Origin: a virus
Virus record (IMG/VR): IMGVR_UViG_3300032117_000067
Coordinates: 1-39,386 of that record
Direction: 5' to 3' (one strand)
Length of the DNA stretch: 39,386 nt
Shown here: piece by piece, positions 1 through 39,386 of the stretch
Layout of the letters: the number at the start of each line of letters is the position of its first letter
Position numbering within the stretch: the stretch's first letter is position 1
The notes under the pieces: model-generated
Database searches by the model: none
The model's input: only the letters and a program-made list of their open reading frames with translations
What the model was told of the DNA's origin: nothing
Translations under genes and position numbers: made by a program

Positions 1-208
1 TGTCTCAATGGCTCACGCTACTGGCATTGTTCTCAACATGCTTTGCCAGGAAATTCACCAAGCCCAGGTCGATGCCGGCTGGTACAAAGACCCTGTTACC
101 GGCCGAAAGAAAGACCGCAATATCGCCAAAATGCTGGCCCTGGTCCACTCCGAAGTCTCTGAAGGCCTCGAAGGCTTCCGCAAGACTCTCCATGATGACA
201 AGCTTCCT
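1..208. repeat. Left copy of the terminal redundancy
   Basis: Bases 1-208 match 39179-39386 with one difference (A128 versus G39306). The overlap sits inside a single gene and the two ends join in frame. This is what a circular map, or a terminally redundant, circularly permuted genome, looks like after assembly. The unique unit is 39,178 bp. It is not a transposon or att repeat: there is no adjoining recombinase and no inverted ends. Confidence 0.93.
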
Positions 209-415
209 GCCCACATGATGCTGACTGTCGAGATGGCTGATACCTTCATCCGCATCTTCGACCTTCTCGGTTACATCATGGCGAATCCTGACAAGTTCCC
301 CGAATACAACGGCATGAATTTCGGCCAGGCTTTCATCGAGAAGCTTCAATTCAATGCCTCGCGGGCCGATCACAAGCTTTCCAACCGCGCCGGGGCCAAC
401 GGTAAAAAGTTTTAA
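2..415 (+). CDS. MazG-like nucleotide pyrophosphohydrolase, 3' part (start lies at 39174)
   Basis: This is the body of a 140-residue protein whose first codons lie across the circular junction. The frame is open from base 2; the internal ATG at 8 is residue 5, not the start. The all-alpha MazG/dUTPase-like pattern is visible: a helix ending HSEVSEGLEG (acidic ExxE) and, about 25 residues later, VEMADTFIRIFDLLG (ExxD). These acidic residues bind Mg in the family, which hydrolyses (d)NTPs to monophosphates. In a phage it probably shapes the nucleotide pool for replication. It ends 12 bases before the methyltransferase gene, whose ribosome site (AAGGAG) overlaps this stop. This copy has Lys at position 45, where the right-hand copy has Glu. 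Confidence 0.85.
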   Translation, partial: VSMAHATGIVLNMLCQEIHQAQVDAGWYKDPVTGRKKDRNIAKMLALVHSEVSEGLEGFRKTLHDDKLPAHMMLTVEMADTFIRIFDLLGYIMANPDKFPEYNGMNFGQAFIEKLQFNASRADHKLSNRAGANGKKF

Positions 416-427
416 GGAGCATCTCCC

Positions 428-1756
428 ATGGTACAGAAAATCCTCCGAGACTCTCTCATTATCTCTGCTGATCGCCAGCGTCAAGACTTCGATCCGGAGG
501 CTCTGACCGATCTCAGCAATTCAATCCTTATGCGGGGATTGTTGCACCCGATTGTATGCCGGGAAACCCATCTAGGGTTCGCTCTCGTGGCCGGAGAGCG
601 CCGATTGCGCGCCATGGCGGACCTATGGGCCATGGGGGAGAGTATCCGTTGCAATGGGGCTCTATTCGCGCCCTATGAGGTGCCAATCGTCACCCTTGGC
701 GAACTCTCCGAACTCGAAGCCGAAGAAGCTGAACTCGATGAGAACTTCCGCCGGAAGGATCTGACTTGGCAGGAACAATCCGCAGCCATTGCTCGGTTGC
801 ATAAACTCCGACAGGCTCAGGCTGAAGCCTTCGGTAATCAGCACGAGAAACATGAAACCGTCACTGAAGTCGTCTCTCTCGGCACTCTGACCAAAGATCG
901 CACGACGGCCCACCAGTCTCTCGTCCTCGCTGATCACCTCTCTAACCCCCTGGTTGCTCGCGCTGCCACTGCCAAAGATGCTTTCAAAATTCTCAAGCGG
1001 GAGGAGGAAACCAAAAAGAATGCTGCTCTTGCCGAGCGCGTGGGCCGAACTTACAACTCATCCTCCCACAAGCTTCTCCACGTTGATTGCATCGAATGGA
1101 TGCAGGAATGCCCAGACAACACTTTCGATGTCATCCTGACCGACCCTCCCTACGGCATGGGGGCGGACACCTTTGGTGATGGTGGCGGAAAGATGGTTAA
1201 TTCCGAACACCACTACCAAGACAGCTATGCCAACTGGCAGCATTTGATGTTGGAATTCTGTCCTCTGGCTTTTCGCATCACAAAGCCCCAGGCCCACGCC
1301 TATATCTTCTGCGACTTTGACCGCTTCGCAGAACTCAAGCGCATGATGCTTGACGCTGGCTGGTACGTCTTCCGAACCCCTCTCGTCGTCTACAAAACTG
1401 ATTCTGGTCGCGTACCCCTCCCTGAACATGGTCCTCGCCGGCAGTATGAACTCTGCCTCTATGCCATCAAGGGCAATAAGCCCGTCACAGGAATCTATTC
1501 CGATGTCTTACCCTGCCGTCTCGAAGAGAATATCGGCCATGGTGCTAACAAGCCCATTGAACTCTTTGTTGATCTGCTCCGACGCAGCACACGTCCGGGT
1601 GACACAATCCTTGATGCGTTCGCGGGCACAGGTACTATCTTCCCTGCTGCCCATTCACTCAAACTCTACGCAACAGGACTTGAACTGAATGCTGAATACT
1701 ATGGCATTTGTGTTCAACGTCTGAACAAACTCGATGAGCAAGTGGAGTTGATCTGA
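428..1756 (+). CDS. ParB-like domain fused to DNA methyltransferase
   Basis: 442 residues. The first ~110 form a ParB/Srx-like N domain, with the VAGERRLRA motif typical of ParB nuclease-fold proteins. A linker follows. The C-terminal half is an S-adenosylmethionine-dependent DNA methyltransferase, with catalytic motif IV DPPY at residues 239-242 and SAM-binding motif I DAFAGTG from residue 396. The order IV then I is the beta class, and DPPY suggests N6-adenine methylation. This is common in phage 'ParB-MTase' proteins, where modification may protect against host restriction or mark phage DNA. No cognate restriction gene is present. The stop overlaps the polymerase start by one base (TGATG), so translation is probably coupled. 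The target sequence cannot be read from the protein. Confidence 0.9.
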   Translation: MVQKILRDSLIISADRQRQDFDPEALTDLSNSILMRGLLHPIVCRETHLGFALVAGERRLRAMADLWAMGESIRCNGALFAPYEVPIVTLGELSELEAEEAELDENFRRKDLTWQEQSAAIARLHKLRQAQAEAFGNQHEKHETVTEVVSLGTLTKDRTTAHQSLVLADHLSNPLVARAATAKDAFKILKREEETKKNAALAERVGRTYNSSSHKLLHVDCIEWMQECPDNTFDVILTDPPYGMGADTFGDGGGKMVNSEHHYQDSYANWQHLMLEFCPLAFRITKPQAHAYIFCDFDRFAELKRMMLDAGWYVFRTPLVVYKTDSGRVPLPEHGPRRQYELCLYAIKGNKPVTGIYSDVLPCRLEENIGHGANKPIELFVDLLRRSTRPGDTILDAFAGTGTIFPAAHSLKLYATGLELNAEYYGICVQRLNKLDEQVELI

Positions 1757-4131
1757 TGCTCCGAGGTCGCGGGGACACCAACGCAGCTCTTATGATTGTC
1801 TCAGACTGCGTTACCCACAGAGACATCAACTCTAACTCCATTCTCTCAGACCGAGAGTTCTCCAATATGGCCCGCGAGGCAGGCATCGATCCCTATGCCT
1901 GCTTCATCACCTCACTGATCAAAGGAACCATCCATGCCCAAGACCCCGACCTCCTCATTGCGCGAACCAAAGGCGAGATCACTCCGATCCATCGCCCTCT
2001 CTGGGACCGCTATGTCAAACCCGAATTTTTATTGGGCCTTGATACGCTCAACCGTGAAATCGATGCTGTCAGGCCCAAAGTCATACTCTGCTTCGGAAAT
2101 GCGGTCCTCTTCGCCCTCACAGGGAAATTCGGAATAAAGTCCTGGCGATCCTCCATCCTTAAGTACACAACTCCTGCCGGTCATTCCTGCTATGTCATAC
2201 CAACTTATACACCCGGATATATCTACGCCGTTTGGAAAGACCGTCAGGTCTGCGTACACGATTATCGTCGGGCAGCAAAGCTTGCATTTGATCCTTCACC
2301 AGTCAGCGAGCCTGACTATCAATTCGAAGTCGAACCGAGCTTTAGTATCGTCGCTATGCGTTTACAGGCACTCCAATCCCGAGCAGAAAAAGCCCAACTC
2401 GACTTATCTGTTGATGTGGAAACACGGTCAGGACATCTGGCCTGTGTGGGAATAGCCTGGTCGGAAACCGAAGCCATCTGCATTCCTCTCATGCGAGCGA
2501 ACTTCGACCCTTCCCGCGTGAATTATTGGCTTGAAGTCGAAGAAGCCTTCATAGCTTTCAAACTCTACAAGCTTCTCACTCACCCCAATGTCAGGGTTAT
2601 TGGTCAGAATTTCATCTACGATGCGCAGTACTTCTACCGTTGGTTGCTTTTCATACCGAACTTCGCCCGTGATACCATGCTGGCTCAGCATTCCATCTTC
2701 TCCTCCATGCCAAAGGGTCTCGATTTCCTCTCTTCCATGTATGCTGCCTACCATGTCTACTGGAAGGATGAATCCAAAAACTGGGACCCGAAACTCGGTG
2801 AGCGCCAGCTCTGGATTTACAACTGCAAAGACTGCTGCATCACCTTTGAAATCGACAAGGTCGAACAGACCATGATCGATCAGTTCACTGCCTCTTCCTG
2901 GCCCGAACTCCGTTCAGTCTCCGACTTCCAGCAATCGATGTTCTGGCCTGTCCTTGAAACAATGAACCGGGGGATAAGAGTCAACAATGAGTCAAAGACC
3001 AGCCTTTCCCGAGATCTTGAAAGCGCGATCCTTGAGGCCAATGCCTGGATTAAAACTCTGCTTGGTTTCGAGCTTAATATCAAATCCCCAAAGCAGATGC
3101 AGGATTTATTCTACCGATTACTTGACCAACGGCCTGTTATTTCGCGCAAAACTGGCAATCCCACCACCGATGATGCTGCTCTTGAAAAGCTCGGAGATAG
3201 AGAACCTCTGCTCAGGCCTCTTACCAACCGAATCCGCGAGCTGCGTAGTCTCAATGTATTCCGGGCTACGTTTCTGGAAGCTCCCGTGGACACTGACGAA
3301 CGGATGCGATGCAGCTTTAACATCGCCGGAACTGAAACATATCGATTTAGCAGTTCTGAAAACGCTTTCGGTTCGGGAATGAACCTTCAGAACATTCCTT
3401 CCGGCGATGAAGCCTCGGGTCTTCCGAATGTCAGGAAGCTTTTCATCACTGATCCTGGCATGGAGTTCTTCGACATCGACCTGGATTCTGCCGACCTTCG
3501 CATTGTCGTCTGGGAATCTGACTGCAAGGAAATGAAGGCCATGCTGGCCGAGGGCCTCAAGCCCTATGTCGAAGTCGCAAAGGAATACTACCATGACCCT
3601 TCCATCACCAAGCATCATCCCTCCTACAAGCTCTTCAAGGCCCTTTGCCACGGCACCAACTACCTTGGAACAGCTTCTGGCCTCTCCAGTCGAATTGGGC
3701 TTCTTACTCATGAAGTGGAACGCATTCAGCGATGGTATTATGGGAAGTTCCCTGAGATCGAAAAGTGGCAAGAGCGTGTTAAGCATGAGGTCGCTTCTAG
3801 AAGATATGTCCAAAATATCTTCGGATACCGCTCCTACTTCTTCGATCGTATTGAAGGGACCATCTTTAAGCAAGCTGTGGCTTGGATTCCTCAATCTACC
3901 GTGGGATGCCTTATCAATCGAGGGTATCGAAATCTCTATGAGAAAGAACCTCAAATCCAAGTTCTCCTTCAAGTTCACGATTCTCTCGCAGGACAATACC
4001 CGGCACATCTTCGAGACGAAAGTATCCGAAAGATTATTCATCACTGCTCTGTGGAACTTCCTTACCCGGAGCCGATGACTGTTCCTGTCGGTATCAAGAC
4101 CTCACCGATCAGCTGGGGAGATTGCCAGTGA
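1756..4131 (+). CDS. DNA polymerase I-type polymerase with N-terminal UDG-like domain
   Basis: 791 residues in three parts. Residues ~8-180 resemble the uracil-DNA glycosylase superfamily core (VRPKVILCFGNAVLFALTG, then VIPTYTPGYI). The usual GExPG and HP(S/N) catalytic motifs are not preserved, so it is probably non-catalytic. Residues ~210-370 are a DEDDy 3'-5' exonuclease with D220xE222, D289 and Y355xxxD359 all present, so proofreading looks active. The rest is a family A polymerase: motif A D575LDSADLR, O-helix K628..H632GTNY636, motif C H741D742S743. The two metal aspartates (575, 742) are kept. E. coli Pol I has E883 where this has Ser743, and F762 where this has His632. This is the replicative polymerase of the phage. 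It ends in a GTGA overlap with the next gene. Confidence 0.93.
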   Translation: MLRGRGDTNAALMIVSDCVTHRDINSNSILSDREFSNMAREAGIDPYACFITSLIKGTIHAQDPDLLIARTKGEITPIHRPLWDRYVKPEFLLGLDTLNREIDAVRPKVILCFGNAVLFALTGKFGIKSWRSSILKYTTPAGHSCYVIPTYTPGYIYAVWKDRQVCVHDYRRAAKLAFDPSPVSEPDYQFEVEPSFSIVAMRLQALQSRAEKAQLDLSVDVETRSGHLACVGIAWSETEAICIPLMRANFDPSRVNYWLEVEEAFIAFKLYKLLTHPNVRVIGQNFIYDAQYFYRWLLFIPNFARDTMLAQHSIFSSMPKGLDFLSSMYAAYHVYWKDESKNWDPKLGERQLWIYNCKDCCITFEIDKVEQTMIDQFTASSWPELRSVSDFQQSMFWPVLETMNRGIRVNNESKTSLSRDLESAILEANAWIKTLLGFELNIKSPKQMQDLFYRLLDQRPVISRKTGNPTTDDAALEKLGDREPLLRPLTNRIRELRSLNVFRATFLEAPVDTDERMRCSFNIAGTETYRFSSSENAFGSGMNLQNIPSGDEASGLPNVRKLFITDPGMEFFDIDLDSADLRIVVWESDCKEMKAMLAEGLKPYVEVAKEYYHDPSITKHHPSYKLFKALCHGTNYLGTASGLSSRIGLLTHEVERIQRWYYGKFPEIEKWQERVKHEVASRRYVQNIFGYRSYFFDRIEGTIFKQAVAWIPQSTVGCLINRGYRNLYEKEPQIQVLLQVHDSLAGQYPAHLRDESIRKIIHHCSVELPYPEPMTVPVGIKTSPISWGDCQ

Positions 4132-5342
4132 AACGCCGATTAGGGAATTGGATTTCAGCTTACATGGAGTATTCGGCTTACTCCGAAGCGCCCAAACACA
4201 TGCACTTCTGGGTTGCAGTCTCCACCATTGCTGGGGCGCTGCGCCGACAAGTCTGGTTAGACATGGGATACTTCCAATGGTATCCGAACTTCTACATCAT
4301 TCTCGTCGCACCGCCTGGAATCGTCTCCAAATCAACCACTGCCGATATCGGCATGTCTCTGCTCAAAAAGGTGCCAGATGTCAAATTCGGACCAGACGTT
4401 GTTACGTGGCAGGCTCTTGTCGGGGCTTTTGCAGAATCCACACTGGCGTTTGAATACAATTCTGAATATCATGCGATGTCAGCGCTTACTATCCTGTCCT
4501 CAGAATTTGGAAATCTTCTTGATCCGAGAGACACCGCAATGGTTGACCTTTTCGTTACTCTCTGGGACGGACGCCAGGGTGCATTTGAAAAGAAGACCAA
4601 GGGATCTGGTAATGACACAGTGGAAAATCCCTGGATCAATCTCATTGCTTGCACTACGCCGTCGTGGATAGCAGGGAATTTCCCAGAATACATGGTCGGA
4701 GGGGGCTTTACCTCTCGATGTATCTTCGTCTATGCTGAGAAGAAACAACGCCTTGTAGCCTACCCTCAGGAAATCATCCCTGAAGGCTGGAAGGAAAAAG
4801 CCCAGCACCTTCTCGACGACCTAACCCTGATCTCAATGATGAAGGGCAAGTTCACCATGACCCCTGAGGCCCTCAAGTACGGTCATGCCTGGTATGAGGC
4901 CCACTACGCCTCCAAGCATCTCCACCTCGACGAGGATCGCTTCGGGGGTTACCTGGCCCGCAAGCAAACTCATATCCACAAACTTGCTATGGTTCTCTCA
5001 GCCGCTGAATCAGACTCCCTGATCATCACCGCTGAACACCTCGCTTTGGCCAACCAGATGGTCACTGACCTCGAACCTGAAATGCAGTTCGTCTTCTCAA
5101 AGATTGGAAAATCTGAAGAAGCCCTTTTCGCTGAGCGTCTCATCTGGTACGTTGCCAAACGCGGAAAGGTCGAGTGGGCCGAAGCCTACCGCTACGTTCA
5201 TGCCCACTTTCCAAAGATCCAGGACTTCGAATCCATCATCAACGGGGCCATCCGCTCTGGACAACTCCGGATGCAACAACAAGGCAATACACTCTATCTC
5301 TTTCCAGGGATCACTGTATCTGATGTAAACCCTGAAAACTGA
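4128..5342 (+). CDS. Phage replicative helicase/primase-like P-loop ATPase (DUF3987-like)
   Basis: 404 residues from GTG 4128. That codon overlaps the polymerase stop as GTGA and sits about 8 bases after GGGGAG; the in-frame TTG at 4122 is too close to that site. A P-loop-like APPGIVSKSTT lies at residues 61-71. Ser replaces the usual Gly before the catalytic Lys68, a form I associate with DUF3987-type phage helicases. An acidic segment LSSEFGNLL could serve as Walker B. Position next to the polymerase suggests the replicative helicase or helicase-primase. No zinc-binding or TOPRIM primase domain is visible. It is the last gene of the rightward block. The exact biochemical class is inferred from the P-loop and context. 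Confidence 0.7.
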   Translation: MKRRLGNWISAYMEYSAYSEAPKHMHFWVAVSTIAGALRRQVWLDMGYFQWYPNFYIILVAPPGIVSKSTTADIGMSLLKKVPDVKFGPDVVTWQALVGAFAESTLAFEYNSEYHAMSALTILSSEFGNLLDPRDTAMVDLFVTLWDGRQGAFEKKTKGSGNDTVENPWINLIACTTPSWIAGNFPEYMVGGGFTSRCIFVYAEKKQRLVAYPQEIIPEGWKEKAQHLLDDLTLISMMKGKFTMTPEALKYGHAWYEAHYASKHLHLDEDRFGGYLARKQTHIHKLAMVLSAAESDSLIITAEHLALANQMVTDLEPEMQFVFSKIGKSEEALFAERLIWYVAKRGKVEWAEAYRYVHAHFPKIQDFESIINGAIRSGQLRMQQQGNTLYLFPGITVSDVNPEN

Positions 5343-5343
5343 A

Positions 5344-5383
5344 AAACCCCCGTTAGTTTGCCAATTCAAACTAACGGGGGTTT
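5344..5383. terminator. Bidirectional intrinsic terminator between convergent blocks
   Basis: A perfect 16-bp stem (5344-5359 with 5368-5383) with an 8-base loop starts right after the rightward block's last stop codon. T-rich tracts flank both sides: TTTCATTTTG rightward, and GGGGGTTTTTC when read leftward. It should stop transcription from both directions, although the leftward tailspike gene ends about 90 bases away. The 90 bases between this hairpin and 5473 hold no other gene. Confidence 0.92.
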
Positions 5384-5472
5384 CATTTTGTCAAAATTTG
5401 AAGTTAAAACTTATTCTCAATGCCCCTCGTCAAACAGCCTGTCGATCGGCTCCCATGCAAGGACAAGTAGCA

Positions 5473-7728
5473 CTATTGCACCTCCAAAGTTTCAATCCGT
5501 GCCACCACGTCCCAGGCATCCGTATTGCTGGTCGGGGGCGTAAACGAAATGTTCAGGCACCCCAATGCTGTGTCCGCAGTTGCTGCAATTGTGGCCCCAG
5601 TCACGGTGCCGTTGGTCAACGGCGTCGGTGTGGCGTTCATCTGAATTGCAGTTGTGGCTGCACTGGCACCACGGACAAGCAAGCCATCCCACGTGCCCCA
5701 GCTCATGCTTTTTGAAGGCGTCGTGTGGTCGATGGCGGCGATCCGCATAGATAGCTGGTAAGCGGAGTTGTTGGGGATTACCCCGCACGTAAACGTGGTT
5801 GGCGATGCGGAGCCGTCTGCATCGACGCGAAACGCTGACGCAGTTGAGCCCGTGCCGTGCCAGACAAACAGTTCTGTCTGGGCATCGCCCTGCACGTTGA
5901 AAAGGCCGCCAGCGAACACCTGGGCAGCGTAGTGCTGCCGGTCAGTGCCCTGGTAGCCACCGCTCGCCGAACCATAAGCGCCTGCAATCGTATTGTTTTT
6001 GCCACCGCCAGTGAAGCCGTTGCTTGATGTGCTCAGGATGAAATTATTCGATCCGCCTGCCATAAACCCACGGACGCCTGCGTTGGTCCCGGTTTCTCCA
6101 AAATAAAAGCCGCCGAAGCCAATACACCCCGAGGTGGGGAGAGCCTGGCCCGACAAGGCATATGCTGACCAGCAGGAGGTACTATCCCCCGAAAACGCCA
6201 GTCCTTGCTGAAATCCGTAGGGCGCAGTGATGTGGCTGCCTGGCCCACCGAACGGATCGGAAATGTTGTTCGATTTATCGACATGCAGGACTTTGTTATA
6301 AGTCGCTGGTGTGGGTACAGTCACCGTATACGTGTCGCCGGTAACCGCCGTTCCGGTGACGGGAATAATCATGTCTTTGAAGTTGATGGCTCCCCCAGAA
6401 ACTGCAATGCCACTCTGTGAGTTGCCCCCGGCAGGAGCCGCAATGTTGAAGGTGGTGCTAGTAGCAGCCGTGATAGTGTAAACGCCAGGCGCAGCGGAAG
6501 GGTTAATGCCTATACCAAAGGTGCAGGTCTGCCCGCTTGCCACGCCGTTGATGCCGCCAGCATAGATTGGGTTCCGTGCGAGGCTCACTGTCGTAGCCGT
6601 CACCGCCGTCACATAAGTCTCGGGATAAATCCCCCCTGAGACACCACCGCAGGACACAGTTTGGCCGATAGTAACGCCGGACACGCTTGCGAAGTTGAGG
6701 GCCGAAGTCGTGTAGTCAGATGCAGCGTTTGTCGCCAACGACACCGGATTATAGGCCAACGTGCCCGCGTTGCCTCCAGTCACCACAAAAGTCGCACCCT
6801 GCACAAAGCCCTGAGACCACACAGGCGCTCCGGTCAGGCCGATCAGGTTGTCATAGCAGTGGCCGTTCGTCGCCACGCCGGAGGGCGGGGTATATGCTGT
6901 ATTGGCGCAGACGACCGGGCTTCCCGTTGTCGCAGTTCCATACTTGTAGGCATAAATTTCATCGATCCGGTTGGTGTCATCGTTACCGAGCACCAGACCG
7001 TCGCCGGTACCATAAAAAACGCCAATATAATGAAATCGGTTATAGCTGGTATTCCAGGATGATCCCGATCCATTATCCAGGACAAGGCCGCTGGCCGCAT
7101 AAGATGCATTGATATTTCGCGTGCCGATCCACGCATCATTCTGCTGGTTACCTGGCGCCGGTGTCGCCGTATCCCACAGCACACCCGTCTTGCGAGCTTC
7201 ACCCTGCGTAAACGCCCATGTGCCATACGATACGGACTGGAGATGTACGCATGTATCCACGAGCGAACCACAGTCGATGCCGATACCAATCAATCCGTTT
7301 CCGTACAGGCCCTGCGCGCCCGTGGCCTTGAACTCGATAAACGGGCCGGCCTCGGCAGTCCCATTATACGTGATTTTCGTGACGGTCTGGATGGACGAAC
7401 TAACCGCGTTGTCGCGGGGGAAGCCGTAGCCTGCACCTTGGATGACAACCCCGCTGGCATTGACTGACAGATTGGTCGCTGCATAATAGCTGCCCGCAGG
7501 AACAACCACCACCGCACCGGGGGTGATTGCCGCCTTGGTTGCTGCCGCGTTTATGCAAGGCATGACGTCGTGACTGGTAGAGCCGTCCCAGACACAGCCG
7601 TATGTGTTGGCATAGATCTGGATTGGATTCTTATTTGCCGCAGCCAGCCCTTCGGCAATCGGATCCGTCGCTGCCAACGCAGGTGCAGCGAACAGTGCCA
7701 AGACTGCGAAAAGTGGTTTGTAAAGCAT
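5473..7728 (-). CDS. Pectate-lyase-fold tailspike/depolymerase-like protein with a signal peptide
   Basis: 751 residues from ATG 7728, preceded by GGGAGG 6 bases upstream; an earlier in-frame start (7782) lacks this support. Residues 1-19 look like a Sec signal (MLYKP, hydrophobic core, ALA before ATDP). Next comes a segment like the start of right-handed beta-helix tailspikes (DVMPCINAAATKAA, PAGSYY), then a long Gly/Thr/Val-rich beta region. The end reads TPPTSNTDAWDVVARIETL, as in other phage fibre tips. Probable roles are receptor binding or polysaccharide degradation. Base composition is clearly richer in G+C than the fibre genes (36/60 at 5641-5700 against 24/60 at 10141-10200), suggesting acquisition. 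A signal peptide is odd for a virion protein. The start overlaps the preceding stop (TGATG). Confidence 0.75.
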   Translation of the reverse strand: MLYKPLFAVLALFAAPALAATDPIAEGLAAANKNPIQIYANTYGCVWDGSTSHDVMPCINAAATKAAITPGAVVVVPAGSYYAATNLSVNASGVVIQGAGYGFPRDNAVSSSIQTVTKITYNGTAEAGPFIEFKATGAQGLYGNGLIGIGIDCGSLVDTCVHLQSVSYGTWAFTQGEARKTGVLWDTATPAPGNQQNDAWIGTRNINASYAASGLVLDNGSGSSWNTSYNRFHYIGVFYGTGDGLVLGNDDTNRIDEIYAYKYGTATTGSPVVCANTAYTPPSGVATNGHCYDNLIGLTGAPVWSQGFVQGATFVVTGGNAGTLAYNPVSLATNAASDYTTSALNFASVSGVTIGQTVSCGGVSGGIYPETYVTAVTATTVSLARNPIYAGGINGVASGQTCTFGIGINPSAAPGVYTITAATSTTFNIAAPAGGNSQSGIAVSGGAINFKDMIIPVTGTAVTGDTYTVTVPTPATYNKVLHVDKSNNISDPFGGPGSHITAPYGFQQGLAFSGDSTSCWSAYALSGQALPTSGCIGFGGFYFGETGTNAGVRGFMAGGSNNFILSTSSNGFTGGGKNNTIAGAYGSASGGYQGTDRQHYAAQVFAGGLFNVQGDAQTELFVWHGTGSTASAFRVDADGSASPTTFTCGVIPNNSAYQLSMRIAAIDHTTPSKSMSWGTWDGLLVRGASAATTAIQMNATPTPLTNGTVTGATIAATADTALGCLNISFTPPTSNTDAWDVVARIETLEVQ

Positions 7729-8093
7729 CACTGGCCTCCCCCGATAAAGCAAGTCCCACCCGTTAATGTAATTTGTACCCACCGATACCCAGGCATGGTG
7801 TATACACCAGCAGAACTGATAACTGAAGTCGTGCTGATACTTCCAGAATTGTTCAGAATAAGTGTTTGCACGACGAAATCACTGGCATTATCTGGACTGG
7901 CTGCCAGACTACCAGCACTTGGAGCAGTCGTGCAGTTCAGCATTACTACTCCATAATCTCTGAAGTCGATGATCTGCCCACTGACAACAGCCTGCGGATA
8001 TCTGACTGGGTTATTTGGAAAAACAACTTGCTGAGCTTCCACTTGTATGGGCAGCGCTAGCAGTGACCAACCAAAAAGAATTTTTCTCAGCAT
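7728..8093 (-). CDS. Small exported beta-rich protein of unknown function
   Basis: 121 residues from ATG 8093, chosen because AGGAG lies 8 bases upstream, inside the stop of the Rz1-like gene. Residues 1-20 form a clear Sec signal peptide (MLRKILFG, hydrophobic core, QVEA before QQVV). The mature part is rich in Ser, Thr, Val and Ile with two cysteines, and looks all-beta. I recognise no family. Translation is coupled to the tailspike-like gene by TGATG, suggesting that the two exported products work together. It could be a chaperone or base for the spike, or a cell-surface protein. Confidence 0.65.
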   Translation of the reverse strand: MLRKILFGWSLLALPIQVEAQQVVFPNNPVRYPQAVVSGQIIDFRDYGVVMLNCTTAPSAGSLAASPDNASDFVVQTLILNNSGSISTTSVISSAGVYTMPGYRWVQITLTGGTCFIGGGQ

Positions 8094-8104
8094 ATTATCT
8101 GCTC

Positions 8105-8341
8105 CTACTTCGAAGGTGCTTTCGGACAACGATCCTGACAGACACAGGCATATCTCTCGTCGAAGTCCAAAATTTCTTTCTGCGTCTCTTGCGTATCACC
8201 CTTCCCGCTAAAGGTCATCGGCTTCGCAATCTGACAAAAATCACTGACCGTTGGTATCGCGGTCGTACTCACTGCGCAGTTGCTGATCAAGGGCAGGATC
8301 AGACCCAGGAACAATAGTCTCAGCTTTTTCAACCTCTGCAT
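8105..8341 (-). CDS. Rz1-like outer-membrane spanin (lipoprotein)
   Basis: 78 residues from ATG 8341, with AGGAG 7 bases upstream. The N-terminus is basic then hydrophobic and ends LPLISNC, a near-lipobox with the acylated Cys at 22; Asn at -1 is unusual. The mature part contains DFCQ, a Ser/Asp/Thr stretch and a late CVCQDRC, which resembles Rz1-type o-spanins in many phages. Its first 101 bases overlap the preceding Rz-like gene in another frame, the classical Rz/Rz1 arrangement. It would join the inner-membrane spanin across the periplasm and fuse the membranes in the last step of lysis. Confidence 0.72.
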   Translation of the reverse strand: MQRLKKLRLLFLGLILPLISNCAVSTTAIPTVSDFCQIAKPMTFSGKGDTQETQKEILDFDERYACVCQDRCPKAPSK

Positions 8342-8462
8342 TGACTTTCTCCTGAACTTTCACTTGTTGCGCGTCAGCTCCAGCTTGCTCCAATTGGCGG
8401 TTCTGAAGAAACCCCAGAACCGCCTTTAGAAGATCCAGAGCAGCTGTTAGCCACCCCGGCAC
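8241..8462 (-). CDS. Rz-like inner-membrane spanin
   Basis: 73 residues from GTG 8462, 3 bases after the stop of the preceding gene. A short hydrophobic N-terminal segment (WLTAALDLLKAVLGFL) is followed by a charged Gln/Glu/Lys-rich helix suitable for a periplasmic coiled coil, and a C-terminal RSEYDRD. Small size, position after holin and endolysin, and overlap with a lipoprotein gene together support an i-spanin. It is shorter than lambda Rz, and the membrane segment is only moderately hydrophobic. The function rests mainly on context. Confidence 0.62.
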   Translation of the reverse strand: MPGWLTAALDLLKAVLGFLQNRQLEQAGADAQQVKVQEKVNAEVEKAETIVPGSDPALDQQLRSEYDRDTNGQ

Positions 8463-8465
8463 TGG

Positions 8466-8633
8466 TCAGCTCGAAGCCGAAGTCGTGACGCCATTCCGCA
8501 AAAACGCTGCCAGAACCGCCGTTGAGATTGGCCCGATGGCTGCCTGCCAGGTCATCTGACCTTCCAGAACAGTCGCGACGACACCGAGAACTGTCAGCCC
8601 TGCGGTGATGTAAGTCTTATAACCTGAAAGCAT
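8466..8633 (-). CDS. Small membrane protein, possible second holin
   Basis: 55 residues from ATG 8633, with GAGGA 8 bases upstream; an earlier in-frame ATG at 8660 has no such site. Two hydrophobic stretches are visible (ITAGLTVLGVVATVL and AAIGPISTAVLAAFL) with a short polar turn between them, then RNGVTT. Proteins of this shape and size are common in phage lysis cassettes and are annotated as holins or holin-like. It lies between the endolysin and the spanins. With a larger holin-like gene at 8972-9373, it could be an accessory or antiholin. Confidence 0.6.
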   Translation of the reverse strand: MLSGYKTYITAGLTVLGVVATVLEGQMTWQAAIGPISTAVLAAFLRNGVTTSASS

Positions 8634-8646
8634 GATCTTTTCCTCT

Positions 8647-9060
8647 TCAGAGTTTGCCACCGGCTTCGAAGTAACTCAGAGGATGCCCGCCGGTGAATTG
8701 GAAGTGAGGCATCTCTTTGAACCGAGGCCAATCAAAGCCCCATTCAAACCCTAGGGACTTGAAGATCCCTGCAATAACATGCCACTCAGGACGAGTGCCA
8801 GTGAAATCAGGCTTACCACCAATGACAGGATAGATATCCAGAGCGCAACCGTATTGGTGCATTGATTGTCCTGCTCGGGCATTGGTTATAACCCTTCCTG
8901 GCTCTGTCCGACCCTGGGCAAAGAGTTGATTCTGCTCTTCCCCTGTCCGCAGGGTACAAGTTACCAGAACATCAATCCCCTTGGCTTTGCACTCCGCCAG
9001 AGCCTGCTCCGCCTTGTCCCGAACTATCGGATGAAGATCGTTCAGATTTCGATCGGCCAT
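8647..9060 (-). CDS. Endolysin, M15-type L-Ala-D-Glu/D-Ala-D-Ala peptidase
   Basis: 137 residues from ATG 9060; an upstream TTG at 9078 is also in frame. The zinc peptidase signature of the M15 (VanY/T5 endolysin) group is complete: S66xH68xxxxxxD75 (SMHQYGCALD) and the third ligand H119 in EMPHFQF. TLRTGEEQNQLFAQGR is the usual substrate-side helix. It cleaves peptide bonds in peptidoglycan at lysis. There is no signal peptide, so it needs a holin for release. Its 5' end overlaps the 3' end of the holin-like gene by 89 bases in another frame. Confidence 0.9.
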   Translation of the reverse strand: MADRNLNDLHPIVRDKAEQALAECKAKGIDVLVTCTLRTGEEQNQLFAQGRTEPGRVITNARAGQSMHQYGCALDIYPVIGGKPDFTGTRPEWHVIAGIFKSLGFEWGFDWPRFKEMPHFQFTGGHPLSYFEAGGKL

Positions 9061-9373
9061 TGCTTTGGACCTTTCCAAATTTCATATCAGCCCATCGGCT
9101 GAAGATCGTATCAATCCCATACGGACCAAGATAACCCGTGATGATCGCGATAGAAACTGTTGGATTCCAGCCTAAGTTCCACCAGTTACAAAGGCCAAGA
9201 GCAATCCAACCCGTTCCTAATGCGATGGGAATATCCCAGAACAGTGCCCATGACAAGGGCTTAACTTGGCCCGCTTGGGCGAGTTTCGCATGGAACATAA
9301 GTCGTCCTAACATACCAGCACAGCCTGTAAAGAACCAAGGTGCTACTTCGTCAATCAACTCTTTTTGAGCCAT
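8972..9373 (-). CDS. LydA-like holin
   Basis: 133 residues from ATG 9373, with AAGGTG upstream. Three hydrophobic stretches appear: APWFFTGCAGMLGRLMF, ALFWDIPIALGTGWIALGL and VSIAIITGYLGPYGIDTIF. A hydrophilic Ser/Gly-rich tail of about 35 residues follows. This matches the LydA/phage holin 3 type, which makes the inner-membrane lesion that frees the endolysin. The tail is encoded in the overlap with the endolysin start, so it may be there for coding economy. First gene of the lysis cassette. Confidence 0.75.
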   Translation of the reverse strand: MAQKELIDEVAPWFFTGCAGMLGRLMFHAKLAQAGQVKPLSWALFWDIPIALGTGWIALGLCNWWNLGWNPTVSIAIITGYLGPYGIDTIFSRWADMKFGKVQSNGRSKSERSSSDSSGQGGAGSGGVQSQGD

Positions 9374-9381
9374 TTTGCACC

Positions 9382-10011
9382 TTATGTATATGAAAAGACA
9401 ATTTGGCCAATACCACCTGATCCTCCGGGAGGACTGGAATGCGCAGCGCCTATAGCACCACCAGCACCCCCGCCGCCTGGAGGATTACCAGCAGCCCCAG
9501 AAGTTGTTTGAGAGGCTCCGCCATTAGGAGCTGCTGCGCCAGAGCCTCCAAAATTCCCTTGGACGCCGCCATTGCCAGCAGTATTAGTGTCACCACCACT
9601 TCCAACAGTAGCTGCTAACCCGGCTGTTCCAACAGCATTTGAACCAGGCCCACCAGCGCCGCCCCCATTGGCTGTGCAAGTCGTCAGACTGAAAGTCCCA
9701 CTAGAGACAGAACTTCCTGTTCCATTATTTCCTGAAGAAGCTTGCCCAGCAGCTGTATAATTCAGTGTCTTTCCCCAGTTAGCAGATGTAAGCGCAATGG
9801 TTTTTTGAAAGTACCCTCCAGAACCACCACCACCCCCATTACAATCTGCATCCAGCACGCCAGAACCACTTCCTCCAGCCCCACCGCCACCCCATCCTTG
9901 AATCACAACAGAACTTGCACCAGAAGGTATAACCTCTGTTCCACTAGTACCCTGGTAAGTCCTAGAGGTCGGGGTAAAGCCCCCAAAGAATGTCATAAGA
10001 ATTCCTGACAT
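9382..10011 (-). CDS. Glycine-rich tail-tip/adhesin-like protein
   Basis: 209 residues from ATG 10011. A second in-frame ATG at 9996 has a better ribosome site (AGGA, 6 bases) and may be the real start. After TYQGTSGTEVIPSGASSVVIQGWGG, the protein is a series of glycine runs separated by short polar stretches, ending GGIGQIVFSYT. Such glycine-rich domains occur at phage tail tips. In T-even-like gp38 adhesins they fold as packed polyglycine-II helices that present receptor-binding loops. It follows the tail-fibre gene and is the last gene before lysis, which suits a host-recognition protein. No enzymatic motif is seen. Confidence 0.65.
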   Translation of the reverse strand: MSGILMTFFGGFTPTSRTYQGTSGTEVIPSGASSVVIQGWGGGGAGGSGSGVLDADCNGGGGGSGGYFQKTIALTSANWGKTLNYTAAGQASSGNNGTGSSVSSGTFSLTTCTANGGGAGGPGSNAVGTAGLAATVGSGGDTNTAGNGGVQGNFGGSGAAAPNGGASQTTSGAAGNPPGGGGAGGAIGAAHSSPPGGSGGIGQIVFSYT

Positions 10012-10012
10012 T

Positions 10013-11464
10013 TTAAGTCACCCCACTGCCAGCAATAACCCAAGTCGTAGCTGCCACCTTTAATAGCGTGGCAAGCCCATAGCCAGCTAAAGTTCTTGTA
10101 CCAGTATTTGAAGTTCCGGCTTGATAAAGAGTATCTGTCGTGATCGAGATCGACTGATTTGAACTACTGTTATTAAAGATTGTAATCGCGGAGCCTATGG
10201 GAAAAGCTACTGAACTATTTGCAGGAATCGTCACACCACCAGTCGTGATACTGATATGCTTGCCCATATCACTGAAAGCAAGCGTATAGCCAGAAGTTTG
10301 ATAGTTCTGCGGAAGTCCTTTATACCCAAAGGTATCCACTACTGCTGGGATTGTGATTGACCCTCCCGAAGTAATCACCAGCACATTTTGCGATGTCGCC
10401 TGATTGTATATGTAAAAAGTATCCGCACCTGCTGTTCCAGGATCCGTCCCGATTTCGAACTTCGTTGCCCCATTGGACTGAAAACGAACATTCGCCTTCC
10501 AGGAAGTTCCTGTGGTATTATTCAATAGCAGAGCCGGAATTTGCCCAGAAGCTGCTACTGATCTGATCGTGCCATTAACGTCCAGAGGCACTACTGGAGC
10601 CGCTATGCCAATCCCAACATAACCTCCAATAGGCTGAAGACACAGATTATAGATCGTTGAAGATCCGCTGGTGGTGAAAGCCGATTGCAGCCATTGAGTA
10701 TACAGTGAACCTACGTCGAACTGTCCAGAGAGGAGAAAGTTTCCCCCAGTTCCGCCGAGAAAAGCTGCAGAATAGGTTGAAAGATTAGCAGAAGTCAGAC
10801 TTCCCGCAGCTACTTGCGAAACCCCATAACCGATATTTGATTGTCCAACTGCCTGAAAAGGCATAGTTGGCGAAGCTGTTCCCAATCCAAAGTAACCTGC
10901 AGAAGTCAGTACCATAGCACTATTCGTACTGTTAGCTACTGACCAATAATGGCCTGTCGAAGACACATGACGAAGTGCTTGCGCTCTGATATAAATTGAA
11001 TCGTCCGGTGCCACACCAAAGGTCAGCATTCGAGAATCTGATGAGGTAAAGGTAAGCCCAGAAGTGGCTGTTCCTAGAAGACTAAAGCACTCTCCAGCAT
11101 CATAACTTGCGGGGGAAGCCGAAACAGCACTGAAAAAAGAGGCTGACTTCTCACCTGAACTCACAACCTGCAAAGGAAGAGTTGGAGTTGTAATACCTAC
11201 ACCAAGATAGCCACTTACAGAGCCATTAGCAGCAATCGCCAGGCTCTGCGCACTCAAAGCATTGACTGCTGAAAGATTCTGGTTATTCCAACCAATTGGA
11301 CCTGAAGGTTTTCCTTGCCCATCCCTGGTTAAGACCATACTCATCGCTGCAGCCAGATCATTGATGACCTGATTGTAGTAAGAAGATGAAATGTTCGTGT
11401 TTGTGATCGCGGGAAACGCTGGGCTTACCGGGGGAGTATAATTCCCTGAACCATCAAAAGGCAT
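10013..11464 (-). CDS. Tail fibre protein
   Basis: 483 residues. The N-terminus, MPFDGSGNYTPP then ISSSYYNQVINDLAAAMS, is the virion-anchoring start seen in many podovirus fibres. Three spaced repeats follow (GYLGVGITTPTLPLQVV, GYFGLGTASPTMPFQAV, GYVGIGIAAPVVPLDVNG). These belong to the GIGTTSP-type repeat of beta-rich fibre shafts. The C-terminal ~100 residues (from about IPAVVDTFGYKG) form a separate beta domain, likely the tip. No chaperone-type peptidase dyad is seen. The gene starts at ATG 11464, sharing one base with the preceding stop (TAATG), with GGAG upstream. Base composition is A+T-rich compared with the capsid genes. Confidence 0.82.
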   Translation of the reverse strand: MPFDGSGNYTPPVSPAFPAITNTNISSSYYNQVINDLAAAMSMVLTRDGQGKPSGPIGWNNQNLSAVNALSAQSLAIAANGSVSGYLGVGITTPTLPLQVVSSGEKSASFFSAVSASPASYDAGECFSLLGTATSGLTFTSSDSRMLTFGVAPDDSIYIRAQALRHVSSTGHYWSVANSTNSAMVLTSAGYFGLGTASPTMPFQAVGQSNIGYGVSQVAAGSLTSANLSTYSAAFLGGTGGNFLLSGQFDVGSLYTQWLQSAFTTSGSSTIYNLCLQPIGGYVGIGIAAPVVPLDVNGTIRSVAASGQIPALLLNNTTGTSWKANVRFQSNGATKFEIGTDPGTAGADTFYIYNQATSQNVLVITSGGSITIPAVVDTFGYKGLPQNYQTSGYTLAFSDMGKHISITTGGVTIPANSSVAFPIGSAITIFNNSSSNQSISITTDTLYQAGTSNTGTRTLAGYGLATLLKVAATTWVIAGSGVT

Positions 11465-14151
11465 TACTTATCTCCGAGTTTATTGGCAATCAGAGCTGCC
11501 ACGAGCTGAGCCATAACATCCTTAGCAATCGGTGGAGCATTGACAGCATCAGGGGCAATGCCGATACCTTTGGAGAGTAGGGCTCTAGTGACCTGGCGGG
11601 CCCCCGGCGCATAGAGCGCAGCCATAGCTGGAACCCCAAGAAGAGTTTCCAAACCCAATGCTGCACCTTGATGACCCGAAGCCTCTGCCCCCGCAGCAAG
11701 CAAATGAGGAAGTCCGAGAACCCCAGCTGTTTTCCAGAAGTTTAAAGAACTCGGAGCAGCTTTCTGTCCCATGATCCTCTGGCCAGCCTCAGCATAAGCT
11801 TGGTCAAAGGCCCGTCCGGTTGCACTATTTACCTTGTTTGGAGAATTATCCATCTTCCTAATTGAGGCATCATACTGCGTTGGAGAGTTGAGATTATCAG
11901 GATTCGAGCCTGCTCGATTGGTGGCATCATAGACAACTTGACTTCGAGCATAAGCCCGATCAAGAGCTTGGAGTTGTGGGCCTTCCACAGGATTCTGTCT
12001 CACAATCATGTCTTGAAGATGCTGCTTGATGTCCCCAACATGACCAAGCATTTCACGAGCCTGCTGTGGTGTCATAACTCGATTGTCCATATTCAGGCTC
12101 GAATCAGCGAGACTACGAAGCTGATCCTCTACCCCACCGAGTTGTCCGCGGGTTGCCTTGTAGGAAGCTCCGGTATACCCACCATTCTGATCCAGCAGTG
12201 TCCCTTCCAGTGGCCGAACATTCTGCACATAGTAGCTAAAAGGCTTCCGACCCATCTGGGCAATATCTTGCTCTTTCCCTACCATTCCGAGCCCAAAAGT
12301 ATTATCCCTCGTCCCCGAGATATTAGGAAGCAAGTTATCATAAGCCTGATCCAGTCTATCACGCATGATAGCATTTCCAGCCGTTCCAGGCTCTGTCCCT
12401 GGAGGCATCGTCGCATCGACTTGTGGGCTAGGAAGCCCCTCATTTGCAAGAGCCAATGTCCGCTCATTATTATTCAGATTATAAGAACCCTCCGCATTTT
12501 CCCTGGCTCCCCGGACAATAGGTACATCCAGCAGCATCTCTTCCAGCCGTCCTGCGCCAATCGCTTGAGGCGTCGTCAGATCAACCCCTTTCAATTGCGC
12601 TAGATCAGCAAGCTGCTTCTCACCCATGAACCCTTGGGCGCCTCGCACGGCAAATCGCCCGCCAACGGCTCCTAGGGCGCCAATCCCGCCACTAGCGGCG
12701 ATGTCCCCTAGCGAACCTCCATTATCCGCCGTGGTGAGGCTCCCATGCCCCGCATTCGCCGCTACGTCCGCAATCACCGCCCTCTTAGCCGGATCATAAA
12801 GCAGCTTCGGTAGAACAGCCCCTCCAACCTCAGCAGCTTTTCCGAGCCCGGCTGAGATTAGTTTATCCCCTCCGAGAATCCCGGTGATTTGACCTGCCAA
12901 ACTCCCGGTAGTTGAAGCCGTCGGATTGGCCTCGTTGGCCAGTTGTCCAGCTTCTTTCTGCTTGTCTGTTTCCAGCAGATGGGAAATATCAGCCGTAGCA
13001 GAATCAGCATAGTTGCGGAGGAAAGTCGGGAGAGGCTTCGACCCTTCTACAGCCGAATACTGTTCCTGTGGAGTCAGGGTTCTGATTGGATCAGGAATCC
13101 GTGTCGTGATGTGATTGGAAGGATCGTTAAACCCTTCCACAAACTTCTGAACCTCAGGATTGCTTGGGTCAAGAGGTTGAGCAGAACCTGGCAGATATTT
13201 CTGCTGCAAAGCATTCCGCATATCAACGTACATTTCTGGTGTCAGCTTCCCGCGAGGGATTGAAGCCAGAAACGCTGCGTGTTCCTGTTGAAGCCCATCA
13301 GGCCATTTGCCTGCTTGTTCCGTAGTAGAAGTTTGATTATTCGGAGCTTCTGCCTGTCCATTGGGAAGATAATGCTGTTGTGCAAGCGTTGCTGGAATAC
13401 CTTGAATATTCTTATAATAATCCATAGCCTCTGGTGGAAGCGCGTATTTATCAAACATGAGTTTCCCAGCACCAGATTGCACAATTGCTCTGGAAGCCAG
13501 ATTATTCCAATTACCAAAGGTATTTCCAATCTCCTTTGGTGTATCTGCAGGAGTTATGCCATAAATCCCAAGATTGACTATACCTTCTTCTGGAGAATAT
13601 CTTGCACCGGCTACGTGGGCAGCGGCTTCCAGAGCCCCCTTGAAAGATTTATAAGCTTCTAAACGATCTTCGGCTCTTGCAGGCTCATAATGATTCAGGT
13701 AGTAAGTTCGGGCAGTCAGTTGCTGCTGGAAAGGGGTTTCACCCGGAGCCAAGGGCCCAAGATGCTGAGCAAAAGCCTCTTCCCCATAGCTGGGCTGTAA
13801 AAGTGTTGGATCTTTCTTATAAATATCGTGCATAGTTGAGAGGCTGCGAAGAAGCTGAACAGCCACACCAGCTGCTCTGCGCTCCTCGGCATCAGTAGTG
13901 ATACCACCTTGTGCACTTCTTGCAAGCGCATCTGACTGCGCCTTTGCGGCTTCTGCTGCTGTTGAGACCTGCTCATGGGCAATGCTTCCGCCCTTTTGGG
14001 CGTTACTCAGAGTATAGTCTGGACTATCTGGCAGTACAACATTCGGATTGAAGCCTCCAGGAGGAGATACCACAACAGGTCGCGGGGCTGCTTGCCGGGC
14101 CCTTGCCGCAGCCAACACCGCTTGCACATCAGGAGGAAGTTGATCAGCCAT
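11464..14151 (-). CDS. Large internal virion (DNA ejection) protein
   Basis: 895 residues from ATG 14151, with GGGGA 6 bases upstream, one base after the preceding gene. The longer frame to 14175 would overlap that gene and lacks a site. Composition is Ala/Gln/Gly/Pro-rich and largely helical. An N-terminal segment (VQAVLAAARARQAA) and a central Gly/Ala-rich, partly hydrophobic stretch (GGIGALGAVGGRFAV) look able to insert in membranes, as does a stretch near the end. I see no lysozyme or transglycosylase motif. Size, place between nozzle and fibre genes, and company of two similar Gln/Ala-rich proteins suggest a capsid-internal protein released into the host during DNA entry. No direct homology is claimed. 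Confidence 0.6.
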   Translation of the reverse strand: MADQLPPDVQAVLAAARARQAAPRPVVVSPPGGFNPNVVLPDSPDYTLSNAQKGGSIAHEQVSTAAEAAKAQSDALARSAQGGITTDAEERRAAGVAVQLLRSLSTMHDIYKKDPTLLQPSYGEEAFAQHLGPLAPGETPFQQQLTARTYYLNHYEPARAEDRLEAYKSFKGALEAAAHVAGARYSPEEGIVNLGIYGITPADTPKEIGNTFGNWNNLASRAIVQSGAGKLMFDKYALPPEAMDYYKNIQGIPATLAQQHYLPNGQAEAPNNQTSTTEQAGKWPDGLQQEHAAFLASIPRGKLTPEMYVDMRNALQQKYLPGSAQPLDPSNPEVQKFVEGFNDPSNHITTRIPDPIRTLTPQEQYSAVEGSKPLPTFLRNYADSATADISHLLETDKQKEAGQLANEANPTASTTGSLAGQITGILGGDKLISAGLGKAAEVGGAVLPKLLYDPAKRAVIADVAANAGHGSLTTADNGGSLGDIAASGGIGALGAVGGRFAVRGAQGFMGEKQLADLAQLKGVDLTTPQAIGAGRLEEMLLDVPIVRGARENAEGSYNLNNNERTLALANEGLPSPQVDATMPPGTEPGTAGNAIMRDRLDQAYDNLLPNISGTRDNTFGLGMVGKEQDIAQMGRKPFSYYVQNVRPLEGTLLDQNGGYTGASYKATRGQLGGVEDQLRSLADSSLNMDNRVMTPQQAREMLGHVGDIKQHLQDMIVRQNPVEGPQLQALDRAYARSQVVYDATNRAGSNPDNLNSPTQYDASIRKMDNSPNKVNSATGRAFDQAYAEAGQRIMGQKAAPSSLNFWKTAGVLGLPHLLAAGAEASGHQGAALGLETLLGVPAMAALYAPGARQVTRALLSKGIGIAPDAVNAPPIAKDVMAQLVAALIANKLGDK

Positions 14152-14152
14152 C

Positions 14153-15175
14153 TTAATTCCCCACAGAAATTCCATTTGAAGCCAGCCAGCTATCCGCCGA
14201 CTGCTTGCCGAGAGTTGATGTCAGATGCTGATACCCCATCGGATCGATGCGACGAGCAGACTTGGCTTGGACCATAATCGACCCAGCCGTATCAAAAGGA
14301 TCAGCAGCTGCTGCTTGTGGTTGAGCAGTTGGTGCCACAGGCGTCAGAGGGTTACCATTCGGAACACTCTGGATTGGAGCAACTGGTGCAGCAGGAGCAG
14401 CTGCCGAGCCAGGAAGCCCACCATTGTTGATAAACCCATTCGCGACTGGATCAGCTTGTTGCGGGCCTCCTGAAGGCGGTGTTGGAAGTCCTGCGCCAGT
14501 CCTTCCCGTCCGCATACCATAGATTGCCGGAAGGTTATAAGTCACAGAACCATCAGGATTTCTTGTCGTATTTGCTGATGGATCACTGGGAAGTACAGCA
14601 CCTGGCTTCAGCAGAGCCGGATCAAGTGCAATACCTCCGATATTTTTCAGATCGTTCGGAGTCGTCAACTGCCCACCAGCGAAACTGTGAACACCACCAG
14701 CCTTGTCGAGCCCCATCGTAACCCTCATTGGACCATTAAGCCCTTGAGCGATCAGATCCGTCGGAGAGACCTCTGTCTTATTTTCTTGAAGCTTCTTCGC
14801 CCCAGCCTCAAACTGCCCCAAGACTGGCTGCACCCAAGGGTTTTGCCCCCATTTCAGTGTCAGTTGATCCGCGGGCATACCTGCCTGAACATCCTTGGTA
14901 AAGTCCTGCATAGCCTGCTGCCGCGTGCCCATCATGGCCTGGGTTAATCCAGCATAGCCAGCATTATTCGCCTTGTCCATCTTCTTCGCCATCAAGGCCT
15001 GGACAAGACTGGCAATCGGTTGCAGGTAGGAAGTCTGATTTGGCCCACCGCCTTCTAAAGCCTTCTGACGAAGCTCTTGAGCGATCTGCATCCGCTGCAT
15101 GAGCTTCTGCTGATCTGCCTCATACCCCGTAGGAAGTACAAGCTTTGGAATCGAGACATCACCGATATCAGCCAT
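14153..15175 (-). CDS. Probable internal virion protein
   Basis: 340 residues from ATG 15175, with AGGA upstream. The N-terminal ~130 residues are helical (QKLMQRMQIAQELRQKALEG, then QALMAKKMDKANNAGYAGL). The middle and end are Pro/Ala/Gly-rich and probably disordered (PAAPVAPIQSVPNG and similar), closing with a small domain (DPMGYQHLTSTLGKQSADSW). I do not recognise a family. It sits in a tight three-gene set of Gln/Ala-rich proteins between the nozzle and fibre genes, the usual place of podovirus ejection proteins. Confidence 0.5.
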   Translation of the reverse strand: MADIGDVSIPKLVLPTGYEADQQKLMQRMQIAQELRQKALEGGGPNQTSYLQPIASLVQALMAKKMDKANNAGYAGLTQAMMGTRQQAMQDFTKDVQAGMPADQLTLKWGQNPWVQPVLGQFEAGAKKLQENKTEVSPTDLIAQGLNGPMRVTMGLDKAGGVHSFAGGQLTTPNDLKNIGGIALDPALLKPGAVLPSDPSANTTRNPDGSVTYNLPAIYGMRTGRTGAGLPTPPSGGPQQADPVANGFINNGGLPGSAAAPAAPVAPIQSVPNGNPLTPVAPTAQPQAAAADPFDTAGSIMVQAKSARRIDPMGYQHLTSTLGKQSADSWLASNGISVGN

Positions 15176-15189
15176 CTGAACTATCCTAA

Positions 15190-16236
15190 TTAAGCCATAA
15201 TGGCGGCAGAACCAATACCGCTCAGACCAGAAAGCATTCCACTATACTGATTCATCTGCATCTGGTACTGTTGCAATGCCGCCGAATACTGACTCTGTGC
15301 AGCCTGCATGAGTGGGGCCGATTGAGCTTGTGCTCCTCCAGCCACATTCCCAAATGTCGGGTTTTGAACCTGCCCACCAGTTCTCAGAGCATTCAGTGTA
15401 TTCAGTGGCTCAGTCTGGAAGTAAGCACCTTCCTGAATTGCCTGCTGTTGTGCCTGGTTTGCAAACTGACTACCAGCAAGACCTTGGTTAAACTCTTGAT
15501 TCTGAGCCAGGTTCTGCTGATTAGCACTGGAAAGGTTCTGCGCATAATTCTGTTGCTGAGTTTGCAGCGCATCCTGGATCTGGTTCTGAGCTTGTTGCTG
15601 GCCAGCAACAACTGCTGCGGCTTTTTGCTGAGCTTGATTTGAAGCAAGTTGTGTATTCGCATAACCAGCAGCTTCTGATCCACCCTCAATACCCTGATTT
15701 GCCAGCTGAGCTGCAAGTTGCTCGCTCTGCTGCTGCTGACTTGGAGCCATCTGCGTCAGCATAGCCTGTGTGACAGCATTGGCATTGGCTGTATAATCGG
15801 CAGGATTAATAGCTGAGGTCGTCGTCGGAGCGACCGAACCTTGAACTTGCGTCGGAGTTGCAGCCAGTCCCTGTGTCAGTGGATTAAACTGACTCGCATT
15901 CAGTGGTGTACTTGCAGCATTTACAACTGCTGGCATAGTCCCTAGAGCTGCTGAGTTCAGTCCCGTCGACAGACTTGTATTCTGGTTAAACAGCTGCTGC
16001 TCTGCCGGCGACAGACTCGTCGTGGCAGTTGCTTGGGGAATATAATTCCCATTCTTATCTGTATAACCCTGGCCTGAACCTGGTTGCGAATAGCTATAAG
16101 TCAGATTACCATAAGGAGTAATCTGATTATCTTGATTAAGCTGATTGTTCGCAACCGCAGTCTGCGTATTCGCAGATCCCTGCGCAACGGCTGCTGCTGT
16201 ATAGTCAGGTGCTGCTGGAGCGCTTGGTTTGCCCAC
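15190..16236 (-). CDS. Gln/Ala/Asn-rich internal virion or DNA-transfer protein
   Basis: 348 residues from GTG 16236, with AAGGGA about 8 bases upstream. The opening MGKPSAPAAPDYTAAAVAQG and the TPYGNLTYSYS stretch are characteristic of a widespread family of short-tailed phage proteins in this genome position, usually annotated as internal virion or DNA-transfer protein. The central part is a long Gln-rich helix (QQQSEQLAAQLANQG, AQQKAAAVVAGQQQ). The first 32 bases overlap the end of the GNAT-like gene. Probably virion-internal; mechanism unknown. Confidence 0.58.
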   Translation of the reverse strand: MGKPSAPAAPDYTAAAVAQGSANTQTAVANNQLNQDNQITPYGNLTYSYSQPGSGQGYTDKNGNYIPQATATTSLSPAEQQLFNQNTSLSTGLNSAALGTMPAVVNAASTPLNASQFNPLTQGLAATPTQVQGSVAPTTTSAINPADYTANANAVTQAMLTQMAPSQQQQSEQLAAQLANQGIEGGSEAAGYANTQLASNQAQQKAAAVVAGQQQAQNQIQDALQTQQQNYAQNLSSANQQNLAQNQEFNQGLAGSQFANQAQQQAIQEGAYFQTEPLNTLNALRTGGQVQNPTFGNVAGGAQAQSAPLMQAAQSQYSAALQQYQMQMNQYSGMLSGLSGIGSAAIMA

Positions 16237-16663
16237 GATATTTTTCCCTTAAGGATAGCCATTTGCACTGATCTTTTCCCAGAGTATAGATCAGTAAATC
16301 CCCTTTCGGGCTGGCATCCTTGAGGGTAGCCTCAAGCGAGAAACCGATGTTCTCAATAAAATTCCTGGAATCGAAATTCTCTGACTCAACAGGAGAGATT
16401 ATCTTATTAACTTTCAACTGCTCGAAAGGATAGTAAAAGCAAAACCAGAGAAATTCTCTATTCAGCCAAATTCTACCCTCTCCGACACAATGAAGCATGA
16501 CACTCGCCCCATTGCAACCTTCAAATAAACAAGCTGCAATAGGCCCGACGCCATCTTGCCAGAGGCCAATAATAGATCCTCTACCAGGATGCCATTCCAT
16601 ATGAAGTCTCTGGGCAATCCAAGGACCATAAAGATCCTCTTGTCCTATGAGAATCCGCTTCAC
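16205..16663 (-). CDS. GNAT-fold acetyltransferase-like protein
   Basis: 152 residues from GTG 16663, which overlaps the preceding stop as GTGA. The pattern IIGLWQDGVGPIAACLFEGCNG, VNKIISPVESENFDSRNFIENIGF and SLEATLKDASPKGDLLIYTL follows the GNAT layout (central beta-strands, then a late 'xxNxxsrrfxexxGFxxEgxlrda' segment). GNAT-like proteins are frequent inside podovirus structural cassettes, but their substrate there is unknown. The acetyl-CoA loop (R/QxxGxG/A) is not obvious, so activity is uncertain. It may modify a virion or host protein. Confidence 0.6.
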   Translation of the reverse strand: MKRILIGQEDLYGPWIAQRLHMEWHPGRGSIIGLWQDGVGPIAACLFEGCNGASVMLHCVGEGRIWLNREFLWFCFYYPFEQLKVNKIISPVESENFDSRNFIENIGFSLEATLKDASPKGDLLIYTLGKDQCKWLSLREKYRGQTKRSSST

Positions 16664-18258
16664 AGAAAGCCAGCTGGTTTAACAAGTAACTGTGTTGCTG
16701 TCCAAGCAATATTACCGGTCGAGGAAGTTATCTGCATTCTCAAAGAGTGCATAAATCCAGGTTTGGAGGGAACTGTCATCCACTGAGGGACTACAAAATC
16801 CGTGGAGTTAATATCCCCAGTGCTGGACCATTCTGCTTGATCCCAGAGAGATATGTCCCAAGCAGCTGATTGAATTTGATAAGTTTGAAGATTATTAGCC
16901 GCAGAAGTTACGAAGTCTGTATCTACCGCATAGCTGATAGCCAGTTGTCCACTGGCCTGAATATAAGGCATTATTGAAGTTATCTGAAGACCAGAATTCG
17001 AACCGAAGTTATTATAAGCTTGCGCAATAGTCCCTTGAATTGCAGAACCCGAATCACTAACTCCAGACCAACCTTGGTAAACCACATGCCCAGATGCGAA
17101 GAAGAAGTTCCCTTGATATTCTGCCAGACAACTAGCATTCCAACCAGTAAACCTACACCAAGCTTTTGTAATCGTATTCATTACGAACTGATAGCTAACA
17201 CTATCCGTCGCAACAGGTATATTTACAATCAGAGCACTGGCTGACTTATGCACAACCATATCCCAATCAGGGTTGCTTCCATAAGTCTGGGCTGCGGCTA
17301 GAAAAGCCCCATCGATCTGAAAGCTTACATTCAGCGAGTGATCAATCACAACAGATTGCATCAACTTACTAAGAGGAAGAATCCCATTCTGACTAAGATA
17401 TAAAAGATCACCACCATAATCGCAAAAACACTTATTACCAAGAGGCGGAGGGCAATCAAAAACACCCACCAGAGCCCAAGTCGAACTCGAACTCGGGTCA
17501 GTCCCTTGGTAGACAGCAAGCTCTCCCATAGTCGTAACAATGATGAAGAAGTCATCTGGACCAGCTCCTGAATCTAGTGACCAAGTTCCCATAGCGACGA
17601 GGGAACCACCCTTCTTGAATAGATGGCCTACGGGAAAGACTGAAGCAGCCCCAGCAATACTCTCTACAGGAAGATACCAAAGATTCATGGTTCCTTCCTG
17701 GATCATCCAGAGGCGAACTTTATGAGAGAGAAGCTGCGAGATGTTGGAAGTGTTTACACCTGTAATAGCATAAGGAGTACTTACCCCGGTAACGCTGTAA
17801 AATGAAGTTCCATCGTAAATGAACATCGGATCAGTGCCATTGGCTCCAATCAGAAACTGCCCCCCAGGGGTTGCGAAGTTCTGGGCCCGCCATCTCCCAT
17901 TGGAACAGCTCAGCAGAGAACTACCAAAAGCCCCTGCGTTCGTTGCATCATAAATTCCTGTATTAGTCGCCGCAAAGAGTTTCCCACCAAACTGAGCTTG
18001 ATAACTCAGCAAACTTCGAATATTCCCTGGTGCACCAGTCCTCCAGGAAGTTGATCCTGGTCGCAGTGTCAATGACTGTACCCCAGGAAAACAATTATCC
18101 AGCACATAGGCGTCAAGAGGCTTCATATCTGCTGGATTACCAACAGCATTCCAGCCATTATAAGGACAGGGAAGAGCAATCTTCTGTGCATCGACCTCAG
18201 GTTGTACCTGAATCGGTCGAGTACCACCTCGGTTGCCTGTGCGGTTCCGGCCTCTCAC
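16660..18258 (-). CDS. Tail nozzle / stabilisation-type protein
   Basis: 532 residues from GTG 18258, overlapping the tail-adaptor stop by GTGA. Repeated beta-propeller-like blades appear: short strands ending in Gly/Asp turns, such as KLFAATNTGIYDATN, GQFLIGANGTDPMFIYDG, GELAVYQGTDPSSSS and GDLLYLSQNGILPLS. This suits the propeller-containing nozzle proteins of podovirus tails (P22 gp10 / T7 gp12 functional class). CFPGVQSLTLRPGS near the N-terminus is also typical. It probably forms the distal tube through which DNA leaves. Placement right after the adaptor gene supports this. Confidence 0.68.
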   Translation of the reverse strand: MRGRNRTGNRGGTRPIQVQPEVDAQKIALPCPYNGWNAVGNPADMKPLDAYVLDNCFPGVQSLTLRPGSTSWRTGAPGNIRSLLSYQAQFGGKLFAATNTGIYDATNAGAFGSSLLSCSNGRWRAQNFATPGGQFLIGANGTDPMFIYDGTSFYSVTGVSTPYAITGVNTSNISQLLSHKVRLWMIQEGTMNLWYLPVESIAGAASVFPVGHLFKKGGSLVAMGTWSLDSGAGPDDFFIIVTTMGELAVYQGTDPSSSSTWALVGVFDCPPPLGNKCFCDYGGDLLYLSQNGILPLSKLMQSVVIDHSLNVSFQIDGAFLAAAQTYGSNPDWDMVVHKSASALIVNIPVATDSVSYQFVMNTITKAWCRFTGWNASCLAEYQGNFFFASGHVVYQGWSGVSDSGSAIQGTIAQAYNNFGSNSGLQITSIMPYIQASGQLAISYAVDTDFVTSAANNLQTYQIQSAAWDISLWDQAEWSSTGDINSTDFVVPQWMTVPSKPGFMHSLRMQITSSTGNIAWTATQLLVKPAGFL

Positions 18259-18977
18259 CGGACATTCCAGTTACCAGAGGGGACAAAGATGCCTGGGCCG
18301 ACATCTGTGAGCTTATCTTCGCTGACATTGATCTTCCTGGCGGTTTTGTTTCTCGCCACGAAGTTGTTAAGCATATCGAAGTATCGGGTCTGATCCTCGG
18401 TATAGGGTAGACCCTTGATCTGCTTCCACCGATAAGCTAAACCTTTCGCTACGATTGCTTCAGGAAATACAAACAGATCAGTATCATGAAGTGGCGTTGC
18501 CTGAGCTGTTCCTGAAACACTGGTCGTAAACCAGCTGCTGATATACTCAAAGGCTATCTGGCTGAAACCGCCTGAAGAGGATGGAACTGGATTGATAAGC
18601 AAATTTCCACCACGAATGCGGTACTTATAATTTGGAAGTGAGTTTGGCAGAGCCTTTAACTGCTGCCATTCCACCTCATTCATCGGACCAATCAGGGGCA
18701 GCATTCTGGTCCTGTCATAGAATGTGTCATTGACAGCCCACTGATAGCCATTCGGACAAAGCGTCGTCATGGCTCCTTGGCTCTCAGTGCCAGTCAATGT
18801 AAATAACGCTTCCTGAGTAAGAACCTGAAACTTAGATTCCTGTACTGTCTCGCTAAGAACATCCAGCAATGCCGCATAGATCTGTTGCACAGTCGTATCC
18901 TGACTGTTGATTACAGACGTCGGCACAACCAGACCATGAAGGCGGCAGAAGTTCTGAACAACAGTCAGGATTGACAT
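18255..18977 (-). CDS. Tail adaptor (gatekeeper) protein, podovirus type
   Basis: 240 residues from ATG 18977, with AAGGA 6 bases upstream. The N-terminal helical part (VQQIYAALLDVLSETVQ) and the sequence PLHDTDLFVFPEAIVAKGLAYRWKQIKGLPYTEDQTRYFDML are characteristic of the adaptor proteins that dock under the portal (T7 gp11 / P22 gp4 functional class). These connect head to tail and give the sixfold-to-nozzle transition. The next gene starts on its stop codon (GTGA), so adaptor and nozzle are probably made in a fixed ratio. Confidence 0.7.
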   Translation of the reverse strand: MSILTVVQNFCRLHGLVVPTSVINSQDTTVQQIYAALLDVLSETVQESKFQVLTQEALFTLTGTESQGAMTTLCPNGYQWAVNDTFYDRTRMLPLIGPMNEVEWQQLKALPNSLPNYKYRIRGGNLLINPVPSSSGGFSQIAFEYISSWFTTSVSGTAQATPLHDTDLFVFPEAIVAKGLAYRWKQIKGLPYTEDQTRYFDMLNNFVARNKTARKINVSEDKLTDVGPGIFVPSGNWNVR

Positions 18978-18986
18978 GACAAATCC

Positions 18987-19601
18987 TTACTTACGAGTGG
19001 AGACGAGTTGGGGTTCTGTCTGGGCAGCCTGCAGAGAAGTCAGGGTCTTTTCCATGACCTCCAATCGAGCTTTGAGTTCGGCGTTGTCGGCTTCGATAGC
19101 CTCATTCCGTGTTCTAAGAACATCAAGTTCAGCCGCAGATTTGCCATTTTCTGCCGAGTCCAACCAGGCTTTAGCCTTGGACTTCAGGGCCCGCCCACCC
19201 ATACCGATCCGGGCAAGCCCTTCTTCTGTCGCTTCAGCAAGCTCTTCCATCGTGCGGATATTGGCTGCCTGGATCATCTTGATCTGAGCAGGCGAGAAGA
19301 GTGAGCAGTTGAGAATCGACGTTCCAAATTCGGGAACTTCTTGCCCATCCTTCCACTGTTTGTAAGCCGAGCGATAGGCCTGCAACCACGAGGCCGGGAT
19401 ACGCTCTTGCTTGACGCCTTCTTCCAAGCTCAAGAGCCAATCCGTGACTTCCTTTTCCAGGCGATCTCGCGTTCCTGCTGGTGTCACGAGCACGAAGTCC
19501 ACATCCTTCGCCACGTAATGACCAGCTTCGACTGTTGCTGCGCGGTCCTCTACAGCCCGGCGTTCGAATACAATATAATTGGGTTTTGGTTCGTCTGCCA
19601 T
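18987..19601 (-). CDS. Phage structural-region protein of unknown function with C-terminal coiled coil
   Basis: 204 residues from ATG 19601, with AGGAG 6 bases upstream. Residues ~5-90 form an alpha/beta domain (NYIVFERRAVEDR, HYVAKDVDFVLVTPAGTRDRLEKEV). A central stretch resembles a helix-hairpin-helix (NIRTMEELAEATEEGLARIGMGGRALKSKAKAWL, overall 100-160). The end is a coiled coil (NEAIEADNAELKARLEVMEKTL). I know proteins of this form between capsid and adaptor genes of podoviruses, without a proven role. It is the first gene after the internal terminator. Confidence 0.5.
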   Translation of the reverse strand: MADEPKPNYIVFERRAVEDRAATVEAGHYVAKDVDFVLVTPAGTRDRLEKEVTDWLLSLEEGVKQERIPASWLQAYRSAYKQWKDGQEVPEFGTSILNCSLFSPAQIKMIQAANIRTMEELAEATEEGLARIGMGGRALKSKAKAWLDSAENGKSAAELDVLRTRNEAIEADNAELKARLEVMEKTLTSLQAAQTEPQLVSTRK

Positions 19602-19625
19602 GATAATCTCCTGAGCAGGGTTTAA

Positions 19626-19661
19626 GAAAAAGTCCCAGGGAGGGAGAGTTCCCTGGGACTT
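19626..19661 (-). terminator. Intrinsic terminator after the capsid genes
   Basis: A perfect 12-bp stem (19630-19641 with 19650-19661) with an 8-base loop, followed on the leftward strand by TTTTTCTTAAA (down to 19619). It lies between the decoration-like gene stop (19676) and the next start (19601). It should end part of the leftward transcripts and so keep capsid mRNA more abundant than tail mRNA. Confidence 0.85.
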
Positions 19662-19675
19662 CCAACAAGATCAGA

Positions 19676-20401
19676 TTAAGTAATCTGACCCTGAGCCATC
19701 GAGCGATTCAGGTGCGCGACGTTGTAGTAGATCGTGCCGTTGTTGTAAGTTCCCGTCACGGAACCCGAAACAGCGGCTGTCGTCGCGGCCGACAAGGTGA
19801 CCTTGTTCTCACCTGGATCGATGTCCACGACTGTCGTACCGGCGGCGATACCAGTTCCACTGAGATAAATCCCATTGAACCAGCCATCGACATTCGAAAC
19901 GAACAGATAAGTCGCGTTGCCGGGAGCATAGCAGTTTGCCTTGACAATCGTCGTAGTCGCGGGGGCCACGATCTTTGCATCAAGAATCTGCTTGCCTGAG
20001 GACAGTGCACCAGCCTGGCCGGCCGCACCGATACCGAAGGTTGCTGCTGCCGCCACGCTCGCCGTCGAAGAGACCGGAACGATACCCGATACCTGGACCC
20101 AGAAGTAGTTGCCGACCGCTGCAGTCACGCAGGCCACACCGACCATGCATCCCAGGTTTGCGGTATTCGCGATCGGTGCTGCGTCATAGCGCCATCCTGC
20201 CGACTGAAGAGTCTGGGTCAAGGTCACCAGTGCAAACTGCGGACATGCCGTCGCACAGTAGCAATAGAGAAATTCACCCGAACCCCACCAGGTATTTGCG
20301 GCCTGTGCGAGGAAGCCCGTCTGCATCCGACTTGTCGAATCAGGCAGACCGTAGAAGGCAATCTGCTGATTGCCAATCATACCATCAACTGCATATTTCA
20401 T
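19676..20401 (-). CDS. Probable capsid decoration or head-fibre protein
   Basis: 241 residues from ATG 20401, with AAAGGA upstream. Composition is Ala/Gly/Thr/Val-rich and beta-like throughout. Near the end lies IYLSGTGIAAGTTVVDID followed by TLSAATTAAVSGSV. This is a module found in many phage surface and fibre proteins, and a related Gly/Thr/Val pattern appears in the tailspike at 5473-7728. It follows the capsid gene directly and precedes a terminator, so it is expressed at capsid level. A surface decoration protein is the most likely role; no family was recognised with certainty. Confidence 0.55.
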   Translation of the reverse strand: MKYAVDGMIGNQQIAFYGLPDSTSRMQTGFLAQAANTWWGSGEFLYCYCATACPQFALVTLTQTLQSAGWRYDAAPIANTANLGCMVGVACVTAAVGNYFWVQVSGIVPVSSTASVAAAATFGIGAAGQAGALSSGKQILDAKIVAPATTTIVKANCYAPGNATYLFVSNVDGWFNGIYLSGTGIAAGTTVVDIDPGENKVTLSAATTAAVSGSVTGTYNNGTIYYNVAHLNRSMAQGQIT

Positions 20402-20422
20402 TGGAGAGTCCTTTCTTAACTA

Positions 20423-20448
20423 CCGGGGATTTGCAATTTCAACCCCCC
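20423..20448 (-). other. CCGGGG hairpin between capsid and decoration genes
   Basis: CCGGGG (20423-20428) pairs with CCCCGG (20443-20448), and a smaller TTG/CAA stem can form in the loop. No T-run follows, so it is not a simple terminator. It lies right after the capsid stop and upstream of the decoration gene's ribosome site. It carries one copy of the recurring CCGGGGATT element. It could stabilise the capsid mRNA 3' end or bind a regulator. Confidence 0.5.
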
Positions 20449-20453
20449 GGCAA

Positions 20454-21428
20454 TTACGCCTTCAGCACGCCCTGCAGCCTGCGGTTTGAACAGACGATGT
20501 TCCCCATCCAGAGAACCGGAATGACCGCAGCGTCCTGGTTGTAGGGCTTCTGGTCATCTTGGACCGAGAGGTTCGCATCCTTATGGACCACGATTTCAAA
20601 GTACTCCGTGTTCAGGAAGTACATATGAGCGCCGGGGATACCGCTGCCACCGTCGAAGATCACATCGGCGTTCTTGTATTTCAGACTGGTGAAACCACCA
20701 TCAGCATCGCCGGCCGAGGTGTAGCGTTTGATCGCGACCTGGCTCTGTTCATAGAACGTAAAGTAATCATTCGAAGAGACGATCAGATCTGGCTTGTCAT
20801 CACCGCGGACCTGGTTCAGCCAAAGAGGCAGCATCAGCTGCGTTTCCATGGTCGTCGAGGAAGGGGTGACCGCACCGCCGCCCTGGATGGGGTTGGCTGC
20901 AGACTGCACTGCCGGCGCCCAGAACGACCAGGCACTAGCATCGATACCGCCAACCACGCCGACGCCGGAATCGGCCACGATGGCTTGAAGTCCACCGATC
21001 TGGTTCGGAAGCGTACCATCAGCATAGAGATCATAGCTGAAGTTGTTCTTGAAGGTCCGCATCGCGTTCTTGATACGGGCCTTGGCCAGCTTGACAATCG
21101 CCGAATCGCCGGAGTTGCTGCGGAGTTCGAGACCACTTGCCACGACGTTCAGAGCGATCTGACGCCACTGAAATTCCGCCGCTGTGATGACGTCGGACTG
21201 CTGGATGTTCAGAATATCATATCCCGAATACCGCTGATAGGTCCCATTGTTGTTGTAGTCCAGCGGCTGCGCGATGGTCAGACCACCATCTTCAGTCCGC
21301 ATATTGCCCTTCTTCATCAGCCGCGCATAGAGCGCGTTATTCTTGCTGACGTTGTCGATGACGTCTTTGGAATGCTGGCGCCACGTGGTGGAGACCAGTT
21401 CCGTAAAGGTTGCACTCGGAGTTGCCAT
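20454..21428 (-). CDS. Major capsid protein
   Basis: 324 residues from ATG 21428, with AAAGGA upstream. The sequence has the recognisable pattern of a podovirus major capsid family: MATPSATFTELVSTTWRQHS, VIDNVSKNNALYARLMKKG, LDYNNNGTYQRYSGYD and KNAMRTFKNNFSYDLYADG, ending VCSNRRLQGVLKA. The family is regarded as HK97-fold. There is no obvious N-terminal delta domain; a separate scaffold gene lies just upstream, as expected. The gene is followed by a hairpin and a decoration-like gene, then a terminator, so this part of the operon can be transcribed most. Confidence 0.9.
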   Translation of the reverse strand: MATPSATFTELVSTTWRQHSKDVIDNVSKNNALYARLMKKGNMRTEDGGLTIAQPLDYNNNGTYQRYSGYDILNIQQSDVITAAEFQWRQIALNVVASGLELRSNSGDSAIVKLAKARIKNAMRTFKNNFSYDLYADGTLPNQIGGLQAIVADSGVGVVGGIDASAWSFWAPAVQSAANPIQGGGAVTPSSTTMETQLMLPLWLNQVRGDDKPDLIVSSNDYFTFYEQSQVAIKRYTSAGDADGGFTSLKYKNADVIFDGGSGIPGAHMYFLNTEYFEIVVHKDANLSVQDDQKPYNQDAAVIPVLWMGNIVCSNRRLQGVLKA

Positions 21429-21443
21429 TGGTCAGTCCTTTGA

Positions 21444-22496
21444 TTAGGAGCGCTGCTTGATAGCAGCAAGGGTTTCGGCCATGGTGTCATCCATCGTACC
21501 AATCGGGGTCGTTCCACTCCGAGGCTTTGGATTTGCCCTGAGATCAGCAGCTGTTGCCGCTGCGACTTTTTGTCCACGCTTGTTCAGCTTTTCCAGCGCG
21601 GAGTTTTCTGCGTCGGTTTTCAGCCGATCGATCTCCTTCTGCCTGGTTGCTGGGTTAGCATAGACCGCCTTGTCGTAGGCGTCCTGGAGAGTGGTGGACA
21701 CTCCAGAGTTGATAAACTTGGCAATGTCGTCGACAAGTTCATCAAAATAGGGATGAGCAGGGTCTTTGGCGAAGTCATTGACTTCCTGCATAACTCGGGA
21801 TTGAGCAGCTTCCTGTTCGCGGGCTGAGAAGGTCTGTTGGCTCTTTTCAAGCTCATTGATCTTGGCTTGAAGAGATTGGATTTCCGGATTCGGCTGTTTG
21901 TAAGTCCCAGCTGCATCCAGATGCCGCGCAATCGCGACAAGATCCAAACCATAGCTTTGAATCATCAAAGCCCCAAGTTGAGTCTTCTGCTCCGGGGTGC
22001 CACGGGACAAGAGGTAATGATTCGACGCAAAGTTCTGAAACATCTGGACAGGATCGATACCTTCCTGATCCAGGATCGGTTTGTAAGGCGCGACGACCTG
22101 GGAATATTTATCCCCGACCTCCGCGCGACCTTTGTACTCCTCGATCCCTTTAAAGATGTCCTGTTCGCGCTTGAGGATTTCCTGTTGAACAGTGGGATCG
22201 ATCGTGGCCCACTTGGCGATTGCTTCCTTTGTCCAGGTTTCCGGAGCACCGACAGCTTGAACAGCCGTGGAGTTCTCACCTGTCTTTTCTGTTTGGGCAG
22301 GCGACGTCGGCTCAACAGCAGTAGAGGTGCTTGCCGGAGCCTTCGCCGCCTGCCCCTCAGCCGAGGGTTCTTTCCCACCGGCATCTTCGCCTTCCTCCCC
22401 CTGCCCGAAGAGGTCGGCAGAAATGTCTGCTAGTGCAGAGGTGGTGTCGAACTCTGGCTGAGATTCAATAACAGGTTGAGTAGTTTGTTCGGTCAT
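21444..22496 (-). CDS. Capsid scaffolding protein
   Basis: 350 residues from ATG 22496, with AAGGA upstream. The first ~90 residues are acidic and low-complexity (Glu/Thr/Ala/Gln). Helical segments follow (TIDPTVQQEILKREQDIFKGIEEYKG, overall 100-140), then a Gln/Glu/Lys coiled coil and a basic C-terminus (LRANPKPRSGTTP). Charge pattern, helicity and position directly before the capsid gene are typical of an internal scaffold that guides procapsid assembly and is then lost. No protease gene is seen, so it probably exits intact or is recycled. Confidence 0.82.
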   Translation of the reverse strand: MTEQTTQPVIESQPEFDTTSALADISADLFGQGEEGEDAGGKEPSAEGQAAKAPASTSTAVEPTSPAQTEKTGENSTAVQAVGAPETWTKEAIAKWATIDPTVQQEILKREQDIFKGIEEYKGRAEVGDKYSQVVAPYKPILDQEGIDPVQMFQNFASNHYLLSRGTPEQKTQLGALMIQSYGLDLVAIARHLDAAGTYKQPNPEIQSLQAKINELEKSQQTFSAREQEAAQSRVMQEVNDFAKDPAHPYFDELVDDIAKFINSGVSTTLQDAYDKAVYANPATRQKEIDRLKTDAENSALEKLNKRGQKVAAATAADLRANPKPRSGTTPIGTMDDTMAETLAAIKQRS

Positions 22497-22507
22497 GGCA
22501 GGATTCC

Positions 22508-22933
22508 TTACAAGTTCGGAGTTGCGCGAGTGTACGCCAGATCAACCCCACCTCGGGTTAATTCGTTGTACAGAGTTTCACGCTTCTCAGATGGCATAGC
22601 TTCGATTTCTCTTTCAACTGTGTTTTCGATCCTGGTTTCGAGAGCGGCTTCATAGTCTGCTTTGCTTTGCAGATTAGCTTCCTTTTCCCCAGATTCCAAA
22701 ACTCGGCAATCTTGTTTTCGAAGGTTCTCTTCATGTTGGCGTTTGGAGCTGATCCACTCACCTGTAACAGGGCAGTTATACCCGGTATTGTCGACAATGA
22801 AGAACCTTGGGGCAGTAATAGTCTTTTCCGCGTCGGCTCCGCAAGCGCATTTTTGAGATGCTTTGTAATCCGAGAGGGGAAGCAATCGATCGAAGGGATG
22901 ACCTTCAGCACAGATATAAGAATAAAGAGGCAT
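22508..22933 (-). CDS. FmdB-like zinc-ribbon protein
   Basis: 141 residues from ATG 22933, with AGGAG 7 bases upstream. The N-terminus MPLYSYICAEGHPFD then KCACGADAEKTITAPRF is an FmdB-type zinc ribbon, with likely ligands C8, H12, C29 and C31. A possible second site involves C54 (GYNCPVTGEWI). The C-terminal half is a charged helix. Proteins like this sit between portal and scaffold in several podoviruses; their role is unknown. It may regulate or assist head assembly, or bind nucleic acid. Confidence 0.65.
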   Translation of the reverse strand: MPLYSYICAEGHPFDRLLPLSDYKASQKCACGADAEKTITAPRFFIVDNTGYNCPVTGEWISSKRQHEENLRKQDCRVLESGEKEANLQSKADYEAALETRIENTVEREIEAMPSEKRETLYNELTRGGVDLAYTRATPNL

Positions 22934-22943
22934 GGCAGTGCTC

Positions 22944-25073
22944 CTACGGGGCTTGAGTTTGCTGTCGGGCAGCAGCGGCTTTGGCTTGAATAGCCTGAAG
23001 GTCGCGCTCGTGCTTGGCCTGGGCCAGAGCCTCGTCGCGAGCGAGTTGAGCCATTTGCTGACTATGGGCCTGAAGATCGGAATTATGCTTCAAGGCATCG
23101 AGTTGGGCCTGTTGTTGCATCAGGGTTTGCTTGTGCTGGAACTCTTGCTCTTCCATCTGCATCTGCATTTGGGCTTTTTGCAGATCCGCATTAGCTTGGA
23201 TCTGAGCGACCTGTTCCTGGGCCTGTTCAGAAGGTTTTGGACCTTGCTGGCCCTGAGGCTGTGGAGGCTGCATCTGCTCGATGTATTCTTCGATTTGGCT
23301 GCCGAAGTTATACCTCCGAACGATTGCCAGCATGAATTGTTGGGCCACGCCGAAGGGCATAACGCCCTCCTGAATCAGAGGTCCGAGACCATTGAGAAGT
23401 TGGCTCATGGCATTCATGATGTCAGAGATGTCTTGCTTGTCCTGACTGTTCTCAGAATCAATTGTGGAATTGGTCTCAATGTCGCAGCGATAGCGCAGCC
23501 CAATACTGTCGTGGAGGAGTTTTTGAAGATCTTCCCAACTTGGCATTTGAAGAGCCTGAGCAATCTGCGGAGGAAGCTGCGGAGGTGGCGGGGTTTGAGG
23601 AGCAGGTGCTGGCGGTTGCCCAGGGATTTGTGGTGGCTGGTGGGCCTGCATCGTCGCAACGGTCTGCTGGTACTGCCCCATCAGCTCCTGGTGTTTGGAA
23701 GTGATCTGGGCTTTTTCGTTATCTGTCAGATAAGGAAGTCCTGTCATCTGGCGAAGAGTTTGGATATCAAATTTCGCTGCAGCGATCTCCAGCATAATCG
23801 CCATGCAGTCACGGCAATATCGCTGAACTTCCTTCTGCATCCGACGAAGCCGAAAAGTCCCCCATTGGTTTTTTAATTGCTGCGCAGTTGCGGTTTCGGA
23901 AGCCACGCTGGCCCCGCGGAGAATATCAGAAATCCCCGTAATCTCATAGATCACATTCTTGACTTGCTCGCGTTGGCTGTACAGCTGTTGCGCTGTCGCG
24001 GCCAGATCATTGATCGGAACTGTCCAGATCAGCTGATCCATCCCTGTCCCATCTGGCATAGATTGAACATTCTCGACAGGAATCAGTTCATTGTCATCTG
24101 CTTGAAGAACTTTGTCAATCCCTTCAATAGTGTTGTTATACATGCCACGGTACTTGATAGCCCGGATGATGGCCTTCAATCGAATTGTAAGGTTGTTCAG
24201 CTCTTGAGCCTGGCTGCGGTAGTACTGATACAGCGGTGTCGGAATCAGTGTCGTAACCTTCTTCGTGAAGTTCAGCGGCTTCGGAACAGGGAAGAAGCCC
24301 AATAGCCCGAAAGGGTCTTCGACGATTTTCAACGGACCCTGCTTGTAAACTGGCGAGAAGAACATGATCTTTTTCTCGGATTTATCCCAAATCTCATAGA
24401 CCTTGAAACTCATCACGCCGGCAAGTTCGTCGTTCTCGGACTTGTCTTTAGCTGATTGCTCAGAATCCCCCATGTAGGAAGTATCTGTGAAATCAATCTT
24501 TACATCAGGGAAGTTGGATTTGATCTCATCCTGATCCATATCCCATTCGAAGCCAATCCAAGGGACTTTTTTCCAGCTTCTGGCATAGCCGTGGAAGAAC
24601 TTGTCCCAGCGAGCTGCTTCACCAAAGACCGCTTCGGAAGCCTTTCCGCCATCAACATACTTGAACCTCGTCACCCCGCGATTGACCAGGAGGCCCTCGA
24701 GAACTGCCTGAGTAATCGTATCATCGAAGGTGTCATAGGCTTCGGAATCTGCCTCGACGAGGTACTTCAGTGTCCGGGTGCCAACTTCGCTGACAATTTT
24801 CCCAATCGGGTCGGCATCTTTGAACCTCCGAAGCACCATCGGAATCGGGGTTTGAGAATAAACTGCCGGGATAAGCGTTTCCGTGTTCGAGTACAGAATC
24901 GCGAAGGGGGTTTCATCAGGCTTCTTTGCCTCGTAGATGTCGATGATCTGTCGACTGGTATCCCGATAAGTTTTCTCCCTTTTCAGTGCTGAGAGAATCT
25001 CCCCATTCCAGAAGGAGTAAAGAGCTTCGCCGCCTTTGGGAGGGATAACTTCTCCAGGATTTGTTTCAGACAC
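22944..25073 (-). CDS. Portal protein
   Basis: 709 residues from GTG 25073, which overlaps the terminase stop by 8 bases and has AGGAAG upstream. The longer frame to 25139 would lie inside the terminase gene. The N-terminal part has portal features (ALYSFWNGEILSALKREKTYRDTSRQ, overall), and a central region TPLYQYYRSQAQELNNLTIRLKA is typical of podovirus portals. After ~residue 480 comes a Pro/Gln-rich stretch (PPQIPGQPPAPAPQTPPPPQ). A long Gln/Ala helical tail follows, which could form the barrel inside the head, as in P22 gp1. It makes the dodecameric DNA channel and the terminase and adaptor dock. Confidence 0.88.
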   Translation of the reverse strand: MSETNPGEVIPPKGGEALYSFWNGEILSALKREKTYRDTSRQIIDIYEAKKPDETPFAILYSNTETLIPAVYSQTPIPMVLRRFKDADPIGKIVSEVGTRTLKYLVEADSEAYDTFDDTITQAVLEGLLVNRGVTRFKYVDGGKASEAVFGEAARWDKFFHGYARSWKKVPWIGFEWDMDQDEIKSNFPDVKIDFTDTSYMGDSEQSAKDKSENDELAGVMSFKVYEIWDKSEKKIMFFSPVYKQGPLKIVEDPFGLLGFFPVPKPLNFTKKVTTLIPTPLYQYYRSQAQELNNLTIRLKAIIRAIKYRGMYNNTIEGIDKVLQADDNELIPVENVQSMPDGTGMDQLIWTVPINDLAATAQQLYSQREQVKNVIYEITGISDILRGASVASETATAQQLKNQWGTFRLRRMQKEVQRYCRDCMAIMLEIAAAKFDIQTLRQMTGLPYLTDNEKAQITSKHQELMGQYQQTVATMQAHQPPQIPGQPPAPAPQTPPPPQLPPQIAQALQMPSWEDLQKLLHDSIGLRYRCDIETNSTIDSENSQDKQDISDIMNAMSQLLNGLGPLIQEGVMPFGVAQQFMLAIVRRYNFGSQIEEYIEQMQPPQPQGQQGPKPSEQAQEQVAQIQANADLQKAQMQMQMEEQEFQHKQTLMQQQAQLDALKHNSDLQAHSQQMAQLARDEALAQAKHERDLQAIQAKAAAARQQTQAP

Positions 25074-26547
25074 GGGCTTCTTCCTTTTGTAAGCGTTTGC
25101 GCTTGTTCTGTTCAACGAGTTCAGAGATTGTAAGTTCATTCGGGAGTTTAGGGAGCCGGAGCTTCTGTGGGCCTAGAGATAACTTCGGCTTCCAGGGCCT
25201 AGACATACAAGCATAGCGGACTTCATCTGCTACGTGGTCTTCACCATCGGTGTCGAGGTCTTCCATGTTTCCATCGTCATGCTGAAGAATAGGAATAGTT
25301 CGGATGAAGTCTTCGCAGTTATCTGCGATGTACATCATCGGGATGCCATTTTCTCCGACGAGTCGCTGGCGGAATTGTTCCCAGCCTGGCTGACGCTTGT
25401 TGTCGGCCCGCCGCCACTTACAAGCTTTCATACTCTCAGCAATTGAAGGCCCACCATTCCTAATAAATATCGCGGGATCAGCAACTGCGAACCTAATTCG
25501 CTCCTCATGCTCGAAGTCCAGAATCCCTCGACTAACAGCATCGGCTGTCATCAAGAGCCCCTTATTCGGCCCAGAAGCCCCATACCATTCCCGATAGCGG
25601 AAGATCGCTCCGAAGGGGAGCGGATTCTCCCTAGGCCAGGTTCCATCGGCAATCGCCCACCAACCGACTGAGAAGGGTCTTGCCGACCCCCAGTCGAATG
25701 AGCGGAAGCGAACTGTCTGCGGAGGAGCTTCCTTGAGAATCTTTGCTGATCTGCAGTGAAGTTCCTCGTTAAACTCTTGGAAAAAGGCCCCATCAACGAT
25801 GTCCCAGTTGCCCTCAAGCCAGGCTTTGACCAGAGCTGCGGAGCCTGACTGTCGGAGCCTGAGAACATAGGTCGGATCATTCCGCATTAGAAGTGTGTTA
25901 TCCCCAAGCTTTGAGGGTATGAAAACCCTGCTCAGAGAGACCTCCATCTTCTCGCCTTCGACTTCGATAATCTCAGTCTCAGTGATGATTTTATAGCCTC
26001 TCGGCTCTGGATCGATATATCTCCGCTTTACCCACCCATGTCCAGGACCCCCAGGATTGCCAGTAAGCCGCATTCCGACAGGAACACCAGAACCAGAACG
26101 CAAAGTAGCACGAAGTTTGTCAATCGGACTGGACGATGGGAAGTTAGTGACTTCCTCCACATATACGCGTGTATAGTTGTGGCCCTGGTATTCCTCGGCA
26201 TCCGAATCCCTTTCGAGATAAACGAATTTAAGCCGTCCACCGCCGGGCATCTTCCATTCGGCTTTTTGCTCATTGTATTTCGCGCCTATCTTCGGAAAAA
26301 GAATTTTGGTTCGCGCAATGACTTCTGCAAGTTGCTTGAACTTTCTCCGAACAAAAATTCCAATTGCCGCTTCACCATAAGTTGATGAGTGCTCAAGCCA
26401 ATCTCCGATAGAGCTTTCAGTTTTTCCTCCCCCACGAGCGCCTCCGTAGAATACTTCGAAAACAGGGCATTGGATCAAAGCGGTTTGTGGGCCTTCTTGA
26501 GGAGTCCAGAGGACTTCTTTCCCATCCATGAGCAACGGTTGGGCCAT
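25066..26547 (-). CDS. terL: Terminase large subunit
   Basis: 493 residues from ATG 26547, with AAGGA 6 bases upstream, 3 bases after the small-subunit stop. The ATPase shows Walker A GGARGGGKT (35-43) and a Walker B-like RVYVEEVTNF. The RNase H-type nuclease has acidic residues in RSFDWGSARPF, FAVADPAIF and DHVADEVRYACM. It cuts concatemeric DNA and pumps it into the procapsid through the portal. Packaging mode cannot be read from one genome. The terminal overlap fits headful (pac) packaging or simple circular assembly. Confidence 0.93.
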   Translation of the reverse strand: MAQPLLMDGKEVLWTPQEGPQTALIQCPVFEVFYGGARGGGKTESSIGDWLEHSSTYGEAAIGIFVRRKFKQLAEVIARTKILFPKIGAKYNEQKAEWKMPGGGRLKFVYLERDSDAEEYQGHNYTRVYVEEVTNFPSSSPIDKLRATLRSGSGVPVGMRLTGNPGGPGHGWVKRRYIDPEPRGYKIITETEIIEVEGEKMEVSLSRVFIPSKLGDNTLLMRNDPTYVLRLRQSGSAALVKAWLEGNWDIVDGAFFQEFNEELHCRSAKILKEAPPQTVRFRSFDWGSARPFSVGWWAIADGTWPRENPLPFGAIFRYREWYGASGPNKGLLMTADAVSRGILDFEHEERIRFAVADPAIFIRNGGPSIAESMKACKWRRADNKRQPGWEQFRQRLVGENGIPMMYIADNCEDFIRTIPILQHDDGNMEDLDTDGEDHVADEVRYACMSRPWKPKLSLGPQKLRLPKLPNELTISELVEQNKRKRLQKEEARV

Positions 26548-26550
26548 GGA

Positions 26551-27201
26551 TTATCCTTCTATTACCCGGCCTGCGTGCTGGCGGGCCCACTGGTTCGGAT
26601 CTTCCATCTTCGGAGGCAGTGGAATAACGAAGTTGTTATTGATATTCGTCATCGGGGCTCTAGCACCAAAACCAAGAGCCTTTGTCGTGACTTTCAATGC
26701 CTCCAGAGCCAAGTCTGGGTTCTGCGTCGCATGAAGTTTCTCAGCCAGGATATCCAGACTCTGCATAGCAAGCCCGTTCATACGCTCTTCAATCGTGGCT
26801 ATGAGAAAAGGGTCAGTGACCTCCTCCCGACGCTTGGCCAAAGCCGCCTGAAAAGCATCCGAACCCATGATTCGGGAAATCCAGGGTACTGAACGATCGA
26901 AGGTTTTTGCCAGTTCATTCTGCGTTATGGCAGGGTTCGCTATAATCACATCGATCATAGCTTCATGATTGTACTTCGTCTTCGCAATACGAGAGTAGCT
27001 TTGGTCATAGCCCTTGGCAGTGGCTATTCCAGCATACTTTGGATGGTCGAGAGGATAGAAGGTCCTTCCATTGACCTCAATCCCTCCATCAGGAAGAGTC
27101 TCCGCACCTTCCGTATCGCAGGCATCGAGGTACTCAGTGTAAAAGAAGGGATGGCGGGCCTCGATCCCTTCCGTCATCTTGTCATAATCCACAAAGCTCA
27201 T
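26551..27201 (-). CDS. terS: Terminase small subunit
   Basis: 216 residues from ATG 27201, with AGAGG 7 bases upstream. A helix-turn-helix-like segment is visible at about residues 84-122 (MIDVIIANPAITQNELAKTFDR, overall, then SVPWISRIMGSDAFQAALA). Helical oligomerisation segments follow (ERMNGLAMQSLDILAEKLH). It precedes terL directly. It would recognise the packaging start site, which in many phages lies in or beside terS; the repeat-rich region just upstream is a candidate. First gene of the leftward late block. Confidence 0.82.
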   Translation of the reverse strand: MSFVDYDKMTEGIEARHPFFYTEYLDACDTEGAETLPDGGIEVNGRTFYPLDHPKYAGIATAKGYDQSYSRIAKTKYNHEAMIDVIIANPAITQNELAKTFDRSVPWISRIMGSDAFQAALAKRREEVTDPFLIATIEERMNGLAMQSLDILAEKLHATQNPDLALEALKVTTKALGFGARAPMTNINNNFVIPLPPKMEDPNQWARQHAGRVIEG

Positions 27202-27224
27202 GTCATCACCTCTATTTCATCCTC

Positions 27225-27253
27225 AGCTACCAACTTCGCGACCCGCCGGTCAA
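27225..27253 (-). promoter_or_regulatory. Candidate leftward late promoter for the structural block
   Basis: Read leftward, TTGACC (27253-27248) is followed after exactly 17 bases by GTAGCT (27230-27225), then the terS ribosome site. The same TTGACC hexamer with 17-base spacing occurs in the rightward candidate promoter at 30055. The -10 match is weak, so it may need an activator. It is the best candidate close to terS. Confidence 0.35.
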
Positions 27254-27280
27254 GTACTTTTTGCGGCCTTTTAACCCTCT

Positions 27281-27313
27281 AAACCCCCGAAGATTTCCTT
27301 CCTCAAACCCCCG
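27281..27313 (-). repeat. Two AAACCCCCG elements upstream of terS
   Basis: AAACCCCCG occurs at 27281-27289 and 27305-27313, 24 bases apart. The same 9-mer forms the left arm of the terminator at 5344, and its complement occurs at 5375 and 27793. On the leftward strand it reads CGGGGGTTT, a variant of the CGGGGATT element found in other intergenic regions. The even spacing upstream of the candidate late promoter suggests protein-binding sites. Confidence 0.5.
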
Positions 27314-27439
27314 TTAATTTCGGAGGCTTTTGGCTGGAAATTCTACCACCTTTTCCACCACTCAGCTGACCAGAAAGAGGGAGTTGGAAAATTTGGCCCA
27401 AGTGTAGCGAGTGGAGAGCCGTTAACATCGCCCCCTGGA

Positions 27440-28125
27440 CCATCCCCCTGCCGGCTTGCCACCCCCGGCCTTAACTCTACCCGGATGGTAGACAAGGCCG
27501 AAAGAACCGGATTGGTTCAAGGGTGGAGGGAAAGGAACCGGAATGGTGAGGCAGTCACGATTGGAATGGGAGGCGTCGCGGGGTAGCCGGGATGGGGTAG
27601 GAATGGCTGGGTAGTAGGTAGCGGGGATGGATAACGGGTTAGGCAGCCGGATAGACGAGGGGCGAGAGGATGGCGAGCCAGACAACGGCTGGGGGTGCGA
27701 GGCGAGGGGCGAGAGGTAGCTGGATCGGTGTCGAGAGGCCGGGCGGGATGCCGGGGGTAGCGGGATGGATAGCAGGGAGCGGCTGAGGTCAACGGGGGTT
27801 TGGCTGGAGAGGTCAGTTATCCTAGTATTTCCAATCCATTTTTTTTTTAGAAGGAACCACCCCCCGTGAGAACGCAAAACCTCCGGGGGATTAGGGTGAG
27901 CCCTGTTGTTCTATCCGCTACGGATGGGGATGCGGGTGAGGGTCTAGAAATGACACATGGGGGGCTAGGGGCATACTCAGGGGATTGGACAGGATCGGAG
28001 CCGGGGAGGGGAGGGAGCCGGGGAGGGAATAGGGCGAATTTGCCAATCTCCGGGGCGTGGAGAGGGTTTAGAGGGGTGGAGGCTATAGGGGTAGCGGCGA
28101 GGGTGAGAGGCTATTGAGAGGGCCG
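27440..28125. other. Strongly G-skewed non-coding region between divergent blocks
   Basis: The stretch 27202-28226 has no convincing gene; most of it is one strand-asymmetric block. In 27601-27660 I count 28 G and 7 C, and in 27961-28020 about 32 G and 10 C. It is full of GGG/GGGG runs and imperfect repeats (GTAGCGGGGATGGATA near 27617, GTAGCGGGATGGATA near 27757). An exact 14-base repeat, CGAGGGGCGAGAGG, occurs at 27656 and 27703. Open frames here on either strand encode only low-complexity Pro/Ser or Gly/Arg peptides. Possible roles: replication origin or R-loop zone when transcribed rightward, Rho-use site when transcribed leftward, or a packaging site beside terS. Confidence 0.6.
27800..27828 (+). 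promoter_or_regulatory. Candidate rightward promoter into the G-rich region
   Basis: TTGGCT (27800-27805), 17 bases, then TAGTAT (27823-27828); each box matches the sigma70 consensus at 4 of 6 positions. A run of ten T and AGAAGGAACC follow. Transcription from here would make a G-rich RNA over 27840-28125 with no good gene. That could indicate a non-coding RNA or an origin transcript. Confidence 0.3.
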
Positions 28126-28172
28126 GAGATTGTTGCGCGGTTTTGTAATAATGTTGCTTGGAGACCTGAGCA

Positions 28173-28205
28173 CAAAAAACCCGGCGATGGGGGGCATCGC
28201 CGGGT
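28173..28205 (-). terminator. Intrinsic terminator of the leftward mini-operon
   Basis: A perfect 11-bp stem ACCCGGCGATG (28179-28189) with CATCGCCGGGT (28195-28205) and a GGGGG loop. Read leftward it is followed by TTTTTGTG. It lies 21 bases past the stop of the last mini-operon gene (28227). Read rightward no T-run follows, so it acts only leftward. Confidence 0.92.
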
Positions 28206-28226
28206 GAGGTTAGGGACTGGGAGAGG

Positions 28227-28496
28227 TTAAAATCCGGAGTATGACAAATTCTCAAAATACTCCCTGAACCATGCAACGGCAGGTTGATCGGGCCAAAATT
28301 CGGTGAGCTTTTCCCAACCCTTCTCACCCCAGAACGCAAGGGTCATTCCGATAGTGTCCATCCAATTGTCGGCCCATTCGGTAGGAGAGCAGGTGAGGCC
28401 AAAGGCCAGACAATAAAGCTCGTCAACGATAATGAGTTTACGACCTTGGTAGACCTCACCTGTGAAACGGTTTTTAAGAACGAGATAGGCAGCCAT
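28227..28496 (-). CDS. Small protein of unknown function, last gene of the leftward mini-operon
   Basis: 89 residues from ATG 28496, with AGGGA upstream. The sequence is rich in Trp and aromatic residues (PTEWADNWMDTIGMTLAFWG, overall, then WEKLTEFWPDQPAVAWFREYF). It begins MAAYLVLKNRFTGEVYQGRK, which looks like a small beta-hairpin start. No family recognised. It is separated by about 60 bases from the paralogue gene upstream and ends just before a strong terminator. Probably a small globular protein expressed early. Confidence 0.65.
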   Translation of the reverse strand: MAAYLVLKNRFTGEVYQGRKLIIVDELYCLAFGLTCSPTEWADNWMDTIGMTLAFWGEKGWEKLTEFWPDQPAVAWFREYFENLSYSGF

Positions 28497-28555
28497 TGGA
28501 AAATTTCCCTAAGTGAGAGGTTGGCTAGGGCCGGAAAAACCCTAGCCAGAGAGGG

Positions 28556-29065
28556 TTAGAACAAATCTCCCAGCAACGCATCGGTGTCGATGGGGGTTTT
28601 CGGGGCCCCGCGTTCGATCTTGAGGGTTTCGATAATCTCCGCGATCCGGGGCACGTTGCGGAGAGCGAGCTGCTCCGAACGGGTTTTGGAGTCATAGAGG
28701 GCCTTGATCTTTTCGGCGGTTGGCGGGGTTTTGGCTTTTTTGGCGATTGCCTGCTCATTGGCCCATTGCTCAAATGCACGGAGAATCAGGCCGGAAACCG
28801 GGCTGGTTCCATCGCTAGAGCGTTTTGACCATTCGCCGTTGATAAGGTTGTCCCGAACGGCCGTCATAGCGGCAAATTTGTCGGTTTCGGTTGCACCCTT
28901 GGTCATAGCGGCTGCATCGCAAATTTTTTGCCGGAGGCCATGGAGCAGGGCGAGATTATGGACCTCCTCGGAGAGGGTGTTGGCGTCGATGGAGAGATTG
29001 CCAACACCTTCGATAGCAATCGAGAGAGTGGAACCAGTGATGGTGGTTTTGATAATACGTGCCAT
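28556..29065 (-). CDS. Unknown-function phage protein; diverged paralogue of the 31523 gene
   Basis: 169 residues from ATG 29065, with AAAAGGA 8 bases upstream. It aligns over most of its length with the rightward gene at 31523-32140. Shared features include LHGLRQKICDAAA (HGAEQKLGDAIA in the other), LINGEWSKR (LEEGEWNVAR), EKIKALYDSKTRSEQLALR (EQIKAFLDTKSAAEKLALR) and the identical IDTDALLGDLF, which is the very C-terminus here. The N-terminus is a small beta part (IIKTTITGSTLSIAIEG). Function unknown. The conserved tail looks like a docking peptide. Two diverged copies on opposite strands in one small genome suggest non-redundant roles. Confidence 0.75.
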   Translation of the reverse strand: MARIIKTTITGSTLSIAIEGVGNLSIDANTLSEEVHNLALLHGLRQKICDAAAMTKGATETDKFAAMTAVRDNLINGEWSKRSSDGTSPVSGLILRAFEQWANEQAIAKKAKTPPTAEKIKALYDSKTRSEQLALRNVPRIAEIIETLKIERGAPKTPIDTDALLGDLF

Positions 29066-29095
29066 GATAGATATCCTTTTAAATGAATTGGCGAA

Positions 29096-29293
29096 TTAGA
29101 CCGTTTGATAACGGCGAATACGCTCTGCCTGTGAACGAAGCGCCATAGACCGATTCACACAGCGAGCGATATGATAGATATTCAAATCCGCGAACTCATA
29201 CGTAGCACGAGCCACATTTTCGTATTCTATTGCGGCGACTTCAAGTGCCCGAACCAGAGCTTCATAAGAAGGGTCCAAAGTGGTATGTGTCAT
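29096..29293 (-). CDS. Small helical protein of unknown function
   Basis: 65 residues from ATG 29293, chosen because AAAGGA lies 9 bases upstream. The same frame stays open to 29527 but would run into the gene upstream and its inverted repeats. The product (MTHTTLDPSYEALVRALEVA, then an Ala/Glu helix, ending RSQAERIRRYQTV) is helical and basic at the end. No family recognised. Confidence 0.65.
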   Translation of the reverse strand: MTHTTLDPSYEALVRALEVAAIEYENVARATYEFADLNIYHIARCVNRSMALRSQAERIRRYQTV

Positions 29294-29321
29294 TGTATTT
29301 ATTCCTTTATCAGGTGGTTTG

Positions 29322-29376
29322 ATGCACCATTGCATCGATTGCACTAGGCGGACCCGGTGCAACCATTGGAATGGTT
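29322..29376. promoter_or_regulatory. Two inverted repeats within the leftward mini-operon
   Basis: ATGCA-CCAT-TGCAT (29322-29335) and AACCATT-GG-AATGGTT (29361-29376) are perfect inverted repeats in the 83-base gap between two leftward genes. Neither is followed by a T-run. Their size and dyad symmetry suit binding sites for a dimeric regulator, or small RNA hairpins. A related GGTTGCAA direct repeat lies upstream at 29677 and 29691. Confidence 0.4.
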
Positions 29377-29619
29377 TTAACCTTTTGCATTCAATGCCGC
29401 TACGGCTTTGGCAATCGCGGTTTTGTGGGCGGATTTGACTTTCAAAACCCGGCAATTTTTCCCGGCATTCCGGCCTTGTTCGAACCGATTGGAATAGATG
29501 CAATCGTCTCGTTCGAAATGAACACATTCCTTGTCATAGTCGCCGAACTCAACGGTCCATTCGCCGTTACCGGCTGGGGTGGTGTCACGAGCTACTAGAA
29601 CGTAGTAGGGGCGGGCCAT
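29377..29619 (-). CDS. Small phage protein of unknown function, first gene of the leftward mini-operon
   Basis: 80 residues from ATG 29619, with GGAG 8 bases upstream; the open frame continues to 29769 without a ribosome site. The product (MARPYYVLVARDTTPAGNGE, WTVEFGDYDKECVHFERDD, ending KTAIAKAVAALNAKG) has a beta-beta-alpha look. It resembles a widespread family of small phage and proteobacterial hypothetical proteins with the core EFGDYDxE. No known activity. Confidence 0.7.
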   Translation of the reverse strand: MARPYYVLVARDTTPAGNGEWTVEFGDYDKECVHFERDDCIYSNRFEQGRNAGKNCRVLKVKSAHKTAIAKAVAALNAKG

Positions 29620-30126
29620 TGGGCTATCTCCGTTTTGTGTTGAATTGAGCTGCCTACATAGAGCCATGGGAGGGTATTGCAACCAGTTTTTTGCAACCCA
29701 TCGAAAATAATTTGCGCGCCGATTAGGCGCTGGGCCTCCGACTAACCATCCCCTCTCAAATCTCGCCAATCCACCACCCCAGCTAGGTAATGTTATCTCA
29801 TATCATAGCTGATCATCCCCCATCGATCGAAAATTGCGCCAGCCAGCAATAAAAGTTCAATCCGAGTCTAAGCTTAGAGAAATCCCTCTTATTACTGAAT
29901 GGCAAAATCGGGAGATTTTCATAAGGCGAAAAAGCTCCGGGGATTTGGAGGGGCAAACCGCCGGGGATGACCTTCTAATCAGCGCGGGCGGGCGCGACGC
30001 GCGTAGGTTCTGGGATTAAGCAAGTCAAATGGAATTGAAAGAGAGGGAATGTAGTTGACCTCGAACCCGTGATTTAACTATGAATATCCGGGGATTGACC
30101 CCGAATTGATTAAGGAACCTTTTCTC
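29620..30126. promoter_or_regulatory. Divergent control region between leftward mini-operon and rightward early genes
   Basis: 507 bases without a convincing gene. For leftward transcription there is a direct repeat of GGTTGCAA (complement at 29677-29684 and 29691-29698) and a weak promoter-like pair (GTTGCA 29683-29678, CTATGT 29661-29656, 16-base gap). For rightward transcription see the promoter at 30055. Copies of CCGGGGAT(T/G) lie at 29937, 29961 (24 bases apart) and 30088. An open frame at 29834-30019 has no ribosome site and is not called. The pattern fits an early regulatory region. Confidence 0.5.
30055..30083 (+). promoter_or_regulatory. Candidate rightward early promoter
   Basis: TTGACC (30055-30060), exactly 17 bases, then CTATGA (30078-30083). 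This is close to the alphaproteobacterial sigma70 form TTGAC-N17-CTATAT. It lies about 45 bases upstream of the first rightward early gene. One CCGGGGATT element (30088-30096) covers the expected transcription start, within an imperfect dyad CGGGG-ATTGA-CCCCG, as an operator would. Confidence 0.45.
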
Positions 30127-30423
30127 ATGGCAACGCAACCTGATGAAACAACGACAACCGAAACTGCAGATGCTACAATCGGAACCCTGGCTCCGGGTGA
30201 AGCCTCGGCAATCAATCCGCCGACTGATCTTCGGGCTGAGCCAGCCAGGATTGGAATGGGAGGGTATTTGATCCAGGTGTTTGACTACAACTCAGGAACT
30301 GCTCATGTCATCGGGGTTTATACGACTCTCGAAGAAGCTCAGGAACAGATCGAAGGCTATCAACTCAATCCGGCGCAACTGATCTGTTCTGTGCCTGTCA
30401 GCTGCTTCAAAGCCAGGGATTAA
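30127..30423 (+). CDS. First rightward early gene, unknown function
   Basis: 98 residues from ATG 30127, with AAGGA about 10 bases upstream. The N-terminal 45 residues are Thr/Ala/Pro-rich and probably disordered. The C-terminal half forms a small domain (GGYLIQVFDYNSGTAHVIGVY, overall, then TLEEAQEQIEGYQLNP). No known family. It stands alone between a promoter-like sequence and a long hairpin, so it may be transcribed as a short, abundant early mRNA. Confidence 0.7.
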   Translation: MATQPDETTTTETADATIGTLAPGEASAINPPTDLRAEPARIGMGGYLIQVFDYNSGTAHVIGVYTTLEEAQEQIEGYQLNPAQLICSVPVSCFKARD

Positions 30424-30437
30424 TCTCTGGCCGAAGG

Positions 30438-30485
30438 CTGGCGGGCCTGAGGATTCTCCATCCACGAAGCTCTCAGGCCCGCCAG
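30438..30485 (+). terminator. Perfect 14-bp hairpin after the first early gene
   Basis: CTGGCGGGCCTGAG (30438-30451) pairs exactly with 30472-30485 across a 20-base loop, followed by TTTCTATT. The loop is long and the T-run short, so it may be a weak terminator, an attenuator or an mRNA processing or stability element separating the first gene from the next. Confidence 0.55.
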
Positions 30486-30518
30486 TTTCTATTCCCACCT
30501 GTCCAAGGAAATCCCTCA

Positions 30519-30932
30519 ATGTCAAAGAATAACCGCGAGAATGCTCAGCTCCTAGCAATCTGGAAGAAGGCCCTCGAAGCCCATCCAGAGCGCTTGGAAC
30601 TCAAATTCACCCATTCCTCAAACGCAACCAGCATTCGGCTCAAACTCTACCACGTTATCAAGCCCTTCCGTCTCGGTGAGGTCTTCGACTCTCAGCTCGA
30701 AGAAGCCGCCGACAAACTCATGATCCGGGTTGAAAAGCGTGATGGTGCTCACTTCGTTGTCTTTCTGCCGAAGACAATGAGAACTGAACTCGATGAGGCT
30801 CTTCGCTCCATCGGCATTGAAGTCGAAGATGTTGAGGCAGTGAAAACAGCTGCTGCTCTCGAAGCTGAAGCCTCGCTGCAGAAGCTTCTGGAACTCCGTG
30901 AGAGCCCTTCAACTCCATTTTATGAAAGGTAA
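30519..30932 (+). CDS. Early protein of unknown function
   Basis: 137 residues from ATG 30519, with AAGGAAA upstream. Helical start (NAQLLAIWKKALEAHPERLEL), a beta-rich middle (HSSNATSIRLKLYHVIKPFR; GAHFVVFLPKTM) and a helical, acidic end (EAVKTAAALEAEASLQKLLE). No motif of a known enzyme or DNA-binding domain. Followed after 6 bases by the 43-residue zinc-knuckle gene; probably one early transcript. Confidence 0.68.
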   Translation: MSKNNRENAQLLAIWKKALEAHPERLELKFTHSSNATSIRLKLYHVIKPFRLGEVFDSQLEEAADKLMIRVEKRDGAHFVVFLPKTMRTELDEALRSIGIEVEDVEAVKTAAALEAEASLQKLLELRESPSTPFYER

Positions 30933-30938
30933 TTCCCA

Positions 30939-31070
30939 ATGCTGCAGAGATTCCTATGCTGGCTGGGATTTCATCCCCGAAACGAAGTCACTATATCTAT
31001 TATGTACGAAGAAGGCTTTTGGGAAGAATACGAAATTTACCGATGCGGTAAATGCGGAAGGACCTTTTGA
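30939..31070 (+). CDS. 43-residue zinc-knuckle-like protein
   Basis: ATG 30939 is preceded by AAAGG, and the gene ends in a stop 2 bases before the next start. The product begins MLQRFLCWLGFHPRNE and ends YEIYRCGKCGRTF. It is a minimal knuckle with C7, H12, C36 and C39 as possible metal ligands. The frame fills a gap that is otherwise empty and fits tightly between its neighbours, which supports a real gene. Such tiny zinc proteins are common in phage early regions and often bind host proteins. The role here is unknown. Confidence 0.6.
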   Translation: MLQRFLCWLGFHPRNEVTISIMYEEGFWEEYEIYRCGKCGRTF

Positions 31071-31072
31071 CC

Positions 31073-31390
31073 ATGGGCTGGCATTATCAGCATCCTGACC
31101 AATTCCCAAGCTTCTTCCACTCAGCTATGAGAATGGCCCACCAGTCGCCGGAAGAGAAAATTCTTCTTTCCCAGAACCGCAGTTATACTACCCTCAAGCG
31201 ACTTCAGGGAGAGTTCAACCGTTTCCGCTGGTGCGTTCGGCAAACACCCAGTTCGCCATTGTTCCACATCGAAGAGTCCAACATCATCCGAACCCGGATT
31301 ATCTGCGATGAACCTAACTCCGGTTACTGGAACCTCTGGCTTACAGTCCGAACTAAGCCGCTTCTCGATCTCGAAGCCTCGGCGGCATAA
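31073..31390 (+). CDS. Early protein of unknown function
   Basis: 105 residues from ATG 31073, with AAGGA inside the end of the preceding gene. The sequence is aromatic and basic (MGWHYQHPDQFPSFFHSAMR, EFNRFRWCVRQTPSSPLFH, SGYWNLWLTVRTKPLLD) and suggests a compact alpha/beta domain, perhaps nucleic-acid binding. No family recognised. Last gene before a new promoter-like sequence at 31452. Confidence 0.65.
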   Translation: MGWHYQHPDQFPSFFHSAMRMAHQSPEEKILLSQNRSYTTLKRLQGEFNRFRWCVRQTPSSPLFHIEESNIIRTRIICDEPNSGYWNLWLTVRTKPLLDLEASAA

Positions 31391-31451
31391 TTCCATCGGA
31401 TTGTCAAATTCTAAATTCGCGGCCCGCCGACCTCGCAGCCACTAATACCAT

Positions 31452-31480
31452 TTGACACTCTCCCCAATTCTCCACTATCT
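31452..31480 (+). promoter_or_regulatory. Candidate rightward promoter upstream of the 31523 gene
   Basis: TTGACA (31452-31457), exactly 17 bases, then CTATCT (31475-31480). The -35 box is a perfect consensus. The -10 matches the alphaproteobacterial CTATAT at 5 of 6. The start codon at 31523 lies about 40 bases downstream, with AAAGGA in front. Confidence 0.55.
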
Positions 31481-31522
31481 CTGCATCTCCGAAACCGGAA
31501 ACCAACCAAAGGAACCCTTCCA

Positions 31523-32140
31523 ATGACCGAAGCTGCCAAAACCCCTGCCGCCTCCAAGACCGAAAAGACCCCGATCACAATGTCGGATGGTCGGATCGTT
31601 GACTTCACTGCCAAGCAGAAACTCGTCAAGGAAAGCCTGATCAATCCCGAAACCGGCGTCATCATCACGCGCCTGGACTTCCGTAACGGCCAGACCCGCT
31701 CGCTGACAATCCCCGAAAACATGATCCTTCGCTTCGCAGCCCACGGCGCGGAACAAAAGCTCGGTGACGCAATCGCCGGCGAGAAGGACTTCGACGACGC
31801 TGTTCTGGCCGTTGAAGCCCTGATCAAGCGCCTGGAAGAAGGCGAATGGAACGTCGCGCGCGAAGCCGGAGCCTTCACCGGAACTTCCATCCTGCTCCGG
31901 GCTCTCGTCGAAGTCTCGGGCAAGACTGTCGAGCAGATCAAGGCCTTCCTCGATACCAAGTCGGCGGCCGAAAAGCTTGCTCTCCGTCGCTCTGCCAAGC
32001 TCGAACCGACCATCAAGAAGCTCGAAGCCGAGAAGGCTGCCAAGTCCGGCAACAAGATCGACACCGATGCGCTGCTTGGTGATCTGTTCGGGGACGAGCC
32101 GGAAGCCGAAACCCCGGCCCACAAGCACACGAAGAAGTAA
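31523..32140 (+). CDS. Highly expressed early protein of unknown function; paralogue of the 28556 gene
   Basis: 205 residues from ATG 31523, with AAAGGA upstream. Promoter at 31452 and terminator at 32227 make it a single-gene transcript. Strongly biased codons (GAC, GCC, CTG, ATC, AAG) suggest high expression. It aligns with the leftward 28556-29065 product from HGAEQKLGDAIAG to IDTDALLGDLF, but carries an extra ~17-residue charged tail (GDEPEAETPAHKHTKK). The N-terminus has an extra segment with a small beta part (RIVDFTAKQKLV, VIITRLDFRNGQTRSL). Function unknown. Expression style would suit a DNA-binding or host-takeover protein. Confidence 0.75.
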   Translation: MTEAAKTPAASKTEKTPITMSDGRIVDFTAKQKLVKESLINPETGVIITRLDFRNGQTRSLTIPENMILRFAAHGAEQKLGDAIAGEKDFDDAVLAVEALIKRLEEGEWNVAREAGAFTGTSILLRALVEVSGKTVEQIKAFLDTKSAAEKLALRRSAKLEPTIKKLEAEKAAKSGNKIDTDALLGDLFGDEPEAETPAHKHTKK

Positions 32141-32226
32141 CCCTTCTTCTCCGTCAACCCGCTCGCAGACCGGGGATCATACTCCTGATCTAGTCTGCGG
32201 CTTTGTCAAGCGTGCCCCCCAAGACT

Positions 32227-32264
32227 TCCCCGGAACCCTCACCCCAGGTTCCGGGGATTTTTTG
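32227..32264 (+). terminator. Intrinsic terminator after the 31523 gene
   Basis: An 11-bp stem TCCCCGGAACC (32227-32237) with GGTTCCGGGGA (32247-32257), a 9-base loop, then TTTTTTG. A strong rightward terminator. The right arm contains CCGGGGATT, one of the recurring elements. Confidence 0.93.
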
Positions 32265-32288
32265 TGTTCTTAGGGCTGGCAAAATGAT

Positions 32289-32316
32289 TTGCATAACCCC
32301 CGGTATTTTGCTATGC
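32289..32316 (+). promoter_or_regulatory. Candidate promoter with dyad downstream of the terminator
   Basis: TTGCAT (32289-32294), 16 bases, CTATGC (32311-32316), just after the terminator and about 50 bases before the next start. The two boxes are themselves halves of an imperfect dyad (ATTTG-CATA ... TATG-CCAAAT). That would allow a repressor to cover the promoter. It would restart transcription of the long replication and recombination operon. Confidence 0.4.
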
Positions 32317-32363
32317 CAAATCACCGGCTATTCCAGCCGTGGAACACTTAGGAAACTTCTCCA

Positions 32364-32588
32364 ATGGCAAAGAAGCAAAAAGGCGCCCCGAAAGACTCTT
32401 CCTATTCGATGAAGCGCCGTCGTGGGCTTGTCCCTCACCAGTACGATCCCAACTCCCGGTCTTACCAGCTCGGTGCCCATAAGCATTGGGGTCGGCTCTC
32501 GGACAAAGATCGAATGATCCAGGGTCGCCGGGACACCCATAACTTCCCTGCTCGCGGGCAGACCTTCCCTTCCCACCACGAAGTATAA
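32364..32588 (+). CDS. Small basic protein of unknown function
   Basis: 74 residues from ATG 32364, with AGGAAAC upstream. Very basic and polar (MAKKQKGAPKDSSYSMKRRR, GAHKHWGRLSDKDRMIQGRR), with His near the end. Little hydrophobic core; probably binds nucleic acid or a larger partner. First gene after the promoter-like dyad. Confidence 0.65.
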   Translation: MAKKQKGAPKDSSYSMKRRRGLVPHQYDPNSRSYQLGAHKHWGRLSDKDRMIQGRRDTHNFPARGQTFPSHHEV

Positions 32589-32621
32589 AAACAACCAGCA
32601 CGCTTGACAGGAGATAATCCA

Positions 32622-33134
32622 ATGGACTTCCTCGAAGAACTCAACGCAGAGCTTGCTTCCGTCCTCGACAAGCAAAAGCGCAAGACCGAAGCCGAAAAGC
32701 TCCGCCGGAAATCAAAGGACTTCCGCCAGACAACCGAAGGCCGCGCAGCCGCTCATGCCAAGGCCTCAGTTCTCGAAGCTGAAATCGAAGCTGAGCGCTG
32801 GCAGATCATTGCAACCGGGGCTTTGTTCCATCACCAGCATTGCACTGGTTGTGACTCTGATCACCAGGTCTTTGTTCAATTCATGGAGCATCATCAGCTG
32901 ATTTCTAAGCCCACAACAATGAAGTGGGTTAGATCAATTGCTCTCAGGCCCACGCTTCCACGCGAGACTCTGATCCAGTCCACCACCACCCCGATCTGCC
33001 CAAATTGCGCCCTTGACCACGGCTTCTGTCTCGAAGATCCTGACAAGATCGAAAGAACAGTCGCTGGCATTGGGCCTTCGGCTTCCTACCAACCAACTGA
33101 TCCCAACTCTGAATTCGAAGAGGAGGCAGCATAA
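32622..33134 (+). CDS. Zinc-binding protein of unknown function
   Basis: 170 residues from ATG 32622, with AGGAG 8 bases upstream; an in-frame TTG at 32604 lacks a site. The N-terminal ~65 residues form a charged helix (ELASVLDKQKRKTEAEKLRR). Then ALFHHQHCTGC and, 60 residues on, PICPNCALDHGFC supply two Cys pairs of a split zinc ribbon. The C-terminus is acidic (EFEEEAA). No known family. The stop overlaps the next start by one base (TAATG). Confidence 0.65.
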   Translation: MDFLEELNAELASVLDKQKRKTEAEKLRRKSKDFRQTTEGRAAAHAKASVLEAEIEAERWQIIATGALFHHQHCTGCDSDHQVFVQFMEHHQLISKPTTMKWVRSIALRPTLPRETLIQSTTTPICPNCALDHGFCLEDPDKIERTVAGIGPSASYQPTDPNSEFEEEAA

Positions 33135-33373
33135 TGCCACGTAATCTTTCTGATATCGCCAAGGAAATCCGCAAAGAGTGGAAAGCTCCTTACTTTGGAG
33201 CAGTTCCTTATATTGACGCAATGAAAGAGCTGAATAAGCTCACCGACAAATACTTCGCTGACTCGGCGGAAGCCATCGTTCGCTACTTCCTTGCAAACGC
33301 GGCAACTTGGCGCGGGGAAGCTGCTCGACGGATCAAAGCCGAACTCAATGCCATGCTGAAGGAGCGGAACTAA
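33134..33373 (+). CDS. Small helical protein of unknown function
   Basis: 79 residues from ATG 33134, with GGAGG 7 bases upstream, coupled on both sides by TAATG overlaps. The sequence (MPRNLSDIAKEIRKEWKAPY, AEAIVRYFLANAATWRGEAA) resembles a common small phage protein with the core IRxDW..P...A.PY..AM, found next to replication genes. All-helical. Role unknown. Confidence 0.65.
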   Translation: MPRNLSDIAKEIRKEWKAPYFGAVPYIDAMKELNKLTDKYFADSAEAIVRYFLANAATWRGEAARRIKAELNAMLKERN

Positions 33374-33558
33374 TGCCACGCATCAAAAAGATCGATCGCC
33401 CGAAGCGCGTCGAGGTTCAACTCCCTGAGTCCGTCAAACTCAAGGTCGATATGGAGCTTTACTCCGAACTTGAAGGGAAGGTACCTTTTGGGAAGTTCTC
33501 TGAGCTTGTGACAGAACTCCTCGGGGATTGGCTGCGAGCAAGGGGAGTTGCGCTGTGA
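33373..33558 (+). CDS. Small ribbon-helix-helix-like protein
   Basis: 61 residues from ATG 33373, with AAGGAG upstream inside the preceding gene. The layout, a basic start (MPRIKKIDRPKRVEVQLPES), a beta strand, then two helices (VKLKVDMELYSELEGKVPFG, FSELVTELLGDWLRARG), is compatible with a ribbon-helix-helix or CopG-like DNA-binding protein. It is a candidate local regulator. The end is coupled to the next gene by GTGA. Confidence 0.55.
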   Translation: MPRIKKIDRPKRVEVQLPESVKLKVDMELYSELEGKVPFGKFSELVTELLGDWLRARGVAL

Positions 33559-33890
33559 GTAAAGTCGATCTGAACAAGCACGCCGAGGCGATGTTAGAGG
33601 CTTTCGATTGCCACGTATTTGGCGACACCTTGGAAGCATATTGGGAGCGTCGTCGCGCCGCCATCCTCACCGCCTGCGCAGCGCTGGCAGATGATGCGCG
33701 GAAGAAGGCCGAGGCAGATGCTGCCCGGTATCGCTGGCTGCGCGATGATAGCTGCCCGCCGCACAACTTTTACGTGTCGGTGCCTGATAAATTTCATGGC
33801 GTTAAATACGCACCAGCAGACGTTGACGCCTATATCGACGCCGCCATCCGCGCAATCGATCCCGCCAGCCTGAGAGGGGAGAAGTTATGA
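33555..33890 (+). CDS. Phage protein with RYRWLRDD motif, unknown function
   Basis: 111 residues from GTG 33555, overlapping the previous stop (GTGA) with GGGGAG 7 bases upstream; the longer frame is out-competed by this site. The sequence AEADAARYRWLRDD and the end DVDAYIDAAIRAI belong to a very common but uncharacterised phage protein type. Base composition is higher in G+C, and codons such as GCG and CGC are more frequent than in neighbours, hinting at a recent arrival. Confidence 0.7.
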   Translation: MSKVDLNKHAEAMLEAFDCHVFGDTLEAYWERRRAAILTACAALADDARKKAEADAARYRWLRDDSCPPHNFYVSVPDKFHGVKYAPADVDAYIDAAIRAIDPASLRGEKL

Positions 33891-34051
33891 CCTTTGTGCG
33901 TCGCAGATCAGCCCAGGAGCGTCTCATTTGGGGTGACGAAATGAGACGCTTTAACACAGAAGCGCGGAATAGATATCGAAAGGTCCAATCGGACAGACAT
34001 TGTCCCAGCAGGCCCGCTCCTGGAGACTGGGATACGGAAGACTGCGTATGA
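33887..34051 (+). CDS. 54-residue basic protein of unknown function
   Basis: ATG 33887 overlaps the previous stop as ATGA, with GAGGGGAG upstream. The product (MTFVRRRSAQERLIWGDEMR, then RFNTEARNRYRKVQ, ending DWDTEDCV) is highly charged with many Arg. Good ribosome site and tight coupling support translation. No family recognised. Confidence 0.55.
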   Translation: MTFVRRRSAQERLIWGDEMRRFNTEARNRYRKVQSDRHCPSRPAPGDWDTEDCV

Positions 34052-34096
34052 ACCAAGCAGCCACGGAAACCCCTTCTACCACGTAGGACCCCTGCC

Positions 34097-34384
34097 ATGA
34101 CCTCAATCAGCTTCCGGGCTCAGGCCCAACGCTCCGACGGCACGAAGTTCATCGACTGCGAGCTTCACCAAGCCACTTCCTTCGCAGTCATCAAGACAGA
34201 AAAGTTCATCCGCTACGGTCAGCAGTATACCGTCCACCGCGTAGTCGAACGCTGCAAGACGCTAACAATCGCCCTGGCCTCAGCCAATGCCAGAACCAAA
34301 GTCCTCATGCCTCCTGATCGAAAGTTCGTTCTCGGGGGCCGTTATCCTGCAGGAGGTAAGCCACTCTACCCGAAGACCAAGTGA
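34097..34384 (+). CDS. Protein of unknown function
   Basis: 95 residues from ATG 34097, with TAGGA upstream. A small beta-rich domain (MTSISFRAQAQRSDGTKFID; SFAVIKTEKFIRYGQQYTVH) followed by LASANARTKVLMPPDRKFVLG. No motif recognised. Possibly a small nucleic-acid-binding barrel; this is a guess from strand pattern only. Confidence 0.65.
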   Translation: MTSISFRAQAQRSDGTKFIDCELHQATSFAVIKTEKFIRYGQQYTVHRVVERCKTLTIALASANARTKVLMPPDRKFVLGGRYPAGGKPLYPKTK

Positions 34385-34411
34385 AAACTCTCATCCGAAA
34401 AGGAATTTTTT

Positions 34412-34744
34412 ATGAAAAACCTGCCAACAACAATTTCTGACGAACTCAAGATTTTTCTTCAAGATTACTATGCTTGGGCTGTTGGGCCTCAGGGCGCTGC
34501 CAGCCCTAAAGGCATAGACTATAGGGATTTTTCTGGCCTATGCTTTAATCTCCGAATATTCTGCCGAGAGACGATTGGAGGCTGGCCAGAGAGCTACGAA
34601 ATCGAAGAAGAGCTTTGGGAACTCCTTCGCACCACGATGGGCGATTCTGTATACCCCTTTGGTGGGATTTACAAGAATGCTCACAAAAACCCCAAGCGCC
34701 TTACCTGGATCAGTACCATCCTCGGAGGTCTGACCAATGTCTGA
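34412..34744 (+). CDS. Protein of unknown function preceding the helicase
   Basis: 110 residues from ATG 34412, with AAAAGGA 7 bases upstream. The sequence (DELKIFLQDYYAWAVGPQGA, YRDFSGLCFNLRIFCRETIG, GDSVYPFGGIYKNAHKNPKR) is a mixed alpha/beta domain. Similar small proteins with the core 'CxNL..F......YPFGG' occur in other phages without a known role. The 3' end overlaps the helicase start by 8 bases, so the two are probably coupled. Confidence 0.65.
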   Translation: MKNLPTTISDELKIFLQDYYAWAVGPQGAASPKGIDYRDFSGLCFNLRIFCRETIGGWPESYEIEEELWELLRTTMGDSVYPFGGIYKNAHKNPKRLTWISTILGGLTNV

Positions 34745-36032
34745 GCCCGAAGCCACCGCTCCCGCCCTCACAGGTGACCAGGCCGAAGCCATCCGTCAAA
34801 TCTCTGATTGGTGGCAGGACTTTCAATCCGACAATGACTGCCCCTGCTTCGTCCTCGGAGGCTATGCTGGCACCGGTAAGTCCTTCTGCATCAGCTTCTT
34901 CGCGAAATCTGGTCTGATCAAACCCCGGCGGATTGCCTTCACCGCCCCAACAAACAAAGCTGCTAAAGTCCTCCGGGGCTACCTCACTGAAGCTGGTCTT
35001 GGCGACTGCTCCATCGGGACCATTTATTCCCTGCTCGGTCTCAGCCTCCAAGCCAACGGTGAGGTCAAGGAACTCGCTTCCCCCGAAGAGCCCGTCGACT
35101 TGTCCAAGTACGACCTCATAGTCGTAGACGAAGCCTCAATGATTAACAAGTTCCTCTATGCCGAAATCCTCCGGGCTTCCGCCGACTGGAACGTCCCCTT
35201 CCTCTTCATGGGCGATCCTGCCCAGCTCCCACCCGTCGGCGAAATCACTTCTCCAATCTGGAAGATCGAGCAAAAGACCCAGCTCACTAAGGTCCTCCGC
35301 TACGGGTCTTCGATGCTCGAACTCGCGACTTCCATCCGAAATATCGTTGATTCCCCTTTCCCCTCCCTCAAGATCGCAAACGACCCTCCTGTCCACCGCG
35401 TCGATCGGGCCGAGTGGTCAGCAAAGGCCCTCGAACATCTCGAAATGTTCAAAGTCGGTGAGGCGAAGATCATTGCCTGGCGGAACATAACAGTCGACAA
35501 ATACAACTCCTGGATGCGAGGTCATATCCATGGTCGGGTGCAGGCTCTTCAAAACCCTTGGCTCGCTGGGGATAAGATCGTCGCCACTGCGATGCTCGTT
35601 GACATCGAAGGCAATATCTTCATGCGCACTGACGAGGAAGCTACTGTTCTCGAATGTCTGATCGGTGAGCATCCACTTTACACTGAATACGAAATCTTCC
35701 GACTTCTCTGCCAACAGGATGACGGAAAAAAGGTCACGATCCGAACCCTTACCCCGCGGGGCCAGCGTGACCTCAACAACAAGCTTAATGAACTCTCGGC
35801 CCAGGCCAAGGCTGGCAAAAAGTATCTCTGGCGGGAGTTCTGGAAGCTCAAAGAAGCCTTTAACGAAATCCGACACTCTTATGCCATAACTTCCCACCGC
35901 TCTCAGGGCTCGTCCTACCTCAAGGTCTGGATCGATCTGGAAGACATCATGCTGAACCGTAATCGGCAGGAAGCCTTCCGCTCCCTCTACGTCGCTTGCA
36001 CCCGACAACGGGAAGAGCTTTATATCGCCTGA
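34737..36032 (+). CDS. SF1B DNA helicase, Dda/RecD-like
   Basis: 431 residues. Motif I GYAGTGKS (42-49), motif II IVVDEASMI, motif III FLFMGDPAQLPPVGE, a late TSHRSQGSSYLKVWID (UvrD C2-type motif V) and motif VI RSLYVACTRQREELYIA are all intact. This set is typical of T4 Dda and the C-terminal part of RecD2, which unwind 5' to 3'. In phages such helicases help start replication and clear proteins from DNA. It heads the recombination set (Fe-S nuclease, Sak4-like ATPase, SSB-like). Confidence 0.9.
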   Translation: MSEPEATAPALTGDQAEAIRQISDWWQDFQSDNDCPCFVLGGYAGTGKSFCISFFAKSGLIKPRRIAFTAPTNKAAKVLRGYLTEAGLGDCSIGTIYSLLGLSLQANGEVKELASPEEPVDLSKYDLIVVDEASMINKFLYAEILRASADWNVPFLFMGDPAQLPPVGEITSPIWKIEQKTQLTKVLRYGSSMLELATSIRNIVDSPFPSLKIANDPPVHRVDRAEWSAKALEHLEMFKVGEAKIIAWRNITVDKYNSWMRGHIHGRVQALQNPWLAGDKIVATAMLVDIEGNIFMRTDEEATVLECLIGEHPLYTEYEIFRLLCQQDDGKKVTIRTLTPRGQRDLNNKLNELSAQAKAGKKYLWREFWKLKEAFNEIRHSYAITSHRSQGSSYLKVWIDLEDIMLNRNRQEAFRSLYVACTRQREELYIA

Positions 36033-36054
36033 TGAAACCATTTGACCCGAAATC

Positions 36055-36086
36055 AACCGGGGATTATACAAATCAAATCCCCGGTT
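36055..36086 (+). other. CCGGGGATT hairpin between helicase and next gene
   Basis: AACCGGGGATT (36055-36065) pairs perfectly with AATCCCCGGTT (36076-36086) across a 10-base loop, so both arms carry the recurring CCGGGGATT element. It is followed by AATTTCTCTC, not a clear T-run. It may be a weak terminator, a transcript-stability hairpin, or a symmetrical protein site. Confidence 0.6.
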
Positions 36087-36109
36087 AATTTCTCTCTAAG
36101 GAGATTCCC

Positions 36110-36322
36110 TTGTCCATTCCCACACCTGAAGCCATCACCCGCATCGCGGAACTTCGACAAAAAGCCCGCGAAGGCACTCTGACCATGGACGAAATGCGTG
36201 AGGGGATTCTCTTCCTCCGCGCAGAGCGTCTCGCCATGCCGCCACCTTCTTCCAAATCATCAGCAAAGTCCAAAGCCCCAGCTCCGAATGCTGATGACCT
36301 TCTCGGAGAACTCGGACTATGA
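36110..36322 (+). CDS. Small helical protein ending in DDLLGEL
   Basis: 70 residues from TTG 36110, with AAGGAG 6 bases upstream. The N-terminal helices (ITRIAELRQKAREGTLTMDE, then MREGILFLRAERLAM) match a small protein type I know from other phages. A Ser/Lys/Ala linker leads to the C-terminal PNADDLLGELGL. That end resembles DTDALLGDLF in the two paralogues at 28556 and 31523. The stop overlaps the nuclease start (ATGA), suggesting it works with the nuclease, perhaps as an adaptor. Confidence 0.68.
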   Translation: MSIPTPEAITRIAELRQKAREGTLTMDEMREGILFLRAERLAMPPPSSKSSAKSKAPAPNADDLLGELGL

Positions 36323-37272
36323 CTGCCCAACGTCCTTTCTTCCCCATCGCCATCGACTCCACTTTCCTCGGAACCTTTCGTTCCTGTCCCCAAAAGGCCT
36401 TTCGTCAATATGTCCAACATTGGAAACCCGCTTCCGAATCCGTCCACCTCATTGCCGGCGGAGCCTTTGCTTCCGGAGTGGAAGCTGCTCGAAGAGCTTT
36501 TTACGAAGATGGACTGGCAACAGAAGAAGCCATTGGCCTCGGCCTGGCTGCGCTTATCAAGCACTATGGAGACTTCGAGTGCCCACCCGACTCCGCGAAG
36601 TCTCTGGAGCGCACTTGCGGCGCTCTCGAATTTTACTTTGCTTCATACCCTCTCGGAGCAGACGGGGCTAAGCCGCTTATCTTCCCCAATGGAAAATCTG
36701 GCATTGAGTTCAGCTTCGCTCAGCCTCTCGGAATCAATCACCCGGTTACTGGCGACCCTCTACTCTACACAGGCCGATCAGATATGATCGCGGAAGCCTA
36801 TGGCGGTGTTTATATCTACGACGAAAAGACGACGACTTCCCTCGGGCAGTCCTGGGCCCGCCAGTGGGACATGCGAAGCCAGTTCACCGGCTACTGCTGG
36901 TCAGCCCGCGAACTCGGCTTCAAGCCCGCTGGCGTCTGCATCCGTGGCGTCTCAATCCTCAAGACCAAGTTCGACACCCAGCAAGTTCTCACCTATCGCT
37001 CTGATTACGAAATCGATCGCTGGCTCGAACAGACCCATCGCGACATCGAGCGGATGATTAAGTGCTGGCAGGAAGGCTATTGGGACTGGAACCTCGACCA
37101 TTCCTGTGCCGACTATGGCGGTTGTGCGCTTCAAACTGTCTGCAAGTCTCCGAACCCGGAAACCTGGCTCGAAGCCTATTTCATCAAAAGAGTTTGGGAC
37201 CCGTTGGCCCGACAGGAAATCTCCGTCGAGCAGTACGAAGCCAATATGGCTGAGTTCCTCCATCGTGGTTGA
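36319..37272 (+). CDS. PD-(D/E)XK nuclease, Cas4/RecB-like with Fe-S cysteines
   Basis: 317 residues from ATG 36319 (ATGA overlap). The nuclease core is complete: GRSDM with D155, YIYDEKT with D168 and K170, and QFTGY with Q188 as in RecB-family motifs. C23 near the N-terminus plus C263, C269 and C275 near the end form the one-plus-three cysteine pattern that holds a 4Fe-4S cluster in Cas4 and AddB. It should be a DNA exonuclease or nickase in recombination or replication. There is no CRISPR array or other cas gene here, so it is a stand-alone phage nuclease. Confidence 0.88.
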   Translation: MTAQRPFFPIAIDSTFLGTFRSCPQKAFRQYVQHWKPASESVHLIAGGAFASGVEAARRAFYEDGLATEEAIGLGLAALIKHYGDFECPPDSAKSLERTCGALEFYFASYPLGADGAKPLIFPNGKSGIEFSFAQPLGINHPVTGDPLLYTGRSDMIAEAYGGVYIYDEKTTTSLGQSWARQWDMRSQFTGYCWSARELGFKPAGVCIRGVSILKTKFDTQQVLTYRSDYEIDRWLEQTHRDIERMIKCWQEGYWDWNLDHSCADYGGCALQTVCKSPNPETWLEAYFIKRVWDPLARQEISVEQYEANMAEFLHRG

Positions 37273-37621
37273 TCTCCAATGGCATATAAAGGAAGGATTC
37301 CGCCAGTATGACTTCACCAATCTTCCCGATTCTCGTTGGCTTGGCACTTCTCATTCATGGGTATGCACTGGCTGTGGATTGGTCTACTCACAAGCGAGGT
37401 GTTTCGTTGAAAGCCAGCTACGAATCTTCTCAATTCATGCGGGACTATGCCTTGATTGTGCTTCTCACGGTAATCGCTGGCATGTCCCTGGTTCGTTGGA
37501 ATGTCTGCACTTAGTAGGTTGGCCTGTGCCAAAAGAAGTCCTCGAATACCAGCTGGAAATCGAGCTTGACTTCCTCTCCCATCCCAATCATCCATACAAC
37601 AGTCAGGAAGATAACACATGA
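37265..37621 (+). CDS. Zinc-ribbon protein of unknown function
   Basis: 118 residues from GTG 37265, overlapping the nuclease stop; no strong ribosome site, so translation may be coupled. The frame gives VCTGCG and, about 30 residues on, CLDCASHGNRWHVPGS, a good zinc ribbon. It ends GWPVPKEVLEYQLEIELDFL plus a polar tail. It ends exactly in an ATGA overlap with the next gene, which supports this frame as a true member of the operon. A second, shorter ORF for a membrane protein lies inside it in another frame. Confidence 0.62.
   Translation: MVDLQWHIKEGFRQYDFTNLPDSRWLGTSHSWVCTGCGLVYSQARCFVESQLRIFSIHAGLCLDCASHGNRWHVPGSLECLHLVGWPVPKEVLEYQLEIELDFLSHPNHPYNSQEDNT
37308..37514 (+). CDS. Two-helix membrane protein encoded out of frame within the zinc-ribbon gene
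   Basis: 68 residues from ATG 37308, with AAGGA 10 bases upstream. Two good membrane segments (FPILVGLALLIHGYALAV and YALIVLLTVIAGMSLV) are separated by a polar loop of ~23 residues. It lies wholly inside 37265-37621 in a different frame. Either this or the zinc-ribbon frame is spurious, or both are translated (overprinting). A ten-codon frame at 37279 ends in ATGA on this start, which could couple translation. Confidence 0.4.
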   Translation: MTSPIFPILVGLALLIHGYALAVDWSTHKRGVSLKASYESSQFMRDYALIVLLTVIAGMSLVRWNVCT

Positions 37622-37791
37622 CATCTTTGCAAAGAAAGCTTCGTCGCTCACGTCTCGGGGCAAACAAACCCAAGGCACAAGAGCAGCCCTATCAGCTTAT
37701 GCCCGACGGAAGCTTCCGCATCTATCACGCTACCAGGGGTTTCAAACGCATCTGCGCTGCCAGAATGCATCTTTACTTCGGAGGTAACTGA
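37618..37791 (+). CDS. 57-residue basic protein of unknown function
   Basis: ATG 37618 overlaps the previous stop as ATGA, with AGGAAG upstream. The product (MTSLQRKLRRSRLGANKPKA, YQLMPDGSFRIYHATRGFKR, ending LYFGGN) is strongly basic and may bind nucleic acid. It ends one base before the Sak4-like gene, whose ribosome site (GGAGG) lies in its last codons. No family recognised. Confidence 0.62.
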   Translation: MTSLQRKLRRSRLGANKPKAQEQPYQLMPDGSFRIYHATRGFKRICAARMHLYFGGN

Positions 37792-37792
37792 T

Positions 37793-38629
37793 ATGAACAT
37801 CGAACCGCCTTTCACCCTGCCCGGCGTGAATGTTCTTCTCATGGGGCCAAGCGGCACCGGGAAAACCTACTCCATCGCGACAGCAGTCGAACTCGGGGTT
37901 GAGGTTTTTTACCTTGCCCTTGAATCCGGCATGGAATCGCTTCTCGGCTATTGGAAGGACCAGGGCAAAGAAGTCCCGGCCAACCTCCACTGGCATCGAA
38001 TCTCTGCCCCAGCAGCTGATTTCACCTCCATGATCGCGACGGCGAAGTCCGTCAACTCTCTCAGCCTCGACGCTCTGGCCAAAATGGCCGACCCGAATCG
38101 CTCGAAGCACAACCAATTCGTCGCGATTCTCGAAGCTCTCAACAACTTCCCCGATGACCGCACTGGGGAAAAGTATGGACCAGTCAACAGCTGGGATCAG
38201 AGCCGTCTTTTGGTTATCGATGGCGCTACAGGTATTTCAACAGCTGCTCTGTCTCTTGTGGTTGGTGGAAAGGCTGTCCGAAGCCAAAGTGATTGGGGCA
38301 TCGCTCAAGATCAAGTTGAAAAACTTATTCGTATGCTCTGCGATAACTGCCCTTGTCACTTTGTTATGCTTGCACATGTTGAGCGAGAAGTCGACGCTGT
38401 TCTCGGCGGGGTGAAGCTCATGGTCTCAACCCTCGGCAAGGCTCTTGCCCCAAAATTCCCTGCAATGTTTTCTGACGTCATTCTGACTGTCCGAACCGGC
38501 TCTTCCTGGAAGTGGGATACAGCCTCGGGCCTCGCTGATGTCAAGACCCGAAATCTGCCAATCTCGGCGGATAACAAGCCGGACTTTAAGCTTATCTTTG
38601 ATAAGTGGATGGCCCGGAATAAAGCGTAA
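37793..38629 (+). CDS. Sak4-like RecA-fold ATPase (phage recombination/annealing protein)
   Basis: 278 residues from ATG 37793. Walker A GPSGTGKT (18-25) and Walker B RLLVIDGATG (D143), followed by FVMLAHVERE, are those of the phage 'nucleotide-binding' AAA_24/Sak4 group, remote RecA relatives. HK620 Sak4 is reported to anneal single strands with help from its own SSB. Here the next gene is SSB-like, which fits. It is shorter than RecA and has no C-terminal DNA-binding domain. Together with the Fe-S nuclease and the helicase it forms a recombination module. Confidence 0.82.
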   Translation: MNIEPPFTLPGVNVLLMGPSGTGKTYSIATAVELGVEVFYLALESGMESLLGYWKDQGKEVPANLHWHRISAPAADFTSMIATAKSVNSLSLDALAKMADPNRSKHNQFVAILEALNNFPDDRTGEKYGPVNSWDQSRLLVIDGATGISTAALSLVVGGKAVRSQSDWGIAQDQVEKLIRMLCDNCPCHFVMLAHVEREVDAVLGGVKLMVSTLGKALAPKFPAMFSDVILTVRTGSSWKWDTASGLADVKTRNLPISADNKPDFKLIFDKWMARNKA

Positions 38630-38658
38630 CCTCAACTCTACTCTGAAGGAACTTTCTC

Positions 38659-39108
38659 ATGTCTTTCGATCCAGCAACTTTCCTCAACACCGAAGTCTCT
38701 GAAGCTCTCGACACCAAGGTTGTTCCCTGCCCTGTTGGCGAATACCTTGCCCTCGCCGACAAGATCGACGTCAAGACCTGGTCGACCAAGGATGGCTCCA
38801 AATCCGGCGTGAAGCTTGAAATTCTCTGGGACGTTCAGGATGAAAATGTCAAGGCCCTGCTCAGCCGCGACAAGGTCGTCGTCCAGCAGACTGTCATGCT
38901 CGACACCACCGAAGCCGGCACTCTCGACCTCGGCAAGGGGAAGAACATCGGTCTGGGCCGTCTTCGTGAAGCTCTCGACCTCAACGTCGCGGGCCAGGCT
39001 TTCAGCTTCCCGATGATCACTGGCCGACTGGCGACTGTCATCGTCAGCCATCGTGTCGACGGCGAAGACATCTATGCGGAAATTCGCAAGGTCGCGAAGC
39101 CGAAGTAA
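38659..39108 (+). CDS. Phage SSB-like protein
   Basis: 149 residues from ATG 38659, with AAGGAAC upstream. The beta-rich sequence (GEYLALADKIDVKTWSTKDG, VKLEILWDVQDENVKALL, RDKVVVQQTVMLDTTEAG) and the place right after a Sak4-like gene indicate an OB-fold single-strand binding protein of the type paired with Sak4. It lacks the usual acidic C-terminal tail of bacterial SSB and ends with basic residues (AEIRKVAKPK). Codons are strongly biased, suggesting abundant expression, and a terminator follows directly. Confidence 0.7.
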   Translation: MSFDPATFLNTEVSEALDTKVVPCPVGEYLALADKIDVKTWSTKDGSKSGVKLEILWDVQDENVKALLSRDKVVVQQTVMLDTTEAGTLDLGKGKNIGLGRLREALDLNVAGQAFSFPMITGRLATVIVSHRVDGEDIYAEIRKVAKPK

Positions 39109-39124
39109 CCTACCAACTTCATCG

Positions 39125-39155
39125 AGCCAGGGGTCTAACCACCCCTGGCTTTTTG
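39125..39155 (+). terminator. Intrinsic terminator between SSB-like and MazG-like genes
   Basis: A perfect 10-bp stem AGCCAGGGGT (39125-39134) with ACCCCTGGCT (39141-39150), a 6-base loop, then TTTTG. Only about 20 bases separate it from the MazG-like start, leaving no room for a new promoter. The downstream methyltransferase, polymerase and helicase genes therefore seem to rely on readthrough. Confidence 0.88.
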
Positions 39156-39173
39156 CCCTTTAGGAGAAGCCTC

Positions 39174-39386
39174 ATGTCTGTCTCAATGGCTCACGCTACT
39201 GGCATTGTTCTCAACATGCTTTGCCAGGAAATTCACCAAGCCCAGGTCGATGCCGGCTGGTACAAAGACCCTGTTACCGGCCGAAAGAAAGACCGCAATA
39301 TCGCCGAAATGCTGGCCCTGGTCCACTCCGAAGTCTCTGAAGGCCTCGAAGGCTTCCGCAAGACTCTCCATGATGACAAGCTTCCT
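39174..39386 (+). CDS. MazG-like nucleotide pyrophosphohydrolase, 5' part
   Basis: This is the true 5' end of the gene that finishes at 415. ATG 39174 is preceded by TTTAGGAG at good spacing and gives MSVSMAHATG. It begins only about 20 bases after an intrinsic terminator (39125-39155), so expression of this gene and the replication genes behind it should depend on readthrough or antitermination. The reading NIAEMLALVHSE fits the family helix better than the Lys variant at base 128. Confidence 0.85.
   Translation, partial: MSVSMAHATGIVLNMLCQEIHQAQVDAGWYKDPVTGRKKDRNIAEMLALVHSEVSEGLEGFRKTLHDDKLP
39179..39386. repeat. Right copy of the terminal redundancy
   Basis: Second copy of bases 1-208, identical apart from G39306, which is A at base 128. 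The difference changes residue 45 of the MazG-like protein from Glu (right copy) to Lys (left copy). Reading through this copy restores the true start of the gene at 39174, which the left edge lacks. Confidence 0.93.

Follow-up and report, generated by a model that had tools for sequence, protein, structure and literature searches.

Genes and features at the locus

The window, by which we mean the whole stretch of DNA analysed here, is the virus record IMGVR_UViG_3300032117_000067 (39,386 bases), at whose ends no exact terminal repeat of at least 10 bases was found. Its late block follows the order terS (26551-27201), terL, portal, all leftward. The features of the locus, all on the minus strand (late sense), are as follows.

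25066-26547, minus strand: terL, large terminase (PHROG phrog_2, E 3e-35)
26551-27201, minus strand: terS, small terminase (assignment from position, conservation, predicted HTH and helical hairpin)
27404-27467, minus strand: conserved single-copy G-box element, candidate packaging/late-control site (held-out profile, alignment of 46, 53 loci)
27483-28243, minus strand: strand-asymmetric noncoding tract, C-rich and G-poor in late sense, G-rich on the plus strand (maximal-scoring segment)
27495-27830, minus strand: terminase-proximal arm of the tract, a rut-like cluster (C/G at least 3)
27839-27848, minus strand: A10 run (T10 on the plus strand), in the AT-rich island 27811-27910
27921-28166, minus strand: distal arm of the tract, a rut-like cluster
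28179-28205, minus strand: strong intrinsic terminator bordering the tract on its 5' side (11-bp stem followed by TTTTT)
28227-28496, minus strand: small leftward ORF preceding the tract
28556-29065, minus strand: conserved early gene oriented toward terS, with an inverted homologue in the second clade

The earlier note had placed the G-rich region between divergent gene blocks. In fact, the genes on both of its sides (28227-29065 and terS) are leftward; divergence occurs at about 29.6-30.1 kb and rightward genes begin only near 30.1 kb. Thus, the RNA likely to cross the tract is the leftward one. The TerS candidate has a predicted HTH (residues 72-112) followed by helices (115-175). A structure search with it returned chiefly HTH regulators at low scores (best 2ao9, Z 7.8), as well as the PaP3 TerS (6w7t) at Z 5.3, under the trust limit, and weak HTH family matches were obtained for some members of the TerS family. 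Two early proteins, encoded at 28556-29065 (minus strand) and 31523-32140 (plus strand), each match the other's homologue in relatives with about 30-36% identity and look like paralogues; both are conserved group-wide and have no PHROG match.

That no gene explains the tract, as had been proposed, is borne out. ORFs inside it have no Pfam family match, and its longest stop-free length (146 codons) is that of shuffled sequence (143±41), which together speak against a protein-coding tract. A known RNA family or large structured phage ncRNA is rejected as well, no Rfam family reaching its gathering score in the tract (single sub-threshold match, E 1.2). No DNA homologue of the region was found by blastn among deposited phages, and no description of such a region was found in the literature searched.

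Extent and strength of the asymmetry

On its plus strand, the tract contains 331 G for 122 C. It is the largest G-minus-C segment of the genome, and the most skewed window at both 300 and 650 bases. Its segment score is 148, as compared with 30.4±7.0 (maximum 56.8) in 60 order-2 Markov genomes and with 25 for the runner-up C-over-G segment of the same genome. The asymmetry is therefore beyond chance and the strongest in the genome. An excess of G over C of about fourfold had been announced for 27440-28125. The excess is real, but the ratio measured over these positions is 2.29. The skew is reversed in the first 78 bases (27440-27517). The ratio amounts to 2.77 over 27518-28168, and values of 3.2-3.5 are confined to the two arms of the tract, at 27515-27810 and 27911-28168, which are separated by the unskewed AT-rich island. 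The many GGG runs are confirmed, with 38 runs of at least GGG against 2 of at least CCC in 27518-28168. Imperfect repeats do exist, but they are few and short, and are what low-complexity DNA yields.

The late-sense strand is on average G-rich genome-wide, with a mean skew of +0.06 that holds for early as well as late regions and whatever the gene direction, so that the tract is a local reversal of this general tendency. A 16.6-kb contig identical to the window (L020, or G001) stops at a duplicated GGAGCCGGGGAGGG repeat within the tract (window position 28006), which is probably an assembly break.

Related phage contigs were gathered by TerS, TerL and portal searches. Among them are three near-complete contigs, G003, G004 (whose ends overlap by 121 bases) and G005, together with MW202489, a deposited circular genome. 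In all five genomes, counting the window, the top late-sense C-over-G segment occupies the same location before terS (scores 148, 98, 96, 86 and 40).

A conserved element upstream of terS

A second feature, of about 75 bp, recurs in these phages. Its late-sense consensus is roughly GGGGGTGGG(tcaa).CCGGCAGGCGGGGG(tcg)......GGGTGTTTAG.GGCAT..CC.C. The window copy lies at the edge of the region originally pointed out and outside the G-rich tract. A held-out profile, built without the five reference genomes (the window, G003, G004, G005 and MW202489), finds exactly one element in each of them, always 5' of terS, with E values of 0.004 for the window and of 2e-9 to 2e-8 for the other four; nothing significant was found in the reversed sequences of the same genomes. 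One copy, always on the terS strand, is also present in each of 53 terL-selected loci, a count that is only descriptive because most of these loci contributed to the profile, the held-out test being that of the five genomes. In the 53 loci, the position of the element varies: it may overlap the estimated start of terS or lie as far as 640 bp upstream. Among loci with at least 450 bp upstream of terS, only L041 and L022 have no match, and L022 is a fragment identical to the window whose match falls just under the threshold.

Two blind pattern scans were also made. The first returned two loci, both already known. The second returned eight stretches, corresponding to five known loci, one new terS/terL locus (L105) and two stretches without terS (L107 and L110); these last two matches probably fall within coding sequence rich in glycine. 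The consensus fold of the element is empty, and a conserved RNA structure is rejected for it. In MW202489 (L013), an annotated hypothetical CDS (249-527) overlaps the element (337-412); this CDS is probably spurious.

With its single copy per genome and its linkage to terS, the element is placed as a pac or cos site would be, and terminase sites 5' of terS or overlapping it are usual in published systems. The proposal of the earlier note that a packaging site lies near terS is, to this extent, supported by the element at 27404-27467, and we infer that TerS would recognise it. The element could equally be explained as a late promoter or operator.

Two architectures and the polarity of the tract

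When 37 phages are aligned on the element, the mean late-sense skew is negative from about -800 to -5, weaker near -350, and then flips abruptly. In many phages, the C-rich segments stop 1-16 bp from the element. Outside the element, composition is kept across relatives and sequence is variable.

Two gene arrangements are found upstream. In the window's clade, the early gene points at terS in 13 phages, and the gap of 0.8-1.9 kb between this gene and the element is filled by the C-rich tract. Nine of these 13 phages have one to three intrinsic terminators in the gap on the late-sense strand, and none has any on the other strand; the terminator at 28179-28205 has counterparts in 8 of the 12 other clade members. 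The early gene has the opposite orientation in 27 phages, almost all of them from a second clade; its distance to the element is there 165-800 bp in most cases. The inverted arrangement is seen in L005, L049-L095 and MW202489, as opposed to the window, G003-G005 and L025-L046. In both orientations, the stretch past the stop codon of the early gene is C-rich in the gene's own sense. Over the 300-400 nt past this stop, G is lower than C in 92% and 91% of phages for the two orientations, the phages being related and the counts hence not independent. The signal is weaker in the inverted clade (mean skew about -0.2 over 200-400 nt). Because the C-rich stretch inverts with the early gene, its polarity tracks the direction of transcription more than the genome strand.

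Composition that stays constant while sequence varies, in DNA of low complexity, is also what would be expected of a functionless noncoding spacer drifting under mutational asymmetry. We consider such a by-product very improbable. The position and polarity of the tract are common to the five genomes and to most of the 37 phages, and other intergenic DNA is unskewed: the value is -0.004 for the divergent intergenic region of the window and close to zero in most relatives. Moreover, cytosine deamination is rejected as the cause, as it would raise T and not G, and here G is raised and T is not. The region is a conserved gene-free boundary before the packaging genes, recurring in dozens of related uncultured phages.

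The A-run island and the question of an origin

The A10 run at 27839-27848 is the sole A/T run of at least 8 in the window's genome and sits in the middle of the tract. G003 likewise has a single such run, at its island. About a dozen members of the window's clade carry A/T runs in their islands; G004, G005 and MW202489 lack one at this place. In the second clade, A-runs are found at 1.1-1.6 kb from the element, and both the GC and the AT skew change sign there. No convincing k-mer motif of the island is conserved beyond the A run, which could have a role in DNA bending, as a melting aid or in a promoter. In L076, L029, L043, L068 and L073, short inverted repeats flank the A/T run (for instance CTCTCT..A9..AGAGAG). 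In L078, an A10 run located about 1174 bp upstream of the element precedes tandem 9-base iteron-like repeats (TACAACGG-like), a site which is a possible candidate replication origin.

The tract had been proposed to form an R-loop priming replication, by rightward transcription from a promoter at 27800. In an origin of this kind, the A-run island would melt and the G-rich rightward RNA would form a stable R-loop from which synthesis is primed. Such an RNA would indeed have a strongly G-rich non-template strand, and it is because the only A10 run of the genome sits mid-tract that this origin is still to be weighed; the sign change of both skews at the A-run in the second clade and the repeats of L078 point the same way. 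It should, however, be noted that no sigma-70-like site scoring at least 9/12, the promoter type that was scored, is present at 27800 (the region contains 5 such sites, as compared with 3.1±1.6 expected), and that the region has neither a rightward gene needing a promoter nor a rightward terminator. The A-run is absent from three of the reference islands, as said above. Furthermore, the cumulative skew does not place an origin here, the detrended late-sense minimum being 13.1-14.6 kb away from the element in the window, G004, G005 and MW202489, and only in G003 as near as 3 kb, in a test where gene composition confounds phage skew. A skew minimum elsewhere is among the outcomes that the earlier note had itself named as refuting, and it is thus observed in four of the five genomes. 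Altogether, the proposal draws weak support, and an R-loop origin appears improbable. A clade-wide module, in which tract, A-run and element would together form the start of replication and that of packaging or late expression, is no less improbable; it may consist of an unwinding island with R-loop-prone arms and of a single-copy element previously undescribed.

The island could also serve transcription in the other direction. Late transcription would start from the A-run island or from the element, and the C-rich RNA would be a leader under the control of a phage antiterminator or activator. In favor of this idea, the late block opens with terS, the A-run could be a UP-like element, the island and its A-run are kept in about a dozen clade members, and the pac site of SPP1 overlaps late promoters and gene 1 (PMC6316719). 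Sigma-70-like sites of at least 9/12 are, however, absent from the minus strand of the region, this type of promoter being the one scored. In addition, the element, present once per genome, is not promoter-like, and no RNA structure is conserved. A late-operon leader or promoter is accordingly quite unlikely.

A possible role in packaging initiation

The whole region may alternatively be a site of packaging initiation, where the element binds TerS in the manner of pac or cosB and where the C-rich tract and the A-run are part of the site, the tract serving for bending, for spacing or as the place where concatemers are cut. The uniqueness of the element and its constant location 5' of terS argue for this, as does the termination of C-rich segments within 16 bp of it. 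In lambda, the cos site likewise brings together a GC-rich nick site, repeated TerS boxes and a bent segment of poly-A (PMC4856287); for the general contrast between cos and pac sites, see PMC9611059. Contig ends are relevant here. Of the 26 contigs exceeding 34 kb, nine stop at most 4 kb upstream of terL, which favors packaging, but they do so at scattered positions, and the 17 others cross the terS region; contigs may, besides, represent replicating DNA or be broken where repeats are GC-rich. The scatter speaks against a single exact end, such as a fixed genome end at the element, and would be accommodated by headful packaging. Also unfavorable are the behavior of the C-rich stretch, which goes with the early gene when this gene is inverted away from the element, and the fact that the tract outside the element shows conserved composition, no conserved sequence being seen there. 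That the entire region serves packaging is therefore unlikely, though it deserves consideration.

A proposed boundary between early and late transcription

The leftward RNA of the tract had been described as C-rich and G-poor, the pattern of Rho loading. Among the earlier proposals, it is this one that best fits the composition, the predicted unpaired RNA, the late-sense terminators at the border and a C-richness oriented as the adjacent early gene is. The two longest rut-like clusters of the late-sense strand are the two arms of the tract, which shows the C-over-G composition and the predicted weak RNA structure expected of rut sites. The unpaired fraction predicted for the late-sense RNA is 0.61-0.73 outside the island and 0.53-0.55 across it, versus 0.41±0.05 elsewhere, a weakness of structure that is largely due to the low G content and hence is not independent evidence. 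The excess is smaller in relatives.

From the sequence, the reading that we tentatively favor is that the tract may be an early/late transcription boundary, made of a terminator and of Rho-loading RNA, and adjoining an element probably used in packaging or late control. The tract would separate the leftward early unit (28227-29065) from the leftward late operon starting at terS. A leftward transcript running past the terminator would become a long untranslated RNA, C-rich and G-poor, to which the host Rho could bind, and Rho would halt early transcription before the element and terS are overrun. The element would be the packaging start for the terminase, of pac or cos type, and might overlap the control of a late promoter. 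The G-richness of the plus strand would merely be the complement of a C-rich RNA under selection.

Several observations speak against such a boundary. The intrinsic terminator at the border of the tract makes Rho seem redundant, a length of 700-1100 nt far exceeds what a rut site needs, and MW202489 has a C-rich stretch, albeit shorter, though it has no leftward gene upstream.

The element is the first candidate packaging or late-control site for this group of uncultured phages, and a single DNA profile recognises it. If it is a pac or cos site, packaging starts would become predictable from metagenomes. Moreover, since the polarity of the boundary follows the early gene, roles in Rho-type insulation, in packaging and in replication initiation can be compared for long skewed noncoding regions of phages.

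Comparison with known systems

Like ColE1-type and phage R-loop origins, the tract has an A run and, for one direction of transcription, a non-template strand rich in G; unlike them, it shows neither a promoter for this direction nor a local skew minimum. The element resembles the pac site of SPP1 (pacL-pacC-pacR) in being unique, beside terS and in the region where the late operon starts. However, the SPP1 site overlaps both gene 1 and the promoters of this gene, whereas the candidate element is 5' of terS. With lambda cos (cosQ-cosN-I2-cosB), the element shares a GC-rich unique site and repeated boxes just 5' of terS, with a poly-A nearby. The sequence of the element nevertheless differs, the contigs have no common end, and the A run is about 380 bp upstream of the boxes, whereas in lambda it separates the nick site from the TerS sites. 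Finally, the tract differs from rut regions and Rho-dependent terminators in its length of several hundred nt, in the A-run island at its middle and in the intrinsic terminator that precedes it. Although the part played by Rho is one that we infer, the tract resembles these regions in giving a C-rich, G-poor, weakly folded and apparently untranslated RNA between transcription units.
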